The notes under the pieces: model-generated
What the model was told of the DNA's origin: nothing
Seen by the model: the letters and a program-made list of their open reading frames with translations, nothing else
Database searches by the model: none
NCBI RefSeq assembly: GCF_014645895.1
Contig: NZ_BMMP01000002.1
Coordinates: 496,001-560,000, forward strand
DNA: 64,000 nt
Reading direction: 5' to 3'
Source: Streptomyces daqingensis
GTDB taxonomy: Bacteria; Actinomycetota; Actinomycetes; Streptomycetales; Streptomycetaceae
Part shown: in pieces, positions 1-64,000 of the stretch
How the letters are laid out: every line of letters starts with the position of its first letter
How positions within the stretch are numbered: the first letter of the stretch is position 1
Program-made: the position numbers and the translations under genes

Positions 1-1
1 G

Positions 2-1435
2 GGCAGCGGCACCGTGCACTACTGGGACGGCACGAGCAGCCCGTACACCCTCACCGCCCCGGACTGGCGCGCGGGGCCGCTCGCCGAGAAGGCCGTCGCC
101 CTGCCGCACGTCAACACCCGTGCAAGCGGGCAGCTCGCAGAGAAGGCCCGCCTCTACGCGGTGACGGTGCCCGCCGACCCCAGCCGGCAGATCCGCTCCG
201 TGACGCTCCCCGACGACGCCGGCCCCCAGTCGGACCTGCACGTCTTCTCCGCTGCCGTGCGCCGCGAGGACTCCACGTGGACGGGGAGCTGGTCGGCGAG
301 CAGCTCCGGCTACACCGCCCTCGGGCCGTGGCAGGACCAGACACTGCGGCTGGTGGTGCACAGCTCCGCCGGCGGGTCGCGGGCCCGCATCCGGCTGGCC
401 AACACCTTCGCCTCGGCCCCGGTGGAGATCGGAAGCGCCTCCGTGGTCGTGCAGCGGGAGGGCGCCTCGGGACGCGGAAGGCCCGTGCCGCTGCGCTTCG
501 ACGGACGGGACGGCGTCGTGATGCCCGCCGGCGCGCAGGCGGTCAGCGACCCCGTGGGCTTCCGCGTGCCGCCCGGCGCCAACCTGCTCGTGAGCATCCA
601 CCTGCCCGGCCCCGTCGCCGCCGCGCCCGTGCACAGCGAGGCCATCCAGCGCTCGTACGTCAGCGGTGCGGGAAGCGGCGACCGTACGGGAGACGAGGAA
701 GGCGCCGCGTTCACGGGGTCGTTGGAGGCGTGGCCGTTCCTGACGGGTGTGGACGTGCGGACGGGGTCTCCCCGCGCCGAAGGCGTAGGGGAAGGCCCCG
801 GCTCCGTCGTGACCTTCGGCGACTCCATCACCGACGGTGTGCGCTCCACGCAGGACGCCAACCGGCGGTGGCCCGACGTCCTGTCGCAGCGGCTGCGCGC
901 CCAGGACGACGTGCCCCGCTACGGCGTCCTCAACCAGGGCATCTCCGCCAACCGCGTCCTCTCCGACCGCTACCCGGGCGACGGGGTCAGCGACGACACC
1001 GGCGGTGTCAGCGCCCTGCACCGCCTGGAGCGCGACGTGCTGGCCCAGACGAACGCGCACACGGTGGTGGTCCTCGAAGGCATCAACGACGTGCGGTGGG
1101 GTGCCTCCGCCGAGGACGTCGTCGCCGGACTCAAGACGTTCGCGCAACGGGCACGCGAGCGCGGACTGCGCGTCGTCGGCGCGACACTGACGCCGTGTGA
1201 GGGCTACAAGGACTGCTCCCCGGAGGTCGAGGCCAGACGCAGCGCCGTCAACGAGTTCGTCCGCCACAACGGGGGCGTGTACGACGCCGTGCTGGACTTC
1301 GACGCCGTGGTGCGGGATCCGGCGCGGCCGCAGCGGATGCTGCCCGCGTACGACAGCGGCGACCATCTGCACCCGGGGGACGCCGGGTTGAAGGCGATGG
1401 CCGACTCGGTGGAGCTGAGGAAGCTGGTGCCGTAG
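2..1435 (+). CDS. SGNH/GDSL-family secreted hydrolase, 5' end missing
   Basis: The reading frame is open from the first bases of the window, so the true start lies to the left. The visible part ends in a complete SGNH hydrolase domain: block I GDSITDG about residues 275-281, an N-containing block (EGINDVRWG) about 355-363, and the block V Asp/His pair in the SGDHLHPGDAG segment near the C-terminus. Before it is a beta-rich stretch beginning WTGSWSAS, typical of the accessory domain of secreted streptomycete esterases/lipases, and still further upstream another beta-rich segment, which suggests a larger multidomain protein. It probably hydrolyses ester bonds outside the cell; the substrate cannot be told. 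A strong hairpin follows 43 nt after the stop. Confidence 0.85.
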   Translation, partial: GSGTVHYWDGTSSPYTLTAPDWRAGPLAEKAVALPHVNTRASGQLAEKARLYAVTVPADPSRQIRSVTLPDDAGPQSDLHVFSAAVRREDSTWTGSWSASSSGYTALGPWQDQTLRLVVHSSAGGSRARIRLANTFASAPVEIGSASVVVQREGASGRGRPVPLRFDGRDGVVMPAGAQAVSDPVGFRVPPGANLLVSIHLPGPVAAAPVHSEAIQRSYVSGAGSGDRTGDEEGAAFTGSLEAWPFLTGVDVRTGSPRAEGVGEGPGSVVTFGDSITDGVRSTQDANRRWPDVLSQRLRAQDDVPRYGVLNQGISANRVLSDRYPGDGVSDDTGGVSALHRLERDVLAQTNAHTVVVLEGINDVRWGASAEDVVAGLKTFAQRARERGLRVVGATLTPCEGYKDCSPEVEARRSAVNEFVRHNGGVYDAVLDFDAVVRDPARPQRMLPAYDSGDHLHPGDAGLKAMADSVELRKLVP

Positions 1436-1477
1436 CGCGCCCGGGGGGCGGTGGCCCGCCCCCGGGTCCGGCGAACA

Positions 1478-1524
1478 CGGAAGGGCGGCGGACAGGTCCT
1501 GCACACCTGCCCGCCGCCCTTCCG
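1478..1524 (+). terminator. hairpin terminator after the GDSL hydrolase
   Basis: Arms 1478-1497 and 1505-1524 are 20 nt long with one mismatch (A1492 opposite C) around a 7-nt loop. It sits just after the GDSL hydrolase stop and before the decayed hydrolase gene, as expected of an intrinsic terminator of the GC-rich type that lacks a U-tract. Confidence 0.8.
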
Positions 1525-1630
1525 CCGGCACCGTACGGGACGGCCCGCAGGGCCGCGGTACCGCGCCGGGGCGCTCGGCAGTCGCTGGCTGCTCTCTACT
1601 CCTCAACGTCTCACCGTCAGGGAGCAGAGT

Positions 1631-1928
1631 GTGCGCGACGCCGTCGTGACGCCCGGGGGCGACTGGATGCGCTGGGCCGAACTGCCGGGACGGGAGCCGC
1701 CGCGTGTCTACGTGCACGGGCTGGGGCGCCACCTCGCCCGCCTACTTCGCGGAGGTCGCGTCCCATCCGCTGCTGGCCGGCCGCCGCTCCCTGCTGATCG
1801 ACCTGCTGGGTCTCGGCATCAGCGACCGTCCTGCCGGTTTCGACTACCGGCTGGAATCACACGCCGACGCCACCGCGACGCCCCTCACGGAGCGGGACAG
1901 CAACTGCACGGAGCAGGACCGGAGCTGA
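1631..1928 (+). pseudogene. alpha/beta hydrolase remnant (frameshifted, truncated)
   Basis: From GTG 1631 the frame reads into a typical alpha/beta-hydrolase start (DWMRWAELPG, then VYVHGLG). Similarity then jumps to the next frame (GATSPAYF, then SLLIDLLGLGISDRP). Removing one G from the GGGG run at about 1731-1734 would restore a continuous protein. Even so, the gene stops after about 80 residues, where family members run to about 270-290, and the nucleophile elbow and catalytic Asp/His are missing. It is therefore a remnant whatever the cause of the frameshift. Confidence 0.7.
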
Positions 1929-2064
1929 CGGACGCGGCACGCACACCGCGTCCAGGCCGGGGTGCGCGCGGAGTCCGGCGTCGGCAGCGCAAGGCCGGCC
2001 GGGAAGCCCAGGAGACCGCGGAGCGGGGCGGCGCACAGGCACCGCCCCGCTCGTCACACGTTCC

Positions 2065-2532
2065 TCAGAAGGTGAACGGACCCGGGTCCTGCGGGGACGT
2101 CGCCTCGCAGTTCACCGTGATGGCCCCGAAGATGACCAGCTTCACCGACTTCGCCTCCATCACGTCGCCGGCGGCCACCGTGCCGTCCAGGGGACCGGAG
2201 TTGACGTCGTCGCCGGCCGACATGGCCGGGTTCGAGTTGCCCTTGAAGGTCGCGGTGTCGCTGCCGTTCTTCGTGAGGGTCAGCTCCGTCTCGACGGAGC
2301 CGGCCGCCACGTCGATCGGGGCCTTCACCGCGGACGACGAGAGCGTGATCGTCGCGGCCGTGCCGTCCTGTGTCGCGGTGAGCGTGGCGTCGCCAGAGCC
2401 GGCGCTGCCGCAGTCCGCCGTGACCGTGGCCGTGGTCGGGTCGACCGCCAGCGCGCCGGGCGCGAACGCCAGCGCGCATGCCGTCAGTGCTGCCGTGCCC
2501 AGTGCCGTTCCGAGAACTTTCCTGCGTCCCAT
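2065..2532 (-). CDS. small secreted protein of unknown function
   Basis: The product has 155 residues. ATG 2532 is chosen because GGAAGG lies just upstream and it opens directly into a signal peptide: MGRRK, a hydrophobic stretch, then an Ala-rich region with likely cleavage near ALAVDP (about residue 28). The mature part is Thr/Ser/Val-rich and looks all-beta (repeated TATVTAD, ATITLSSS, ELTLTKNG segments), with two cysteines that could form a disulphide. No enzymatic motif is visible. I do not recognise the family with certainty; small streptomycete exported beta-sandwich proteins look like this. A 26-bp inverted repeat lies 165 bp upstream. Confidence 0.6.
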   Translation of the reverse strand: MGRRKVLGTALGTAALTACALAFAPGALAVDPTTATVTADCGSAGSGDATLTATQDGTAATITLSSSAVKAPIDVAAGSVETELTLTKNGSDTATFKGNSNPAMSAGDDVNSGPLDGTVAAGDVMEAKSVKLVIFGAITVNCEATSPQDPGPFTF

Positions 2533-2696
2533 GGGATCGCCTTCCAGGTCGTGGGGGAAAAGCCTGACCACCGCATCGGTGCGCCACGTCTGGCGCGCGT
2601 GAGCGTGTGGGGGGTGCGGTGCGTGCTGTGGCGACCGGGATGCGCACGATCCGCGGCAGGCGGCACCCCTGGGCGTCACGATGACAGCTCGTCAAT

Positions 2697-2722
2697 TCAC
2701 GCGTTGCTATTGATACGCGTGA
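2697..2722. promoter_or_regulatory. inverted repeat TCACGCGT-N10-ACGCGTGA
   Basis: Perfect 8-bp arms are separated by 10 AT-richer bases. It lies in the 328-bp gap between the secreted-protein gene (reading left) and the 3' end of xthA, so it most likely concerns the secreted protein. The geometry suits a dimeric repressor site; no cognate regulator is adjacent. The rest of the gap (2533-2860) shows nothing else I can support. Confidence 0.35.
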
Positions 2723-2860
2723 CGCGGAAGAGCGCAAGAGCGCCTGCCGCACATTTCAAGCCATCGCCGCACTCGCCCCCGGCGGGGAACCGGCCGCCGG
2801 CGCCGCCTCGCACGGCGCGCGGCCGCTCCCGGCGGAAGGGCGTACGGGCAGGCCGCCTAA

Positions 2861-3640
2861 TCAGAGTTCCAGGTCGACCACGACGGGCGCGTGGTCGGAG
2901 GCGCCCTTCCCCTTGCGCTCCTCACGGTCCACGTAGGCGTCCTTCACCGCCGCCGCGAACGGCTCGTTGCCGTAGACCAGGTCGATGCGCATCCCCCTGT
3001 TCTTGGGGAAGCACAGCTGCCGGTAGTCCCAGTACGTGAAGGGGTGGTCGTACTTCAGCGGCCTGGGCACCACGTCGCTGAGGCCGGTGTCGCGCAGGGC
3101 CTTCAGCGCGGCGCGCTCGGGCTCCGTCACATGCGTCGAGCCCTCGAAGGCCGCGCGGTCGTAGACGTCCTCGTCGGCCGGCGCGATGTTGTAGTCGCCC
3201 AGTATCGCGTAGGGCAGCGACCCCGGGGCCTCCTTCAGCGCGGTACGGCGCAGGGCCTCCAGCCACTCCAGCTTGTAGGCGTAGTGCGGGTGCCCGACCT
3301 CGCGGCCGTTGGGCACGTAGACCGACCACACCCGCACGCCGCCGCAGGTCGCCGCCGCGGCACGGGACTCGTCCCCGCCGTCGAAGAGCGGACCCTCGGG
3401 CAGTCCGAGGACCGTGTCGCTCAGGCCCACCCGGGAGAGCACCGCGACGCCGTTCCACCTGCCGTCCCCGTTGACGAGGGCCTCGTAGCCCAGCCCCGAG
3501 ATCTCCTCGGAGGGGAACGCCTCGGCGGAGCACTTCAGCTCCTGCAGGCACACCACGTCGGGGCGTGCGGACTCCAGCCAGGCGAGCAGCCTCGGCAGCC
3601 GGGCGCTGACGGAATTGACGTTCCAGGTGGCGATACGCAT
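2861..3640 (-). CDS. xthA: exodeoxyribonuclease III
   Basis: This 259-residue protein is a complete exonuclease III/AP endonuclease of the endonuclease-exonuclease-phosphatase fold. It would excise 3' blocked ends and incise abasic sites in base excision repair. Visible motifs in order: MRIATWNVNS (metal-coordinating Asn), LQELK (metal Glu, about residue 34), YVPNG, GDYNIAP (catalytic Asp/Asn), and C-terminal SDHAPV (catalytic Asp-His). Length matches the family (about 255-270). ATG 3640 is chosen because the conserved MRIATWN begins there. It starts 11 nt after the stop of the MBL-fold gene on the same strand, so the two probably share a transcript. Confidence 0.93.
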   Translation of the reverse strand: MRIATWNVNSVSARLPRLLAWLESARPDVVCLQELKCSAEAFPSEEISGLGYEALVNGDGRWNGVAVLSRVGLSDTVLGLPEGPLFDGGDESRAAAATCGGVRVWSVYVPNGREVGHPHYAYKLEWLEALRRTALKEAPGSLPYAILGDYNIAPADEDVYDRAAFEGSTHVTEPERAALKALRDTGLSDVVPRPLKYDHPFTYWDYRQLCFPKNRGMRIDLVYGNEPFAAAVKDAYVDREERKGKGASDHAPVVVDLEL

Positions 3641-3650
3641 ACGTGTGAAT

Positions 3651-4289
3651 CTACCGCGCGACACCGACACTCTCGCCGGGGGTGAGCCTGCTGTGGCTGA
3701 CGCCGCCCAGGTCCCCGATGAGCCGGTCGTACACGGGGCGGGCCCGGTCGGCGAGGAGGCCGTCGTGGACGTCGAAGGCCCTGCGGGGGGCGACCTCGCG
3801 CACGTAGTCGATGACTTCGGAGACCTTGCTCCACGGGGCGTGGACCGGCAGCAGCAGGGTGTCGACGGAGCGGCCCGGCACGGTCAGGGCGTCCCCGGGG
3901 TGGAAGAGCGAACCGTCCACGAGGTAGCCGGAGTTGGCGATGCGCGGGATGTCGGGGTGGATGACGGCGTGGAGCTGGCCGTGCACCTCGACCTCGAAGC
4001 CGGCCGCGTCGAACGCGTCCCCCTCGCCGACGATGTGCACTCGCCCGGGGAAGGTCGTGGAGATCCGGTCCGCGACTCCGCGGAGCGTCCAGATCCGGGC
4101 CGCCGGGTTGGCCTCCATGGCGGCCCGCAGCCGCCCCTCGTCGAAGTGGTCGGGGTGTTCGTGGGTGACGAGCAGTGCGTCGGCCCCGACCGCGGCGTCG
4201 TCCTCGCTGAAGCCGCCGGGGTCGATCACGAGGGCGCGCCCGTCCTTCTCGAGCCGTACGCAGGAGTGGCCCTTCTTGATCAGCTTCAT
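3651..4289 (-). CDS. MBL-fold metallo-hydrolase (UlaG-like)
   Basis: A 212-residue metallo-beta-lactamase-fold protein. The THEHPDH motif (HxHxDH, about residues 43-49) supplies the metal ligands, with further ligands in NSGYLVDGSLFHPGD and the late VHDG segment. The short length and the opening MKLIKKGHSCVRLE match the group of cytosolic MBL hydrolases related to UlaG/YtkL; the substrate is unknown. ATG 4289 is the first in-frame start before the conserved beginning. It lies upstream of xthA in the same direction and probably forms a two-gene unit with it. Confidence 0.8.
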   Translation of the reverse strand: MKLIKKGHSCVRLEKDGRALVIDPGGFSEDDAAVGADALLVTHEHPDHFDEGRLRAAMEANPAARIWTLRGVADRISTTFPGRVHIVGEGDAFDAAGFEVEVHGQLHAVIHPDIPRIANSGYLVDGSLFHPGDALTVPGRSVDTLLLPVHAPWSKVSEVIDYVREVAPRRAFDVHDGLLADRARPVYDRLIGDLGGVSHSRLTPGESVGVAR

Positions 4290-4359
4290 GGGGCCATTGT
4301 GCCCGGGAGCCCCGTTCCGGGCCGCTCCGGACGGGGGCGGCGCGGAACGCGCGCGGACG

Positions 4360-5631
4360 TCAGTCCTCCGGCGTGGTCTCCTCGCGGATGATCCCCTGCG
4401 CGACGGCGAAGGCCGAGTTCGCGGCGGGAACACCGGCGTACACGGCGGTCTGGAGGAGAACCTCCTTGATCTCCTCCGGGGTCAGGCCGTTGCGCAGTGC
4501 GGCGCGGACGTGGAACGCCAGCTCGTCGAAGTGGCCCCGCGCGACGAGCGCCGTCAGCGTGACGACGGAACGGGTGCGGCGGTCCAGGCCCGGCCGGGTC
4601 CACACCTCGCCCCAGGCATAGCGGGTCGCGAAGTCCTGGAAGTCCTGCGTGAACGCGTCCGCGTTCTCCATCGCGCGGTCGACGTGGGCGTCGCCGAGCA
4701 CCTCGCGGCGCACCTTCATGCCCGCGTCGTACGGATCGTTGCGGCCGGCGATCTGCGCCGCCGACTCCAGCTCCGCGATCGCCCCGACGGGACGCGTCGG
4801 CGTGGGGGTGATGACGGGGGCGGGCGCGGGCGGCCCGGCGGGCGACTCCTGCCAGCTGGTCGTGAAGTGCCTGATGAGCAGCTCCGTCACGGCCCCGGGC
4901 TGCTCGACGGGTGTCAGGTGGGAGGCGCCGGGCACTATCGCGAGGCGCGCGTCCGGGATGCCGGCGACCAGCGCGCGGGCGTCGGCGGGCGGTGTGGCCT
5001 GGTCCTCCGCTCCCGCCATCACCAGCGTCGGGACGCCGATGCGGCCCAGGTCCTGGCGGACGTCGAAGGCGGCGAGCACCTCGCAGGCGGCTATGTAGCA
5101 GCCGGGGTCGGTCGTGCGGACCATCTGCACGGCCCACTCGACGATCGCCGGCTGCGCGGCGACGAAGCCGGGTGTGAACCAGCGGTCCGGGGTGGAGCGA
5201 GCGATCGGGTCGAGCCCGTTCGTGCGGACGACGACGCCGCGCTGCCGCCAGGCGTCCGCCGTGCCGAAGCGCGACGAGGCGGAGACGAGGGCGAGGGAGG
5301 AGACCCGGTCCCGAGCCTGGAGGCCGAGCTGGATGCCGACAGCACCGCCTATCGAGCAGCCGACGTAACCGAAGCGGTTGATGCCGAGCGAGTCCAGAGT
5401 GGCGAGCAGGCGCTCCGCCAGTACCTTCGCGGAGTCGGCCGAGCGCGCGGGGGCGCCGCCGTGGCCGGGCAGGTCGAACCGCAGGACGCGCCAGTTGCGG
5501 GAGAGTTCGGGGATCTGCCGGTCCCACATGTGCCAGGTCGTGCCCAGTGCGGGCCCCAGCACGAGCACTGGTGCGTCGTCGGGGCCGTCGAGGCGGTGCT
5601 GCAACATAAGGGCGTTCTGCTCTTCGCTCAC
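4360..5631 (-). CDS. pcaL: fused 3-oxoadipate enol-lactonase / 4-carboxymuconolactone decarboxylase
   Basis: A 423-residue two-domain protein. Residues about 1-265 are an alpha/beta hydrolase (oxyanion region GPALGTTWHMWD, nucleophile elbow GCSIGG, acidic residue in GAEDQATP, His in GASHLTP), matching PcaD. After a Pro-rich linker (about 275-290), residues about 300-420 match the carboxymuconolactone decarboxylase family (PcaC), with the conserved HVRAAL segment followed by EEIKEVLLQ. The fusion (PcaL) converts 4-carboxymuconolactone to 3-oxoadipate in the protocatechuate branch of the beta-ketoadipate pathway. GTG 5631 is used. No other pca gene is present nearby, so this copy is an orphan and may act on another lactone. 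Confidence 0.88.
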   Translation of the reverse strand: MSEEQNALMLQHRLDGPDDAPVLVLGPALGTTWHMWDRQIPELSRNWRVLRFDLPGHGGAPARSADSAKVLAERLLATLDSLGINRFGYVGCSIGGAVGIQLGLQARDRVSSLALVSASSRFGTADAWRQRGVVVRTNGLDPIARSTPDRWFTPGFVAAQPAIVEWAVQMVRTTDPGCYIAACEVLAAFDVRQDLGRIGVPTLVMAGAEDQATPPADARALVAGIPDARLAIVPGASHLTPVEQPGAVTELLIRHFTTSWQESPAGPPAPAPVITPTPTRPVGAIAELESAAQIAGRNDPYDAGMKVRREVLGDAHVDRAMENADAFTQDFQDFATRYAWGEVWTRPGLDRRTRSVVTLTALVARGHFDELAFHVRAALRNGLTPEEIKEVLLQTAVYAGVPAANSAFAVAQGIIREETTPED

Positions 5632-5688
5632 GTGTTCACGCTACCCAGGGGTCCCCGGAGCCCGGCCCCGGGGTCGTCGCTCCGTACA

Positions 5689-6306
5689 TCAGAACTTCAC
5701 GGTGGACACGACATACACACGGGGCCGGCTCTCGTATGTGCGGTCCACGGTGATCGACACCGTGGGGCGGCCCTGCTTCTGCCGGTATGTCGTGCCCGCC
5801 CAGTCGCGGTCCTCTCTGTTGAAGTCCCAGCCGATGTGGTCGGCGTGCTTCTCGCCGATCGTGACCTCGCCCTTCTTCAGGGCGGCGCGGTCGGTGCCCA
5901 CGTCCTCGAGGAAGTCGTCCAGCCGCTTCTGCGACGTGCGGAACTGCACGTAAAGGGAGCTGGTCTTCCAGGAGTTGTCCTCGTAGAAGGCGTGGTGGCT
6001 GGACTGCGCGGGCAGCGGCACGTCGTAGACGTTGCGCTGGACCTTGCTCGGCCAGCCGTAGGTGAGGTTGGTGGCCGCGGCCTTGCGCTGCTTGTCCTCG
6101 CCGCTGTCGCGGCTCTGGAAGGCGGACCTGACCAGGTAGCCGCCGGGGACGGCGATGAGCAGCACGACGATGAGGAGCGTCAGCAGCCGGTGCCGCGGGC
6201 GGTGCGGCGGCCGCTGGGCGGAGCGTACGTGCGCGGGTGTGGCGTCCATGGGGGAATCGGCCTGGGAGTCGTCGTCCGTCGTGGATGTGGTGGACGTGGT
6301 GGTCAC
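5689..6306 (-). CDS. membrane-anchored protein of unknown function
   Basis: The product has 205 residues. The GTG start at 6306 overlaps the stop of the ROK kinase gene (GTGA), which indicates translational coupling. The N-terminus is Thr/Ser/Asp-rich, then comes an Arg/His/Pro-rich patch and a single transmembrane helix (about residues 41-59). An extracytoplasmic domain of about 145 residues follows, containing VRSAFQSRDSGEDKQRK and a Trp/Tyr-rich body. No catalytic motif is seen and the family is not recognised. Coupling to the kinase gene is the only functional hint. Confidence 0.6.
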   Translation of the reverse strand: MTTTSTTSTTDDDSQADSPMDATPAHVRSAQRPPHRPRHRLLTLLIVVLLIAVPGGYLVRSAFQSRDSGEDKQRKAAATNLTYGWPSKVQRNVYDVPLPAQSSHHAFYEDNSWKTSSLYVQFRTSQKRLDDFLEDVGTDRAALKKGEVTIGEKHADHIGWDFNREDRDWAGTTYRQKQGRPTVSITVDRTYESRPRVYVVSTVKF

Positions 6307-7463
6307 TGTCCCACCGCCCGGCGCAGGTTGTCGGCGGCGCGTTCGTAGCGCTCGTACCTCTCCAGGCGGCGCCTGTTGGCGCGGCGGAAGCGGCGGGCGA
6401 CGAGGCGCGCCAGGTCGGCGGCCCCGACCATACCCGCCTCGGGGCCGAGCTGCGCCTTGGCGATGGTGGCCTCCGGCCGGTAGCCGCGGCCGGTGAGGTG
6501 GCGGCGGAAGGCGTCCCGCGCGGGATCGATGAGGAGTTCGTCGGCGGCGCTGACGCCTCCGCCGATGACGAAGCCGCCCGGGTCGAGCGCGGCGGCCAGG
6601 TTGGCGATGCCGACGCCCAGCCAGTGGCCGATGTCCTGCAGCAGCTCGGTGCACATGGCGTCGCCGCCGCGGGCCAGCTCGGTGATCAGCGGGCCGGTGA
6701 TGTCGGCGATCTGGCCGTCGACGCGGTCGATGATGCCGTAGGCGACGGGCGACTCGGCCGCGGCGAGCTCCCGCGCCTCCCTCACCAGGGCGTTCCCGGA
6801 GCTGTACTGCTCCCAGCAGCCGCGGTTGCCGCAGGGGCAGCGGTGGCCGCCCGGCACCACCTGCATGTGGCCGAACTCGCCGGCCACGCCGTACTTGCCG
6901 CGCTTGACCCCGCCGTCCTCCAGGATGGCGCCCCCGATGCCCGTGCCGAGCGTGATCATCACGAGGTGGTCCTCGCCGCGGCCGGCGCCGAAGCGCCATT
7001 CGCCCCACGCGGCGGTGTTGGCGTCGTTGTCCACCATGACCGGCACCGCGAGACGGGCGGTGAGGGCGTCCTTGAGGGGCTCGTCCCGCCACGCGAGGTG
7101 CGGTGCGAACAGGACGCGGGAGCGGTCGGCGTCGACCCAGCCGGCGGCGCCGATGCCCACGGCGTGCACGTCGTGCCGGTCGGAGAGGTCGAGCACGAGC
7201 TCGGCGATGGTGTCCTCGACGACCTTGGGGCTCTTGGACTTCTCCGGAGTCTCGGTGCGCACCTGCTCCAGGATGTTGCCGTCGGCGTCGACCACGCCCG
7301 CCATCACCTTCGTCCCGCCGATGTCGATACCTACCGTGGGTACCCGGGGGGCGGAGAGGTGAGAGCGCCGTTCCCGGGTGCTGACGGTCCGCAGCACGCT
7401 GGCACTGGGTGCGGTGCGCCTGTAGACACGGTCCCGGTCCGCCCGTTCTCGGTACATGCTCAC
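6303..7463 (-). CDS. ROK-family sugar kinase (glucokinase-like)
   Basis: A 386-residue ROK kinase. It has the phosphate-binding motif DIGGTK (about residues 47-52), the NDANTAAWGE segment with the catalytic Asp, the LGTGIGGA motif, and the ROK signature GEFGHMQV with a CxCGxxGCxE zinc site (about 204-225). Compared with the usual 310-320-residue glucokinase it has about 40 extra N-terminal residues and a basic Arg-rich C-terminal tail of about 35. GTG 7463 is used, with ATG 7457 as an alternative. Lying 160 bp downstream of the ABC operon on the same strand, it may phosphorylate the imported sugar or glucose. It is translationally coupled to the membrane protein gene that follows. Confidence 0.85.
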   Translation of the reverse strand: MSMYRERADRDRVYRRTAPSASVLRTVSTRERRSHLSAPRVPTVGIDIGGTKVMAGVVDADGNILEQVRTETPEKSKSPKVVEDTIAELVLDLSDRHDVHAVGIGAAGWVDADRSRVLFAPHLAWRDEPLKDALTARLAVPVMVDNDANTAAWGEWRFGAGRGEDHLVMITLGTGIGGAILEDGGVKRGKYGVAGEFGHMQVVPGGHRCPCGNRGCWEQYSSGNALVREARELAAAESPVAYGIIDRVDGQIADITGPLITELARGGDAMCTELLQDIGHWLGVGIANLAAALDPGGFVIGGGVSAADELLIDPARDAFRRHLTGRGYRPEATIAKAQLGPEAGMVGAADLARLVARRFRRANRRRLERYERYERAADNLRRAVGQ

Positions 7464-7623
7464 GGCGCGGCCTTTCGTGTTCGCACGGTGCTGACTGCTC
7501 GGTCACGGGTGGACGCTCCCCCGCCCACGTGGCCGATTCTGCCTTACCGCGAGGCCCCGCCGCACAGTCGCACCGTGCGGCCCCGCGCAGGCCGGAACCG
7601 AAGCCCGCGCGGTGCCGCACGCC

Positions 7624-8496
7624 TCACTCCAGGTGCTGCGGTACGGGGGCGCGCTCCAGCTCGTGGGAGAGCTGCTCCAGCTCGCTGCCGCCGGACATCT
7701 GGCGCGTCAGCTCGTCCAGGGCCAGCTCCTCCTTGCGGTGGCTGCCGGCCATGGCGCCCCGCTTGAGCAGCACGAAACGGTCCCCGACGAGGTACGCGTG
7801 GTGCGGGTTGTGCGTGATGAGGACGACACCGAGGCCCGCGTCACGCGCGGCCGCGACGTATTTCAGTACGACACCCGACTGCTTGACGCCGAGCGCGGCC
7901 GTCGGCTCGTCCAGCACCAGCACCTTCGCGCCGAAGTACACGGCGCGGGCGATGGCGACGCACTGCCGCTCGCCGCCGGAGAGGGTGCCGATGGGCTGGT
8001 CGACATCGCGCAGGTCGATGCCCATGCGCAGCAGCTCGCTGTGTGTGGTGCGGCGCATACGGTCCACGTCGAGCCGGGAGAAGGGGCCGCGGCCCTTGAC
8101 CGGCTCGGAGCCGAGGAAGAAATTGCGCCACACGGGCATCAGCGGGACGACGGCGAGGTCCTGGTAGACGGTCGCGATACCGCGGTCCAGGGCTTCACGC
8201 GGGGAGCCGAGCCGGGTCTCCTCGCCGTTGATGCGGAAGCTGCCGGAGTCGTGCTGGTGCAGCCCGGCGATGATCTTGATGAGCGTGGACTTGCCCGCGC
8301 CGTTGTCGCCGAGCACGCAGGTGATGCGGCCGGCGTGCACGGGCAGGGAGACGCCCTCCAGGGCGCGGATGTTGCCGTACAGCTTGCTGACGTCCGACAG
8401 CTCGACCAGAGGGGTGCCTTCCGCCGCTGCGGCGTCCTGCACGGCCCCGCCGACCTGCTCCTCCGTGTCCTTGCCTGTGGTCTTCTCCGCGGTCAT
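7624..8496 (-). CDS. sugar ABC transporter ATP-binding protein
   Basis: A 290-residue single-NBD ATPase. Walker [10 protein letters not shown] is at about residues 69-77, the Q-loop sits in ATVYQDL, the signature is LSGGERQ, Walker B is VLVLDEPTA and the switch His is in LITHN. CUT2-type sugar ATPases (RbsA, MglA) usually carry two NBDs in about 500 residues; this half-size form is a common actinobacterial variant and would act as a homodimer. ATG 8496 overlaps the permease stop (ATGA). Operon order is SBP1, SBP2, permease, ATPase. Confidence 0.9.
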
Positions 8497-9587
8497 CGGT
8501 TGGCCTCCGCCCGCTTGCGTATGTACGCGTTCAGCAGGGTCGCGATCAAGAGCATCGCCCCCAGGAAGAACTTGAACCAGTCGGGCTCCCACTGGGCGTA
8601 GACGATGCCCTTGCTCGTCATGCCGAAGATGAGCGCTCCGACCGCCGCGCCGACCGCCGAGCCGTAGCCGCCGGTGAGGAGGCAGCCGCCGATGACGGCG
8701 GCGGCGATGTAGATCAGCTCGTTGCCGACGCCCTCGCCGGACTGGACGACGTCGTAGTTGAACAGCAGGTGCTGCCCCGAGATCCACGCGCCCAGCGCGA
8801 CTCCGAGGTAGAGGCAGATCTTCGTACGGGCGACGGGAACGCCGACCGCCCGCGCGGTGTCCTGCCCGCCGCCCACGGCGAAGATCCAGTTGCCGGCACG
8901 GGTGCGGAGCAGGATCCAGGTGGCGACGGCCACCAGGGCGAGCCACCACACGACGGTGACCTGGATCTGGACGGACCCGACCGACAGCTCCGAGGCGAAA
9001 AGCGCCTGGGCGGAGGCGAAGCCCTCCATGTCGCCGATGCCCTTGGTGGAGACGGTGCCGCTGATGAGCTTCGTCAGGCCCAGGTTGAGCCCGGTGAGCA
9101 TCAGGAACGTGCCGAGAGTGATGATGAAGCTCGGCAGCTTCGTCCGCACCAGCAGGTAGCCGTTGAAGAAGCCGATGCCGAGCGTGAGCAGCAGCGACAC
9201 CCCGACGCCGACCCACACGTTGGCCGTCATCTGGTAGCTGAACATCGACGAGATCAGGGACGAGGACGTGACCATCACGCCCGTCGACAGGTCGAACTCG
9301 CCGCCGATCATCAGCAGCGCCACGGGCACCGCCATGATCCCGATGGTGGAGGAGGCGTAGAGGACCGTGGAGAGGCTGGAGGCCCGCAGGAAGCTCTCGG
9401 CTGCGAACGAGAAGAAGACGAAGACAGCCACCGCGCCCACTACGGCGCCGAGTTCGGGCCGCCCCATCAGCCGGCTCAGCAGCGAGCGGTGCACCAGGCG
9501 TTCGTCGGTCCTGTCCTTCTCCGGTGCCTCGGACGGCGCCGTGCCGGCGGGCTCCGGTGTGGGTGTCGGAGTGGGTGTAGCCGTCAT
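8493..9587 (-). CDS. sugar ABC transporter permease (RbsC/CUT2 type)
   Basis: A 364-residue integral membrane protein with about 8-10 hydrophobic helices after a Thr/Pro-rich cytosolic start. It is characteristic of the BPD_transp_2 family: [21 protein letters not shown] near residue 100, [13 protein letters not shown], and [20 protein letters not shown] near the C-terminus. These permeases form the channel for ribose-, inositol- or related pentose/polyol transporters. ATG 9587 overlaps the stop of the preceding lipoprotein gene, and its own stop overlaps the ATPase start, so the three genes are translationally coupled. Confidence 0.9.
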
Positions 9588-10618
9588 CGCGTTCCCCGCT
9601 TCGTGTACTTCTGCAAGGTCGGTGCGTCCTTCTTCGTGAGGATCTGCGGGCCGGTCAGCACGGGCTTGCCGCCGCCCAGCATGTCGGCGTTGTAGCGGTG
9701 CAGCCACAGCAGGTCGACGGCCTCGTAGCCCTGGAGGTAGGGCTGCTGGTCCACGGCGAAGCCGAGTGAGCCGTCCTTGAGGCCTGTGACCACCTGGTCG
9801 TTGAGGTCGAAGGTGTCGATCTCCGCCTTGCTGCCCGCCCCCTCGGCGGCCTTCACGGCGGTGGGGGCGAAGGGCGCGCCCAGCGTCACGACGGAGTCGA
9901 TCCCGCCGTCGGACTGGAGTTCGGCCTCCAGCGACGACTCGACCGAGGGCATGTTCGTCCCGTCGACGTGCAGGTTGCGCACCTTGCCGTCGAAGGTCTC
10001 GCGGATGCCGCGGCAGCGCTCTTCGTGCCCGACGTTGCCCTGCTCGTGCAGGACACAGACGGCCTTCTTGCGCCCGCGGTCGTTCAGCTCCCTGCCGACG
10101 GCCTCGCCGGCCAGCACCTCGTCCTGCCCGATATGGGCGAGCGCGCCGAACTTGCGGGACTCGTCCTGGCCGGAGTTGACGGTGACGACGGGAATGCCGG
10201 CCTTGGCGGCCTTCTTCAGCACGCCCTTCATCGCGTCGGGCTTGGCGAGGGAGACGATCAGCCCGTCGACCTTCTTGTCGACGGCCGACTGCACGAGCTG
10301 CGCCTGCCGCCCCGCCTCGTCGTCGTGGGAGTAGAGGAACTCGATGTTGTCCTTGCGGGCCGCGTCCTCTGCTCCGCTCTGCACGATGTCCCAGAAGGTG
10401 TCGCCCTCCCCGGAGTGGCTCACCATCGCGATCTTCCAGCGGGGCGTACCGACGGCGGCCTCGCCTCCGACGGCGGCGTTGCGTTCCTCCTCGGCCCGCT
10501 TGCCGCCGGTGCTGCTGCACCCCGCGAGCGGGATCGCCGCCGCGAGGAGCCCCGCGACGGCGGCCCGCCCGGCGCGCGCTCCTGCTCGCTTGCCGCGGAA
10601 CCTCTCCAGCCTGGACAC
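9584..10618 (-). CDS. sugar-binding lipoprotein, second of two tandem paralogues
   Basis: A 344-residue solute-binding lipoprotein with a GTG start at 10618. The signal peptide ends in lipobox LAGC (Cys at about residue 34). The mature part is a periplasmic-binding-protein type 1 fold (peripla_BP_4 family: [45 protein letters not shown]). It is roughly three-quarters identical by eye to the gene upstream, with long identical DNA stretches, indicating a tandem duplication. Differences concentrate near the N-terminus and in short surface segments. It would capture a sugar or polyol outside the membrane for the adjacent permease. Confidence 0.88.
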
Positions 10619-10730
10619 GTGCTGCTGACCTCTCGGTACGGGTGGCGCTGTTCTTCCTGGTCGCCGCGGCGGCAGCCGTCACCGGCGCGGACCCCCGCGC
10701 CAGTATCCGCACTCCCCCCGCGGCGTCCTG

Positions 10731-11741
10731 TCACCGGGTGCCGCGCTCGGTGTACTTCTCCAGCCTCGGCACGTCCTTCTCCGTGACGATCTGCGGACCG
10801 GTCAGCACGGGCTTGCCGCCGCCCAGCTCGTTGGCGTTGTACGCGTGCAGCCACAGGGCGTCGACGGCCTCGTAGCCCTGGAGGTAGGGCTGCTGATCCA
10901 CGGCGAAGCCGAAGCTCTTGTCCTTCAGGCCCTTCACGACCTGCGCGTTGAGGTCGAAGGTGTCGATCTCCGCGTCGCTGCCGGCCTTCTCCTTCGCCTT
11001 CGCGGACGTCGCCGCGAACGGGGCGCCGAGGGTGAGGACGGTGTCGATGTCCGAGTCGGACTGCAGCTTGGCCTCGACGGAGGACTGCACGTCCGGCATG
11101 TTCGTGCCGTCGACGTTCAGCGTCGACATGTCCCCGTCGAAGGTCTTCTTCGCACCCGCGCAGCGGTCCTCGAGGGAGACGTTGCCCTGCTCGTGGATGA
11201 CGCACAGGGCCTTCTTGCGGTCCCGTTTGTTCAGCTCGTCGCCGACGGCCTCACCGGCGATCGACTCGTCCTGCCCGATGTGCGAGAGCGCGCCCATCTC
11301 CTTGGAGAACTCGCCGCCGGAGTTGATCGTGATGACCGGGATGCCGGCCTTGGCGGCCTTCTTCAGCACGCCCTTCATCGCATCGGGCTTGGCGAGCGTG
11401 ACGATCAGCCCGTCGACCTTCTTGTCGACGGCCGACTGCACGAGCTGCGCCTGCCGCCCCGCCTCGTCGTCGTGCGAGTAGTCGAACTGGACGTTGTCCT
11501 TGCGGGCCGCGTCCTTCGCTCCGCTCTGCACGATGTCCCAGAAGGTGTCGCCCTCCCCGGAGTGGCTCACCATCGCGATAGTCATCCGGGGGGTGTTGAC
11601 GCCTTTGCCGCCGCCGGCCCCGTTCGCCTTCTCCTCGGAGCCCTTGCCGCCGGAACTGCTGCAGCCGGCGGCCAGGAGCGCCGCGCTCGTCAGGGCTATC
11701 GCCACCGTTGTTGCTCTACGTGCTCTACGCCGAAGGACCAT
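10731..11741 (-). CDS. sugar-binding lipoprotein, first of two tandem paralogues
   Basis: A 336-residue lipoprotein from ATG 11741. A positively charged start (RRRARR) precedes a hydrophobic stretch and lipobox LAAGC (Cys at about residue 27), then a Gly/Ser-rich linker. The domain and key segments match the next gene, 112 bp downstream. It is the first gene of the ABC operon, and its upstream region holds two TTTGTCCGAACA repeats, the likely targets of the GntR regulator encoded nearby. The neighbouring Gfo/Idh/MocA dehydrogenase suggests inositol or a similar polyol as the ligand; this is inference. Confidence 0.88.
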   Translation of the reverse strand: MVLRRRARRATTVAIALTSAALLAAGCSSSGGKGSEEKANGAGGGKGVNTPRMTIAMVSHSGEGDTFWDIVQSGAKDAARKDNVQFDYSHDDEAGRQAQLVQSAVDKKVDGLIVTLAKPDAMKGVLKKAAKAGIPVITINSGGEFSKEMGALSHIGQDESIAGEAVGDELNKRDRKKALCVIHEQGNVSLEDRCAGAKKTFDGDMSTLNVDGTNMPDVQSSVEAKLQSDSDIDTVLTLGAPFAATSAKAKEKAGSDAEIDTFDLNAQVVKGLKDKSFGFAVDQQPYLQGYEAVDALWLHAYNANELGGGKPVLTGPQIVTEKDVPRLEKYTERGTR

Positions 11742-11781
11742 GAGCGGAGTTCTAGCCGTGGTCGGAGCAGGGCGTCAATAC

Positions 11782-11820
11782 TTTGTCCGAACATTCTCCA
11801 CGACAGTTTGTCCGAACAAA
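11782..11820. promoter_or_regulatory. paired GntR-type operators before the ABC operon
   Basis: TTTGTCCGAACA at 11782-11793 and TTTGTCCGAACAAA at 11807-11820 repeat in the same orientation, 25 bp apart. Each is a near-palindrome of the type found perfectly (TTGTCCGGACAA) before the dehydrogenase gene. The nearer copy is 41 bp upstream of the SBP1 start codon, overlapping where a promoter should be. The remaining gap to 12034 is GC-rich with no further feature. Confidence 0.65.
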
Positions 11821-12034
11821 CTCGGCGAGGCCTGCGGCGGAACACGGGACGGAGCCCCCGCACGGAACCGGGCGCGGACAGGAAGCGGACCTCACGCGGA
11901 CGGGACGCGGGTGAGGGTGCGGGCGGGAGGCGCCTGCGCGCGCCTGAGAGGGCGCGGTCGCGGCCCGGCCGGACGCAGGCGGGCGCGGAACCGGCCGCTC
12001 CGGCCAGGGACCGCCGACGGTCACGACCGGACGG

Positions 12035-12793
12035 TCACGACCGGACGAGGAGCTGGAACTCGAAGGCGTAGCGCGAGGCCCGGTACAGGTGCGAGGCGTA
12101 CTCCACGGGCCGCCCGGTGTCGTCGAACGTGGTGCGCTCCATGGTCAGCAGCGGCGCACCGGCCTCCTCCCCCAGCAGCTTCGCCTCCTCGGCGGTGGCG
12201 ACGCGCGCCCCCACCGACTGCCGCGCGCTGTGCAGGGTGATGCCGGCACCGCGCATGAGCCGGTAGAGCCCCGTGGACTCCAGCTCCGCACGGGTGTCCC
12301 CGGGCAGCAGGTCGCTGGGGAGGTGGTTGCACAGGTAGGCCATGGGCTCGCCGTGCGTCAGCCGCAGCCGCTCCACCCGGCGCACGTCGCCGCCTTCGGG
12401 GACGGCCAGCGCGGCGGCGACCTCGGGACCCGCCGCCTCCGTCTCGTAGTGCAGCACCTGCGTCGCCGGCCGCTGCCCGGCGGCCTCCAGGTCGTCGTAG
12501 AGGCTGCTCAGTTCCAGCGGGCGGCGCACCTGGCTGTGCACGACCTGGGTGCCGATGCCGCGCCTCCGCACGAGCAGGCCCTTGTCGACGAGCGACTGGA
12601 TCGCCTGACGCACCGTGGGCCGGGACAGCCCCAGCCGCCCCGCCAGCTCGATCTCGTTGCCGAGGAGGCTTCCGGGGGAGAGCCGGCCGCGTTCGATGGC
12701 GGCTTCCAGTTGCTGGGCGAGCTGGAAGTACAGAGGGACCGGGCTGGCGCGGTCGACGCTGAACTCGAGGTCGACGGGATCATTCTTGGCCAC
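12035..12793 (-). CDS. GntR-family (HutC/FadR-like UTRA) transcriptional regulator
   Basis: A 252-residue regulator. The N-terminal winged helix (about residues 10-75) reads PLYFQLAQQLEAAIERG, then LAGRLGLSRPTVRQAIQSLVDKGLLVRRRGIGTQV, typical of GntR. The C-terminal part (about 90-245) is a UTRA ligand-binding domain (LRLTHGEPMAYLCNHLP and MERTTFDDTGRPVEYASHLYRA). GTG 12793 is chosen because the domain begins a few residues later; longer readings start on TTG inside the operator. It is encoded between the ABC operon and the divergent dehydrogenase gene, and similar palindromes precede both, so it very likely represses both and responds to the sugar. Confidence 0.85.
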   Translation of the reverse strand: MAKNDPVDLEFSVDRASPVPLYFQLAQQLEAAIERGRLSPGSLLGNEIELAGRLGLSRPTVRQAIQSLVDKGLLVRRRGIGTQVVHSQVRRPLELSSLYDDLEAAGQRPATQVLHYETEAAGPEVAAALAVPEGGDVRRVERLRLTHGEPMAYLCNHLPSDLLPGDTRAELESTGLYRLMRGAGITLHSARQSVGARVATAEEAKLLGEEAGAPLLTMERTTFDDTGRPVEYASHLYRASRYAFEFQLLVRS

Positions 12794-12841
12794 GGGTGGA
12801 GCGTAGTGCGCGGGGCGGCCCACCGGAAGGCGTAAGTCTGG

Positions 12842-12906
12842 TTGTCCGGACAAAGCGCACAGCTACTCCATGGCCGTCCTGTACGGCGCTGCAATTGTCA
12901 GGACAA
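12842..12906. promoter_or_regulatory. two GntR-type operators between gntR and the dehydrogenase gene
   Basis: TTGTCCGGACAA at 12842-12853 is a perfect 12-bp palindrome, and TTGTCAGGACAA at 12895-12906 differs at one central base. Their centres are 53 bp apart, about five helical turns. The second abuts a TTGACA hexamer (12911-12916) that could be the -35 element of the dehydrogenase promoter. The pair can serve both the regulator (left) and the dehydrogenase (right). Confidence 0.65.
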
Positions 12907-12946
12907 AGTGTTGACAGCACTTGAGCGCACCGGCGAACGTGTCCCC

Positions 12947-13951
12947 ATGCGCATCGGACTCATCGGCACCGGCCGTATCGGCACCTTCCACGCCCGCACC
13001 CTCACCGCGGCCCCCGGAGTGACGGAGGTACTCCTCACCGACGCGGACGCCGCCCGCGCCGCCGAGGTGGCGGCCGAACTCGGCGCGACGTCCGTGCCGT
13101 CCCCCACCGAGCTCCTGCTGACCCACGGCGTCGACGCCGTCGTCATCGCCTCCGCGACCGCCTCGCACGCGGGGCTCATCCGCGAGGCCGCGGAGCACGG
13201 CCTGCCCGTCTTCTGCGAGAAGCCCATCGCCCTCGACCTGCCCGGCACGATGGAGGCGCTGCGGACCGTCGAGGAGGCGGGGAGCCTCCTGCAGATCGGC
13301 TTCATGCGCCGCTTCGACGCCGGCTACGCCGCCGCGCGCGAGGCCGTGCGCTCGGGCAGCCTCGGGAGGCTGCACACGGTGCGCGCCATGACCTCCGACC
13401 CGGCCCCGCCCCCGGCCGCCTACCTGCCGCTCTCCGGCGGCCTGTACCGGGACTGCCTGGTCCACGACTTCGACGTGCTGCGGTGGGTCACCGGGCGCGA
13501 GGTCGTCTCCGTGTACGCGGCGGGCTCCGACGCCGGCCCCTCGATGTTCCGTGATGCCGACGACGTCGACACCGCCGCCGCCGTCCTCACCCTGGACGAC
13601 GGCACGCTGTGCACGGCGACCGCGACCCGCGTCAACGGGGCGGGCTACGACGTGCGCATGGAACTCGCGGGCGAGAAGGACCAGGTGGCCGTCGGGCTCG
13701 ACGCCCGCACGCCCCTCACCTCCCTCGAGCCGGCGGCGGGCAGCTCCCGGGGCACCCCCTGGCCGGGCTTCCTGGAGCGGTTCGCACCCGCCTACGAGGC
13801 CGAACTGACCGCGTTCGTCAAGGCCGTTCGGGGCGAGGCGCCCAACCCCTGCGACGGCTACGAGGCGCTGGCCGCGCTGCGCGTCGCGGAGGCGTGCGAG
13901 CGCTCGCGGCGCGAGGGGCGTCCCGTGGCGATGTCGGAGTTCGCCAGCTGA
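12947..13951 (+). CDS. Gfo/Idh/MocA-family oxidoreductase (inositol 2-dehydrogenase-like)
   Basis: A 334-residue NAD(P)-dependent sugar/polyol dehydrogenase. The Rossmann motif is GLIGTGRIG (residues 4-12), followed by the EKP signature (FCEKPIALD, about residue 91), whose Lys binds cofactor and substrate. The C-terminal half contains GGLYRDCLVHDFDVLRW, with the Asp/His pair expected of IolG-type enzymes. ATG 12947 is chosen because MRIGLIG is the conserved start. It is divergent from the GntR gene and shares its operators, so it likely oxidises the substrate imported by the ABC system. Inositol is the best guess; related cyclitols or sugars are possible. Confidence 0.85.
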   Translation: MRIGLIGTGRIGTFHARTLTAAPGVTEVLLTDADAARAAEVAAELGATSVPSPTELLLTHGVDAVVIASATASHAGLIREAAEHGLPVFCEKPIALDLPGTMEALRTVEEAGSLLQIGFMRRFDAGYAAAREAVRSGSLGRLHTVRAMTSDPAPPPAAYLPLSGGLYRDCLVHDFDVLRWVTGREVVSVYAAGSDAGPSMFRDADDVDTAAAVLTLDDGTLCTATATRVNGAGYDVRMELAGEKDQVAVGLDARTPLTSLEPAAGSSRGTPWPGFLERFAPAYEAELTAFVKAVRGEAPNPCDGYEALAALRVAEACERSRREGRPVAMSEFAS

Positions 13952-14080
13952 GGCACGGCGGCAGCGCCCAACGGGCCGCCTCTCGCCGCGAGTTGGGCTG
14001 CACGCGGCCCCCGCCCGTGACGGACCGCCGCCCGGCCGCCGGTCCGGTGAACGGATCGGCGGACAGCGGGCGACGGTCCC

Positions 14081-14512
14081 TCAGGGGCGGACGTACGGAC
14101 GGGTCATGATCTCCATGTTGTGACCGTCCGGATCGTCGAAGTACGCGCCCCGGCCCCCGAACAGGTCGTTGACACGGCCGGGTTCGGTGTGGCCGGGGTC
14201 GGCGTAGTAGGTGGTACGGGACGCCTCCAGGCGGGCGATCATCGAGTCGAACTGCTCGTCTGGCACGAGGAACGCGTAATGCTGCGGCTGGACCGGCTCG
14301 TCCCTCTTCTCGTAGTAGTCGAGGGTCACGCCGTTACCGAGGTCCACGGGGAGGAACGGCCCGAACGGGGCGCCGACCTCCAGGCCGAGGACACCGGCGA
14401 TGAACTCCGCGGACAGACGCCGGTCCCGGGCGTAGACGGCCGTGTGGTCGAGCTGGACCGCGGTCGTGTGCGGACCGGGTTCGCGGTGCGGTTGCTGCTG
14501 ATCGTCGGGCAT
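14081..14512 (-). CDS. VOC-family (glyoxalase/dioxygenase fold) protein
   Basis: A 143-residue single VOC domain: opening VQLDHTAVYARD (metal His), a middle LDYYEKRDEPVQPQHYAFLV (second His), and the C-terminal YFDDPDGHNMEIM with the metal Glu. This is the pattern of glyoxalase I, fosfomycin-resistance and extradiol-dioxygenase relatives; the particular reaction cannot be told. ATG 14512 is used. It stands alone, with the methyltransferase gene 263 bp upstream in the same direction; that gap shows nothing else recognisable. Confidence 0.75.
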   Translation of the reverse strand: MPDDQQQPHREPGPHTTAVQLDHTAVYARDRRLSAEFIAGVLGLEVGAPFGPFLPVDLGNGVTLDYYEKRDEPVQPQHYAFLVPDEQFDSMIARLEASRTTYYADPGHTEPGRVNDLFGGRGAYFDDPDGHNMEIMTRPYVRP

Positions 14513-14775
14513 GCGTGTGTCTCCAGGTCCTGAGCGCGATGGAAAGGCACTCCGCCGGTGTCTGCGGACGGGGTGCGGGGAGGCAGGACGCGGAGACCGG
14601 CGGGCCTCTCGCCCGCCTCGCACTCACGGCGAGGCCGGGAGCCCCACTCGTGCTTGGCGCATGGCCGACCCGGCAGTCACCCGGTCAACGTAGCCCGCCT
14701 CGCAGGCCGGGACAACGCCGTTTCGGCCACGGCGCCGCAAGCCGGTCGGGCCCCTGATCACACGGACCCAGGAAC

Positions 14776-16131
<1,356 letters not shown>

Positions 16132-16190
16132 GGGGGCACTCCCTCGTCGTCCGGCGACAGGTCCCGGATGCGGCGGCCCTGCTCGCGTCA

Positions 16191-16224
16191 TACTCAAGAA
16201 TATGAATAGTCATTTTCTTGAGTA
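16191..16224. promoter_or_regulatory. palindrome TACTCAAGAA-N14-TTCTTGAGTA (candidate PadR operator)
   Basis: Two perfectly complementary 10-bp arms flank a 14-bp AT-rich spacer, standing out in a GC-rich genome. It lies 60 bp from the NTF2-like start and 102 bp from the PadR start, between two divergent genes. Autoregulation from such a site is common in the PadR family. Confidence 0.6.
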
Positions 16225-16325
16225 CCATGGCTGACGTCCGGATGACCAGCGTCCGGGCACGGAGCTGCGGCGGGTGGCCGGAAACGCCCCCCGGCCGGGG
16301 CAGGCTCAGGAGAGGAGACGATTCA

Positions 16326-16907
16326 GTGGCACTGCGTCACGCCGTGCTGGCGGCGCTGCTCGACGGGGAGTTGAGCGGCTACCAGCTGGCGAAGGCTTTC
16401 GACATGGGCGTGGCCAATTTCTGGCACGCCCTCCCCCAGCAGCTCTACACGGAGCTTTCGAGACTGGAGAGGGACGGCATGGTCGCGGGCCGCGAGGTCG
16501 TGCAGGACGCGCGGCCCAACAAGCGGCTCTTCCGGGTCACCGACGCGGGGCAGGCCGAGCTGGAGCGCTTCGCCTCGGCCGCCGCCAAGCCCTCCTTCAT
16601 CAGGGACGACCTCCTGGTCAAGGTGCAGGCCGCCGACAGCGTCTCCACCGGCCCGCTGATCGAGCAGCTCACCGAACGGGCCGAGTTCGCCGAGGCCAAG
16701 ACGGCGCTGTTCGAGGCGCTGCTGCTGAAGATGCGCGACGGACTCGGGGAGGACGAGTTCCTCAAGTACGGGGAGCGGATCGGCCCGTATCTGACCTGCC
16801 GTCGCGGCCTGGAGTTCGAGCGCGGCAACCGCGACTGGTGCCGGCGGACCGCGCAGGTCCTGCGGGAGAGAGCGCACACGTCGGAGGCGTCCCGTGTCCG
16901 GTCTTGA
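16326..16907 (+). CDS. PadR-family transcriptional regulator
   Basis: A 193-residue regulator. The start is GTG 16326, preceded by GGAGAGGAG. The N-terminal winged helix (residues about 1-80) reads VALRHAVLAALLDGELSGYQLAKAF, then QLYTELSRLERDGMVAGRE, and KRLFRVTDAGQAELERF, all standard PadR. The C-terminal helical part (about 90-190) is the dimerisation/effector domain of the longer (VirC) subfamily. It overlaps the next gene by 14 nt, so the two are co-transcribed. Confidence 0.85.
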   Translation: MALRHAVLAALLDGELSGYQLAKAFDMGVANFWHALPQQLYTELSRLERDGMVAGREVVQDARPNKRLFRVTDAGQAELERFASAAAKPSFIRDDLLVKVQAADSVSTGPLIEQLTERAEFAEAKTALFEALLLKMRDGLGEDEFLKYGERIGPYLTCRRGLEFERGNRDWCRRTAQVLRERAHTSEASRVRS

Positions 16908-17691
16908 GGATCTTCGCTACGTCGCCCTCGGCGACAGCCAGACCGAGGGCCTCGGCGACGGCGACGGGTCAGCGGGCCTGCGCGGGTGGGCCGACCGCCT
17001 CGCCGAGCAGCTCGCGGCGCACCACCCGGGCACGCGGTACGCCAACCTCGCCGTACGGGGCAGGACCGCCGGGCAGGTCCGCGAAGGGCAGCTCGCCCCG
17101 GCGCTCGAACTGCGGCCCGGGCTGGCCACGGTCGTCGCCGGGATGAACGACCTGCTGCGCCCCAGGTTCGACGCCGACGAGGTCGCCGGCCATCTGGAGG
17201 CGATGTACGCCGCGCTCACCGCCCGGGGAGCCCGCGTCGCGACGCTCACCTTCCCCGACCTCGCCCGCATCACCCCGCTCGCCCGCCCCCTCGCCCCCCG
17301 CGTCGGGGCCCTGAACGACCGCATCCGGCTGGCCGCGCGACGTCACGGCGTCACCGTCGTCGAGACGTCGCACCACCGGGTGGTCACCGATCCCCGTCTG
17401 TGGAGTCCCGACCGGCTGCACGCCGGGCCCCTGGGCCACGAGCGGATCGCCGCCGCCGTGGCCCACGCGCTGGAGCTGCCCGGCAGCGACGACTCGTGGA
17501 CCCGGCCGCTCCCCGGACCGTCCGCGGCGGTCCCCGCCGGGTTGCGTGCCGCGGCGGGCGAGCTGCGGTGGGCTGCGTCCTTCCTCGGGCCGTGGCTCGC
17601 GCGGCGCGTGCTGGGCCGGTCCTCCGGCGACGGCCGCTCGGCCAAGCGCCCGGAGCTGCTGCCCGTACGGCTCAGAGGTACTTCACCATGA
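16894..17691 (+). CDS. cytosolic SGNH/GDSL hydrolase
   Basis: A 265-residue SGNH hydrolase without a signal peptide. Block I is VALGDSQTEG (Ser about residue 15), block II NLAVRGRTAGQV (Gly), block III AGMNDLLRP (Asn), and block V PDRLHAGPLGHERIA (Asp/His). This is the FeeB/GDSL-2-type lipase/esterase group common in streptomycetes. The GTG start at 16894 lies inside the end of the PadR gene. Its 3' end overlaps the convergent GNAT gene by 20 bp. The substrate is unknown. Confidence 0.85.
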   Translation: MSGLEDLRYVALGDSQTEGLGDGDGSAGLRGWADRLAEQLAAHHPGTRYANLAVRGRTAGQVREGQLAPALELRPGLATVVAGMNDLLRPRFDADEVAGHLEAMYAALTARGARVATLTFPDLARITPLARPLAPRVGALNDRIRLAARRHGVTVVETSHHRVVTDPRLWSPDRLHAGPLGHERIAAAVAHALELPGSDDSWTRPLPGPSAAVPAGLRAAAGELRWAASFLGPWLARRVLGRSSGDGRSAKRPELLPVRLRGTSP

Positions 17692-18166
17692 ACGTGCAGG
17701 CGTCGGCGACGCGGTGGAAGACGCCGGTGCCGTCCCGGTAGACGCCGCAGTCCAGGTAGGGCGTGGACGCGGTGTAGCCGAGCCGCTTGTAGAGGTCGGC
17801 GGTGCGCGGGTTGTTTCTCTCCACGCCCAGGCCGACGCAGGAGCACCGCCGGTCGCGCACACGGCCTTCGGCGGCCTGGATGAGGGCGGTGCCCACGGAC
17901 TGGGCGCGCAGCGTGCCCGGCCAGTTGCCGAGCCCCTGGATCTCCGGGCAGTTCTCGTGGACGGCGCGCACCTCCGGCGCGTCGCAGCCCTCCCAGAGCA
18001 CCTCGCAGCTGCCCACCGGCAGATTGCCGCGCCAGGCGACGAGGAACGTGCTGGCACCCGCGTCGTGGCGGGCGAAGCGAGGACCGTGGAGCGACGTCGA
18101 CCCGGGGCAGGGCATGTGCTCGTCGAGCAGCACGACGTCCTCTTCCCGGCACTCGCTGATCCTCAT
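17672..18166 (-). CDS. GNAT-family N-acetyltransferase
   Basis: A 164-residue acetyltransferase. The central WRGNLPVGSCEVLWEG (beta-4), the acetyl-CoA loop region SVGTALIQAAEGRVRDR (the usual QxxGxG/A is replaced by RAQSVGTAL) and CVGLGVERNNPRTADLYKRLGY (motif B) identify it. ATG 18166 is used, with AAGGCGG just upstream. It acetylates a small molecule or protein amine; the substrate is not predictable. The neighbouring gap 18167-18413 holds no feature I can support. Confidence 0.8.
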   Translation of the reverse strand: MRISECREEDVVLLDEHMPCPGSTSLHGPRFARHDAGASTFLVAWRGNLPVGSCEVLWEGCDAPEVRAVHENCPEIQGLGNWPGTLRAQSVGTALIQAAEGRVRDRRCSCVGLGVERNNPRTADLYKRLGYTASTPYLDCGVYRDGTGVFHRVADACTFMVKYL

Positions 18167-18413
18167 CCGCCTTAGCGTAGGTTCATGTTGTGCGGGTGAG
18201 GTGGGGGTTGCGGAGGCATGTGAGGCGGAACATGCGGGCCGTGCCGCGCGGTAGGCGTCGGCGTCGCGCAAGTCACGCCGCTCCGAGCGGAGTTGCGGCC
18301 GCCCGCAGGGGGCAACGGACCGCCTCAGGCGTGGCGGGCCGGAACCGCCGCACGCCCCGGGAGCCGAGTCGGCCGCGCCTCCCGCGCCGAACTCGCAGCC
18401 GTGGCCGGTGACT

Positions 18414-19064
18414 TCAGGGGCCTGCTCTGCGGGCGGGAGCCGGTGCCGCGTCCGCCAGCCGCTGCAGCAGCTCGGTGACGCGCTTCGAGACCGCTTCCCG
18501 GTCGCCCGCCGAGAGCGCCGACCCCATGCCGCACGCCACCGCCCCGGCGGCGATCCAATCCGGTGCGTTCTCCACGGTGACGCCGCCGGTGGGCAGCAGC
18601 GCCGCCTGGGGCAGCGCCGCCCGTACGTCCCGCACCCAGCCCGGCTGGTAGGCGGAGGCGGGGAAGAGCTTGAGGGCGTCCGCTCCGAGCTCCATCGCGC
18701 GGACCGCCTCGCTGGGAGTGGCGATCCCCGGGAAGACGGGCAGCCCGTAGCGGTGGCCGGTGCGGATGACCTCCTCGTCAAGGGACGGCGAGACGAGGAA
18801 GCGGGCGCCGGCGTCCACCGCCGCGCGGGCGGACGCCCCGTCCAGGACGGTGCCCGCGCCGATGACCATGTCGTCGTCCGTCTCGCGGCGCAGAGTGGAG
18901 ACCGCCTCCAGCGCGTGCGGCGAGGTCAGCGAGATCTCCAGACTGGTGATGCCCGCACCGAGGAGAGTGTCGGCGGTCGCCGTGACGCGCTCGTAGCTGT
19001 CGCTGCGGACGATGGCGAAGACGCGCTGCTCGAGGGCAGCCCGAGTGATCTCCCATCGGTACAC
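18414..19064 (-). CDS. eda: 2-keto-3-deoxy-6-phosphogluconate aldolase
   Basis: A 216-residue class I aldolase that splits KDPG into pyruvate and glyceraldehyde 3-phosphate. Visible: catalytic Glu in SLEISLTSP (about residue 45), VIGAGTV, ARFLVSPSLDEEVI, the Schiff-base Lys in ADALKLFPAS (about residue 132), and the phosphate-binding LLPTGGVTVENAPDWIAAGAVACGMG region. GTG 19064 is chosen as the start of the conserved part. The KDG kinase gene lies 197 bp upstream on the same strand, so together they degrade 2-keto-3-deoxygluconate. A GTACATGTAC palindrome lies 82 bp upstream of the start. Confidence 0.88.
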   Translation of the reverse strand: MYRWEITRAALEQRVFAIVRSDSYERVTATADTLLGAGITSLEISLTSPHALEAVSTLRRETDDDMVIGAGTVLDGASARAAVDAGARFLVSPSLDEEVIRTGHRYGLPVFPGIATPSEAVRAMELGADALKLFPASAYQPGWVRDVRAALPQAALLPTGGVTVENAPDWIAAGAVACGMGSALSAGDREAVSKRVTELLQRLADAAPAPARRAGP

Positions 19065-19261
19065 GGCAGTCGCCGCCTCTCTTCGTGTCGGGCTCTGGCC
19101 GGAGTCCGCGCGATCGGGCCGGGGCCCGGTCCACGGTGCGATGCGGTACATGTACGAAGTGCCGCCCTGCGGATTTCCCGTGAACTGTGCGCTGTTCCTG
19201 TGTAGTTGTGCTGTGCACGAAGGTAACGCCGCGCTGCCCGGGGGCAGCACGGCGGGGGGTG

Positions 19262-20230
19262 TCAGCGGTGTACGGAGTCGGCGCCCTGGACGTATGCCGC
19301 GAGCGCCCGGTCGCGGGCGGCCGCGGTGGGAAGGCCGTCGGTGTCGGCGGGGGCCTGCACGACGAGCGACGCCACGCAGGCCGCTTCGGCCAGGGCCCGC
19401 TCGGGCCCCGCGCCGCGCAGCCACGCGGACAGCCAGCCCGCCGCGAACGCGTCTCCGGCTCCGACCGGGTCGACGACGGGGACGCTGAACGGCGCCCTGG
19501 CGTGCCGGCCCTTCGCGTCGACGGCGACCGCCGAGTGGTCGCGGCGCTTGACCACGACCGTCTCGGCGCGGCCCATCGCCAGCAGCGCCTTCGAGGACTC
19601 CTCGAAGCCTCCTCCGAGGAGCAGTTCCAGCTCGTCCTCGCCGGCGAGGACCATGTCCGCCTCGCGCAGCAGCGGACCGGCCACGCGGATCCAGTCGTGG
19701 TCGGTGCCGAGCTTGCGCCGGACGTTGGGGTCGAAGGAGACGGCCGCGCCGACCTGCCTGGCGCGCTCGATCAGCGCGCGGGTGGCACGGGCGGCCGATT
19801 CGGACAGCATCGGGGTGATACCCGATACGTGCACCACGCGGGCGCCCTCCAGCGCCTCCACGCGGATGTGTTCGGGCGAGAGCAGCGAGGCCGCGGAACC
19901 CGAGCGGTAGTACTGCACATCGATCGCACGCTGCGCATGGCTGTCACGGAGGAGCAGGCCCGTGGGTGCCCGGGGATCCATCTCGACCCCGGAGACGTCC
20001 ACTCCGTCCGCGCGCAGCTCGCGCAGCACCGCTTCACCCGCGGGGTCGTCCCCGACGCGGCCGATCCAGCGTGTCCAGTGGCCGAGGCGGGCCAGCCCCT
20101 GGGCGACGTTGGACTCGGCGCCCGCGACGGAGCGCCGGAAGGAGACAGCGCGGTCCAGGGGCATCCCGGGCTCGGCGAGCATGAGCAGCATCGCCTCACC
20201 GCAGGTAACCGCCTCTGGCCCGTTTGCCAC
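19262..20230 (-). CDS. kdgK: 2-keto-3-deoxygluconate kinase (PfkB family)
   Basis: A 322-residue ribokinase-fold sugar kinase. The N-terminal GEAMLLM, the GAESNVAQGLARLG segment and VGDDPAGEAVLREL are PfkB hallmarks; the C-terminal signature DPVGAGDAFAAGWL carries the catalytic Asp (about residue 265) and the anion hole. The length and the downstream KDPG aldolase point to KDG as substrate, feeding the lower Entner-Doudoroff route. GTG 20230 is preceded by GGGGAGA at suitable spacing. Confidence 0.85.
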   Translation of the reverse strand: MANGPEAVTCGEAMLLMLAEPGMPLDRAVSFRRSVAGAESNVAQGLARLGHWTRWIGRVGDDPAGEAVLRELRADGVDVSGVEMDPRAPTGLLLRDSHAQRAIDVQYYRSGSAASLLSPEHIRVEALEGARVVHVSGITPMLSESAARATRALIERARQVGAAVSFDPNVRRKLGTDHDWIRVAGPLLREADMVLAGEDELELLLGGGFEESSKALLAMGRAETVVVKRRDHSAVAVDAKGRHARAPFSVPVVDPVGAGDAFAAGWLSAWLRGAGPERALAEAACVASLVVQAPADTDGLPTAAARDRALAAYVQGADSVHR

Positions 20231-20895
20231 CGGTTTCTCCCCACATCTGCCACCATGGCATCACTCTCTGTGGAGAACGTTACCCGCTCAGGCGGACAAT
20301 GCCACCCCCGGGGGGCCACTTCCTGCCGCACCGGAGGGCGGAGGCCGCTGCCCGGCACCGTACGGGGCGCCCGCGTCCTGTCTCCGCGCCGGCTCGCGCG
20401 CCGCCGGCCGACCGCCTCGCCGCGGCCGGCGGTCCCGCACGGCCCTGCGATGCCCCCGGACCCGCGTCCGGCCAGGTCACAGGCTCCTCGGCGAGCGGCC
20501 GGGGCCCGGCGGGGAGCGCACGCTCAGGGGCGGCACGCGGAACGCGGAGGGTCCCGGCGCCCCCCGGGACGGGTCCCGTCAGGGCCCGGGGTACGCAGCG
20601 GTACGGCCGCGGAGAGATTGACCAGATGGCGCCGCGGGCACCGGGCGCAGAATCCCACCGCGGTCACGCTCCGTGTCCGCCCGCAGCACGGGTCCGGCCA
20701 CGCGGACGCTTCGGAGGGCACATCACCGCCGCGCCGGACGGCACAGCACTGCCCGGCCCGGGAGTGGGGGCCCCAGGCCGGGCAGGCGGTCAGCGGTCGT
20801 TCATGTGACGTCTTCGGGCACAGCCGCCCGGACGGCGCCGCCGCGGCGTCCGGACGGGCGGGCGCCGGCGCGTGCGCCGCCACCCGCCCCGGGCG
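20231..20895. other. intergenic gap, no supported gene
   Basis: About 665 bp between the divergently read kdgK start and the 3' end of the ribonuclease gene. The first 60 bp next to kdgK are AT-richer and should hold its promoter. Beyond that, very GC-rich sequence offers only open frames of Arg/Pro/Ala composition without codon bias or a ribosome site. I see no gene, terminator or repeat here. Confidence 0.6.
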
Positions 20896-21327
20896 TCAGC
20901 AGGTGTAGTCGACCAGATCGAAGGACTCGTAGTGGTCCTCGGTGAAGTAGTCCTCCTCGTCCTCCTCGCCGGTCACGATGCGCTTGGCTCCGCGGTCGTC
21001 CGAGCCGGGCGTCTCCACGGTGTACTCGTGGTAGTAGCCCTCATCCTGGTCGGGGAGGATGCCTTCCCGGTTCTGGAAGACGGTTCCGTCCTGCGGGTAC
21101 GGGTAGGGCCCGCCCTGCTCGATGAGGTCGAGTGTCTCGTGGGCCTCGGCCGGCAGTTTCGACTCGCAGATGTCACCGATCTCTGCGGGTGCGACTGCGG
21201 CGGGCGCCGAGACCTTGGGGGCGGAGTCGGCCGTCGCCTGGGCGTACGCCGCGGGACCGCCGACGAGGAGGGAGAGGGACAGGGCACTGAGGGCGCTGAT
21301 GCGCGCGATTCGTGGGGGGAATCTCAT
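20896..21327 (-). CDS. secreted guanyl-specific ribonuclease (RNase Sa type)
   Basis: A 143-residue precursor: signal peptide (about residues 1-29, cleavage near AYAQA), a short Ala/Pro segment, then a complete microbial RNase N1/T1-family domain closely resembling RNase Sa. Expected residues are present: Glu101 in YYHEYTV, Arg112 and Arg116, His132 in DHYESF, and Cys54/Cys143 for the single disulphide. It would cleave RNA 3' of guanosine outside the cell. The mature domain is strongly acidic. ATG 21327 leads directly into the signal peptide, but its GGGAGG lies too close (1 nt), so ATG 21336 is an alternative. No barstar-like inhibitor gene is adjacent. Confidence 0.9.
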   Translation of the reverse strand: MRFPPRIARISALSALSLSLLVGGPAAYAQATADSAPKVSAPAAVAPAEIGDICESKLPAEAHETLDLIEQGGPYPYPQDGTVFQNREGILPDQDEGYYHEYTVETPGSDDRGAKRIVTGEEDEEDYFTEDHYESFDLVDYTC

Positions 21328-21632
21328 ACCTCCCATGCTGACGCGCGTAGATGACATGTCAACGCCAAGTGAGGGCTTTTTTCCGTCAGTTCACCCGAGG
21401 ACGCGGCTGACTCCCCTCGTTCGGCGAACTTCCCGCCCGGGGCGGGGACGCCTCCTCCGGGGACGCCTCCTCCCGTCGTACGCGCCGGACGCGGCGAATA
21501 CGATGTCGTGGGGGATGGCTAGGGGCAGGGGCCCAGGCCCGGACAGCCGCCGCCGTGTCGCGCACGCACCACCGGGAACTTCCGTGAACGACACCGGTGT
21601 TGCCGCCCCCGGCCGAGACCGGAGGGAGCGCC

Positions 21633-21998
21633 GTGGCCTGCACCGCCGTCTTCTGCTGTTTCGCCCTAGCCGCCGTGGCCGGCCTTCTCGCCGCGCGGGC
21701 CGGGTACCGGGGCAAGGTCTGCGACGGACGCGCCGGGTACGACGTACCGGAACGGGTGAAGCGCGATCCGGAGCTGCGCCGGGAGGCAGACCGCCTCGTC
21801 GCGTTCTGGTGCACCGGCGCCGCCGTGCTCAGCGTCGCTCCGCTGGTTCCGGTCGGCGACGTCCTCCTGCACGGCGGCGACAAGTCCATCCCCACCTGGG
21901 GGCTTCTGGTACTGGCGCTCTACGGTCTCGTCGTGGTGACCGTCGGTGCCTACCCGTACGAGAAGATCAAGCACATGGGCGCACGGGCGGGGCGCTGA
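21633..21998 (+). CDS. small membrane protein of unknown function
   Basis: A 121-residue protein. GTG 21633 is chosen because GGAGGGA precedes it at ideal distance. Three hydrophobic segments are visible: about residues 3-20, 60-78 and 90-107. The loop between the first two contains GYRGKVCDGRAGYDVPERVKRDPELR, and the C-terminus ends in a short basic tail. No known domain is recognised. It stands alone between the ribonuclease gene and the convergent allantoicase gene. Confidence 0.6.
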   Translation: MACTAVFCCFALAAVAGLLAARAGYRGKVCDGRAGYDVPERVKRDPELRREADRLVAFWCTGAAVLSVAPLVPVGDVLLHGGDKSIPTWGLLVLALYGLVVVTVGAYPYEKIKHMGARAGR

Positions 21999-22058
21999 CC
22001 TCGCCGTCGCGCACTCGGCCGTCGGGGCGGGGCGCCACCCGCCCCGCCCCGACGGCCG

Positions 22059-23201
22059 TCAGGCCCCTCCCAGCCGGCCGTACCGCTCCTCCAGCGCCCG
22101 CAGCCCCTCCGGCGTCGGTGCACCGTGCAGCCGCAGGCGGGCGATACCGCCGTCGGGGAAGATGTCGAGGCGTACGCGCGTCACGGCCGGGAGTCCGTCC
22201 ACGAGAAGGAACCGGTGCGGCGTGTCCGGCTGCAGCCGGGTGCGCGGCAGCAGCTCCAGCCAGTCGCCGTCGTCCCCGTCGCGTCCCCAGAGTGCCGCCC
22301 AGCCCGCCGAGTTGCCCTTCAGGTACCCGGTGTCGATCTCGACGGCGCGGATGCGGGACTGCGCCGCCAGCGCGTACCGGATCCAGTCGTTGCCCGTGTC
22401 GCGCCTCCTGCGCGTCTCCCAGCCGTCGTCCATCTGCCGCGAACGGCCGGGCAGGATGGTGTTCGTGGGCGGCGAGTAGAACCGGTCGGAGGCGTCCTGC
22501 ACGGCGCCGCCGTTCTCCAGGGCGACGACGTCGAAGGTGCCCAGCGCCCTCAACCACCGTGGATCGGGGACGACTTCGCCGTGGACGCGGAGCCTGGCGA
22601 TGCCGCCGTCGGGATGCTGGTTGACGCGCAGATGCGTGAAGCGCCGCTGCTCCTGGACGGTGAAGCCGTTGGCCGCGTGCCCGCCGATGTCGGTCCGGGG
22701 GACGAGCGTCGTCCACTCGACCTCGTCGGCGAGGAGGTCCTCGGGTGAGGGCGCGCCGTCCACGCAAGCGCCCTCGACGGACACGGCGCGGGGGTAGTTG
22801 CCCCGGAAGTGCGCGGTGTCGACGACGATGCCGCGCACGACGCCCGGGGCTCCGAGCCGCACCAGCGCCCAGTCGTGGTCTGCGGCGGTGGGGTGCGGGG
22901 CGTCAGCTCCGGTGCCGCGCCTGCGCCGCGTCTCCCAGCCGTCCATGATCTTGCCCTTGTGGCCGAAACGGCCGGGGTCGAACTCGGCGGGCCCCGGCTT
23001 GAGGAGGTTCTCCCGCTCGGCGAAGAACTCGTCGTTCGCCGCGATCACGCCTGCTCCGAGACGTCTGTCGGCGAGGTCGGGGAGGTCGGTGAAGGGGAAG
23101 CCGGTGGTGCGGTAGTCGGCGTAGGGGTCGCCGCCCTGGTAAGGCTGCGCGTCCCCCGTGAAGGGCGCGGTAGCGGCGGCTGCCGGGCGCGTTGAGGTCA
23201 T
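22059..23201 (-). CDS. alc: allantoicase
   Basis: A 380-residue enzyme with the typical duplicated jelly-roll architecture: two homologous halves, each containing [13 protein letters not shown] / [12 protein letters not shown], a [10 protein letters not shown] / [10 protein letters not shown] segment, and the [14 protein letters not shown] / [13 protein letters not shown] signature. It hydrolyses allantoate to ureidoglycolate and urea. The N-terminal [32 protein letters not shown] is diagnostic. ATG 23201 overlaps the stop of allB (ATGA), so allB-alc is one coupled unit. No ureidoglycolate lyase gene is seen in the window for the next step. Confidence 0.95.
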
Positions 23202-24553
23202 GAGGTGGGCCTCTCGATGAGTTGTCCGGTCTGCTGCAGTGGGCGTCCGTGGTCGGCGATCTGCTCCCCGCGCAGCCAGGTCGACCGCACGACGCCGTAC
23301 AGGGTGCTTCCGGCGTACGCGGTGACGGGGTTGCGGTGCTGCAGCCGCGCCGGGTCGACGGTGAAGGCGGCGTCCGGGTCGAGGACGGCGAAGTCGGCGT
23401 CGTACCCCGGCGCGACGGCGCCCTTGCGGCCGTGCAGACCGGCGAGCCGCGCGGGTCCCGCCGACATCCACCGCACGACGTCCTCCAGGGTGTGGCCGCG
23501 CCTGCGGGCCTCCGTCCACACGGCCGGCAGTCCGAGCTGGAGGGAGGAGATGCCGCCCCATGCCGTGCCGAAGTCGCCGTCCTTCAACTCGGGCGTGCAG
23601 GGCGAGTGGTCGCTCACGACGCAGTCGATGACGCCGTCCGCCAGGCCCTGCCACAGCGCGTCCTGGTTCGCACGCTCGCGGATGGGCGGGCAGCACTTGA
23701 ACTCGGTGGCCCCGTCCGGGACGTCCTCGGCGGTGAGGGTGAGGAAGTGGGGGCAGGTCTCGACGCTCAGCCGCACGCCCTCACCGCGGGCCTCCGCGAT
23801 GAGCGGCAGGGCGTCCGACGAGGACAGATGCAGCACGTGCACCCGGGCGTCCGACTCGCGGGCGACGGCGACGAGTCGGGCGATGGCGTCGTTCTCCGCC
23901 GCACGGGGGCGGGAGGCGAGGAAGTCGGCGTAGGCACGTCCGCCCCGCTGCGGGGCCAAATGTGCGGGGTCCTCGGCGTGCACGATCAGCAGGCCGCCGA
24001 AGCCCGCGATCTCGGCCGCGGCGGCGGCCAGCCGGGACGCGTCCAGCTCCGGGAACTCCTCGACGCCCGAGGGCGAGAGGAAGCACTTGAAGCCGAAGAC
24101 GCCCGCCTCGTGCAGGGGCCGCAGGTCGGGGACGTTCCCGGGGATCGCGCCGCCCCAGAAGCCCGTGTCGACGTGCGCCTTGCCTCGGGCCACGTCCTGC
24201 TTGACCCCCAGGTTGGCCACGTTCGTGGTGGGGGGCAGCGAGTTCAGCGGCATGTCCAGCAGCGTGGTGACACCGCCGGCCGCGGCGGCCCGCGTCGCGG
24301 TGAGGAAGCCCTCCCACTCGGTGCGCCCGGGATCGTTGACGTGCACGTGGGTGTCCACGAGCCCGGGCAGTAGGACGTCGCCGCCCACGTCCACCAGCCG
24401 TGCGCCGCCGGGGAGTTCGGCGTCGTGGACCTCGACGGAGGCGATCCGGCCGTCCGCGACGAAGACCGACGCCGGCCGCGTACCCTCGGGTGTGACGACG
24501 CGCGTCGAGCGCAGCACGAGCCGCACACCGGCTCCGGAGTCGGGCACGGACAC
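23198..24553 (-). CDS. allB: allantoinase
   Basis: A 451-residue amidohydrolase that opens the allantoin ring to give allantoate. Metal motif [14 protein letters not shown] is at about residues 64-77. The candidate carboxylated Lys is in [11 protein letters not shown], further metal ligands are in IVHAED and HVLHLSS, and the last Asp is in [16 protein letters not shown] 24553 is used, with GGAGGGG 7 nt upstream. It heads the allB-alc unit, divergent from the IclR-type regulator. Two different palindromes occupy the intergenic region. Confidence 0.95.
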
Positions 24554-24569
24554 TGCACACCCCTCCTTT

Positions 24570-24584
24570 TCAACATTCTGTTGA
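24570..24584. promoter_or_regulatory. palindrome TCAACA-TTC-TGTTGA before allB
   Basis: A perfect 15-bp inverted repeat lies 16 bp upstream of the allB start codon, partly adjacent to the ribosome site. The same palindrome with a different 3-bp spacer occurs before uraD at 43549-43563, and a TCAACA half-site before aceB at about 27203, suggesting a shared regulator of ureide and urate genes. Confidence 0.6.
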
Positions 24585-24634
24585 TTGAGATCTTCTTGGC
24601 GATCCCCGCGCCCGTCAAGACACCGGACAGTGGC

Positions 24635-24655
24635 TACTTCCGTTCTATGGAAGTA
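24635..24655. promoter_or_regulatory. palindrome TACTTCC-N7-GGAAGTA between allB and allR
   Basis: Seven-bp perfect arms surround a 7-bp spacer. Its core, TTCC-N7-GGAA (24638-24652), recurs before aceB (27221-27235) and hyi (46197-46211). The position between the divergent allB and IclR-type regulator genes makes it the natural candidate operator for that regulator. Confidence 0.65.
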
Positions 24656-24763
24656 AGATTTCGCGATACAGAATCAGCGGGGGACGCGGGCGCCGGCGCC
24701 GCCCGCCTGGCGCACGCATGCGCGCAGGTAGCATGCGCCTCACCCGCAGGAAAGGAACGCGAC

Positions 24764-25576
24764 GTGCCGCCGTCCGCCGAGCGAGACCCCGCAGCCGCCC
24801 CCCGCGGCACAGCACCCGTCGCCACCGGCGGCGTCCAGTCGCTGGAGCGCGCCTTCGACCTGCTGGAGCGGATGGCCGACGCCGGCGGCGAGGTAGGGCT
24901 CAGCGAACTGTCGGCCAGCAGCGGCCTGCCGCTTCCCACCATCCACCGGCTGATGCGCACCCTCGTCTCCTGCGGCTACGTACGGCAGCACCCCAACCGC
25001 CGCTACGCCCTGGGCCCGCGCCTCATCCGCCTCGGCGAGAGCTCCTCGCGGCTGCTGGGCACGTGGGCGCGCCCCTACCTCGCGCGTCTCGCCGAGGAGA
25101 CCGGCGAGACGGCCAACATGGCGCTCCTGGACGGCGATCAGGTCGTGTACGTGGCGCAGGTCCCCTCACGCCACTCGATGCGGATGTTCACCGAAGTCGG
25201 CCGGCGCGTACTGCCGCACTCCACCGGCGTGGGCAAGGCGCTGCTCGCGGGCACTCCGGCCGGCGAGGTGCGGCGGCTACTGGAGCGGACGGGCATGCCC
25301 GCCGCCACGGAGCGGACCATCACCACCCCGGAAGGCTTCCTGGAGGCGCTGGACCACGTCCGCGAGGTGGGCTACGCGATGGACGACAACGAGCAGGAGA
25401 TCGGAGTGCGCTGCATCGCCGTCGCCGTGCCCGACGCCCCCACCGCCGCGGCCATCTCCATCTCCGGCCCGGCGGGCAGGGTGACGGAGGCGGCGACGGA
25501 CAAGTTCGTACCGCTGATGCAGGAAGTCGCACAGCAGCTCTCGAAGGCGCTCGCCAGCACGGGAAACGGCGGCTGA
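24764..25576 (+). CDS. allR: IclR-family regulator of allantoin genes (AllR-like)
   Basis: A 270-residue regulator. GTG 24764 is preceded by AAAGGAA. After about 25 flexible residues comes the winged helix (VQSLERAFDLLERMADAGGEVGLSELSAS, then PLPTIHRLMRTLVSCGYVRQ), followed by the IclR effector domain (LAEETGETANMALLDGDQVVYV, TGVGKALLAG, EEGF-like PEGFLEALDHVREVGYAMDDNEQEIGVRCIA). It is divergent from allB-alc. In S. coelicolor an IclR protein in this position, AllR, represses allantoin genes; shared palindromes suggest the same here, extended to aceB and hyi-glxR-gcl. Confidence 0.88.
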   Translation: MPPSAERDPAAAPRGTAPVATGGVQSLERAFDLLERMADAGGEVGLSELSASSGLPLPTIHRLMRTLVSCGYVRQHPNRRYALGPRLIRLGESSSRLLGTWARPYLARLAEETGETANMALLDGDQVVYVAQVPSRHSMRMFTEVGRRVLPHSTGVGKALLAGTPAGEVRRLLERTGMPAATERTITTPEGFLEALDHVREVGYAMDDNEQEIGVRCIAVAVPDAPTAAAISISGPAGRVTEAATDKFVPLMQEVAQQLSKALASTGNGG

Positions 25577-25652
25577 GCGGCCGCGGCGGCCCGCGACCGC
25601 ACACGCCGTCGCCCTGCGGGCCGGGCGGGTCCTCCCGACCGGCCGGACCGGC

Positions 25653-25991
25653 TCAGTTGACGCGGCGGAACTGCGCGGGCTCGCCGAAGAGTTCGACCGC
25701 CTGCCGCAGACTCGTCATCGCCTCCGAGAGCGCGGACACCGACCCCACCGCCGCGACGATCAGCAGCAGCGAGTGACGCATCACGTCCGCCGCGGGGACG
25801 CCCGCCTCGACCTGCTCCTCCAGCACGTCGAGGGCGTCCTCAGCCGCATGACGGTCTCTCAACTGGACTGGGTAGGCGTCGAGTTCGGACCTCAGCCGGA
25901 CCACGGCCTTGCTCAGCCCGGCGACGCGCGGATCCGCGCCGCTGTCCGTGACCGTTGCCGAGCGCTGCCCCACAGCGTCGCTTCGCACCAC
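25653..25991 (-). CDS. small helical protein (DUF5955-like)
   Basis: A 112-residue protein starting at GTG 25991 (or GTG 25988), with GGGGAGA upstream. It is predicted almost all-helical, with heptad-like runs (LSKAVVRLRSELDAYP; AEDALDVLEEQVEAG) and a C-terminal segment SVSALSEAMTSLRQAVELFG. This recalls the actinobacterial DUF5955 family, which I name with moderate confidence. It has no catalytic motif and is convergent with allR. A homologue at this place next to allR is, as I recall, usual in streptomycetes. Confidence 0.55.
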   Translation of the reverse strand: MVRSDAVGQRSATVTDSGADPRVAGLSKAVVRLRSELDAYPVQLRDRHAAEDALDVLEEQVEAGVPAADVMRHSLLLIVAAVGSVSALSEAMTSLRQAVELFGEPAQFRRVN

Positions 25992-26304
25992 AGTTCTCCC
26001 CCACAGAGATGGTGCCGTTCGCTCTCCCCACGAGAACTACGCGAGCGGCTGGAGACAAGTAAACGCCACTCTCCGCTCATCGCGCCACACGGAGGGCGAA
26101 ATTGACGGCCGATCCGCCTCGTTCACACCACCGCGGGCCTCTCGTACCGAATCGCGGGATATGCAGGGCGATGCGCCACGCCCAATACGGTCGGCGGAGC
26201 ACACTCGGCAGAGCACAGCCGACGGAGCAGCACAGACGCGCAGCCGGCCGGCAGGCACGGGTGCCGGGCCGGGGACAGGCCGCAGGGCCGGAAGGAAGGA
26301 CGCC

Positions 26305-26946
26305 ATGAACACGACCGCCCCGGGAGAGGCGGCGGACGGGCCGCCGCGCCCCGCCGTCGCGGGGCTGCTGCTCGCGGCCGGAGGCGGGCGGCGGCTCGGC
26401 GGCCGCCCGAAGGCGCTCCTCCATCTCGCCGGGCGTCCGCTGGTGGAGCACGCCGTCGCGGCACTTCGCGCAGGCGGCTGCTCCCCGGTGCACGTGGTAC
26501 TGGGGGCGGCCGCCCAAGTCGTCCGCGCCCGCGCCGAGTTGACCGGCTGCGTGGTGCTCGACAACACCGAGTGGGAGTCGGGCATGGGCTCATCCCTGCG
26601 AGTGGGTCTCGCCTCCCTCACCGGCACCGGCGTGGACGCCGCACTGGTGGCTCTCGTCGACCAGCCGGGGATCGGAGCGGAGGCCGTGGCACGGGTGAGG
26701 GCCGCCTACGACTCCCCCGCCTCCCTCGTAGCGGCCTCGTACGGGGGCCGGCGCGGGCATCCGGTGCTCTTCGGCTCCGGCCACTGGCAGGGAGTGGCCG
26801 ACCGCGCAAAAGGCGACCAGGGGGCGCGGGGCTACCTTCGCGAGCGGTCCGGCGAGATCGAACTGGTCGAGTGCGGGGACGTCGCGGACCCGTCCGACAT
26901 CGACACCCCCGCCGACCTGGAGCGGCTGCGCACGTACGGCAGTTGA
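26305..26946 (+). CDS. MobA-like nucleotidyltransferase (MocA/CoxI-associated type)
   Basis: A 213-residue NTP transferase. The N-terminal nucleotide-binding loop LLLAAGGGRRLGGRPKALL (about residues 20-38) is diagnostic; VALVDQPGI (metal-binding Asp) and GRRGHPVLFG follow, then a C-terminal DIDTPADLERL. This subfamily transfers CMP or GMP to molybdopterin for xanthine-oxidase-family enzymes. The XDH large subunit, XdhC and other purine genes in the window support a role in maturing xanthine dehydrogenase. ATG 26305 follows GAAGGAAGG. Whether it shares a transcript with aceB is unclear (407-bp gap). Confidence 0.78.
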   Translation: MNTTAPGEAADGPPRPAVAGLLLAAGGGRRLGGRPKALLHLAGRPLVEHAVAALRAGGCSPVHVVLGAAAQVVRARAELTGCVVLDNTEWESGMGSSLRVGLASLTGTGVDAALVALVDQPGIGAEAVARVRAAYDSPASLVAASYGGRRGHPVLFGSGHWQGVADRAKGDQGARGYLRERSGEIELVECGDVADPSDIDTPADLERLRTYGS

Positions 26947-27353
26947 CGCCGCGGGCGGTACGGCAGGCTCGCCTCGCCTGAACGGCCCGCGGGTTTCGCC
27001 GGCCGCAGGTGCGGAACCCAGCAACCCACCGGAGTCCGGCGCCTCACCGGAAGCCCCGGCGACACGGCCGGAAGCCCCGGCCGGGCCTGCCCGCCGGGCG
27101 GTCGGCCGCCGCCGCGCGATCGTGCGGTGACGGTTGCCGGTCCACTCGTGGCACGGCGAGCCATCAGGCGCTCACGGCGAACGAGTGAGAGATGTCTCGA
27201 CGTCAACAGACCCTTGCTCATTCCACTATGAGGAAACTAGTCTCCACAGTTCAGAAGCCTCCCCCGAGCCGGGGCGTGCCCGCCGAAGGCGGACCGCGAG
27301 TCCCGCTCGGCCAGCGGCACTCCGTGCCGCACGCATGAAGGAGAGTGACCCCC
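26947..27353. other. intergenic gap before aceB
   Basis: About 407 bp. The first 250 bp are GC-rich with no supported gene. The last 160 bp become AT-richer and contain a TCAACA half-site (27203-27208), the TTCC-N7-GGAA palindrome (27221-27235) and, just before aceB, GAAGGAGAG. This part is the probable aceB promoter region. Confidence 0.6.
27221..27235. promoter_or_regulatory. TTCC-N7-GGAA palindrome before aceB
   Basis: TTCC-ACTATGA-GGAA has the same arms and spacing as the palindromes before allB/allR and hyi. It lies 118 bp upstream of the aceB start, in the AT-richer promoter zone. Control by the IclR-type regulator at 24764-25576 is the simplest inference. Confidence 0.6.
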
Positions 27354-28979
<1,626 letters not shown>

Positions 28980-29309
28980 GCGGAGTCGGCGCGGGTGCGC
29001 CGGTCCGCCTGTGCCTGCGGGGCCGCATCGGGCCGAACCCGGTGCGGCCCCGCACCGCTGCCGACGTGGCCGCCGCGCCGGCTCGCGCTCGTGCTCCCGG
29101 CAGCCGCGGGGAGGACGGCAACGCAGCCTGCGCGGAAACCCGTTGGCAGCCCCGCGGCCGTCTCTGCTACATCTTTCGGAGGCCGTGCGAGACGACGAGG
29201 AGGTGGTACCCGTGAACGCTGTATCGACATGGGTGCTCCCCTCCGGGGTCACGGTCGGGCGACAGGTCGTCCGGGAGCGCCGCTCTGAGCACTCCCGAAA
29301 GGCCCGACC
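28980..29309. other. intergenic gap after aceB
   Basis: 330 bp between aceB and the next hydrolase on the same strand. GC-rich sequence dominates. A GAGGAGGTGG ribosome-site-like run precedes GTG 29211, but the short frame it opens overlaps the hydrolase out of frame and shows no family features, so I do not call a gene. No terminator hairpin of note was seen. Confidence 0.5.
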
Positions 29310-30047
29310 ATGCGATTCACCTCCGAACAGCGCCTCGACGGCGTTGTCCTCGAACGCGAATTCACCCTCGGTGAGGTCCCCGGCATCCTCTGGACGCCCG
29401 AGGACGAATCCGCGTCCGAACCTGCCCCGCTGATCCTCCTCGGCCACCCCGGCGGACTGCACGGGATGTACCCCCGGCTGGCGGCACGGGCCCGGCACTC
29501 CGTGGCGGAGGGCTTCGCCGCGGCCACGATCGAGCTCCCCGGGAGCGGCACCCGGCCGCGTTTGCCCGCCGTCGAGGAGGCCCGGGCCGACCTGCGCCGG
29601 GCCCTGAAGGCCGGGGAGCCCGTCGACGACGGGATCGTCGAACGCCTCGTCCTCCCGCTGGTCGACAAGGCGGTCCCGGAGTGGCGGACCGTCCTGGACG
29701 CCCTCCTCACGCTGCCCGGTATCGGCGGCCCGGTGGGGTACTCGGGAGGGGTGACGGCCATCGGCATCCGGATGGCGGTGGCCGAACCGCGTATCGCCGC
29801 CGCCCTGCTGTTCGCCGGGAGTTACGTGCCCCGCGCCACGTTCGAGGAGGCCCGCCGGGTCGCCGTTCCGCTTTTGGTCCTGCTGCAGTGGGACGACGAA
29901 GGGAACGACCGGCAGCTCGCCCTGGACCTGTTCGAGGCCTTCGGCTCCGCGGAGAAGACGCTGCACGCCAACATGGGCGGGCACACCGGCGTCCCGCAGT
30001 TCGAAGGGGACGACGCCGGCCGGTTCTTCGTCCGCCATCTGAAGTGA
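29310..30047 (+). CDS. alpha/beta hydrolase (dienelactone-hydrolase-like)
   Basis: A 245-residue alpha/beta hydrolase from ATG 29310. The order is strand-rich start (LDGVVLEREFTLGEVPGILWTPED), oxyanion segment LLGHPGGLHGMYPR, the nucleophile elbow GYSGG (about residue 145), acidic residue in LLQWDDEGND, and catalytic His in MGGHTGVP. A helical insertion is visible at about 85-115. The substrate is unknown. GAAAGG precedes the start. A MerR-type promoter lies just after its stop, so the downstream gene is independently transcribed. Confidence 0.75.
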   Translation: MRFTSEQRLDGVVLEREFTLGEVPGILWTPEDESASEPAPLILLGHPGGLHGMYPRLAARARHSVAEGFAAATIELPGSGTRPRLPAVEEARADLRRALKAGEPVDDGIVERLVLPLVDKAVPEWRTVLDALLTLPGIGGPVGYSGGVTAIGIRMAVAEPRIAAALLFAGSYVPRATFEEARRVAVPLLVLLQWDDEGNDRQLALDLFEAFGSAEKTLHANMGGHTGVPQFEGDDAGRFFVRHLK

Positions 30048-30075
30048 GCCTCAACTGCCGGACCTGCGGGTGGAG

Positions 30076-30106
30076 TTGACTTCAACTTAAGTTGAAGAAC
30101 TAGCTT
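30076..30106 (+). promoter_or_regulatory. MerR-type promoter with 18-bp palindromic operator
   Basis: A -35 hexamer TTGACT (30076-30081) and a -10 hexamer TAGCTT (30101-30106) are separated by 19 bp, the overlong spacing typical of MerR-family promoters. Between them lies the perfect 18-bp palindrome CTTCAACTTAAGTTGAAG (30080-30097). The start codon follows 7 nt after the -10 element, implying a leaderless transcript. No merR gene is present nearby. Confidence 0.8.
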
Positions 30107-30113
30107 CACCCAT

Positions 30114-30590
30114 ATGGACACCACGAACTCCGCGCTCCCCGCCAAGAACTCCGGCGAACCCCACGACGGCCGCGACGGCCGCGAACCTCGCGACGGCCAC
30201 GGCGCCGACGAGCAGGCGATCCGCGAACTCGTCGCGCGGTCCCAGGAGGCGCAAACCGACCCGGTCGGGCTGCCCGCGCTGCACACCGCGGACTCGGTGA
30301 TCGTCAACTTGGCGGGGAGGCGGGTGTTCGGGCGTCAGGCCTTCGCTTCGGCCATGGCCGAGGCGCTCTCCTCCCCGCTCAAGAACGTCAGGACCTCGCT
30401 GGAGGTCGACGACATCCGGTTCGCCGCTTCGGACGTCGCCGTCGTCAGCCTCACCAAGACCGTCCACGACGAACGTCCCGGAGCGGAGAGCCCGTCCGGG
30501 CTGCCCTCTGCCGGTGCCATGACCTACGTCCTGGCCAGGGAGGACGACGGCTGGCGCATCGCCTTGGCCCAGACGACACCTGTCCTCTGA
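30114..30590 (+). CDS. SgcJ/EcaC-type NTF2-like protein, MerR-controlled
   Basis: A 158-residue protein. After a polar, His/Asp-rich N-terminus (about 30 residues) comes an NTF2-like domain: DEQAIRELVARSQEAQTDPVGLPALHTADSVIVNLAGRRVFGRQAFASAM, then VRTSLEVDDIRFAASDVAVVSLTKTV and YVLAREDDGWRIALAQTTPVL. This is the SgcJ/EcaC oxidoreductase-type fold; the reaction is unknown. ATG 30114 has no ribosome site and lies at the expected transcription start of a MerR-type promoter. Induction by an environmental signal (drug, metal or redox) is plausible. Confidence 0.75.
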   Translation: MDTTNSALPAKNSGEPHDGRDGREPRDGHGADEQAIRELVARSQEAQTDPVGLPALHTADSVIVNLAGRRVFGRQAFASAMAEALSSPLKNVRTSLEVDDIRFAASDVAVVSLTKTVHDERPGAESPSGLPSAGAMTYVLAREDDGWRIALAQTTPVL

Positions 30591-30693
30591 GCGGCGCCCG
30601 TTCGGCCCCGGAGCACGATCCGCTCCATGTGCGGAACGGCCGTGCCCGGCAGCCGCTGACTCAGGAGTCGCGCTCCGGCCTCGAACTCCGGCC

Positions 30694-31029
30694 TCAGCCC
30701 TCCGGGTAGAAGACGAACAGCGTGCAGCCGGTCTCCGTCGCGGGAACGTGCCACGAACCGGCCGGAGCGTGCAGGAACGTCCCGGCCGGGTAGTCGCGCG
30801 CGCCGTCGTTGAACGTGCCCTCGAGGACGTAGACCTCTTCCGGACCGGGCTCGTGGACGTCGCGGTGCGGCCAGGACGTGCCCGGGTCCATCTCCAGCAC
30901 CTGGGCGTGAGCGCCGCCCGGCCCCGTCCACAGCGGACGCCGCCTGATTCCGGGGAAGAGTTCGCGTACCGGGGCCTCCTCGGCGGAGGCGGAGGTATAG
31001 CCCTCCTGGGCAAGGATTTCAGGATTCAT
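30694..31029 (-). CDS. cupin-domain protein
   Basis: A 111-residue single-cupin protein. Cupin motif 1 is represented by SWPHRDVHEPGPEEVYVLEG (two His and a Glu as metal ligands) and motif 2 by PAGTFLHAPAGSWHVP (His). The layout recalls the ChrR C-terminal cupin, which binds zinc, or small dioxygenase-like cupins. ATG 31029 is used. It is convergent with the MerR-controlled gene. Function is not predictable. Confidence 0.75.
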   Translation of the reverse strand: MNPEILAQEGYTSASAEEAPVRELFPGIRRRPLWTGPGGAHAQVLEMDPGTSWPHRDVHEPGPEEVYVLEGTFNDGARDYPAGTFLHAPAGSWHVPATETGCTLFVFYPEG

Positions 31030-31255
31030 ACGTCAAGGGTCCGACTCGTGGCAGGGCCGTGCCAGGGTCAACACGGACACCGAGGGGCGCTTTTCTGATA
31101 CACATCGCGCGCCGGCGTGCCCGCCCGCCTCCGGGCGACTGGCGGGAATGCCGACGGCCGGCCAGGGCGTTCGGCCCACAGCCACTCCCCCGCCTCTCCG
31201 GCCGCGGGAGCCGGCTGCCGCCCGTGCTCGCTCCCGCCTTCAGGAGAGACTGCCG

Positions 31256-31948
31256 ATGACGGAGTTCGAGATCGACGCCGTCGTCTTCGACGTGCTAGGC
31301 ACGCTCGTCGACGAACCCGCCGGCATCCGGGCCGGCATCCGTGAACTCGACCCTTCTCTCGACGAGTCCGGTGTCGAGCGGCTGCTGTCGCTCTGGCAGA
31401 GCCACGTCGCCCGCGAGCAGCAGCGCGTCCTCGACGGGAACCGCCCATACGTCACGAGCGATGCCCTGGACCGCGAGGCCGCCGGGCTCGTGGCGGAGGC
31501 CGCCGGAGTCGACGACCGGGCCGCGGTGGCGGCACTGGCCCTGGCCGGCGGCCGGCGACTGCCGCCGTGGCCGGACTCCCTGAGCGGACTCGCCCGGCTC
31601 GCCGGGCGGTTCCCGCTGATCGGCCTGTCCAACGCGAGCCGGACGGCGCTGCTGGGGCTCAACGCCCACGCCGGGCTCCGCTGGCACCAAGCGCTCTCCG
31701 CCGAGGACGCCCGAAGCTACAAGCCCGATCCGGAGGTCTACCGGCTGGCGGTCACCGTCTCCGGCGTTCCGCCGGAGCGTCTGCTGATGGTCGCCACCCA
31801 CGCCTGGGACCTGCGTGCGGCTCAGGACGCCGGTCTGCGCACTGCCTACGTGGCCCGCCCGGTGACCGATGCGCCCACCGCCTCCGACCGGTTCGACCTG
31901 TACGCCACCGACCTGGCCCGACTGGCCGCCCGGCTCGGCCTGAGCTGA
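31256..31948 (+). CDS. haloacid-dehalogenase type II-like hydrolase
   Basis: A 230-residue HAD-superfamily protein. ATG 31256 follows CAGGAGAG. Motif I is VVFDVLGTLVDE, the nucleophile Asp at about residue 11; motif II SNAS (about 125); motif III Lys in SYKPDPEVY; motif IV in VATHAWDLRAAQDAG, with an Asp. In place of the second Asp of a phosphatase (DxD) it has DVL, as in L-2-haloacid dehalogenases, so the enzyme may attack 2-haloacids or a related substrate. Confidence 0.78.
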   Translation: MTEFEIDAVVFDVLGTLVDEPAGIRAGIRELDPSLDESGVERLLSLWQSHVAREQQRVLDGNRPYVTSDALDREAAGLVAEAAGVDDRAAVAALALAGGRRLPPWPDSLSGLARLAGRFPLIGLSNASRTALLGLNAHAGLRWHQALSAEDARSYKPDPEVYRLAVTVSGVPPERLLMVATHAWDLRAAQDAGLRTAYVARPVTDAPTASDRFDLYATDLARLAARLGLS

Positions 31949-32204
31949 GGCAGCGCCGCACCGCCCGCCACCACTCGCAAACCTGCCGCCGCGCGAACAC
32001 ACGTACGGTGACGGTGATTCCGGCACGAGGGTGGGCCCCTCATTGAGACATGCAGCCGGCTCCCCTCCGTGCGGACGGTTTTGACCAGCGCTCACACCCG
32101 TACGCCGGGGCGCGTACGGGCCTTTCCGGTGGACGCGGAGGTCACTCAGCGTGACCATTTTCCTCTGAGTCGAACGCGGTTCGCGAGCACGGAGGTGGCC
32201 GGAG

Positions 32205-33050
32205 ATGACGGGGAGCGCCAGTACGGCGAGCGGGACACATGCCGAACCGGAGGGCTCCGACGGCCTCAAGGCCTTCGGGGCGGTACTCAAGGCGTTCCGC
32301 GGACGGGCGCGGCTCACGCAGGACGAACTGGCCGCGCGCGTGCGGTACTCGGCGCAGACCATCGCCTCCGTCGAGCAGGGGCGGAGACTGCCGCCGGGGG
32401 ACTTCGTGGAACGCGCGGAGGAACTCCTGGACGCCTTCGGCGCGTTGCGCGCAGCCGCGCGGCATGCCGTACGCCGGCCGGGGCTGGCCTCCTGGTTCCG
32501 CGAGTGGGCACGCCTGGAGGAGGAGGCGGTGAGCCTGTGCACGTACGAATGCCGCGTGATCCCGGGGCTCCTGCAGACGGAGGCGTACGCGCGGGCCGTC
32601 ACGTTGAGCGTCCCTCCGCCGCCTTCCGCGGACGAGGTCCGGCAACGGGTGGAGGCCCGTCTGGAGCGTCAGAGGCTCCTGCGCAGGGAGCGCCCGATCG
32701 CCTTCAGCTTCATCGTCGAGCAGGCACTGATCGAGCGCGGCACAGGTGGAGCCGGTGTGACGGAGGCCCTCATCGGCAACCTCCTGGAGGTGGCGGAGCT
32801 GTGGAACGTCGAACTGCAGATCATGCCGCTCCGGCAGCCCTGGCATGCGGGCTTCGACGGGCCTCTGCGGTTGCTGGAGACCGCGGACCACCAGTGGCTC
32901 GGCTACACGGAAAGCCAGCAGACGGGCCAGCTCATCTCTGGCGCGAAAGACATCAGCGTCCTCTTCCAGCGGTATGCCAGGATGCGCTCACAGGCTCTCT
33001 CCCCCGAGGACTCCGTGAGCCTGCTGAGGCGAATGGGAGGGACGCTATGA
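32205..33050 (+). CDS. XRE-family regulator with Scr1-type (DUF5753) domain
   Basis: A 281-residue protein. The N-terminal XRE helix-turn-helix spans about residues 22-75 (FRGRARLTQDELAARVRYSAQTIASVEQGRRLP), followed by a DUF5753 domain (about 95-275: CTYECRVIPGLLQTEAYARAV, FIVEQALIERGTGG, LQIMPLRQPWHAGFDGPLRLLE). ATG 32205 follows GGAGGTGG. Its stop overlaps the start of a DUF397 gene (ATGA), the paired arrangement of WhiJ/Scr1-like systems abundant in streptomycetes and linked to developmental control. A GGTCAC-N5-GTGACC repeat (32140-32156) lies in its upstream region. Confidence 0.88.
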   Translation: MTGSASTASGTHAEPEGSDGLKAFGAVLKAFRGRARLTQDELAARVRYSAQTIASVEQGRRLPPGDFVERAEELLDAFGALRAAARHAVRRPGLASWFREWARLEEEAVSLCTYECRVIPGLLQTEAYARAVTLSVPPPPSADEVRQRVEARLERQRLLRRERPIAFSFIVEQALIERGTGGAGVTEALIGNLLEVAELWNVELQIMPLRQPWHAGFDGPLRLLETADHQWLGYTESQQTGQLISGAKDISVLFQRYARMRSQALSPEDSVSLLRRMGGTL

Positions 33051-33238
33051 GCACCGGCGAACCCGTCTGGTCCAAGAGCAGCTACAGCGGCTCACAGGGC
33101 GACGACTGCGTGGAGGTCGCCACGCTGCCGGAGTCGGTACACGTCCGCGACTCGAAAACCGAACGCGGACCCGAGCTCAGGATTTCCCGCGAAGCCTGGA
33201 GCGTTTTCCTGCCCTACGCCGGCGCCGCGCCGGTGTGA
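33047..33238 (+). CDS. DUF397-domain protein
   Basis: A 63-residue protein with the DUF397 hallmarks: VWSKSSYSGSQGDDCVEVA at the start, VHVRDSKTERGPELRISREAW in the second half. These small proteins are partners, probably antagonists, of the XRE/DUF5753 regulator encoded immediately upstream with a 4-nt overlap. Some have been proposed to be toxin-antitoxin-like. It is cytosolic. Confidence 0.9.
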   Translation: MSTGEPVWSKSSYSGSQGDDCVEVATLPESVHVRDSKTERGPELRISREAWSVFLPYAGAAPV

Positions 33239-33255
33239 CCGGTCGCGGGCCGGGG

Positions 33256-33631
33256 TCACCGCCCCCGGTTCTCCGCGGGGGCAGTGGGCTCCGAAACGTC
33301 CTGCTGAACTGCTCGCTGCCAGGTGCTCACCGTGATGGAACCTTCACACATCGGAAAGTTCCGGTGGTCCTGGGGCACCTTCAGGCTCCAGTCGCCCGCG
33401 GGAATAACCCTGGTTCGGCCCGAAGTCCATGCGCGAGTTCTTCGACGAACAGACCGCCTTACCGGTACCGCTGCCGCCGCCACCGGTTTCAGTTCTGCCT
33501 CGGGGATCGCGGAACACGCACCGGCGGAGGACTACGTGCTCGGGCAACAGACAAGATCGGCCAGAGGCAACCGTTTCAGCGTTCGGGTTCTTGGTTCGCG
33601 GTTCCGCGCCGGAAGTCCGGGGCCGACGCAA
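33256..33631 (-). pseudogene. possible frameshifted remnant of a small protein
   Basis: On the minus strand one frame reads KAVCSSKNSRMDFGPNQ and the next frame continues RVIPAGDWSLKVPQDHRNF then PMCEGSITVSTW. Both stretches show strong G/C third-position bias, and they would join smoothly at about 33417-33420. This looks like one Cys-containing polypeptide broken by a frameshift. No start codon with a ribosome site is apparent and the family is not recognised. The remainder of the gap between 33238 and 33703 holds only the terminator hairpin. Confidence 0.3.
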
Positions 33632-33634
33632 ATG

Positions 33635-33684
33635 CGTCCGCGAGTTCGCTGCCCGCCTCCGGACGGGCAGCGAACTCGCGGACG
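33635..33684. terminator. perfect 21-bp hairpin, bidirectional terminator
   Basis: Arms 33635-33655 and 33664-33684 are perfectly complementary over 21 bp with an 8-nt loop. It sits 20 bp after the stop (33704) of the leftward-read glycolipid-binding protein gene and downstream of the rightward XRE/DUF397 unit, so it can terminate from both sides. Confidence 0.8.
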
Positions 33685-33703
33685 GACGGGGCGTCTCCGC
33701 GCT

Positions 33704-34285
33704 TCAGCCTGCGCGGACGGCGATCCCCGGGTAGTCCAGGACGAGGCCTGAGGTGTCGAAGGCGAGGCGGCAGTCGACGTCGAAGACGGGCGCCGCGTAG
33801 TCGTAGCGCTGACGGCCCGTCTCGTCACCGGCCCGCGCGTACGTCTGGTCAAGTCGCTCCACGGACAGGTCCGTTGCCCGTACGTAGGCCGCCGGGGCGT
33901 CCGCTTTCGCACCGACCGCCAGTCGAAGCCGGTGCACGGGAAGGGCGTTGGTCATCGCGGAGGCCTCCAGGTCGACGTCCCGGCACCCGTCCAGGTGCGG
34001 CGCCGCCTGACCGTCGACCCGCCAGCGGCCGGCGCTGTCGACGGCGAGCGACGTCTTGCGGTGACCGAGCGACGACCGGCTGGAGACGCGGGCGAGGCGG
34101 GTGTGCCACCCGTGGTCGACTTCGAGCATGTAACCGACGATCCACGTCTGGCCCTCCTCCAAGGCGGTCGTGCAGCCGTGGATGCGCAAGCCGTCGCTGA
34201 GGGTCTCGAAGTAGACGACCTCGAAGCCGGTGCGGGCGTCGAGGTGTTGCCAGGCGGCTGTCGGTGGCAGATCGCGGAAGTACAA
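33704..34285 (-). CDS. putative glycolipid-binding-domain protein
   Basis: A 193-residue protein matching the putative glycolipid-binding family (Pfam Glycolipid_bind, related to mycobacterial proteins): DLPPTAAWQHLDARTGFEVVYFE at the start, GHRKTSLAVDSAGRWRVDG, LDGCRDVDLEASAMTNALPVHRL, and C-terminal VDCRLAFDTSGLVLDYPGIAVR. The start chosen is TTG 34285, because GGGAGGG lies 7 nt before it and the conserved domain opens there; no ATG/GTG is better placed in this frame. No signal peptide. Lipid-related function comes only from the family name. Confidence 0.78.
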   Translation of the reverse strand: MYFRDLPPTAAWQHLDARTGFEVVYFETLSDGLRIHGCTTALEEGQTWIVGYMLEVDHGWHTRLARVSSRSSLGHRKTSLAVDSAGRWRVDGQAAPHLDGCRDVDLEASAMTNALPVHRLRLAVGAKADAPAAYVRATDLSVERLDQTYARAGDETGRQRYDYAAPVFDVDCRLAFDTSGLVLDYPGIAVRAG

Positions 34286-35359
34286 GTGCTCACCCTCCCA
34301 AGTCGTAGAGCCACCATCCTGACTCCCCGTCCGGTCAACGGCGGCGCGGCTCGCCGGAGCTTTGGGGAAGGCTGGGAGGGGCCCGGCAGGGGGTTCCGGC
34401 CCGCCGGACGCCGACTCCCGTGCGCCGCAATCGAGTTGGCGGCTCCGCCCCGCCCGCGGGACGACGTACATCTGAAACGGCCGCATGACGGCGGAAGTCG
34501 GTCAACTGTTCGCCATGCACGGCTCCGAGGGCCAGCCGAAGCCGGAGGCGGCCCGCCGGACGACGGCGCGTGCCGTGCCCGGCGGCCTCGCGCGTCACCC
34601 GATGGGACCGCTCCGCCCCGGCCAGAGCGGCACGGCGGCGGCCGCAGGTGGCAGCGGGTCGCGGGCCCCGGCGGGGTGGAGGGAAGCGCACCCGGCTCCC
34701 GGGTCCAGGCGATGTTCCGCCCCGACGGCCGCCCGTAGTTTCGGCGCCATGACGACACACGAGCACACGACCGCAGGTCAAGGGAGGGCACGCCGCAGCG
34801 TGCTGCACGGGGTGCGCCGGCGGAAGCGATGACGGCGGGCGCTTTCCGAGAAGAAATTCCGAGAGCGCGGGAGGATTATTTATCCCTCAATCTCCTGGAC
34901 GGCGGGACGGTCTCATTTTCAACGAAACGGAGCCGTCGGCAGATGCGCTTGAAGAAGGCCCGGAAATGACACTGCCGGGGCTTGATCTTGCCTGTAAGGA
35001 GGGTCACAGAATCATGGCCCTCCGTCGCAGAAGGCCAGCACGCAGAGGAACCGGAACCGGAAGCTTATCCCCCCGGTCCGAATGTCCCGGCATAAGCCAC
35101 CCATTACAAGTCACCGCCGCGAAACGTGGTTTCTCCTGTCCTGGATCGTGTGTGAAGATCTTTTCGTGAACCCGCTCGACCGGGTTCGGTTCACGGCACC
35201 GCGGGGCGCCGTGAACCGGGCGGAGAGAACTCACCGCCCACTTCCGCGAGCACGGCACGGGGAAGAACGGGGACGGCGCCATTCGTCACAGCGACGGCCG
35301 TATCCCGAACGGATGCCGGCGCGGAGAAGAGTCAATTCGGAGATATTCAGGGGGATCTG
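34286..35359. other. 1.07-kb gap upstream of the peptide operon, with two hairpins
   Basis: No convincing gene. The first half is very GC-rich. From about 34840 to 35170 the sequence is clearly AT-richer than its surroundings. Two successive hairpins follow: GAACCCG-N6-CGGGTTC (35168-35187) and GGTTCACGGC-N10-GCCGTGAACC (35188-35217). These lie 140-190 bp upstream of the peptide gene and could be an attenuator, a terminator or part of a long leader. A 51-codon frame from ATG 35014 has a strong AAGGAGGG site but atypical codons including two TTA; it is not called. Confidence 0.5.
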
Positions 35360-35713
35360 ATGAAGAAGAGAGCAATGGCCGCCGTCGTCGGCGCAGCGCT
35401 GGGAGTCGCGGCTCTCCTGGTGGCCACCCAGGGGTCCGCGCAGGCTGCGGCACCCGCGGAGACGAAGGCCGCTACCGCGGCGTCGGCCGGCGCACCGGCA
35501 CCCGGTGAGCAGTCGCCGAAGGTCGTCGGAAGCGTGGCGGCGAAGGCGGCCAAAGCCGCGGGCAAGGCGGCCGGGAAGGCAGCCGTTCACGCTCGGGCGG
35601 CGGCCGGATCCGGGTCGAGCAACAATTCCCTGATCGGCAGCCTTTTCGGCGTCAAGCCTTCGCACGTGTCCGGACCGCAGGGCACGTCGGCGGAAGCAGT
35701 ATTCGACCGGTGA
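35360..35713 (+). CDS. secreted Ala/Lys-rich peptide precursor (candidate toxin/antimicrobial)
   Basis: A 117-residue precursor from ATG 35360, with GGGGGA 8 nt upstream. Residues 1-29 form a Sec signal peptide (MKKR, hydrophobic core, AQA). A Pro/Ala/Glu spacer follows to about 53. Residues 57-82 form a predicted amphipathic helix with Lys at 62, 65, 69 and 73 and Arg at 79 on one face, like cationic helical antimicrobial peptides. The tail (about 87-117) contains a short hydrophobic SLIGSLFGV. No cysteine. Its stop overlaps the GTG of the DUF5819 gene. The setting (DUF5819 plus HTTM) parallels sdpC in the B. subtilis sdpABC toxin operon; the role is inferred, not shown. Confidence 0.6.
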   Translation: MKKRAMAAVVGAALGVAALLVATQGSAQAAAPAETKAATAASAGAPAPGEQSPKVVGSVAAKAAKAAGKAAGKAAVHARAAAGSGSSNNSLIGSLFGVKPSHVSGPQGTSAEAVFDR

Positions 35714-36351
35714 CGCGAAGGATCCGGAACATCAGGAGGGTGGCGCTGCTCTGCGGCGTCGCCCTCCTGGGCTCCCATTTCATGCTGGCGGCACTCTCCC
35801 AGGCTCCGCTGAGCCCGGCGAAGCTGCGTTATCACGGCCCGGTCAACGAGTATCTGGCACCCTACTTCACACAGAACTGGCTGCTGTTCGCCCCTGTTCC
35901 GCTCTCGGACGACCAGGGGATCCTGGCTCGCGCCAGGTGCGGAAGCGGCTCTGTCACGCGCTATTACGACGTCACTTCCCAGCACATCGAGAGAGTCCAT
36001 GGGAGCCGCTTCTTCCCGTCGCGGATGTCACGGCTCGTGACCAATTCCCTGCAGCAGATCCACAACACCGACGAGGTGATGGAGCGGTACCGCGTGAAGG
36101 CGCAGAACGACAAGAAGCCGCTCCCCCCTCTCATGCCGCACGAGAAGGCCTCCCGCGACGAGGCCGTCGATTTCCTGTCGCGGTACGCCTCCGACCAGCA
36201 TCCCCCCGCGTGCGGCGGTCGCCGGCCGCACGCGGTGCAGGTACGCATGTACGTGCACGAACTTCCCCCCTGGTCCAGGCGTGATCAGCCCGCGGACAGC
36301 GGGAAGGTCTCCGTCGAGGACTTCCCTTGGCGGGAGGTCGGGAGCCTGTGA
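35710..36351 (+). CDS. DUF5819-family protein (SdpA-like position)
   Basis: A 213-residue protein starting at GTG 35710, overlapping the peptide gene stop (GTGA). One N-terminal transmembrane helix (about residues 9-27) is followed by an extracytoplasmic domain containing YLAPYFTQNWLLFAPVPLSDDQG, the W-x-L/F-F-A-P element that marks DUF5819 and recalls the W-F-F segment of SdpA. A Cys pair (in ARARCGSG and PPACGGRR) may form a disulphide. The GTG of the HTTM gene overlaps its stop. In SDP systems SdpA and SdpB together make the peptide toxic; an equivalent maturation role is inferred. Confidence 0.75.
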   Translation: MTRRIRNIRRVALLCGVALLGSHFMLAALSQAPLSPAKLRYHGPVNEYLAPYFTQNWLLFAPVPLSDDQGILARARCGSGSVTRYYDVTSQHIERVHGSRFFPSRMSRLVTNSLQQIHNTDEVMERYRVKAQNDKKPLPPLMPHEKASRDEAVDFLSRYASDQHPPACGGRRPHAVQVRMYVHELPPWSRRDQPADSGKVSVEDFPWREVGSL

Positions 36352-37269
36352 TCCGTAGCGCGATCGCCTCCCTCGACCGGATCGCCGCCCGCCCGTCCAG
36401 CACCGCTGGAGTGTCGGCGGCCCGCGTCCTCATGGGGTTCGTCGGCTTCATGTACTACGTCAGCCAGTACAAGGACCGCAGCTACCTGTTCGGCCCCGAC
36501 GGGGTGCTTCCGCACCACGTCTTCGTCGAGCAGCTGGCCGACTCGGGCGCTTTCAGCATCTACTCGTGGAGCGGCTCACCGCTGTGGGCCGAAACCGTCT
36601 TCCACCTGGGGGCGCTGGCGGCCTTCTCGGTTCTGGTCGGGTTCGGCGGGCGGCTCGGACTCGCCGTGCACTGGGTGTTCCTCTGGTCGGTCTACCAGCG
36701 GCAGACGGCTTTGATCGACGGTGGCGACAACCTCGCGTACCTCGTCATTCCCATGCTCATGCTGACCCGCTGCTACGACCGCTTCTCGGTATCGACGGGC
36801 GCCGCGGCCGAGCTCTCCTGCCGTCTTCCCGAATGGGCGCGGAGCCTCTCAAGGCCCCTGCACACCCTGGGAGTCGGGGCGATAGCCGCGCAGATGTGCC
36901 TCATCTACGTGGTGAGCGGCCTCTACAAGGTGCAGGGGCCGATGTGGCAGGACGGGACAGCCCTCTTCTACATCCTCAGGGTTCCCGAATTCACGTGGCC
37001 GGGCGTCTCGGAGCATGTCTACGGCAATGAACTGCTCGTCTACCTCGGCACGTATTCGGCCACCCTGTTCCTCGTGTACTTCCCGCTGGGCGTCGATCGC
37101 GCTGCTCATGGGCCTGACCGGCTTCGCCCTCACCATGATCGCCTGCGACATGATCTTCCTCAGCAAAGAGATCGACAGGACCACGGCCTTCGCGCGCCGG
37201 GCCGGAGCTTCGCTCTCCCGTCCGAGAACGCGGTACGCGCCCTTCCCACGGAAGCGGTCCGCGAGCTGA
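36348..37269 (+). pseudogene. HTTM-domain membrane protein (SdpB-like), frameshift near 37090
   Basis: GTG 36348 opens an HTTM (SdpB/vitamin K-carboxylase-like) protein with several helices: MYYVSQYKDRSYLFGPDG, LIDGGDNLAYLVIPMLMLTRCYDRFS, LIYVVSGLYKVQGPMWQDGTALFYILR. After FLVYFPLG (about 37091) this frame turns into Arg/His-rich sequence. The expected ending, ASIALLMGLTGFALTMIACDMIFLSKE, continues in the +1 frame to a stop at 37269. Family members as I recall them carry extra residues between these two segments, so an internal deletion not divisible by three is likelier than a single-base slip. Without a shift the frame reads on into the next gene. Confidence 0.7.
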
Positions 37270-37283
37270 AACGAGACGCCTGC

Positions 37284-37535
37284 ATGATGGTGATCGCCGA
37301 ACTCCTGAGCAACTTCTTCCCGCGTCGCCCCGCGAGGTTCCGCGAACACGTGCTCTCCTGCCTCTTCACGATCGTTCTGTCAGTGCTGGTGTGGGTGGCT
37401 GTCGCGCGGTTCTACGGCATGCGGACGGAGACGGTCGTCCAAGTGTCGTGCGTGCTCGCCGCGTTCGAGACCGTGGCCTACGCGGCAAGCCGGCTCATGT
37501 TCCGGCGCCGGGCGGGCGGAGAGGCGGAAACATGA
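37284..37535 (+). CDS. two-TM small membrane protein, candidate immunity protein
   Basis: An 83-residue protein from ATG 37284 (ATG 37287 possible), 14 nt after the HTTM stop. Two transmembrane helices lie at about residues 23-42 and 49-68, separated by a short loop (FYGMRTETV), with a basic start and tail. It shares the frame of the upstream HTTM part, so a translational fusion cannot be excluded, but its own codon bias and a fresh start suggest a separate gene. Its stop overlaps the ATG of the serine hydrolase. Immunity proteins of peptide toxins are often small membrane proteins; this role is an inference from position. Confidence 0.5.
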   Translation: MMVIAELLSNFFPRRPARFREHVLSCLFTIVLSVLVWVAVARFYGMRTETVVQVSCVLAAFETVAYAASRLMFRRRAGGEAET

Positions 37536-38377
37536 GGTTTCCCGTGCCGCAGTGCGTGCTGGGCAGCGACGACGTCTGCGAGCCGCAGTCCCGCCACGGC
37601 CATGCTCCGGACGCCTTCGTCGAGATCGGTTCCCTCACGAAGGTGCTGACGGGAACGGCGCTGGCCCGGCTGGCCGACGACCGCGTGCTGGGCTTGGACG
37701 ATCCCGTGGAACGCTGGGTCGGCGCTCCACGGGGCACCGGCATCACGCTGCGGCACCTGGTGGACCACACCTCCGGCCTGCCGCGCCTGCCTCCCGGCCC
37801 GCTGGACTCCGACCCGTATCTGAACTTCACGGACGCCGCGCTGCGCGATCTGCTGACACGGCTGGATGAGGTCGCCGTCGCTCCGCCGGGCGGTGAGGAG
37901 GTGTACTCCAACCTGGGTTACGCCGTACTCGGGGCGGTGCTGTCCGCAGCGGCGGGGCAGACGTTCGAGGACGTCGTCCGCACCCGCGTACTGGACCCGC
38001 TGGGTCTCGGCGACGGCTTCGCCGTGACGCCCCCCGCCGGCCGGCGCCTCGTCCCCACCGGCCTGTTCGGGCGTCCGAGGAGGCTGTGGACGACGAACGG
38101 CGCCGTACTGCCGGCCGCCGGCATGTGGGCCACGCCCCGCGCTGTCGACTCCCTGGTGCAGCAGCTCGTCGTCGACCGTGCCCTGGGCGACCCGGCCGGC
38201 AGCTGGCAGCGCAGCGGCCGGCTGCTCTGGCACGACGGCGCGACGCTCAACTCCTCCGTTTTCGCGGGGGCGTTCACTGACGGGGGCCGTCTGGTCGTCC
38301 ACCGCCTCCACGGATCTCCGGAGAGGACGAAGCGCGTCGCGGTGCGGTACCTGCGGGCGGCACGCGGGCAGCGGTAG
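37532..38377 (+). CDS. serine hydrolase (beta-lactamase/DD-peptidase family)
   Basis: A 281-residue penicillin-binding-protein-like hydrolase. Catalytic motifs: SLTK (SxxK, about residue 34), YSN (YxN, about 128) and HDG (HxG-type, about 247). There is no signal peptide, so it is predicted cytosolic. ATG 37532 overlaps the stop of the two-TM protein. Ending the peptide operon, it might trim or inactivate the peptide or act on cell-wall material; neither can be told from sequence. A 24-bp perfect hairpin begins at its stop codon. Confidence 0.8.
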   Translation: MRFPVPQCVLGSDDVCEPQSRHGHAPDAFVEIGSLTKVLTGTALARLADDRVLGLDDPVERWVGAPRGTGITLRHLVDHTSGLPRLPPGPLDSDPYLNFTDAALRDLLTRLDEVAVAPPGGEEVYSNLGYAVLGAVLSAAAGQTFEDVVRTRVLDPLGLGDGFAVTPPAGRRLVPTGLFGRPRRLWTTNGAVLPAAGMWATPRAVDSLVQQLVVDRALGDPAGSWQRSGRLLWHDGATLNSSVFAGAFTDGGRLVVHRLHGSPERTKRVAVRYLRAARGQR

Positions 38378-38428
38378 GGCCTGTGTCGCGGAGCTCAGCG
38401 GGTCCGCTGAGCTCCGCGACACAGGCCC
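38377..38428. terminator. perfect 24-bp hairpin, bidirectional terminator
   Basis: Arms 38377-38400 and 38405-38428 are fully complementary with a 4-nt loop (GGTC). The left arm begins at the serine hydrolase stop codon, and 38433 is the end of the leftward permease gene. It therefore separates two convergent operons. Confidence 0.9.
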
Positions 38429-38432
38429 CGGG

Positions 38433-39884
38433 TCACCTTCCCGAAGCCGGGTCCGTCCGGTCCTCGCGGGCGGGTCCCTCCTCCGCGGGGCCGGCGCCGT
38501 CGTCGCCGCGGCGCGAGCTCCGCCAGTGGTGGAAGACCAGGTTGAGCAGGACCGCCGTCGCGCAGCCCGTGGAGATGCCCGAGTCGAGGATGATGCGGGC
38601 GCTGCCGGGCAGCACGTGGTAGAAGTCCGGCGCGGCGACCGGGACGAGCCCCACCGCGAGGGACACCGCGACGATCACGATGTTGTCGTCGTTGCCGAGG
38701 TCCGCCCTGGCCAGGGTGCGTATGCCGCTCGCCGCGACGGAGCCGAAGAGGACGACGCCCGCCCCGCCCAGCACCGGCTGCGGCACGGTGGCGATGAGGG
38801 CGGCCGCCACAGGGCAGAGCCCCAGCAGGATCAGGATGCCGCCGCCCGCCGCGACCACCCAGCGGCTGCGGATCTTCGTCATCGCGACGAGGCCGATGTT
38901 CTGGGCGAAGGCCGTGGCGAGGAAGCCGTTGAAGAAGGGGCTGACGAAGGAGCCCAGGGTGTCGGCGCGGAGTCCGGCCGCGATGGTCTTCTCGTCGGCC
39001 GGGCGCTCCACGATCTCGCCCAGCGCCAGCATGTCGGCGGTGGACTCCGTCATCGAGACGAGCATGACGACGCACATCGAGACGATCGCGGCCACGGCGA
39101 ACTGCGGCGCTCCGAAGTGGAACGGCGTGGGGAAGCCGACGAGTCCGGCGGACTTCAGCGCGCTGAAGTCCGTCAGCCCGACGGGTATCGCGATCAGCGT
39201 CCCCACGGCCAGGCCGATCAGTACGGCGATCTGCTTGACGAAGCCGCGCGTGAAGCGCCGCAGCAGCACCACGACGAGGAGCGTCACCCCCGCCATGGCG
39301 ATGTTCTTCGCCGCGCCGAACGAGGGCTCCGCCGGGTCGCCGCCCTGCGCCCAGTTGAAGGCGACCGGCATGAGCGAGACGCCGATGAGGGTGATGACGG
39401 TGCCGGTGACCACCGGCGGGAAGAAGCGCACGAGCTTGCCGAAGTACGGGGCGACGACGAAGCCCAGCGCCGCCGCCACCATGCAGGCGCCGAAGATGAC
39501 CGGCAGCGCGTTCTCGGCTCCCTCGGACTTGTTGATGGCGAGCATCGGGGCGACGGAGGCGAACGTCACGCCGTTGACGAAGGGCAACCGGGCGCCGATC
39601 TTCCACACGCCGACCGTCTGCAGCAGGGTCGCGACGCCTGCGAGGAAGAGGCTCGCGCCGGTGAGGAAGGTCAGTTCGGTGACGGAGAGGCCGACTGCCG
39701 CTCCGATGATGAGCGGGGGAGCCACCACGCCCGCGTACATGGCCGCGACGTGCTGCAGCCCGGTGGTGACGAGTCTGAGGGGCGGCAGCGTCTGGTCGAC
39801 GGGGTGCCTGTCCTCTCGCGCCGGTGTGTGCGCGCTGTCCGGTTGCGTGCTGCTCCGGTCACTGGACCTGGGCTTCTCGGCCAC
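38433..39884 (-). CDS. NCS2-family purine/pyrimidine permease (xanthine/uracil type)
   Basis: A 483-residue nucleobase:cation symporter with about 12-14 helices. Diagnostic segments: GLQHVAAMYAGVVAPPLIIG (N-terminal NCS2 motif), LPVIFGACMVAAALGFVVAPYFGKLVRFFPPVVTGTVITLIG, the QNIGLVAMTKIRSR loop, and SMTESTADMLALGEI with the substrate-related Glu. Neighbouring urate genes make xanthine or urate the likely cargo. GTG 39884 is used. It is the last gene of the leftward uraD-uraH-pucL-deaminase-permease series. Confidence 0.9.
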   Translation of the reverse strand: MAEKPRSSDRSSTQPDSAHTPAREDRHPVDQTLPPLRLVTTGLQHVAAMYAGVVAPPLIIGAAVGLSVTELTFLTGASLFLAGVATLLQTVGVWKIGARLPFVNGVTFASVAPMLAINKSEGAENALPVIFGACMVAAALGFVVAPYFGKLVRFFPPVVTGTVITLIGVSLMPVAFNWAQGGDPAEPSFGAAKNIAMAGVTLLVVVLLRRFTRGFVKQIAVLIGLAVGTLIAIPVGLTDFSALKSAGLVGFPTPFHFGAPQFAVAAIVSMCVVMLVSMTESTADMLALGEIVERPADEKTIAAGLRADTLGSFVSPFFNGFLATAFAQNIGLVAMTKIRSRWVVAAGGGILILLGLCPVAAALIATVPQPVLGGAGVVLFGSVAASGIRTLARADLGNDDNIVIVAVSLAVGLVPVAAPDFYHVLPGSARIILDSGISTGCATAVLLNLVFHHWRSSRRGDDGAGPAEEGPAREDRTDPASGR

Positions 39885-40101
39885 GGCGGGGCCTCCTGGC
39901 GATCAGTCGATGCGGCCATCTGTCGATGAGGTCACGGTCATGCGGTTGTTCGCGTGCGCCGTACCGCCCGGGGTGCCGGACCGTCCCGGGACGTGAGGGG
40001 GTTGGGCCACGTCCCGGGAACGGCGGTGGTGTCGCTGGCCCGGCCGGGAGCCGTCCCTCCCGGCCGGAGTTCTTGTGGTGTCGTACCAGAGCGCGGCCGG
40101 T

Positions 40102-41496
40102 TCAGGCGCCGCCGGCCGCGATGTGGGACAGGCGGCGTGCCTGGTCACGGGCGTTGCGGGCCACGTCGTCCTCGTCGGCGTTGGTGAGCCGGCCGTCCTC
40201 GGCGACGGGGCGGCCGTTGACGAGGGAGAGCGTGACCGGTGCCGCCGCGCCGAGGACGAGCGCGGCGACGGGGTCGGCGATCGACGAGTGCCCGATGCCG
40301 TCCAGGCGCCACAACACGAGGTCGGCGAGTTTGCCGGGCTCCAGGGAGCCGATCTCCGCCTCCCTGCCGAGGACCCGCGCACCGCCGTAGGTGCCCAGGC
40401 GCAGCGCCTGGCGTGCGGTGAGCGCCTTCTCCTTGCGGGGGCCGAGCCGGTTGAGCAGGAGTGCGTTGCGCAGTTCGGTGTGGAGTTCGCCGGACTCGTT
40501 GGAGGCCGTGCCGTCCACGCCGAGTCCGACGGGGAGGCCGGCCGCGAGCATGTCCGGGACCCGGGCGATGCCCGCGGCGAGCCGGGCGTTGGACGACGGG
40601 CAGTGGGCGACGCCCGTGCCGGTGCGTGCGAAGGCGGCGATGTCGGAGTCGTTCATGTGCACGCAGTGCGCCATCCAGACGTCGTCGCCCAGCCAGCCCA
40701 CCGATTCGAGGTAGTCGGTGGGGCCCATGCCGAACCGCTCGTGGCAGAACTTCTCCTCCTCCACGGTCTCCGAGCCGTGCGTGTGCAGCCGTACGCCCTT
40801 GCGCCGGGCCAACTCGGCGGCCTGGCGCAGCAGTTCCGTGGTGACGGAGAAGGGCGAGCAGGGGGCTACGCCGATGCGCAGCATGGAGTCGAACGAGGGG
40901 TCGTGGTAGGTGTCGACGGCCTCCTCGGTGGCGGCGAGCGCGCCGTCGGTGGTCTCCACCGCGAAGTCGGGCGGGAGCCCGCCGTCGGACTCCCCCAGGT
41001 CCATGGACCCGCGGGTCGGGTTGAAGCGGACGCCCAGTTCGCGTGCGGCGCGGATCTCGGCGCCGAGCAGGTCGCCCGCGCCGCGCGGGAAGACGTAGTG
41101 GTGGTCCATGGCGGTGGTGACGCCGCCGCGCGCCATCATGCCGAGCGAGCCGCGCGCGGCGGCGTAGACCATCTCCTCGTCGATGCGCGCCCAGGTGGGG
41201 TAGAGGGCGACGAGCCAGTCGAAGAGGTTGGCGTCCTGCGCCAGACCGCGGGTGAGCCACTGGTAGAAGTGGTGGTGGGTGTTGACGAGTCCCGGCGTGA
41301 CGAGGTGTCCCGTCCCGTCGACGCGCCGCACGACACCCGTCAGACCCTCGGGCGCCGCTCCGGCGCCGACGGACTCGATCCGGTTCCCCGCGACGACCAC
41401 GTGGCCCGCGGCGTGTTCGGTGTCGTGCGCGTCGACGGTTGCGACGGCGCAGTTCTCGATGACTACGCGCTCGGTCGTGCCTGCCGTGTCGGCCAT
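40102..41496 (-). CDS. 8-oxoguanine deaminase (AtzF/TrzN-type amidohydrolase)
   Basis: A 464-residue amidohydrolase. Metal ligands are visible in GLVNTHHHFYQWLTRG (HxH), HTHGSETVEEEKFC (His), HCVHMNDSD (His) and VDGTASNESGE (Asp). The sequence pattern fits 8-oxoguanine deaminase, converting 8-oxoguanine to urate; related hydroxydechloroatrazine hydrolases are the alternative. ATG 41496 is used. Location between the permease and uricase in one direction supports urate production. Confidence 0.85.
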   Translation of the reverse strand: MADTAGTTERVVIENCAVATVDAHDTEHAAGHVVVAGNRIESVGAGAAPEGLTGVVRRVDGTGHLVTPGLVNTHHHFYQWLTRGLAQDANLFDWLVALYPTWARIDEEMVYAAARGSLGMMARGGVTTAMDHHYVFPRGAGDLLGAEIRAARELGVRFNPTRGSMDLGESDGGLPPDFAVETTDGALAATEEAVDTYHDPSFDSMLRIGVAPCSPFSVTTELLRQAAELARRKGVRLHTHGSETVEEEKFCHERFGMGPTDYLESVGWLGDDVWMAHCVHMNDSDIAAFARTGTGVAHCPSSNARLAAGIARVPDMLAAGLPVGLGVDGTASNESGELHTELRNALLLNRLGPRKEKALTARQALRLGTYGGARVLGREAEIGSLEPGKLADLVLWRLDGIGHSSIADPVAALVLGAAAPVTLSLVNGRPVAEDGRLTNADEDDVARNARDQARRLSHIAAGGA

Positions 41497-41651
41497 GTGT
41501 ACGTCCTCGGATGCGGGTCGCGTGACGATCGGGGTGGAGGGGCCGGGGGTGGGAGCGGCCCGGGGTCCGGGGTGGGAGGCGGATCGGGAGGTGGGCCCGT
41601 GCCGGGAGCCGGCCCGTGCGGGGGTGTGCGGGGCCGGCTCCCGTACGGGGC

Positions 41652-42575
41652 TCAGAGGTTGGTCATGTCCACCGGTATCCGCGCCTGGGCTCCGTCCCGC
41701 AGGACGGTCGCCTCGATGAGCCCGTACGGGCGGTCGGCGGCGAGGTAGACGGCTCCGTCGGCGGCCTCGTTCTCGATGCCGAAGACCTTCAGGTCCGCCT
41801 TGAAGTGGTGCTTGTTGGGCATGGAGAAGCGGATCTCGTCCAACTCGTCCCGCCCTTCGATGACTTGGGACCCCATCTCGTAGAGCGTCTGCTGCAGGGA
41901 GAGGGAGTAGGTCTCGGCGAAGGCCCGCAGCAGGAGCGTCCGGACGCCGGCGTAGCACTCGTCCCAGTCGGGCGGCGTGCCCTCGCCGTTCCAGTTGTGC
42001 CGCCACACGGCGCTGACCTCCGTGGCGAGGATGCGGTCGTAGTCCTCTTCGAGCGTCGTGTACCTGTCCTTGATGTATCCCCAGAACTCCGAGTCGGTGG
42101 AGTTGAGGACGGTCAGGCCCTTGAGCCCGCCGAGCACCTCGAGGCTTCCGCCGTCGCGGCTGTCGTAGGTGATCTGCGCGGTGCGGATCTCGCCTCCGTT
42201 GCGCACGAAGGAGTGCGGGGCGTCGCCGCCCGAGGTGGCGATGCGGTCCCACGCGTACTCCTCGATGCGGATACGCGCCGTGGTGATGGGTTCGGTGCTG
42301 TCCACGAAGTGCCGGGCCAGTGCGATGCCGAAGTCCTCGGCCGTCCGGATGCCGTGCTCCTTGGCGAAGGCGAAGACGGTGTTCTTCGTGGTGTCCGTCG
42401 GCAGGACGTGCGCGTTGGAGCCGGAGTAGTGCACCTCGTCCAGGTCGCCGCTGAGGGCGACGGAGACGTTGAGGTCCTTGATGTGGTGGGTCCCGCCGTC
42501 CCTGGTGATCTTGACGACGCGGTTCTCCGCCTTGCCGTACTGGTTCTGGCCGAGAACCGTGATCGGGCTTGCCAT
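41652..42575 (-). CDS. pucL: urate oxidase (uricase)
   Basis: A 307-residue cofactor-free uricase oxidising urate to 5-hydroxyisourate. Two T-fold halves are evident: QNQYGKAENRVVKITRDG with the catalytic Lys, LPTDTTKNTVFAFAKEHG with the catalytic Thr, then FSMPNKHHFKADLKVFGI with the His and Asn of the catalytic set. The C-terminal end lacks the eukaryotic SKL peroxisomal signal. ATG 42575 starts 7 nt after the uraH stop (42583), so the genes are co-transcribed. Confidence 0.95.
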   Translation of the reverse strand: MASPITVLGQNQYGKAENRVVKITRDGGTHHIKDLNVSVALSGDLDEVHYSGSNAHVLPTDTTKNTVFAFAKEHGIRTAEDFGIALARHFVDSTEPITTARIRIEEYAWDRIATSGGDAPHSFVRNGGEIRTAQITYDSRDGGSLEVLGGLKGLTVLNSTDSEFWGYIKDRYTTLEEDYDRILATEVSAVWRHNWNGEGTPPDWDECYAGVRTLLLRAFAETYSLSLQQTLYEMGSQVIEGRDELDEIRFSMPNKHHFKADLKVFGIENEAADGAVYLAADRPYGLIEATVLRDGAQARIPVDMTNL

Positions 42576-42582
42576 ATCGCTG

Positions 42583-42954
42583 TCAGCTCCCTCGGTATAC
42601 GGAGTAGCCGAACGGGTTGAGCAGCAGCGGCACGTGGTAGTGCTCGCCCGCGGCGACGGCGAAGACCACGGTCACCTCGGGGAAGAAGCTGTGCGGACCG
42701 CCGTCGCTCCCCTTGCTCCGCAGGTAGGGCTCCACCTCGAAGGTGAGCCGCGCGTGTGTGGCACCTCCGGGCAGCGCCGGAAGGTCCTTGCAGCGTCCGT
42801 CGCCGTCCGTACGGGACGTGGCGTGCGCGCTCCACTCGGCGTCACGGCCCGTACGCACCGACAGCTCGACGGCGACGTCCGGGGCGGGACGGCCGGCGCT
42901 GGTGTCCAGGATGTGCGTGGAGACCGAGGCCGCGGTCGTGTCTGCCTTGCTCAT
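42583..42954 (-). CDS. uraH: 5-hydroxyisourate hydrolase (transthyretin-like)
   Basis: A 123-residue transthyretin-related protein. STHILDTSAGRPA (catalytic His), a central RTDGDGRC (Arg), HARLTFEVEPYL and the C-terminal YRGS tetrapeptide with the catalytic His-containing HYHVPLLLNPFGYSVYRGS region are all present. It hydrolyses 5-hydroxyisourate to OHCU. ATG 42954 overlaps the uraD stop (ATGA). Confidence 0.95.
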   Translation of the reverse strand: MSKADTTAASVSTHILDTSAGRPAPDVAVELSVRTGRDAEWSAHATSRTDGDGRCKDLPALPGGATHARLTFEVEPYLRSKGSDGGPHSFFPEVTVVFAVAAGEHYHVPLLLNPFGYSVYRGS

Positions 42955-43472
42955 GCTCGCTGGGGTTCCCTCTCCGCGAGTCCGCTCAGGCGGATCCTGT
43001 TGATCTTCGTCAGTTCGGTTCGTACGTTCTCGCGTTCCGCTTCCGGGGAGTTGGCCAGCCGCGCGCGGGCGGCGTCCCGCATCTGCTCCGCCGTCAGGCC
43101 CGTGGCGCATATGAGGAAGACGTGCCCGAACTTCTCCTGGTAGGCGAGGTTCAGCTGGAGCATCTCCTCCTTCAGCTCCTCCGGCGCCCCTGCCATGCCC
43201 CGCTGCTCCCGTGCGGAGGCCGCGTCCCCGGGCTCGGGACGGCCGATCGGGGGATGGCCCGCCATCGCCTCCGCGAGGCCGCCGGTGTCGAGCGCGGCCG
43301 TCGCGTCGTCGCTCGCGGCGAGCAGATCCTCCGTGCCGGCGTACGGGCGGCGGGCGAGCACCGTCCCGATCCAGGAGCGCGCGGTGCAGACGGACCGGAG
43401 CGCGGCGCGGGCGTCGCTCTCGGTGGACGAGTTCAGCCAGGTCAGGCCTGGTGCTGCGGGGGAAGCTGTCAC
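42951..43472 (-). CDS. uraD: OHCU decarboxylase
   Basis: A 173-residue helical enzyme. The catalytic region AGHPPIGRP (His at about residue 72) and the KFGHVFLICATG segment are diagnostic for 2-oxo-4-hydroxy-4-carboxy-5-ureidoimidazoline decarboxylase, which gives (S)-allantoin. GTG 43472 is used. It is the first gene of the urate operon (uraD-uraH-pucL-deaminase-permease), with a TCAACA-N3-TGTTGA palindrome 77-91 bp upstream of its start. Confidence 0.92.
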   Translation of the reverse strand: MTASPAAPGLTWLNSSTESDARAALRSVCTARSWIGTVLARRPYAGTEDLLAASDDATAALDTGGLAEAMAGHPPIGRPEPGDAASAREQRGMAGAPEELKEEMLQLNLAYQEKFGHVFLICATGLTAEQMRDAARARLANSPEAERENVRTELTKINRIRLSGLAEREPQRA

Positions 43473-43548
43473 TGAGGGACCTCCGGGGGCCTCCGAAGCG
43501 GTGCTGCTCTCCGGCTGGGAACAGCTAAGACCCCCGCGACGCCAGACG

Positions 43549-43563
43549 TCAACACTTTGTTGA
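43549..43563. promoter_or_regulatory. palindrome TCAACA-CTT-TGTTGA before uraD
   Basis: A perfect 15-bp inverted repeat with the same arms as the site before allB (24570-24584). It lies in the 168-bp gap between the kinase stop and the uraD start, in AT-richer sequence, where the urate operon promoter should be. Confidence 0.65.
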
Positions 43564-43640
43564 AGTTTGCCGCCGCGAGAAGCTCCTACCGCACCGCTCG
43601 GGCCCGAAGGACAACCCGTCCGCCCACAAGGCCAGGCCCG

Positions 43641-45146
43641 TCACCGCGTGAAGCGGAACGTCTGCTGGTACCGGCCTCCCGCCAGGCTGCGCAGCGCCGA
43701 CTCCAGGCCGTTCTCGCGATCCCTCGTCTCCTGCTTCGCGGCCGAGGCGATCGTGCACTTCAGCACGCCGTCGCCGGCGCGCAGCGGGCGCGGGACCCGC
43801 ACGTCCGCCCCTTCGGCCAGATGGGCCGTCAGGGCGAGCCCCCGCTCGTTCTTCTCCTTCACGAACGTGACCGACGCGACGTCCCGCCACGGCACCGTGA
43901 GGGTACGCGATCCGTGCCGCAGCGAGAGCCCGTCCGCAGCCACCCGCACCGTCCTGGCCCTCAGCAGCGGGAACGCGGCCTTCACCCCGTAGATCAGGTA
44001 CAGCATGGTGGTGAGGAACGCGCACGTGGACGCCACCTTCATGACATCGGACACTCCCCCCGCCACGAGAAGCAGGACGTCGATCGCCGCGGCCCACGTC
44101 AGCGGCCCGCGCACTCGGCGCCAGAACACTTTGGCACCCCACTCCCCGGCCGCGAACACACCGCCCCCCGGCGGCAGTTCACTCTCGGGCTCGAAGGCGG
44201 CCCCATGCGCGATCAGCTCCTGCGGCCCGGTCTCCGCCTCGCCGTCGGCATTCGGTTCGCCCCGCCCCGCGCCGGTGGGCTCGACGTCCGGGAGGGCTCC
44301 GTGCGGGAAGGCATCGTCCGGCGGCGGCTGCTGGCTCGCGAGACGCGTGACGAGTCCGTCGGCGGAGGGCCGGTCCTCAGGGGCCTTCCGCAGGCACTCC
44401 TCAGCCAACTCCCGCAAGCTGTGCGGGAGTCGGCTGAGGTCGGGCTCCTCGTACACGACCCGGAAGAGCAGCGCGTGCGAGGGCCCGTCACCGAAGGGGC
44501 CCGCGCCGGTGGCCGCGTACACGAGGAGGGCGCCCAGGGAGAAGACGTCGGCGGCGGGACCGGCGGCCTGCCCCAGCGCCTGCTCGGGGGCCATGAAACC
44601 GGGGGTGCCCAGGACGGTCCCCACCCGGGTCAGGTCGGTCGCCTCGGCGGTCTCCAGCGTCTCGAGGGCCTTGGAGATGCCGAAGTCGATGACCCGCGGG
44701 CCGTCGTCGAGGAGCAGGACGTTGGACGGCTTGAGGTCGCGGTGCACGAGGCCGCTCTTGTGGAAAGACGCGAGGGCCTCGGCCAGGCCGCCGCCGAGCC
44801 TGCGCACCTCCCACTCTCCCAACGGGCCCTGGCGGGCGACGCGTTCGGAGAGCGAGACGCCGTCGACGTACTGGCTCGCGATCCACGGCACCCGGGCGTC
44901 GGGGTCCGCGTCGACGACCTGAGCGGCCCAGAAGCCGCCCGCCCGCATCGCGAGTTTCGCCTCGCGCCGGAAGCGGGCGCGGAACCCCGGGGAGGACGCC
45001 AGGTCCTCCCGTACGAGCTTCACGGCGACCCGCCGCCCCGCCGGGGACTCACCGAGGAACACCCGGCCCATACCGCCCGAACCCAGGCGGTGCGTCAACC
45101 GGAACGGACCGACGACTCGCGGGTCCCCGGCTTCCAACGGCTCCAT
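43641..45146 (-). CDS. membrane-anchored Ser/Thr protein kinase
   Basis: A 501-residue Hanks-type kinase. The Gly-rich loop LGSGGMGRVFLG is at about residues 22-33, followed by VAVKLV with the ATP-binding Lys, the catalytic loop HRDLKPSN (about 138), and VIDFGI in place of canonical DFG context; GTPGFMAPEQA marks the activation segment. After the kinase domain (to about 275) come a low-complexity linker, two hydrophobic segments (about 352-370 and 372-395) and a C-terminal PH-like domain (VRVAADGLSLRHGSRTLTVPWRDVASVTFV). No PASTA repeats. It is set among purine catabolism genes, which is unusual for this family. ATG 45146 is used. Confidence 0.9.
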   Translation of the reverse strand: MEPLEAGDPRVVGPFRLTHRLGSGGMGRVFLGESPAGRRVAVKLVREDLASSPGFRARFRREAKLAMRAGGFWAAQVVDADPDARVPWIASQYVDGVSLSERVARQGPLGEWEVRRLGGGLAEALASFHKSGLVHRDLKPSNVLLLDDGPRVIDFGISKALETLETAEATDLTRVGTVLGTPGFMAPEQALGQAAGPAADVFSLGALLVYAATGAGPFGDGPSHALLFRVVYEEPDLSRLPHSLRELAEECLRKAPEDRPSADGLVTRLASQQPPPDDAFPHGALPDVEPTGAGRGEPNADGEAETGPQELIAHGAAFEPESELPPGGGVFAAGEWGAKVFWRRVRGPLTWAAAIDVLLLVAGGVSDVMKVASTCAFLTTMLYLIYGVKAAFPLLRARTVRVAADGLSLRHGSRTLTVPWRDVASVTFVKEKNERGLALTAHLAEGADVRVPRPLRAGDGVLKCTIASAAKQETRDRENGLESALRSLAGGRYQQTFRFTR

Positions 45147-45315
45147 CAGTCCCCCAAATTGCTGCGGTCTCGCCCCGACGCGGTGCGCTCACCCTAGTGA
45201 TGTCGTCCCGCGCCGACTCCGCGGTTCCGAAGATCCCCTGGAAGCGGAGGCCCGCCCACGCGCAGGCACGACGCCGCTCGGCGGGCCGCAGCGCGGCGCG
45301 GCATGTCAGGGCGCG

Positions 45316-45711
45316 TCATTCTTCGTCGCGGCGCTTCTCGGCGCGCTTCTCCTCCTGGGAGTTGATGTAGTTGTAGACGGTGAACCGGCTGACGCCGAGG
45401 GCGCCGGCCACGGTCTCCACGCCATGCCGTACGGAGAACGCGCCGCGGGTCTCCAGCAGGCGCACCACCGACTGCTTCGCCTTGCGGTCGAGCTGGGCCA
45501 GCGGCATGCCGTGGCGGCGCTCCAGCTCGGCCAGGATGTGGTCGAGGGAGTCCGAGAGGTGCGGCAGCCGGACGGCGAGGACGTCCCGCCCCTCCCAGGC
45601 GAGCACCACGTCGTCGCCCTGCGCCTCCTCGGGGGCGATCATCTCGCCGCCCATCGCGTCCACGAGGGGTTTGACCGCGGCGGCGAACCTGTCCTGCTCG
45701 CTGCCGCTCAC
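45316..45711 (-). CDS. DauR-like helix-turn-helix protein
   Basis: A 131-residue protein. The N-terminal part (about 1-60) is an alpha/beta segment; the C-terminal part (about 75-120) reads LDRKAKQSVVRLLETRGAFSVRHGVETVAGALGVSRFTVYNYINS, a tightly conserved HTH found at the end of DauR/YheO regulators. It lacks their PAS-like domain. It is translationally coupled to the gene upstream (GTGA) and lies beside the glyoxylate-salvage operon, so it may be a local regulator; its target is unknown. Confidence 0.75.
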   Translation of the reverse strand: MSGSEQDRFAAAVKPLVDAMGGEMIAPEEAQGDDVVLAWEGRDVLAVRLPHLSDSLDHILAELERRHGMPLAQLDRKAKQSVVRLLETRGAFSVRHGVETVAGALGVSRFTVYNYINSQEEKRAEKRRDEE

Positions 45712-46025
45712 GCGCTGCCCCGGGGGCGCTCGGAGGGGGTGCCGCCGGAGGGGCTCCCGCCGGACGGGCCGGCGCCGCTCGCGCCGTCGTCGACGACGTT
45801 GACCTGCAGCGAGATACGCGTGGCCCCGGCCTCCAGGGACTCGCGGAGCAGGGAGTCGACCACGCTCAGCACCTGCTCGGCCGCCCCTTCGGCGGTGTTG
45901 CCGAACGGGCCGACGTCCACCGAATCGAGCTGCGCCGCCTGCACGACCTGGCGGGCCACCAGCGCGTGGTCCGGGGCCTCGTCCAGATCGAAGGGCTCGG
46001 TCGTGAACTCAACTCGCAATCGCAC
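45708..46025 (-). CDS. small thiamine-binding-fold protein (MTH1187/YkoF-like)
   Basis: A 105-residue protein. The body (about residues 1-80) shows the ferredoxin-like pattern of MTH1187/YkoF thiamine-binding proteins: LRVEFTTEPF, then VVQAAQLDSVDVGPFGNTAEGAAEQVLSVVDSLLRESLEAGATRISLQVNV. The C-terminus is a Gly/Ser/Pro-rich tail. GTG 46025 is used. It forms a coupled pair with the HTH gene. The proximity to gcl, a ThDP enzyme, makes thiamine binding attractive, but this is inference and the fold call is tentative. Confidence 0.5.
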   Translation of the reverse strand: MRLRVEFTTEPFDLDEAPDHALVARQVVQAAQLDSVDVGPFGNTAEGAAEQVLSVVDSLLRESLEAGATRISLQVNVVDDGASGAGPSGGSPSGGTPSERPRGSA

Positions 46026-46175
46026 ACGGCCAACCTACGCGAACCCGCCGCATCCCAGCCATCGGAAGGCGGAGGCCGGGCACGCGGAGCGGCCGGACGG
46101 GCGCGCTCGGGCACGCACGGAGCGGCACAGAGCCAGCACAGACCCCTTGACAGCTTCCGGGATGCGAGAGCAGTC

Positions 46176-46211
46176 TTCCATAAAGTAGAAACACGCTTCC
46201 ACAATACGGAA
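46176..46211. promoter_or_regulatory. two tandem TTCC-N7-GGAA-type sites before hyi
   Basis: TTCC-ATAAAGT-AGAA at 46176-46190 is an imperfect copy and TTCC-ACAATAC-GGAA at 46197-46211 a perfect one, 21 bp apart (two helical turns). They lie 64-99 bp upstream of hyi and also face the divergent thiamine-binding/HTH unit. The perfect site matches those before allB/allR and aceB. Confidence 0.7.
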
Positions 46212-46274
46212 ACAACCCGCCGCCATCCTCGGACTGCCGCGCACCCCCGGGACTCACGAAAGAAGGCGATCGCC

Positions 46275-47141
46275 GTGGCCCCCGATCCCGCCCGCTCCAC
46301 CGCCCCGATCGGCACGAAGCACCGCTTCACCGTCAACCTCTCGATCCTCTTCACCGAACTGCCGCTGCTGCAGCGCCCCGCCGCGGCAGCCGCCGCCGGC
46401 TTCACGGCGGTCGAGCTGTGGTGGCCGTGGCCGGACTCCCCCGTACCGCCGAAGTCCGAACTGGACGCGCTGCGACGGGCGTTGACCGACGCCGGCACCC
46501 GCCTGACCGGGCTGAACTTCTACGCGGGGCAGCTCCCCGGCCCGGACCGCGGAGCGCTCTCGGTGCCGGGCGAGGAGTCGGAGAAGTTCCGCCGCAACGT
46601 CGAAGTGGCCGCGGAATTCGCGCAGTCCACGGGATGCACGGCGCTGAACGCCCTGTACGGCAACCGGGTCCCGGGAGCCGACCCGGCCGACCAGGACCGG
46701 CTCGCCCTGGAGAACCTGACGCTTGCGGCCCGCGCCGCCCACGACGCCGGTGCGGTGCTGCTCGTCGAGGCGCTCAACGCCGTCGAGTCGCCCGGCTGCC
46801 CGATCGTCAGCGCGCCCAAGGCCGTCGAGGTCGCCGACGCGGTCGACGCGGCCACGGGTCTGGGCAACGCGAAGTTCCTGATGGACCTGTACCACCTGGC
46901 CATGAACGGCGAGGACCTCCACAAGGTCATCGACGGCTACACGGAGCGGACCGCGCACGTGCAGATCGCCGACAGCCCGGGCCGGGGCGCCCCCGGCTCA
47001 GGAGAGCTGGACTTCGACGACCTGCTCGGCCGCCTCACCGCCGCCGGCTACGAGGGCCTCGTCGGCCTGGAGTACAAGCCGGGCGACCGGCCGAGCGAAG
47101 CCGCCTTCGACTGGCTGCCGCGCGCCCTGCGCTCCGCCTGA
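46275..47141 (+). CDS. hyi: hydroxypyruvate isomerase
   Basis: A 288-residue TIM-barrel isomerase interconverting hydroxypyruvate and tartronate semialdehyde. Diagnostic segments: NLSILFTELPLLQRPAAAAAAGFTAVELWWPW, LLVEALNAVESPGCPIVS (metal Glu), FLMDLYHLAMNGEDL (Asp and His), HVQIADSPGRGAPGSGELDF and GLEYKPG (Glu). GTG 46275 follows AAAGAAGG. It heads hyi-glxR-gcl, with AllR-type palindromes upstream. Confidence 0.93.
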   Translation: MAPDPARSTAPIGTKHRFTVNLSILFTELPLLQRPAAAAAAGFTAVELWWPWPDSPVPPKSELDALRRALTDAGTRLTGLNFYAGQLPGPDRGALSVPGEESEKFRRNVEVAAEFAQSTGCTALNALYGNRVPGADPADQDRLALENLTLAARAAHDAGAVLLVEALNAVESPGCPIVSAPKAVEVADAVDAATGLGNAKFLMDLYHLAMNGEDLHKVIDGYTERTAHVQIADSPGRGAPGSGELDFDDLLGRLTAAGYEGLVGLEYKPGDRPSEAAFDWLPRALRSA

Positions 47142-47265
47142 CGGACCCGCCCGCCGCGCCCCGCCACCCCTCGTCCCGCTGCAACGCCGCCCCCTCGTCG
47201 TCACCTCACCCGTCTCCGCAAGCCCTCCCGTCTCCGCAGCCCGCGACACCGAAAGGCAGTCCCGC

Positions 47266-48189
47266 ATGCCCGTCACCACCACCGCGCCGCACACCGCGGA
47301 GCGCACGAAGATCGGCTTCATCGGACTCGGCATCATGGGCACGCCCATGGTGCGCAACCTTCTGGCCGCCGGTTACCGCGTCACGGCCTTCGACCTCGAC
47401 CCGGCGCGGGTGAAGGCCGTCGCCGCGGACGGAGCCGAGGCCGCCTCCTCCATCCCGGAGGCGGTGCGCGACGCCGACGTCGTCATCACCATGGTCCCCG
47501 CCTCCCCTCAGGTCCAGGAGGTGGTCCTGCACGAGGGCGGCGTCCTGGAGCACATCCCCGCCGGGGGCCTCCTCGTCGACATGTCCTCGATCACTCCGCA
47601 GACCTCCGTCGACGTGGCGAAAGCCGCCGCCGCCAAGGGAGTCCGGGTGCTCGACGCCCCGGTCTCCGGGGGCGAGGCCGGAGCGGTGGAGGGCGTGCTG
47701 TCCATCATGGTGGGCGGTGAGCGTGAGACGTTCGAGGCCGCCGCTCCCGTCCTGGAGACGCTCGGCAGGACGATCGTGCTGTGCGGGCCGCACGGCTCGG
47801 GTCAGACCGTGAAGGCCGCCAACCAGCTGATCGTCGCCGTCAACATCCAGGCCGTCGCGGAGGCCGTGGTCTTCCTGGAGAAGTCGGGTGTCGACCTGGA
47901 CGCCGCGCTCGACGTGCTGAACGGGGGCCTCGCGGGCTCCACGGTGCTCACCCGCAAGAAGGAGAGCATCCTCGCGGGCGACTTCCGCCCCGGCTTCAAG
48001 ATCGACCTGCACCACAAGGACATGGGCATCGTCACCGACGCCGCGCGCAACGTCGGCGCCGCCGTGCCCGCCGGAGCGCTGCTGGCCCAACTCGTCGGCG
48101 CGCTGCGGCAGCAGGGCGACGGAGGCCTCGACCACTCGGCCCTCGTACGCGGCGTGCGGCGCCTTTCGGGCGAGAAGACGGAGGGCTGA
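47266..48189 (+). CDS. glxR: tartronate semialdehyde reductase (2-hydroxy-3-oxopropionate reductase)
   Basis: A 307-residue beta-hydroxyacid dehydrogenase. The Rossmann motif is IGFIGLGIMGTPMVRNLL, the substrate motif is VLDAPVSGGEAGA, the catalytic Lys is in KAANQLIVAVNI (NQ-x-x, about residue 185) and cofactor Lys in GFKIDLHHKDM. It reduces tartronate semialdehyde to glycerate. ATG 47266 is used, with GAAAGGCA upstream. It lies between hyi (124 bp) and gcl (3 bp) in the same direction. Confidence 0.93.
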   Translation: MPVTTTAPHTAERTKIGFIGLGIMGTPMVRNLLAAGYRVTAFDLDPARVKAVAADGAEAASSIPEAVRDADVVITMVPASPQVQEVVLHEGGVLEHIPAGGLLVDMSSITPQTSVDVAKAAAAKGVRVLDAPVSGGEAGAVEGVLSIMVGGERETFEAAAPVLETLGRTIVLCGPHGSGQTVKAANQLIVAVNIQAVAEAVVFLEKSGVDLDAALDVLNGGLAGSTVLTRKKESILAGDFRPGFKIDLHHKDMGIVTDAARNVGAAVPAGALLAQLVGALRQQGDGGLDHSALVRGVRRLSGEKTEG

Positions 48190-48192
48190 GCC

Positions 48193-49914
48193 ATGGCCCC
48201 CAGCAGGATGCCCGCCATGAACGCCGCGGTCTCCATCATGGTCGACGAGGGCGTGGACATCGCCTTCGGCTGCCCCGGCGCCGCGATCCTCCCGCTGTAC
48301 AAGGCGATGGAAGTGGACGGCCGCATACAGCACTTGACCGTCCGCCACGAGGAGGGCGCCGCCCACATGGCCGACGGCTGGGCCCGTACGAACGGCAAGA
48401 CCGGTGTCGCCATCGCCACTTCGGGGCCGGGCGCCACCAACCTGGTCACCGGTCTCTACACGGCGCAGGCGGACTCGATCCCCATGGTCTGCCTGACGGG
48501 ACAGGCGGTCTCGCCCAAGCTCCACCAGGAGGCCTTCCAGGCGGTCGACATCGTCGAGATCGCCAGGCCCGTCACCAAGTGGGCAGTGCAGGTCAAGGAG
48601 GCGGCGCAGATCCCGTGGGTCTTCCGCGAGGCCTTCAGGACCGCCCGCACCGGACGGCCCGGACCGGTCCTGATCGACCTGCCGCTGGACATCGCGAAAC
48701 GGGAGATCACCTACGACGCGGAGATCGACACCAGGCTCCCCGTCCCCGCCGTCGAACCCCATCCGCCGCGCGTGGAGCGGGCGTTGGACATGCTGCTCGC
48801 GGCCGAGCGGCCCCTGATCCTGGCCGGCGGGGGCGTCATTCTGGCCGACGCGGGAGCCGAGCTGCGCGAACTCGTGGAGGAGTTGCGCGTTCCCTTCCAG
48901 GTGACGCTGATGGGCAAGGGGGTCATCGAGGACGACCACGAACTCAACCTGGGCACCACCGGCATCCAGACCTCACAGCGGTACGCCAACGCCTCGTTCC
49001 TGGAGGCCGACTTCGTACTGGCCGTCGGCGCGCGCTTCGGCGACCGGCACACGGGCGCGGACATCGGCGTCTACCGGGGCGAACGCACCTTCGTTCACGT
49101 CGACATCGAACCCGGCCAGATCGGGAAGGTCTTCGAACCCGACCTCGGCATCGTCTCCGACGCCGGACTCTTCCTCGCGGCGCTGCTCTCCGAGGCCCGT
49201 AAACGGGGGGCCGCGGCGGACGTCGAGGACTGGGTCGGCCGCTGCAAGGAGCTGAAGCGGACCCTGGTGCGCCGGGAGGACTTCGGCTCGACGCCGGTGA
49301 AGGCGCCCCGCGTCTACAAGGAGATCAACGAAGTCTTCGACGAGGACACCTACTTCGTCACCGCCATCGGGCTCTACCAGATCTGGGGCGGCCAGCATCA
49401 GAAGGCGTACCTGCCGCGCCACTACCAGATCTGCGGCCAGGCGGGCCCCCTCGGCTGGGAGGTGCCCGCGGCCATCGGCGTCAAGAAGGCGCTGGAGGGC
49501 ATGGGCCGGCCGGACGCCGAAGTCGTGGGCGTCGTGGGCGACTACGGCTTCCAGTACCTCGTGGAGGAGCTTGCCGTGGCGGCGCAGTACGACGTGCCGT
49601 ACGTGCTGGTGATGCTCAACAACGAGTACCTGGGGCTCATCAGGCAGGCAGAGATCGGATTCGGCATGAACTACCAGGTCGACATCCACTACGACGAGTT
49701 CGGCACCGACAACGTCAAGCTCATGGAGGCGTACGGCTGTTCGGGCCGGCGCGTGTGGGACCCGGAGGAGATCTCCCCCGCGCTCCAGTGGGCACGAAAG
49801 GAGGCCGCCGCCACCTCGCGGCCCGTCCTGGTGGAGATCATGATCGAGCGGGAGGCCAACACGCCGCACGGCCCGGACATCGACGCCGTGAAGGAGTTCG
49901 AACCCGCCGACTGA
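48193..49914 (+). CDS. gcl: glyoxylate carboligase, with canonical Glu in place of Val51
   Basis: A 573-residue ThDP enzyme joining two glyoxylates to tartronate semialdehyde plus CO2. Family fit: AFGCPGAAILPLYKAM, LHQEAFQAVDIVEIARPV, VHIDIEPGQIGKVFEPDLGIVSDA, QICGQAGPLGWEVPAAIGV, the ThDP motif from GDYGFQYLVEE to LNNEYLG, and a C-terminal EREANTPHGPDID. E. coli Gcl is known for Val51 where ThDP enzymes have Glu; here the aligned residue is Glu53 (RHEEGAAHMADG). ATG 48193 starts 3 nt after glxR. It should bind FAD, ThDP and a divalent metal. Confidence 0.93.
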   Translation: MAPSRMPAMNAAVSIMVDEGVDIAFGCPGAAILPLYKAMEVDGRIQHLTVRHEEGAAHMADGWARTNGKTGVAIATSGPGATNLVTGLYTAQADSIPMVCLTGQAVSPKLHQEAFQAVDIVEIARPVTKWAVQVKEAAQIPWVFREAFRTARTGRPGPVLIDLPLDIAKREITYDAEIDTRLPVPAVEPHPPRVERALDMLLAAERPLILAGGGVILADAGAELRELVEELRVPFQVTLMGKGVIEDDHELNLGTTGIQTSQRYANASFLEADFVLAVGARFGDRHTGADIGVYRGERTFVHVDIEPGQIGKVFEPDLGIVSDAGLFLAALLSEARKRGAAADVEDWVGRCKELKRTLVRREDFGSTPVKAPRVYKEINEVFDEDTYFVTAIGLYQIWGGQHQKAYLPRHYQICGQAGPLGWEVPAAIGVKKALEGMGRPDAEVVGVVGDYGFQYLVEELAVAAQYDVPYVLVMLNNEYLGLIRQAEIGFGMNYQVDIHYDEFGTDNVKLMEAYGCSGRRVWDPEEISPALQWARKEAAATSRPVLVEIMIEREANTPHGPDIDAVKEFEPAD

Positions 49915-50089
49915 CGCCTGTGGAGGGCCACTCGGCCTCCTCCGGGCGGCCACCCGGTCCTCCGTCTTTCTCCCGCCCCCCTCTTCGGAAATCACGCACT
50001 TTCAGGGACGATATGAACTGCGCCGCGCCGCCCCCGGCGGCGCGGCGAGGACCGACTCGTCTCCCCGACCCTCCGCTGGAGCCGAAGAG

Positions 50090-50902
50090 ATGGCAGAAAG
50101 CGTGCCCGTGTGCTGCCCGGAGTGCCGCCGCGAGCACACCTACACTCCGCCGGTCTACCACTGCGACTGCGGCGCGCCCGTCGTACTGCCGCTGCGGCGG
50201 GACGTCCCTCCCGCGCAGGTGCACCACCGCACCTGGGACGACTCCTGGGTCGAGGTGGGGTGTTCAGCGTGCGGCACGTCCGTCCAGTGGCCGCAGCCTG
50301 AACTGGGCTGCGGCTGCGGGACGTTGCTGCGGCTGCCGGTGGCCGCGCACGCGGATCACAGCGGTGCCGGTGCGCTCGGACCCGCCGCACCCGACGCCTC
50401 TGACACCCCGGACGCCTCCCGCGTACCGCCCGCGTCCACCTCCGGGGCGGCGGGCCGCACCTCGGAGGCCACCGCGACCGGAGCCCTGGAGGAGTGCGCC
50501 GGCAAGCGGACCTCCAGGACGCGGCCCAGCTTCCAGCCCGTCACCATCCGCACCGCACAGGATGCCCGTACGGCGGCCGCTCAGTACCTGCGGTGGCTCG
50601 GCTTCGACGCCGTACGGGTCACGGAGAAGCGCGCCGCCTCAGGGGTGGACCTGCGCGGCGGCGGCATCGTGGCGCACGTCGACCCCTCGACCGATCCGAC
50701 GGGCTTCGGCGACGTCGAGACGCTCTGGCTCAACGGGCTCAACGAGGAGGCGGGCACGGCCTGTTTCTCCCTCGCCGGCTACACGCGGGAGGCCCGGATG
50801 CGCGCGGACTCCCTCGGCGTCGCCCTCTTCGTCCTCGACCTGACGGGCATGCCCCAGGCCGTCAACGACCCGGCGGACGACCTCATCCGCTCGGTGTGCT
50901 GA
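50090..50902 (+). CDS. zinc-ribbon protein with degenerate Mrr-like endonuclease domain
   Basis: A 270-residue protein. The N-terminal 90 residues hold eight or more Cys in CPECRRE, CDCGAP, CSACGTS and CGCGTLL pairs, suggesting two zinc ribbons. After a Ser/Pro/Thr-rich linker (about 95-150), the C-terminal domain resembles Mrr-type restriction endonucleases: AAQYLRWLGFDAVRVTEKRAASGVDLRGGGIVAHVD, then CFSLAGYTREARMRADSLGVALFVLDLTG. In the PD-(D/E)xK core the Asp (GVD) remains, but the usual QVK reads HVD, so the Lys is missing. The protein may bind rather than cut nucleic acid. Confidence 0.65.
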   Translation: MAESVPVCCPECRREHTYTPPVYHCDCGAPVVLPLRRDVPPAQVHHRTWDDSWVEVGCSACGTSVQWPQPELGCGCGTLLRLPVAAHADHSGAGALGPAAPDASDTPDASRVPPASTSGAAGRTSEATATGALEECAGKRTSRTRPSFQPVTIRTAQDARTAAAQYLRWLGFDAVRVTEKRAASGVDLRGGGIVAHVDPSTDPTGFGDVETLWLNGLNEEAGTACFSLAGYTREARMRADSLGVALFVLDLTGMPQAVNDPADDLIRSVC

Positions 50903-50944
50903 GGCCCGGACGCCCGAGCGGCCGGCGGCCGCGCCCGCCCGCGT

Positions 50945-51703
50945 TCACACCCTCCGGACGACTGCTCCCGCCGCCGCCAGCGCGGCGGTCCCCTCCTCGG
51001 GGGCGGCCGCGTCGGTGACGACGGCGTGCAGGGCGGAGGCCGGCGCGACGAGGGCCAGAGCCGTGCGGGAGAACTTGGCGGCCTCGGCCACGGCGACGAC
51101 CCTGCGGGCCGAGGCGATCGCGGCGCGCTTGACCTCCGCGTCGGCCAGGTCGTAGGCCGTCAGACCGTCGGCGGCGGTCAGTCCGCAGCAGCCGACGACG
51201 GCGGTGTCGAAGCGCAGCGACGCGAGAGAGGCCGTGGCCAGCGGGCCGGTCAGAGCCAGTTCGCCCGGACGCGGCAGGCCTCCCGGCACCAGCAGCGTCA
51301 CCCGGGCGGCGCCGGCGAGCGCGTTGACGGCGTGCAGGGACAGTGGCATCACGGTGACGCGGCGGTCGCGCAGGACGCGGGCCACCTCCAGGCAGGTGGT
51401 GCCGCTGTCGAGCACGACGGACTCGCCGTCGGCGATGAGGCGGGAGACCTCCTCGGCGATGCGCCGCTTCGCCTCCCCGCCTTCGGCGGCCCGCAGCGCG
51501 AACGGCGGCTCCTGGCCGCGCAGCAGCAGAGAGCGGGCCCCGCCGCGGAAGCGCTCCAGGACCCCCTGCCCGGCCAGCACCTCGAGGTCGCGGCGGACGG
51601 TCATCTCCGACGCCCCTGTCAGCTCGGCCAGTTCGGCCACTCCCACGCTGCCCGCGGCCCGTACGGCGTCCGCGATCCGCTTCAGCCGGTCTGTGCTCAC
51701 CAT
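50945..51703 (-). CDS. DeoR/GlpR-family transcriptional regulator
   Basis: A 252-residue repressor. The N-terminal HTH (about residues 4-58) reads DRLKRIADAVRAAGSVGVAELAELTGASEMTVRRDLEVLAGQGVLERFRGGA, and the C-terminal DeoRC sensor domain has IADGESVVLDSGTTCLEVARVL and the VVAVAEAAKFSR region; it would bind a sugar phosphate or related effector. ATG 51703 is used. It is divergent from an MFS transporter gene with a GAACAA-N5-TTGTTC site between them. Confidence 0.88.
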   Translation of the reverse strand: MVSTDRLKRIADAVRAAGSVGVAELAELTGASEMTVRRDLEVLAGQGVLERFRGGARSLLLRGQEPPFALRAAEGGEAKRRIAEEVSRLIADGESVVLDSGTTCLEVARVLRDRRVTVMPLSLHAVNALAGAARVTLLVPGGLPRPGELALTGPLATASLASLRFDTAVVGCCGLTAADGLTAYDLADAEVKRAAIASARRVVAVAEAAKFSRTALALVAPASALHAVVTDAAAPEEGTAALAAAGAVVRRV

Positions 51704-51713
51704 GACCCGTAGT

Positions 51714-51730
51714 GAACAACAGCCTTGTTC
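51714..51730. promoter_or_regulatory. GAACAA-N5-TTGTTC, candidate DeoR operator
   Basis: Perfect 6-bp arms in the 72-bp intergenic region between the divergent DeoR regulator and MFS genes, 11 bp from the regulator start. The position suits autoregulation and control of the transporter. Confidence 0.45.
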
Positions 51731-51775
51731 GGAACGCCAGTTACGCACAGAGATTCTGTTATGTATGTTCGCTGC

Positions 51776-53014
51776 ATGGCACGTTCGCTTCGTCTCGCCC
51801 GCTGGGCCACCTTCCTCTACTTCGGGCTGAACGGCTTCGTCATGGGGATGTGGGTGGTCCACATCCCGGTGATCGAGAACCGGGTGGGCGTCAGTCACGC
51901 CGGACTCGGCTGGCTGCTGCTGCTCCTCGGCGCGGGAGCCTTCGCCGGCATGCAGCTCGCCGGGCCCCTCACCGACCGGCTCGGCCTGCGTATCGCCGTG
52001 CCCGCCGGGGCGGTCCTGTGCAGCGCGTCGCTCGCCCTGCCCGGCCTCGCGACCGGAGCCGCCGCCCTGGGCGGCGCACTGGTGGTCTTCGGGTTCGGCA
52101 ACGGCTGCCTGGACGTCGCCATGAACGCGCACGCGGTCCACGTCGAACGCGCCTACCGGCGCCCCGTCATGTCGGCCTTCCACGCCGTCTTCTCGATCGG
52201 CGGCGTGCTCGCCGCCCTGGTCTGCGCACGGACGCTCAGCCGGGGCCTTCCCCCTGAGGTCACACTCGGCGTGGTGGCCGCGCTGGGGACGGCGGCGGGC
52301 CTGCTCGCTGCACCCGCACTGCTGCGGACCGCGCGTTCCGGGGGCGTCACGAAGTCCGCGGAAGGCCGGCGGCGCCGGTCCCGGACGCCCGCCCGGACGT
52401 GGGCGCTGGCCGTTCTCGCGCTGATACTGATGCTCGCCGAGGGAGTGGCCAACGACTGGTCGACGCTGCACCTCCGCGACTCCCTCGACGCACCCGCCGC
52501 CACTGCCGCCCTCGCCTACGGCGCCTTCGCCACGGCGATGACGGCGGGCAGGCTGCTGGCCGACCGGGTCGCCGGCCGCTTCGGAGCCGTCGCCGTGCTG
52601 CGCTACGGCTCGGCCGTCGCGGCGGCCGGGCTCGGCACGGCGGCGCTGTCGCCCTGGACCGCCGCCGCACTCGCCGGATGGGGCCTGTTCGGTCTCGGGC
52701 TCTCCGGATGCGTCCCCCAGCTCTTCAGCGCGGCCGGGCACGCCGAACCCGAGAACGCGGCGACCAACGTCTCCCGCGTCGCCGGCCTGGGCTACCTCGG
52801 GATGCTCGCGGGGCCCGCCCTCATCGGGGCGCTCACCCACCTCGCCCCGCTCAACCTCGTGCTGCTCCTGCCGGTGGCGCTGTGCGTAGTCGGCGCGGCC
52901 GCGGCGGGCATCCTGCACACCGGCACCGGCACCGAGGCCCCCACCGGCTCCGGCCCCGACGCTCCACGCGAACCCGCCCCGCCCGAGCGGAGCGCCGCGG
53001 GCGACCGCAGCTGA
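51776..53014 (+). CDS. MFS transporter (putative sugar/drug facilitator)
   Basis: A 412-residue major-facilitator protein with 12 predicted helices. The loop 2-3 motif is GPLTDRLGLR; NGCLDVAMNAHAVHVERAYRRPVMSAFHAVFSIGG is typical of the fucose permease/YbjJ-like group, and NDWSTLHLRDSL and GRLLADRVAGRFG mark the second half. ATG 51776 gives a good start; ATG 51761 is possible. Its C-terminus is a Pro/Gly/Thr tail. Divergent control by the DeoR gene suggests a regulated sugar or analogue; the substrate is unknown. Confidence 0.82.
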   Translation: MARSLRLARWATFLYFGLNGFVMGMWVVHIPVIENRVGVSHAGLGWLLLLLGAGAFAGMQLAGPLTDRLGLRIAVPAGAVLCSASLALPGLATGAAALGGALVVFGFGNGCLDVAMNAHAVHVERAYRRPVMSAFHAVFSIGGVLAALVCARTLSRGLPPEVTLGVVAALGTAAGLLAAPALLRTARSGGVTKSAEGRRRRSRTPARTWALAVLALILMLAEGVANDWSTLHLRDSLDAPAATAALAYGAFATAMTAGRLLADRVAGRFGAVAVLRYGSAVAAAGLGTAALSPWTAAALAGWGLFGLGLSGCVPQLFSAAGHAEPENAATNVSRVAGLGYLGMLAGPALIGALTHLAPLNLVLLLPVALCVVGAAAAGILHTGTGTEAPTGSGPDAPREPAPPERSAAGDRS

Positions 53015-53058
53015 CGGGGCACGGCCCGGCCCGCGACCCGCGACCCGCGACCCGCGGT

Positions 53059-54750
53059 TCAGCGTTCTTCGCGGTACTCCTCGCCTGGCTCTCCCGCGGC
53101 GTGCGCCCGCAGTTCGACGCGCCGGATCTTGCCGGAGATCGTCTTGGGCAGCTCCGCGAACTCGATGACCCGGACCCGCTTGTAGGGCGCGAGCGTCTCC
53201 CGTGAATGCGCGAAGAGCGTCTTCGCGGTCTCCGGCCCGGGCTCCCATCCTGAGGCGAGCACCACGTACGCCTTGGGCACCGCCAGCCGCACCGGGTCGG
53301 GCGAGGGCACCACGGCGGCCTCCGCCACGGCCTCGTGCTCCAGCAGTGCGCTCTCCAGCTCGAACGGGGAGATCTTGTAGTCGCTCGCCTTGAAGACGTC
53401 GTCGGAGCGGCCGACGTAGGTGATGTAGCCGTCCTCGTCACGGCTGCCGATGTCGCCGGTGCGGTAGTAGCCGTCCGCCATGGCCTCGGCCGTCCGCTCC
53501 TCGTCCCCCCGGTAGCCGGTCATCAGACCGACGGGACGGTGCGAGAGGTCGAGGCAGATCTCGCCCTCCTCGACGCCGGGACGGCCGGTGACGGGGTCGA
53601 GCAGCGTCACCTCGAAGCCGGGCATGGGACGTCCCATGGAGCCCGGCTTGAGCTGCTGCCCCGGGGAGTTGGCGACCTGGACCGCCGTCTCCGTCTGGCC
53701 GAAGCCGTCCCGGATGCTCGTGCCCCAGGCGCGGCGCACGTGCTCGATGACCTCGGGGTTGAGGGGTTCCCCGGCGGCCACGACCTCGCGGGGCACTGCC
53801 TGCAGCCGGCTCAGGTCGGCCTGGATCAGCATCCGCCACACGGTGGGCGGGGCGCAGAAGCTCGTGACGCCGGCGGCCTCGATCTCGGCCAGCAGCCGTT
53901 CCGCGTCGAACCGCGCGTAGTTGTAGATGAAGATCGTCGCCTCGGCGTTCCACGGGGCGAAGAAGTTGGACCACGCGTGCTTGGCCCAGCCCGGCGAGGA
54001 GATGTTGAGATGCACGTCGCCCGGCTGCAGGCCGATCCAGTACATCGTGGCCAGATGGCCGACCGGGTAGGAGAGATGCGTGTGCTCCACCAGCTTCGGC
54101 TGCGCGGTCGTCCCCGAGGTGAAGTAGAGGAGCAACGTGTCGTCGCCGCGCGTGGGGCCCTCGGGTTCGTACCCGGCGGACGCGTCGTAGGCGTCCTCGT
54201 ACGCGAGCCACCCCTCCGGCAGCCCGCCGCCGCCACCGACGCCGATGCGCGTGTAGTCGCCTGCGACCGTCGCGAACTTCGGCGCGTCCTCCGCCCGTAC
54301 GACCACGTGCCGGGCCTCGCCGCGCTCGATGCGGTCCGCCAGGTCGTGGGGGCCGAGCAGCGGCGTCGCGGGGATGACGACGGCGCGCAGCTTCATGCAG
54401 GCGAGCAGCGTCTCCCACAGTTCGACCTGGTTGCCCAGCATCAGGATGACGCGGTGGCCCGGTGCGACTCCCCGCGAACGCAGCCAGTTGGCGACCCGGT
54501 CGGAGCGGACGCGCATCTCGTCGAACGAGTAGCGGGCGGAGGTGCCGTCCTCCTCGACGATGTGCAGGGCGGTGCGGTCGGCCCTGTCCCGCGCGACGGC
54601 GTCGAACCAGTCGAGCGCCCAGTTGAAGTGCGCGGGACGGGGCCACTCGAACTCCGCACGGGCGCCGTCGTAGTCGGTCCGGTGCCGCAACAGGGCGTCA
54701 CGGGCCGCGCGGAAGGCGTCGGTGGGGCTGGCGGACTCGGTGGCCGTCAT
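53059..54750 (-). CDS. AMP-forming acyl-CoA synthetase (medium-chain/aromatic type)
   Basis: A 563-residue ANL-superfamily enzyme. P-loop-like motif LLYFTSGTTAQPKLVEHTH (Ala-Gln where Gly is usual), GFGQTETAVQ (A5), YYRTGDIG (A7), YVGRSDDVFKASDYKISPFELE (A8) and the C-terminal PKTISGKIRRVELR with the catalytic Lys (A10) are all present. It would activate a carboxylic acid as acyl-AMP and then acyl-CoA. The pattern is that of medium-chain or benzoate-type ligases. ATG 54750 is used. It is divergent from a drug-type MFS gene. Confidence 0.88.
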   Translation of the reverse strand: MTATESASPTDAFRAARDALLRHRTDYDGARAEFEWPRPAHFNWALDWFDAVARDRADRTALHIVEEDGTSARYSFDEMRVRSDRVANWLRSRGVAPGHRVILMLGNQVELWETLLACMKLRAVVIPATPLLGPHDLADRIERGEARHVVVRAEDAPKFATVAGDYTRIGVGGGGGLPEGWLAYEDAYDASAGYEPEGPTRGDDTLLLYFTSGTTAQPKLVEHTHLSYPVGHLATMYWIGLQPGDVHLNISSPGWAKHAWSNFFAPWNAEATIFIYNYARFDAERLLAEIEAAGVTSFCAPPTVWRMLIQADLSRLQAVPREVVAAGEPLNPEVIEHVRRAWGTSIRDGFGQTETAVQVANSPGQQLKPGSMGRPMPGFEVTLLDPVTGRPGVEEGEICLDLSHRPVGLMTGYRGDEERTAEAMADGYYRTGDIGSRDEDGYITYVGRSDDVFKASDYKISPFELESALLEHEAVAEAAVVPSPDPVRLAVPKAYVVLASGWEPGPETAKTLFAHSRETLAPYKRVRVIEFAELPKTISGKIRRVELRAHAAGEPGEEYREER

Positions 54751-54947
54751 CGTCACTCCTCGGATCCCGCGATGCGCCTGTCGCTCGACGCGCCGGCCAC
54801 ACCGCCGTTTCACACTGCCGGTACATACTTCCCGCTCGCTCCGCCGGACCGGCCGTCCGTCGGCGCTGCCCGTCATCCTCAGTCACCGGACGGACGTCAC
54901 ACCACCCCCGAGCAGCAGTCCGTGCAGTGGACAGGGATGCTGGAGGG

Positions 54948-56408
54948 ATGTCCACCGCCTCCCCCGACGAGAAGGGCGAAGCCCGGCCGCGGCGCCTGCT
55001 GGTGCTGGCGATCTGCTGCATGAGCCTGCTGATCGTCAGTCTCGACGTCACCGCGCTCAACGTCGCGCTGCCCTCGCTGCAGCGGGACCTGAACGCGTCC
55101 GTGTCCGGCCTCCAGTGGACTCTCGACGCGTACACGCTCGTGCTCGCCTCGTTCCTGATGCTCTCCGGATCGACGGCCGACAGAGTCGGGCGGCGGCGTG
55201 TCTTCCAGACCGGGCTCGTCCTCTTCACGGCCGGGTCGATGCTGTGCGCCCTCGCACCGGGGCTGGGCTGGCTCATCGCTTTCCGCGCGCTGCAGGCGAT
55301 CGGCGGCTCGATGCTCAACCCCGTCGCCATGTCGATCATCACCAACACCTTCCCGGAGCCGCGGGAGCGGGCCCGGGCCATCGGCGTGTGGGGCGGCGTC
55401 GTCGGCATCTCCATGGCAGCCGGGCCGCTGCTGGGCGGTGCGCTGGTCACGTGGGCGGGCTGGCGGTGGATCTTCTGGCTCAACATCCCCATCGGGCTGG
55501 CGGCCCTGCTGCTGACCGCGCTCTTCGTGCCGGAGTCCCGGGCGCCCCGGCCGCGCAGGCTCGACCCCGTCGGCCAGTTGCTGGTGATGGCGACGCTGGG
55601 CTCCCTGACCTTCGGCATCATCGAGGGCGGCGCGTCCGGCGCGAGCGGGCCGGGCAGCGGAGCGGCATGGACGTCGCCGCTGATCCTGGCGTGCTTCGGG
55701 GCGAGCGCCTGCTCGCTCGCGGCACTCGTGCTGTGGGAGCGACGGCGGGCGGAGCCGCTGCTGGAGCTGCGCTTCTTCCGCAGCGTCCCGTTCAGCGGCG
55801 CGACCGTCACCGCCGTCACCTCGTTCGGCGCGCTCGCCGGGTTCCTCTTCCTCAGCACCCTCCACCTCCAGAACGACCGGGGCCTGTCCGCCTTCGAGGC
55901 GGGCCTCCACCTGCTGCCCATGGCGGCGATGACGGCCGTCTTCGCGCCGCTGTCCGGGCATATCGTCGCCGTACGCGGCGCACGGGTGCCGCTGCTGCTG
56001 GCGGGGGTCTTCATGACGGCGAGCGGCGTGCTCCTCGCGGGCTTCCGCGCGGAGGACTCCGGCACGCTGCTCGTCGTCTCCTACGTGCTGTTCGGCATCG
56101 GCTTCGGGCTGGTCAACGCCCCCATCACGAACGCCGCCGTCTCGGGGATGCCGCGTTCGCGGGCGGGTCTGGCCGCCAGCATCGCCTCCACCAGCCGCCA
56201 GGTCGGATCGGCCCTGGGGGTCGCCGTCATCGGCGTCGCCGCGGCGGCCGGAGCGGACGCCGCCGGCTGGTGGATCATCACCGGCTGCGGCGCTGCTGTG
56301 GGCGTGCTGGGCTGGGTCACCACCAGCTCCTGGGCACGGGCGACGGCGGATCGCGTCGCCTCCTGCCTCCCGGACCGCGATCCCCCGCTGAGCCCGGCCG
56401 ACAAGTGA
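54948..56408 (+). CDS. MFS drug:H+ antiporter (DHA2/EmrB-QacA family)
   Basis: A 486-residue transporter with 14 predicted helices. Motif D1 (LIVSLDVTALNVALPSLQRDL) and motif A (GSTADRVGRRRVFQTG) identify DHA2; motif C (GVVGISMAAGPLLGGAL) marks an antiporter. It would export toxic compounds in exchange for protons. ATG 54948 lies directly after GGAGGG, so spacing is poor; GTG 54927 is an alternative giving seven more residues. Confidence 0.88.
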   Translation: MSTASPDEKGEARPRRLLVLAICCMSLLIVSLDVTALNVALPSLQRDLNASVSGLQWTLDAYTLVLASFLMLSGSTADRVGRRRVFQTGLVLFTAGSMLCALAPGLGWLIAFRALQAIGGSMLNPVAMSIITNTFPEPRERARAIGVWGGVVGISMAAGPLLGGALVTWAGWRWIFWLNIPIGLAALLLTALFVPESRAPRPRRLDPVGQLLVMATLGSLTFGIIEGGASGASGPGSGAAWTSPLILACFGASACSLAALVLWERRRAEPLLELRFFRSVPFSGATVTAVTSFGALAGFLFLSTLHLQNDRGLSAFEAGLHLLPMAAMTAVFAPLSGHIVAVRGARVPLLLAGVFMTASGVLLAGFRAEDSGTLLVVSYVLFGIGFGLVNAPITNAAVSGMPRSRAGLAASIASTSRQVGSALGVAVIGVAAAAGADAAGWWIITGCGAAVGVLGWVTTSSWARATADRVASCLPDRDPPLSPADK

Positions 56409-56474
56409 ACGGGCAGCGCGGGAGCGGGCGTTCGCGCCACCTGCGTTGTGTGTGCCGCCGGCCCCGCACGCCCG

Positions 56475-56645
56475 TCAGCCCCTCAGGCGGGCGTTGAGGC
56501 GGGCGGCCTGACGCGTCAGGTGGTCGCGCTCGGCGAGGTCGGGCGCCAGCCGGGCGGCCTCGGCGTACAGCCTCGCCGCTGTCTCCAGGTCCCCGTCGCG
56601 CTCGTGCAGGTACGCCGCCACTTCTCCTCTGTGCCAGGCGGCCAT
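56475..56645 (-). pseudogene. C-terminal remnant of an ECF sigma factor
   Basis: The frame encodes only about 56 residues (MAAWHRGEVAAYLHERDGD, then YAEAARLAPDLAERDHLTRQAARLN). These resemble the helical TPR-like C-terminus of the large ECF sigma factors (DUF6596 type), where an expected HxHL-x-x-x-GD-x-x-A pattern ends in RYLxxxAARL. No region 2 or 4 is present. Such sigma genes usually follow a YCII-domain gene; one is found at 57595-58008 on the same strand, now separated by kptA and a repeat element. Confidence 0.5.
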
Positions 56646-56844
56646 TGTGGCCGCGTTCACCTCAGGGACGGAGCCGGGCGCGGATTCTCGACATCGGCGC
56701 GGCACCTTTCTCCGGTCTTCTTCCGCCCCTCTTCACCGCCCCTCTTCACCGCTCGTCTTCCGTCCTGTGCGCGCCGCCCGCCCGAACCGCGGGATCCCCG
56801 AAACCCAGGTGCTTCCGGCCCGCCGGCACGCCACTCTTGTAGCC

Positions 56845-57423
56845 GTGGAAACGAAACTCACGAAGAACCGGAGCGTGAAGATCTCCAAGTTCCTCTCCCG
56901 GCATCTGCGGCACGAGCCGCACCGCATCGGCATCACCCTGGACGCACACGGACGGGTGGACGTGGAGGAGCTGATCCGGGCCGCCGGGGCCCATGGATTC
57001 ACCTTCACCCGCGCCGAGTTGGAGGAGGTCGTCGCGACGAGCGACAAGCAGCGCTTCGCCGTCGAGGACGGACTCATCCGCGCCAACCAGGGGCATTCGG
57101 TCCCCGTCGACCTGGATCTGCCCGTACGCAGGCCGCCCGCCCGGCTCTACCACGGGACGGTCGGCCGCTTCCTACCCGCGATCCGCGCGGAGGGGCTGCG
57201 CGCCATGAGCCGGCACGCCGTCCACCTCTCCCCCGACCGGGAGACCGCCGCGCGCGTGGGCGCACGCCGCGGCCGTCCGGTGGTGCTCACGGTGGAGGCG
57301 GAGGCGATGTACCGGGACGGGCACTCGTTCCGGCTCAGCAGCAACGGCGTGTGGCTCGCGGACCGGGTGCCGCCCCGCTACCTGCTGGAGCCGGCGGTCA
57401 CGGAGCAGCCGGACGTGCCTTAG
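56845..57423 (+). CDS. kptA: RNA 2'-phosphotransferase (Tpt1/KptA)
   Basis: A 192-residue enzyme removing an internal RNA 2'-phosphate by transfer to NAD+. The N-terminal lobe KISKFLSRHLRHEPHRIGITLD holds the R-H pair; the C-terminal ADP-ribosyltransferase lobe contains LYHGTVGRFLPAIRAEGLRAMSRHAVHLS (second His), RRGRPVVLTVEA and SSNGVWLADRVPPRYL. GTG 56845 is chosen as it directly precedes METKL-like KLTKNRSVKISKFLS. Bacteria lack the usual tRNA-splicing need for it, so the physiological substrate is uncertain. The TAG stop is formed by the end of the repeat element. Confidence 0.9.
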   Translation: METKLTKNRSVKISKFLSRHLRHEPHRIGITLDAHGRVDVEELIRAAGAHGFTFTRAELEEVVATSDKQRFAVEDGLIRANQGHSVPVDLDLPVRRPPARLYHGTVGRFLPAIRAEGLRAMSRHAVHLSPDRETAARVGARRGRPVVLTVEAEAMYRDGHSFRLSSNGVWLADRVPPRYLLEPAVTEQPDVP

Positions 57424-57597
57424 GGCCTGTCTGACAAATCCCGCCTGGCTTGCGCCGCCTGGCACGCACGTCTGCTGCGTTGTCGGACCGACCGAGTAGC
57501 CCACTACGAGGACGGACCTCCGCCTTGCATCCGCACGCACCAGACGACGCGAGCCCCGCCCTCCGGGCGAACGGCGCCATTTGTCAGACAGCCCCTA
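57421..57597. mobile_element. 177-bp MITE-like repeat with 19-bp terminal inverted repeats
   Basis: The ends TAGGGCCTGTCTGACAAAT (57421-57439) and its near-perfect reverse complement (57579-57597) differ at one position (57592). The interior of about 139 bp contains no gene. Similar palindromic elements recur after streptomycete genes, as I recall. Both flanking convergent genes take their TAG stop codon from the element's outermost three bases, suggesting insertion by a transposase acting in trans. Confidence 0.7.
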
Positions 57598-58008
57598 GGC
57601 AACCGGAGGCTCGTCCCCGATCGGGCGGACGATGACGGGCGGGTTCGTGGCGCCTTCCGGGACCGGGCACTGGTGGATACGCGCCGCGATCTGCGCCGCC
57701 CGCTCGAAGTCCTTGCACTGCAGCACCCAGAACCCGGCGATGACCGGCTCCTCCACTCCGTATCCGTCCTTGGAGACGACCGGCCGCCCGTCCTCGCCGG
57801 CGGTGACGAGCCCCCCGTCCGAGGGCGCCGTCAGCCCCTGGCCGTCGACGAGTTCACCGGACGCGGCGAGGTCCTCGTTCAGCTTCTGCATGAAGCCGAC
57901 CATGGCCTGAACGTCCTGCTTCGTCCACGCCGGTTCCCCCGGTGCGGACGTGCCGCCCATCGCGTCGTAGTCCGCCTGCGTCCCCTGAATGATGATCATG
58001 TACTTCAT
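57595..58008 (-). CDS. YCII-domain protein
   Basis: A 137-residue protein of the YCII family (dehydrogenase-like ferredoxin fold): MKYMIIIQGTQADYDAMGG at the start, MVGFMQKLNEDLAASGELVDGQGL, PVVSKDGYGVEEPVIAGFWVLQCKDFERAAQIAARI and a C-terminal VIVRPI. In streptomycetes such genes typically sit just upstream of a DUF6596-type ECF sigma factor. Here a sigma remnant lies on the same strand 950 bp further down. Its TAG stop comes from the repeat element, so the C-terminal end may be altered. Confidence 0.82.
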   Translation of the reverse strand: MKYMIIIQGTQADYDAMGGTSAPGEPAWTKQDVQAMVGFMQKLNEDLAASGELVDGQGLTAPSDGGLVTAGEDGRPVVSKDGYGVEEPVIAGFWVLQCKDFERAAQIAARIHQCPVPEGATNPPVIVRPIGDEPPVA

Positions 58009-58321
58009 GGCCGTCCTCCCGGCTCGTCCGTCGCGCTCCCGCCGTCGGGGAGCACCGAGTACAGACGTCCGCTCAGGACGGAACTCATCGGCGGGGTGAC
58101 GTGGGTGTCACCGTGAGTGCCGGTCCGGCACGGAAGGACGGGTGCCGGCGGCGGCGCTCTTGACCACCGCGCGACGAGGACCGTCAGGTCTCGTCGGGAA
58201 GTGCGCGGACGTCGCGAAGATCGGGCGCAGCCTCACCCCCGCGCGGCACCGATGGTGCAGTATCGGGAGGGTGTTGACGGGGGACCGGTACCATCGCGAC
58301 AAGCGGGACGGCCGTGGCACG

Positions 58322-59353
58322 GTGACGGGGCATCCGCTCCAGCCCACCGAACGGACCACGCGGCCCCGCACCGAACGCAGCGCGCGCGGCCGCGGGCCGC
58401 GTCCTCCGCGCAAGCACACCTTCTCCGTCTTCGTCGGTCTCGTCCTCGCGGTGCTGAGCGTGCCGCTGGCCTACCGCGGCATGGACGACGACGGGCCCAC
58501 TCCCATCGCCCAGCTCCTCGCCTTCCTGCCGTGGTTCCTGGTACCGGGCTGGCTGGGGCTGCTGTACTCGGTGCTCGCACGCCGCGGCCTGCTGGCGGTG
58601 TGGTCCATCGCCGTGCTGATGGCGACCGTGGGATTCACCCTCCCCGAGGGGCCGGACGCTCCACAGGGCGCCGCGCAGCGCACCGGCAAGGCACGGTTCC
58701 GGGTGCTGACCGCCAACATCCACCTCGGTGACGCGACCGGCGGCCTCGTGAAGACCCTGCGCAGGGAACGTCCGCAGATCGCCTCGGTCCAGGAGTGCGA
58801 CGCCCGATGCGTGGCGGAGCTCAACACCCCTGCGATGCTCGACGCGTACCCGTACCGCCACATCGTCGGCGGGACGGGCGCCTCCGGCTCGGCCCTCCTG
58901 AGCGTCTATCCACTGGAGGAGCCGAGCACCCTCGAGGGCCGGCTCGGCATGCCGGGCGCGGTCGCCGACGTCTCGGGGGAACGGGTGCGGGTGCAGGTCG
59001 TCCACCCGATGCCGCCCACGCCGGAGGCGCTGCGGTCGTGGCGTGCGGAGCTCGGCAGGCTGAAAGCGTTCGGCGCTTCGCGCGGGTCGACGCCGACCAT
59101 CATGGCGGGCGACTTCAACGCCTCGCAGGACCACGCCGCCTTCCGCGACATCCTGCACACCGGCATGAACGACGCCGCACGGCTGACGGGGCAGTCGCGC
59201 ACCCCGACCTGGCCGGACAACAGGGCGCGGCCGATGGGCGCCCAGATCGACCACGTCCTGGTCAGCGACCCGCTGACGGCGGTCGAGGCCCGCTTCCTGG
59301 AGATGCCCGGCTCCGACCATCTGGCCGTGCTCGCGGACATCAAGCTCTTCTGA
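58322..59353 (+). CDS. membrane-anchored endonuclease/exonuclease/phosphatase-fold protein
   Basis: A 343-residue protein. After a basic start, three hydrophobic helices lie at about residues 30-48, 62-80 and 86-106. The extracytoplasmic C-terminal domain (from about 118) is an EEP fold: FRVLTANIHLGDAT (Asn), VQECDA (Glu), IMAGDFNASQDH (Asp/Asn) and MPGSDHLAVLADIKL (Asp-His). It resembles secreted nucleases/phosphodiesterases. The start is uncertain: GTG 58322 is preferred; GTG 58271 with GGGAGG upstream is a real alternative. Confidence 0.8.
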   Translation: MTGHPLQPTERTTRPRTERSARGRGPRPPRKHTFSVFVGLVLAVLSVPLAYRGMDDDGPTPIAQLLAFLPWFLVPGWLGLLYSVLARRGLLAVWSIAVLMATVGFTLPEGPDAPQGAAQRTGKARFRVLTANIHLGDATGGLVKTLRRERPQIASVQECDARCVAELNTPAMLDAYPYRHIVGGTGASGSALLSVYPLEEPSTLEGRLGMPGAVADVSGERVRVQVVHPMPPTPEALRSWRAELGRLKAFGASRGSTPTIMAGDFNASQDHAAFRDILHTGMNDAARLTGQSRTPTWPDNRARPMGAQIDHVLVSDPLTAVEARFLEMPGSDHLAVLADIKLF

Positions 59354-59418
59354 CGACGGAGCACCTCGCCGCTCCGGGGTTTGCCCGGGTGGCGGCCGGG
59401 AAGAGGACCAGAGTATTA

Positions 59419-59430
59419 GTCAAATTTGAC
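59419..59430. promoter_or_regulatory. palindrome GTCAAATTTGAC
   Basis: A perfect 12-bp AT-rich palindrome within ATTA-rich sequence, 35-46 bp upstream of the NTF2-like gene. It resembles MarR/TetR-type operators. No adjacent regulator gene is present. Confidence 0.4.
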
Positions 59431-59464
59431 CAATCAGCAGATCGACCTCGCGAGGAGGGCTCCC

Positions 59465-59911
59465 GTGGAGGAGAACGCCGCTTACACACCGAGCGAAGAG
59501 GACCACCGCGAAGTGGAGGCGTGGTTCGCGAAGTACGACGCCCACGCCGCGAACGCGGACGTCGAAGCCATGGCGTCCATGGCGCTCTTCCCGCTGAACC
59601 TCGTGACCGACGACGCCGGGCCCGGCACCGGCTGGACCGGACAGTGGAGCCGGGAGGAGTACGTGCGCACCATGTCGGGCGTCATGGGTGAACCGGGCGG
59701 CGAGGACGTGCACTTCGAGTCCCGGCGCACCCCGCACTTCCTCTCCGCCAGCCTCGCGCTGGTCTTCACCGAGTCCACCATGACGGCCGGGGGGCAGAGC
59801 CGGCGGATGCGCTACGCGGACGTGCTCGTCAAGCAGGGCGGCGAGTGGTACTTCCAGACGATGGTCCAGGGAGGCTGGGCGGCGGCGATGAAGGGCGCCA
59901 CCCCGTCCTGA
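59465..59911 (+). CDS. SnoaL/NTF2-like protein
   Basis: A 148-residue NTF2-like protein. GTG 59465 is chosen as GAGGAGGG lies 5 nt before it; the longer frame from TTG 59426 overlaps the palindrome. REVEAWFAKYDAHAANADVEAMASMALFPLNLVTDD, then WSREEYVRTM and FLSASLALVFTES, MRYADVLVKQGGEWYFQTMVQGGW are typical of polyketide-cyclase-like small proteins. Function unknown. It is convergent with xdhC. Confidence 0.72.
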   Translation: MEENAAYTPSEEDHREVEAWFAKYDAHAANADVEAMASMALFPLNLVTDDAGPGTGWTGQWSREEYVRTMSGVMGEPGGEDVHFESRRTPHFLSASLALVFTESTMTAGGQSRRMRYADVLVKQGGEWYFQTMVQGGWAAAMKGATPS

Positions 59912-59996
59912 CCGCCCGTCCTGACCGCCCGTTCGGCACCTGCCCGGCCCCGGCGTCCCGGCGCGGCACCGCTACGACCGGCGGCGGGGCACCCCC

Positions 59997-61178
59997 TCAG
60001 TGGACGAGCGGCACCGTGTCCCGGTGGATCGGGGTGTGCGCGCCGGTGAGGGGGACGCCGGTGCCGCCGTGGCGGACGGCCACGATCTCGGCCGCGATGG
60101 ACAGCGCCGTCTCCTCCGGCGTACGCGCGCCGAGGTCGAGCCCGATCGGCGAGTGCAGACGCGCCAGTTCGGCGTCGCCGAGTCCCGCCTCCCGGAGTTG
60201 CTCCAGGCGGGCGAGATGGGTGCGGCGGGAGCCCATGGCGCCGACGTAGGCGATGGGCAGCCGCAGCGCCCGTTCCAGCAGCGGCACGTCGAACTTGGCG
60301 TCGTGGGTGAGGACGCACACCACGGTGCGGGCGTCGAGCTGCTGGGAGTCGAGGTAGCGGTGCGGCCATTCGACGACGACCTCGTCGGCGCCGGGGAAGC
60401 GTGCGGGCGTCGCGAAGACGGGGCGGGCGTCGCAGACGGTGACCCGGTAGCCGAGGAAGGAACCGGTGGTGGCGAGCGCGCCGGCGAAGTCGATCGCCCC
60501 GAAGACCAGCATCCGCGGCGGCGGCGCGCTGGACTCGACCAGGAGCGTGGCCGGGGGGCCGCACTCCGGTTCGCCGTCGCCGCCCGCCGCGCCGCGCGCG
60601 CCTGCCCCGGGAGGGCCGCCGGTCCCGGCGCCCGTCTCGACAGTCGCGGTGCGGCCCGCCGCCAGCAGGGCGCGGGTCTCCGCGAGCGCCCCCGCGTCGA
60701 GGGCGTCCGCGCCGCCGAGACTGCCGGCGCCCTCTCCCTCGGCGGGTACGTACAGCGCACCGCCGAGCAGCTCCTGCGGCCCTCCGACGACGCGGGTGAG
60801 CGCGACGGACTCGCCGCGCGCGGCGGCCGCCAGCGCCTCCGCGTAGAGCGCCCGCCGTGCCGAGCCCCGCGGGACGGGCGTCACGAGGATGTCGATGACG
60901 CCGCCGCAGGTGAGGCCCACGGCGAAAGCGTCGTCGTCGCTGTACCCGAAGCGTTCGAGCACGGTGCGGCCGGTCTCCATCGCGTCCCGGCAGAGGTCGT
61001 AGACCGCGCCCTCCACGCATCCCCCGGAGACGCTGCCCACGGCTTCGCCGTCGCCGTCGACGGCGAGCGCCGCACCGGGGCTGCGGGGCGCGCTGCCGCT
61101 CACGGCGACGACCGTGGCGACGGCGAAGTCCCGCTCCTCCTGGCACCAGCGGTGCAGTTCAGCGGCGAGATCCAGCAT
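59997..61178 (-). CDS. xdhC: XdhC-family molybdoenzyme accessory protein
   Basis: A 393-residue protein. The N-terminal XdhC/CoxI domain (about 15-90) contains VSGSAPRSPGAALAVDGDGEAVGSVSGGCVEGAVYD; the C-terminal Rossmann domain (about 225-370) has MLVFGAIDFAGALATTGSFLGYRVTVCDARP, VLTHDAKFDVPLLERAL, YVGAMGSRRTH and the HSPIGLDLGARTPEE signature. It binds molybdenum cofactor and promotes sulfuration and insertion into xanthine dehydrogenase. ATG 61178 is used. It lies downstream of the permease and xdhB in the same direction. Confidence 0.9.
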   Translation of the reverse strand: MLDLAAELHRWCQEERDFAVATVVAVSGSAPRSPGAALAVDGDGEAVGSVSGGCVEGAVYDLCRDAMETGRTVLERFGYSDDDAFAVGLTCGGVIDILVTPVPRGSARRALYAEALAAAARGESVALTRVVGGPQELLGGALYVPAEGEGAGSLGGADALDAGALAETRALLAAGRTATVETGAGTGGPPGAGARGAAGGDGEPECGPPATLLVESSAPPPRMLVFGAIDFAGALATTGSFLGYRVTVCDARPVFATPARFPGADEVVVEWPHRYLDSQQLDARTVVCVLTHDAKFDVPLLERALRLPIAYVGAMGSRRTHLARLEQLREAGLGDAELARLHSPIGLDLGARTPEETALSIAAEIVAVRHGGTGVPLTGAHTPIHRDTVPLVH

Positions 61179-61302
61179 CGGGGGCTCCTCGGGGGACGCT
61201 CACAGGGCGCTCCTGCGAGCCTACGTCCGGCGGCGGCACGGCCGCCGAGGGGGACCTCCCGGCGCCGGAACCGTCCCGGCGCCGGGGGCGGTGCCCGTCG
61301 CC

Positions 61303-62802
61303 CTATTCCACGCCCAGCCAGCCCTCGACCGGGCTGAGCGCGAAGTAGAGCAGGAAGACGCCCGCCAGTACCCACATCAACAGCCCGGGGTCGCGCCACC
61401 TTCCCTGTGCCGCCTTGATCAGCACGTAGGAGACGGTGCCCGCGGCGATGCCTGCGGTGATGGAGTAGGTGAAGGGCATCAGCACCATCGTCAGGAAGAC
61501 GGGGACAGTGGTCGCCGGTTCGCTCCAGTCGACGTGCCGTGCGTTGCTCATCATCATCGCGCCGATGACGACGAGCGCAGCCGCCGCGACCTGCGTCGGG
61601 ATGACCTGCGCAAGCGGCGTGAAGAACAGGCAGAGGGAGAACCCGAGCCCGGTCACGACGCTGGCCAGGCCCGTACGGGCGCCGTCGCCGACTCCCGCCG
61701 TCGACTCCACGAAGACGGTCTGGCCGGACGCCCCGGCTATGCCCCCGACGACGCCGCCCGCCCCGTCGATCGCCAGGGCCCTGTTCAGGCCGGGCATGCG
61801 TCCCTCGCTGTCGGCGAGCCCGGCCTGCTGGCCGATGCCGATGACGGTGCCGATGGCGTCGAAGAAGCCGGCCAGGACCAGGGTGAAGACGATGACGCCG
61901 ACCGTGACGGCTCCGACGTCCGCGATCCCGTCGAAGGACACCTTCCCGAACAGGCCGAAGTCCGGGGTGCTCACGACGCTTCCCGAGATCTCCGGGGCGT
62001 TCCGGCCGCCCCAGTCCTTCCTGTCCAGTCCGGCGAAGCGGTGCACGAGGCCCGCAACGACGGTGCCGCCGACGATGCCGATGAGGATGGCGCCGGGCAC
62101 GCGCCGTACCTGGAGGGCGAAGACCAGCAGCACGGTGACGGAGAAGCACAGCACGGGCCAGCCGGTGAGCATGTCGTGGGTGCCGAGCTGCACCGGCTTC
62201 GCCCCGGCGACGCCGCCGGGCCCGGGCATGCTCGTCACGAACCCGGCCTGCACGCAGCCGATGAGGGTGACGAACAGGCCGATGCCCATGGTGATGGCGT
62301 GCTTCATGGCCTGTGGGATGGCGTCCATGATGAGCCGCCGCAGCCCCGTCACGACGAGCACGATGATCACCGCCCCGTAGACGACGCACATGCCGAACGC
62401 GTTCGGCCACGTCATCTGGGGCGCCACCTGGAACGCCAGCACAGCGGAGACGCTCAGCCCCGCGGCCAGGGCGAGCGGGACGTTGCCGGCCACACCCATC
62501 ACCAGAGTGGTCGCCGCCGCCGCGAAGGCCGTGGCGGTGGCGGTCTGGCCGGGGTCGAGGGTGGCGCCCTGCGCGTCGGGGGCGGAGAGGATCACCGGGT
62601 TGAGAAGGACGATGTAGGCCATCGCCATGAAGGTCGTGACGCCTCCGCGCACCTCGCGGGCGAGGGTCGAGCCCCGCTCCGTGATGCGGAAGTACCGGTC
62701 GGGCCAGGAGCGCCGCCGGGACGGGTCCGTGTCCGCCTCGTGCGCCCGCTGCGGGGGCTGGGACGGGGTCTGGGACGGGGACGGTGACGTGGAGTGGGTC
62801 AT
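61303..62802 (-). CDS. AzgA-type purine permease
   Basis: A 499-residue NCS2-like transporter of the guanine/hypoxanthine branch (AzgA/PbuG): REVRGGVTTFMAMAYIVLLNPVILS near the N-terminus, ALAAGLSVSAVLAFQV, FDAIGTVIGIGQQAGLADSEG, SGQTVFVESTAGVGDGARTGLASVVTG. Usual length is about 430-480 and helices number about 12-14. It imports guanine, hypoxanthine or adenine for the adjacent XDH. ATG 62802 is used. It lies between xdhB and xdhC, all leftward. Confidence 0.9.
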   Translation of the reverse strand: MTHSTSPSPSQTPSQPPQRAHEADTDPSRRRSWPDRYFRITERGSTLAREVRGGVTTFMAMAYIVLLNPVILSAPDAQGATLDPGQTATATAFAAAATTLVMGVAGNVPLALAAGLSVSAVLAFQVAPQMTWPNAFGMCVVYGAVIIVLVVTGLRRLIMDAIPQAMKHAITMGIGLFVTLIGCVQAGFVTSMPGPGGVAGAKPVQLGTHDMLTGWPVLCFSVTVLLVFALQVRRVPGAILIGIVGGTVVAGLVHRFAGLDRKDWGGRNAPEISGSVVSTPDFGLFGKVSFDGIADVGAVTVGVIVFTLVLAGFFDAIGTVIGIGQQAGLADSEGRMPGLNRALAIDGAGGVVGGIAGASGQTVFVESTAGVGDGARTGLASVVTGLGFSLCLFFTPLAQVIPTQVAAAALVVIGAMMMSNARHVDWSEPATTVPVFLTMVLMPFTYSITAGIAAGTVSYVLIKAAQGRWRDPGLLMWVLAGVFLLYFALSPVEGWLGVE

Positions 62803-62979
62803 GTGCGCTCTCCCAAGCGTGTCGGTGCGGCCCGCGGCGCCGAGGGGCTGCGGGGCATGGGGAATGCACGACCCGGGGGACGGCCCGAGACGAGATGAGA
62901 CGTGACCGGAAGGACTGGTTGTGGACGGGTGGACAGGCGGTCCCGGGGCCCCGGTTGTCGGCGGGGCCCCGGGGACGCG

Positions 62980-64000
62980 TCAGGCGTCCGCGCCCGTACC
63001 CGTGCCGGTCAGGTGTTCCGGACGTACCGGGACCCGCCGCAGGGCGAGCCCCGTCGCGTTCCGGATGGCGGCGACGACTGCCGGTGTGGAGGAGAGCGTC
63101 GGCGCCTCACCGACTCCGCGCAGCCCGTACGGGGCGTGCTCGTCGGCGAGTTCCAGGACATCCACCGGGATCGCCGGGGTGTCGAGGATGGTGGGGATCA
63201 GATAGTCGGTGAAGGAGGGGTTGCGCACCTTGCCGTCGGGGTCGACGAGGATCTCCTCCATGACGGCGAGGCCCAGCCCCTGCGTGGTGCCGCCCTGGAT
63301 CTGCCCGACGGTCGCCAGAGGGTTGAGGGCCTTGCCGACGTCCTGCGCGCAGGCCAGTTCGACGACCTTGACGAGGCCGAGCTCCACGTCGACCTCGACG
63401 ACCGCCCGGTGCGCGGCGAACGAGTACTGGACGTGCCCGAAACCCTGCCCGGTCTCGAGGTCGAACGGCTCGGTCGGACGGTGCCTGAAGACGACCTCGT
63501 CCTCGACGGCCTCGTCCTCCAGCACGTCGGCCAGGGCCGCGACGGCCTCACCGCCCGCGGTGACGATCTTGCCGTCCTCGAACCGGAGTTCCGCGCCCTC
63601 CGTCCATGCCGGATGGCCGCCCGCGAACTTCTCCCGGCCCAGCCGGAGGACCTTCTCGCGCACGGACTCGCACGCCTTCTTCACGGCGCCGCCGGTCATG
63701 TACGTCTGCCGCGACGCGGACGTCGAACCGGCGGAGCCCACCTGGGTGTCGGCGGGATGGATGGTCACGCGGGAGACGCCCAGCTCGGTGCGGGCGATCT
63801 GCGCGTGCACGGTGACGCCGCCCTGCCCGACCTCGGCCATGGCCGTGTGCACCAGCGCGACGGCCTCGCCGCCGACGACCTCGACGCGCACCCTTGCCGT
63901 CGAGTAGTCGTCGAAGCCCTCGGAGAAGCCGACGTTCTTGATGCCGACCGCGTACCCGACACCGCGCACGACGCCCTCGCCGTGCGTGGTGTTCGACAGT
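62980..64000 (-). CDS. xdhB: xanthine dehydrogenase molybdenum-binding subunit, 5' part beyond window
   Basis: The C-terminal 340 residues are visible; the frame stays open to the right edge. This is the molybdopterin-binding large subunit of a xanthine-oxidase-family enzyme: VHTAMAEVGQGGVTVHAQIA, GSAGSTSASRQTYMTGGAVK, GQGFGHVQYSFAAHRAVVEVDVELGLV, and the motif GLRGVGEAPTLSSTPAVVAAIRNATG, whose Glu is the catalytic base. It oxidises hypoxanthine and xanthine to urate. The FAD and iron-sulfur subunits should lie further right. The symbol is approximate, as XDH subunits are also called pucD/xdhA. Confidence 0.9.
   Translation of the reverse strand, partial: LSNTTHGEGVVRGVGYAVGIKNVGFSEGFDDYSTARVRVEVVGGEAVALVHTAMAEVGQGGVTVHAQIARTELGVSRVTIHPADTQVGSAGSTSASRQTYMTGGAVKKACESVREKVLRLGREKFAGGHPAWTEGAELRFEDGKIVTAGGEAVAALADVLEDEAVEDEVVFRHRPTEPFDLETGQGFGHVQYSFAAHRAVVEVDVELGLVKVVELACAQDVGKALNPLATVGQIQGGTTQGLGLAVMEEILVDPDGKVRNPSFTDYLIPTILDTPAIPVDVLELADEHAPYGLRGVGEAPTLSSTPAVVAAIRNATGLALRRVPVRPEHLTGTGTGADA

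Follow-up and report, generated by a model that had tools for sequence, protein, structure and literature searches.

A conserved palindrome as the predicted operator for a two-part purine-catabolism regulator in Streptomyces

Known regulators of purine catabolism

Among the nitrogen sources in soil, purines are a major one. MarR repressors of the HucR, PecS and UrtR type keep uricase and purine genes repressed until a purine signal is received. The system described here is proposed to do the same job, but its domain composition is unrelated, with a PF01910 domain, standing alone or fused, as the proposed sensor. AllR of Streptomyces and E. coli also controls the allantoin pathway and has the allB promoter in common with the present system; it belongs, however, to another protein family, and its box is TTCC-N7-GGAA here and KTTGGAAWAWTWTTCCAAC for E. 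coli (PMC8222616). Like the proposed regulator, the MarR regulators AbsC and SCO3205 read palindromic operators in Streptomyces, but with the consensus TTnAAnnnTCAA (PMC3737563). The HbpS-SenS-SenR system has been reported to lower expression of hpxQ-hpxT-hpxO (SCO6209-6211) under oxidative stress (PMC4991794); its predicted site, CCAGCCGCCGTCCGGT, is not the palindrome described below, and it would act in addition.

The closest relatives by domain are the DauR/YheO-type HTH_22 regulators (PF13309), with which the candidate protein shares a C-terminal HTH_22 DNA-binding domain (E=1.4e-19). At 131 aa, it is without the long N-terminal region of the ~208-230 aa paralogues of the same genus, which are separate genes; a YheO-like N-terminal PAS domain was not found in it, PF13309 being the only domain. 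In contrast to DauR/YheO, which act in D-arginine utilisation, its genomic links are to purine genes, and its partner is a PF01910 domain, encoded separately or in the same chain.

The window analysed is a 64,000-nucleotide stretch of the Streptomyces daqingensis genome. The palindrome TCAACA-N3-TGTTGA in it very probably serves as operator for a two-part purine-catabolism regulator whose genes are at 45316-46025, and which would repress its targets until an inducer binds. The computations support the palindrome as a conserved site, the genes assigned to it and its association with the protein pair.

The palindrome and its conservation

The predicted sites in the window are:

43549..43563, no strand: predicted palindromic operator of the uraD operon, in the same place in ~100 relatives
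24570..24584, no strand: predicted second operator copy, before allB, probably over the transcription start as judged from the allB promoter rows of relatives
27203..27217, no strand: weak operator copy before aceB, TCAACAGACCCTTGC, three mismatches

The initial annotation had described 15-bp perfect inverted repeats before allB and uraD, and both are there: TCAACATTCTGTTGA at 24570-24584 and TCAACACTTTGTTGA at 43549-43563. A third match with two mismatches or fewer was not found in the window (0.31 expected at up to two mismatches). The motif scan that had been proposed for the whole 6.54 Mb genome returned exact copies before uraD and allB only, where composition alone predicts ~0.016, together with six one-mismatch copies in or near unrelated genes; sites at ureA (urease) and xdh, for which the scan had also been suggested, appear in other genomes. 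Across 199 congeneric genomes, a pattern search with a reversed-pattern control, on which all the genome-wide statistics are based, gave 542 exact palindromes against six for the control, and 191 of the 199 carry at least one. Conservation in relatives, the lack of which had been named as refuting the idea, was found at both positions: the uraD palindrome is kept in nearly every relative, and the allB palindrome has no or one mismatch in 13 of the 16 allB loci examined, with variants such as TCAACAGAACGTTGA and TCAACTTTCTGTTGA. The palindrome is thereby predicted to control genes for urate and allantoin breakdown and related ones.

Target genes

The genes behind the two exact sites in the window are:

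42951..43472, minus strand: uraD, OHCU decarboxylase (Pfam PF09349), first gene of the operon
42583..42954, minus strand: uraH-like gene between uraD and uricase, tentatively named from position and ORF
41652..42575, minus strand: urate oxidase (factor-independent urate hydroxylase; Pfam PF01014, TIGR03383 above cut-off)
40102..41496, minus strand: 8-oxoguanine deaminase (NF006055 above cut-off)
38433..39884, minus strand: xanthine/uracil-family purine permease (Pfam PF00860)
23198..24553, minus strand: allB, allantoinase, target of the second site (ORF and homologues)

Targets were called by annotating the surroundings of ~300 exact matches. The most frequent is uraD (167 sites), followed by the catalase (katA) of the gcl-glxR-hyi cluster (28), DUF6986 (10), allB (9), ureA (6), malic enzyme (3), aceB (2) and purine permeases (2); a cyclophilin-like gene divergent from cydA has eight sites, and two more were assigned to cydA. 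A single palindrome precedes xdh in the distant genome G238, which also has a site before uraO. The targets cover nearly the whole purine route, through xanthine, urate, allantoin, urea and glyoxylate. Urate oxidase produces H2O2, which catalase removes.

The half-site claimed earlier before aceB does exist at 27203, as a copy with three mismatches, and relatives have better ones, exact or with one mismatch (L281, L283, L133); judged against these, the window copy looks like a weak or decayed site.

DUF6986 (PF22484) has a weak likeness to HpcH/HpaI and malyl-CoA lyase. It repeatedly adjoins the purine regulator (L171:5723-6979, L333:8649-9908, L343:7033-8301, L349:8786-9991, L354:1484-2752) and has the palindrome in many genomes; together with the ACT-domain malic enzyme, it may use glyoxylate as substrate. 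In several Streptomyces the palindrome lies 0-10 bp before the cyclophilin-like gene (PF04126), divergent from cydAB (L055:5040, L039:5041, L048:5078, L178:5483, L188:5623). This gene is absent from genomes without the regulator, so that a trans test there gave little. Palindromes lying within genes of LytR type or for transporters (L030, L035, L042, L175, L185) were regarded as coding coincidences and set aside.

Position of the palindrome in the promoters

The predicted promoter elements are:

43547..43552, minus strand: uraD -35, TTGACG, overlapping the right arm of the palindrome (sequence and 89 distinct promoters)
43523..43528, minus strand: putative uraD -10-like element, TTAGCT, after an 18-bp spacer (sequence and conservation profile)
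24613..24618, minus strand: putative allB -35, TTGACG (CTTGACG aligned in relatives)
24589..24594, minus strand: putative allB -10-like element, AAGATC, with the palindrome starting ~5 bp downstream

The conserved block in 89 distinct uraD promoters reads A-g-t-TTTCAACAAA-g-TGTTGACG, then a TA-containing -10 after 18 bp; the palindrome was itself the criterion for choosing these promoters, which leaves the conservation of its flanks as the only independent evidence. In the allB promoters of relatives, CTTGACG, a spacer of ~18 bp and GAAGACT are conserved and the palindrome follows, so it should cover the start point. A TTCCG...CGGAA box lies directly after, or abuts, the allB palindrome in most of those relatives, which suggests an allB promoter common to two repressors; in the window the TTCC box is instead upstream of the palindrome (24638-24652). 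The distance from palindrome to start codon differs between targets. Overlap with the uraD -35, a position after the allB -10 and a varying distance to the start codon are what is expected of a repressor, and the sites over the uraD -35 and the probable allB start point favour repression.

The candidate regulator

The proposed regulator is encoded by two adjoining genes:

45316..45711, minus strand: 131-aa DNA-binding subunit of HTH_22 (DauR-like) type, which is proposed to read the palindrome (PF13309, E=1.4e-19; co-occurrence; AlphaFold pLDDT 90)
45708..46025, minus strand: Thiamine_BP-like (PF01910) partner, proposed sensor, its stop overlapping the HTH gene start (Pfam E=1.9e-4)

The pair lies ~2 kb from one palindrome of the window. 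The HTH_22 domain scores 70.3 bits against a curated cut-off of 29.6. For PF01910, the window protein reaches 21.7 bits against a cut-off of 24.9, an ortholog (L281) 36.4 and a fused protein (L171) 41.2. The two genes are translationally coupled by stop/start overlap in Streptomyces, and PF01910 and HTH_22 are joined in one chain in Amycolatopsis (for example L320:10004-10474), Prauserella, Kutzneria and Actinopolyspora and in G238 (Pseudonocardiaceae and one other distant genome). Fusions were checked with Pfam in G238, one Amycolatopsis and one Actinopolyspora, and the others were identified by length and alignment. Such fusions argue for joint action of the two proteins where they are separate. 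Small heterocycles are the ligands of PF01910 proteins (YkoF, thiamine), and by analogy a sensing role for the PF01910 part is a reasonable inference. Comparison of the HTH model with solved structures gave no significant match; for the fused protein, a model from the single sequence (pLDDT 55) was too poor for use. An exact palindrome before the PF01910 gene in one Streptomycetaceae genome (L231) and a one-mismatch copy there in another genus (L274) suggest autoregulation. No description of an HTH_22/PF01910 purine regulator was found in the available literature that was searched.

A Ser/Thr protein kinase gene (window 43641-45146) stands between the HTH_22 gene and the uraD operator; it is absent from this place in most relatives.

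Co-occurrence of the protein and the palindrome

An HTH_22 match at E <= 1e-8, nearly always a clear ortholog, was found in 191 of the 199 congeners. In a family set of 121 genomes, the palindrome is present in 110 of the 111 that have the HTH_22 protein; among the ten without it, seven have no palindrome, two have only a match inside absC (L400, L401) and one has real sites (G480; Fisher p=1.5e-8). Among 247 genomes of the class, a clear HTH_22 ortholog outside the genus was found in G238 alone, and no other genome outside the genus repeats the palindrome at purine genes. Palindromes in HTH_22-less genomes of this set do not lie before recognised purine genes.

For an independent test, the G238 protein was the sole query against the GTDB collection. 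All 45 non-Streptomyces loci fetched in this way contain an exact palindrome (50 palindromes in 859 kb; none in dinucleotide-resampled sequence, where ~0 are expected). They come from Amycolatopsis, Prauserella, Kutzneria, Nocardia, Nocardioides, Kribbella, Tsukamurella, Saccharopolyspora, Actinopolyspora, Modestobacter, Leekyejoonella and others. In most loci the palindrome follows the HTH gene by 3-430 bp and precedes uraD; the Tsukamurella copy is in the space separating uraD from the regulator gene, which are divergent there. Because the HTH gene and uraD are neighbours in most cases, common inheritance of a single cluster accounts for some of the co-occurrence. Stronger evidence comes from the 45-locus test and from distal sites such as those at DUF6986, malic enzyme and ureA.

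There are counter-cases. Exact sites without an HTH_22 ortholog occur in G187 (uraD; L129:11748) and G120 (allB; L116:2709), each of which has an HTH_22 paralogue; G480, also without the ortholog, has sites at DUF6986 and malic enzyme. The aceB region of G480 ends in a truncated guaD gene, a deletion remnant; of the three genomes with sites and no regulator, only G480 is explained, by this truncated cluster remnant. Conversely, G156 and G455 have the HTH_22 protein without the palindrome.

Alternative explanations

The contrasting motif in the window is:

24638..24652, no strand: TTCC-N7-GGAA box in the allB-allR interval, assigned to AllR

The palindrome could be a second binding site of AllR, an IclR-family protein encoded beside allB. 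Its gene adjoins one palindrome, and AllR of S. coelicolor reportedly controls the allantoin genes (Navone 2015, as cited in PMC12772271). Yet orthologs of AllR (67-84% identical) are found in at least ten genomes that have neither the HTH_22 protein nor a genuine palindrome (G158, G186, G043, G113, G135, G442, G445, G457, G192, G367), and AllR also occurs in many other actinobacteria without the palindrome. The palindrome is thus not wherever AllR is; nor is it of the TTCC-N7-GGAA type, the two being separate sites in the window. In G186, G043 and G445 (L405, L406, L408) the TTCC-N7-GGAA box has been retained near aceB or allR and the palindrome is gone. Persistence of AllR and its box without the palindrome indicates two motifs and two regulators, as the initial annotation had supposed, and makes AllR a very unlikely reader of the palindrome. 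An AbsC-type MarR regulator was suggested by exact palindromes inside absC in nine fetched loci, and was dropped: the match is coding, is confined to some species and occurs without the rest of the system, being the sole match in two HTH_22-less genomes. Moreover, the motif of the close AbsC paralogue SCO3205, TTnAAnnnTCAA, and not TCAACA-N3-TGTTGA, is matched at AbsC's own promoter and the known operator (PMC3737563). That AbsC binds the palindrome is therefore extremely improbable.

It is quite unlikely, too, that another global regulator binds and that the HTH_22 protein merely travels with uraD. Physical linkage of the HTH gene to uraD and the sites in G187, G120 and G480 would fit such a regulator, but the palindrome accompanies the protein in all 45 loci selected by protein outside Streptomyces, and class-wide the palindromes of HTH_22-less genomes are not before recognised purine genes. 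Through this co-occurrence and the protein-selected loci, the DauR-like protein at 45316-45711, the first candidate named at the outset, is the best-supported binder. The same protein might instead activate from the palindrome, since the uraD site overlaps the -35, a position used by some activators. Activation is nonetheless rather unlikely: the allB site is downstream of the -10 and over the start point, distances differ by target, and both promoters have the near-consensus -35 TTGACG. The partner at 45708-46025, the fused form, the wider regulon and the promoter position suggesting repression go beyond the initial annotation.

Two further observations concern AllR and absC. Four TTCC-N7-GGAA boxes occur in the window (0.4 expected), at 21064-21078, 24638-24652, 27221-27235 and 46197-46211; their neighbours, an unassigned gene, allB/allR, aceB and hyi, probably form the AllR regulon. 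In absC, the codons under the exact palindrome (V-N-R-L-L) include rare AGG and TTG (L041:5005, L045:5001, L400:1070); the palindrome there was taken as a coding coincidence.

Proposed mechanism and distribution

For the two-part regulator, the following mechanism is proposed. The HTH_22 subunit would bind the palindrome directly, as a symmetric dimer, with the PF01910 subunit presumably acting as sensor. When inducer is absent, the regulator would sit over the uraD -35 and the allB start region and block transcription. Its release from DNA would follow when the PF01910 part binds a product of purine breakdown, which may be urate or an intermediate close to it in the pathway.

On a broader scale, it is fairly likely that this is a widespread actinobacterial regulator, made of a PF01910 ligand-binding part and an HTH_22 reader that are separate in Streptomyces and fused in Pseudonocardiaceae, and that it governs the conversion of urate, by way of allantoin and urea, into glyoxylate and malate, along with catalase for the removal of H2O2 and DUF6986, an uncharacterised enzyme. 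If so, Streptomyces and many other actinobacteria would gain a defined urate/purine regulator with an operator and a gene list; PF01910 proteins, whose role is mostly unclear, would acquire a regulatory function; and DUF6986 and the ACT-domain malic enzyme would be tied to purine breakdown. Published expression changes fit co-regulation. For example, SCO6209, SCO6247, SCO6248 and SCO4972 are up together in an S. coelicolor morphology mutant (PMC6629963), and SCO6209-6211 are down together under oxidative stress (PMC4991794).
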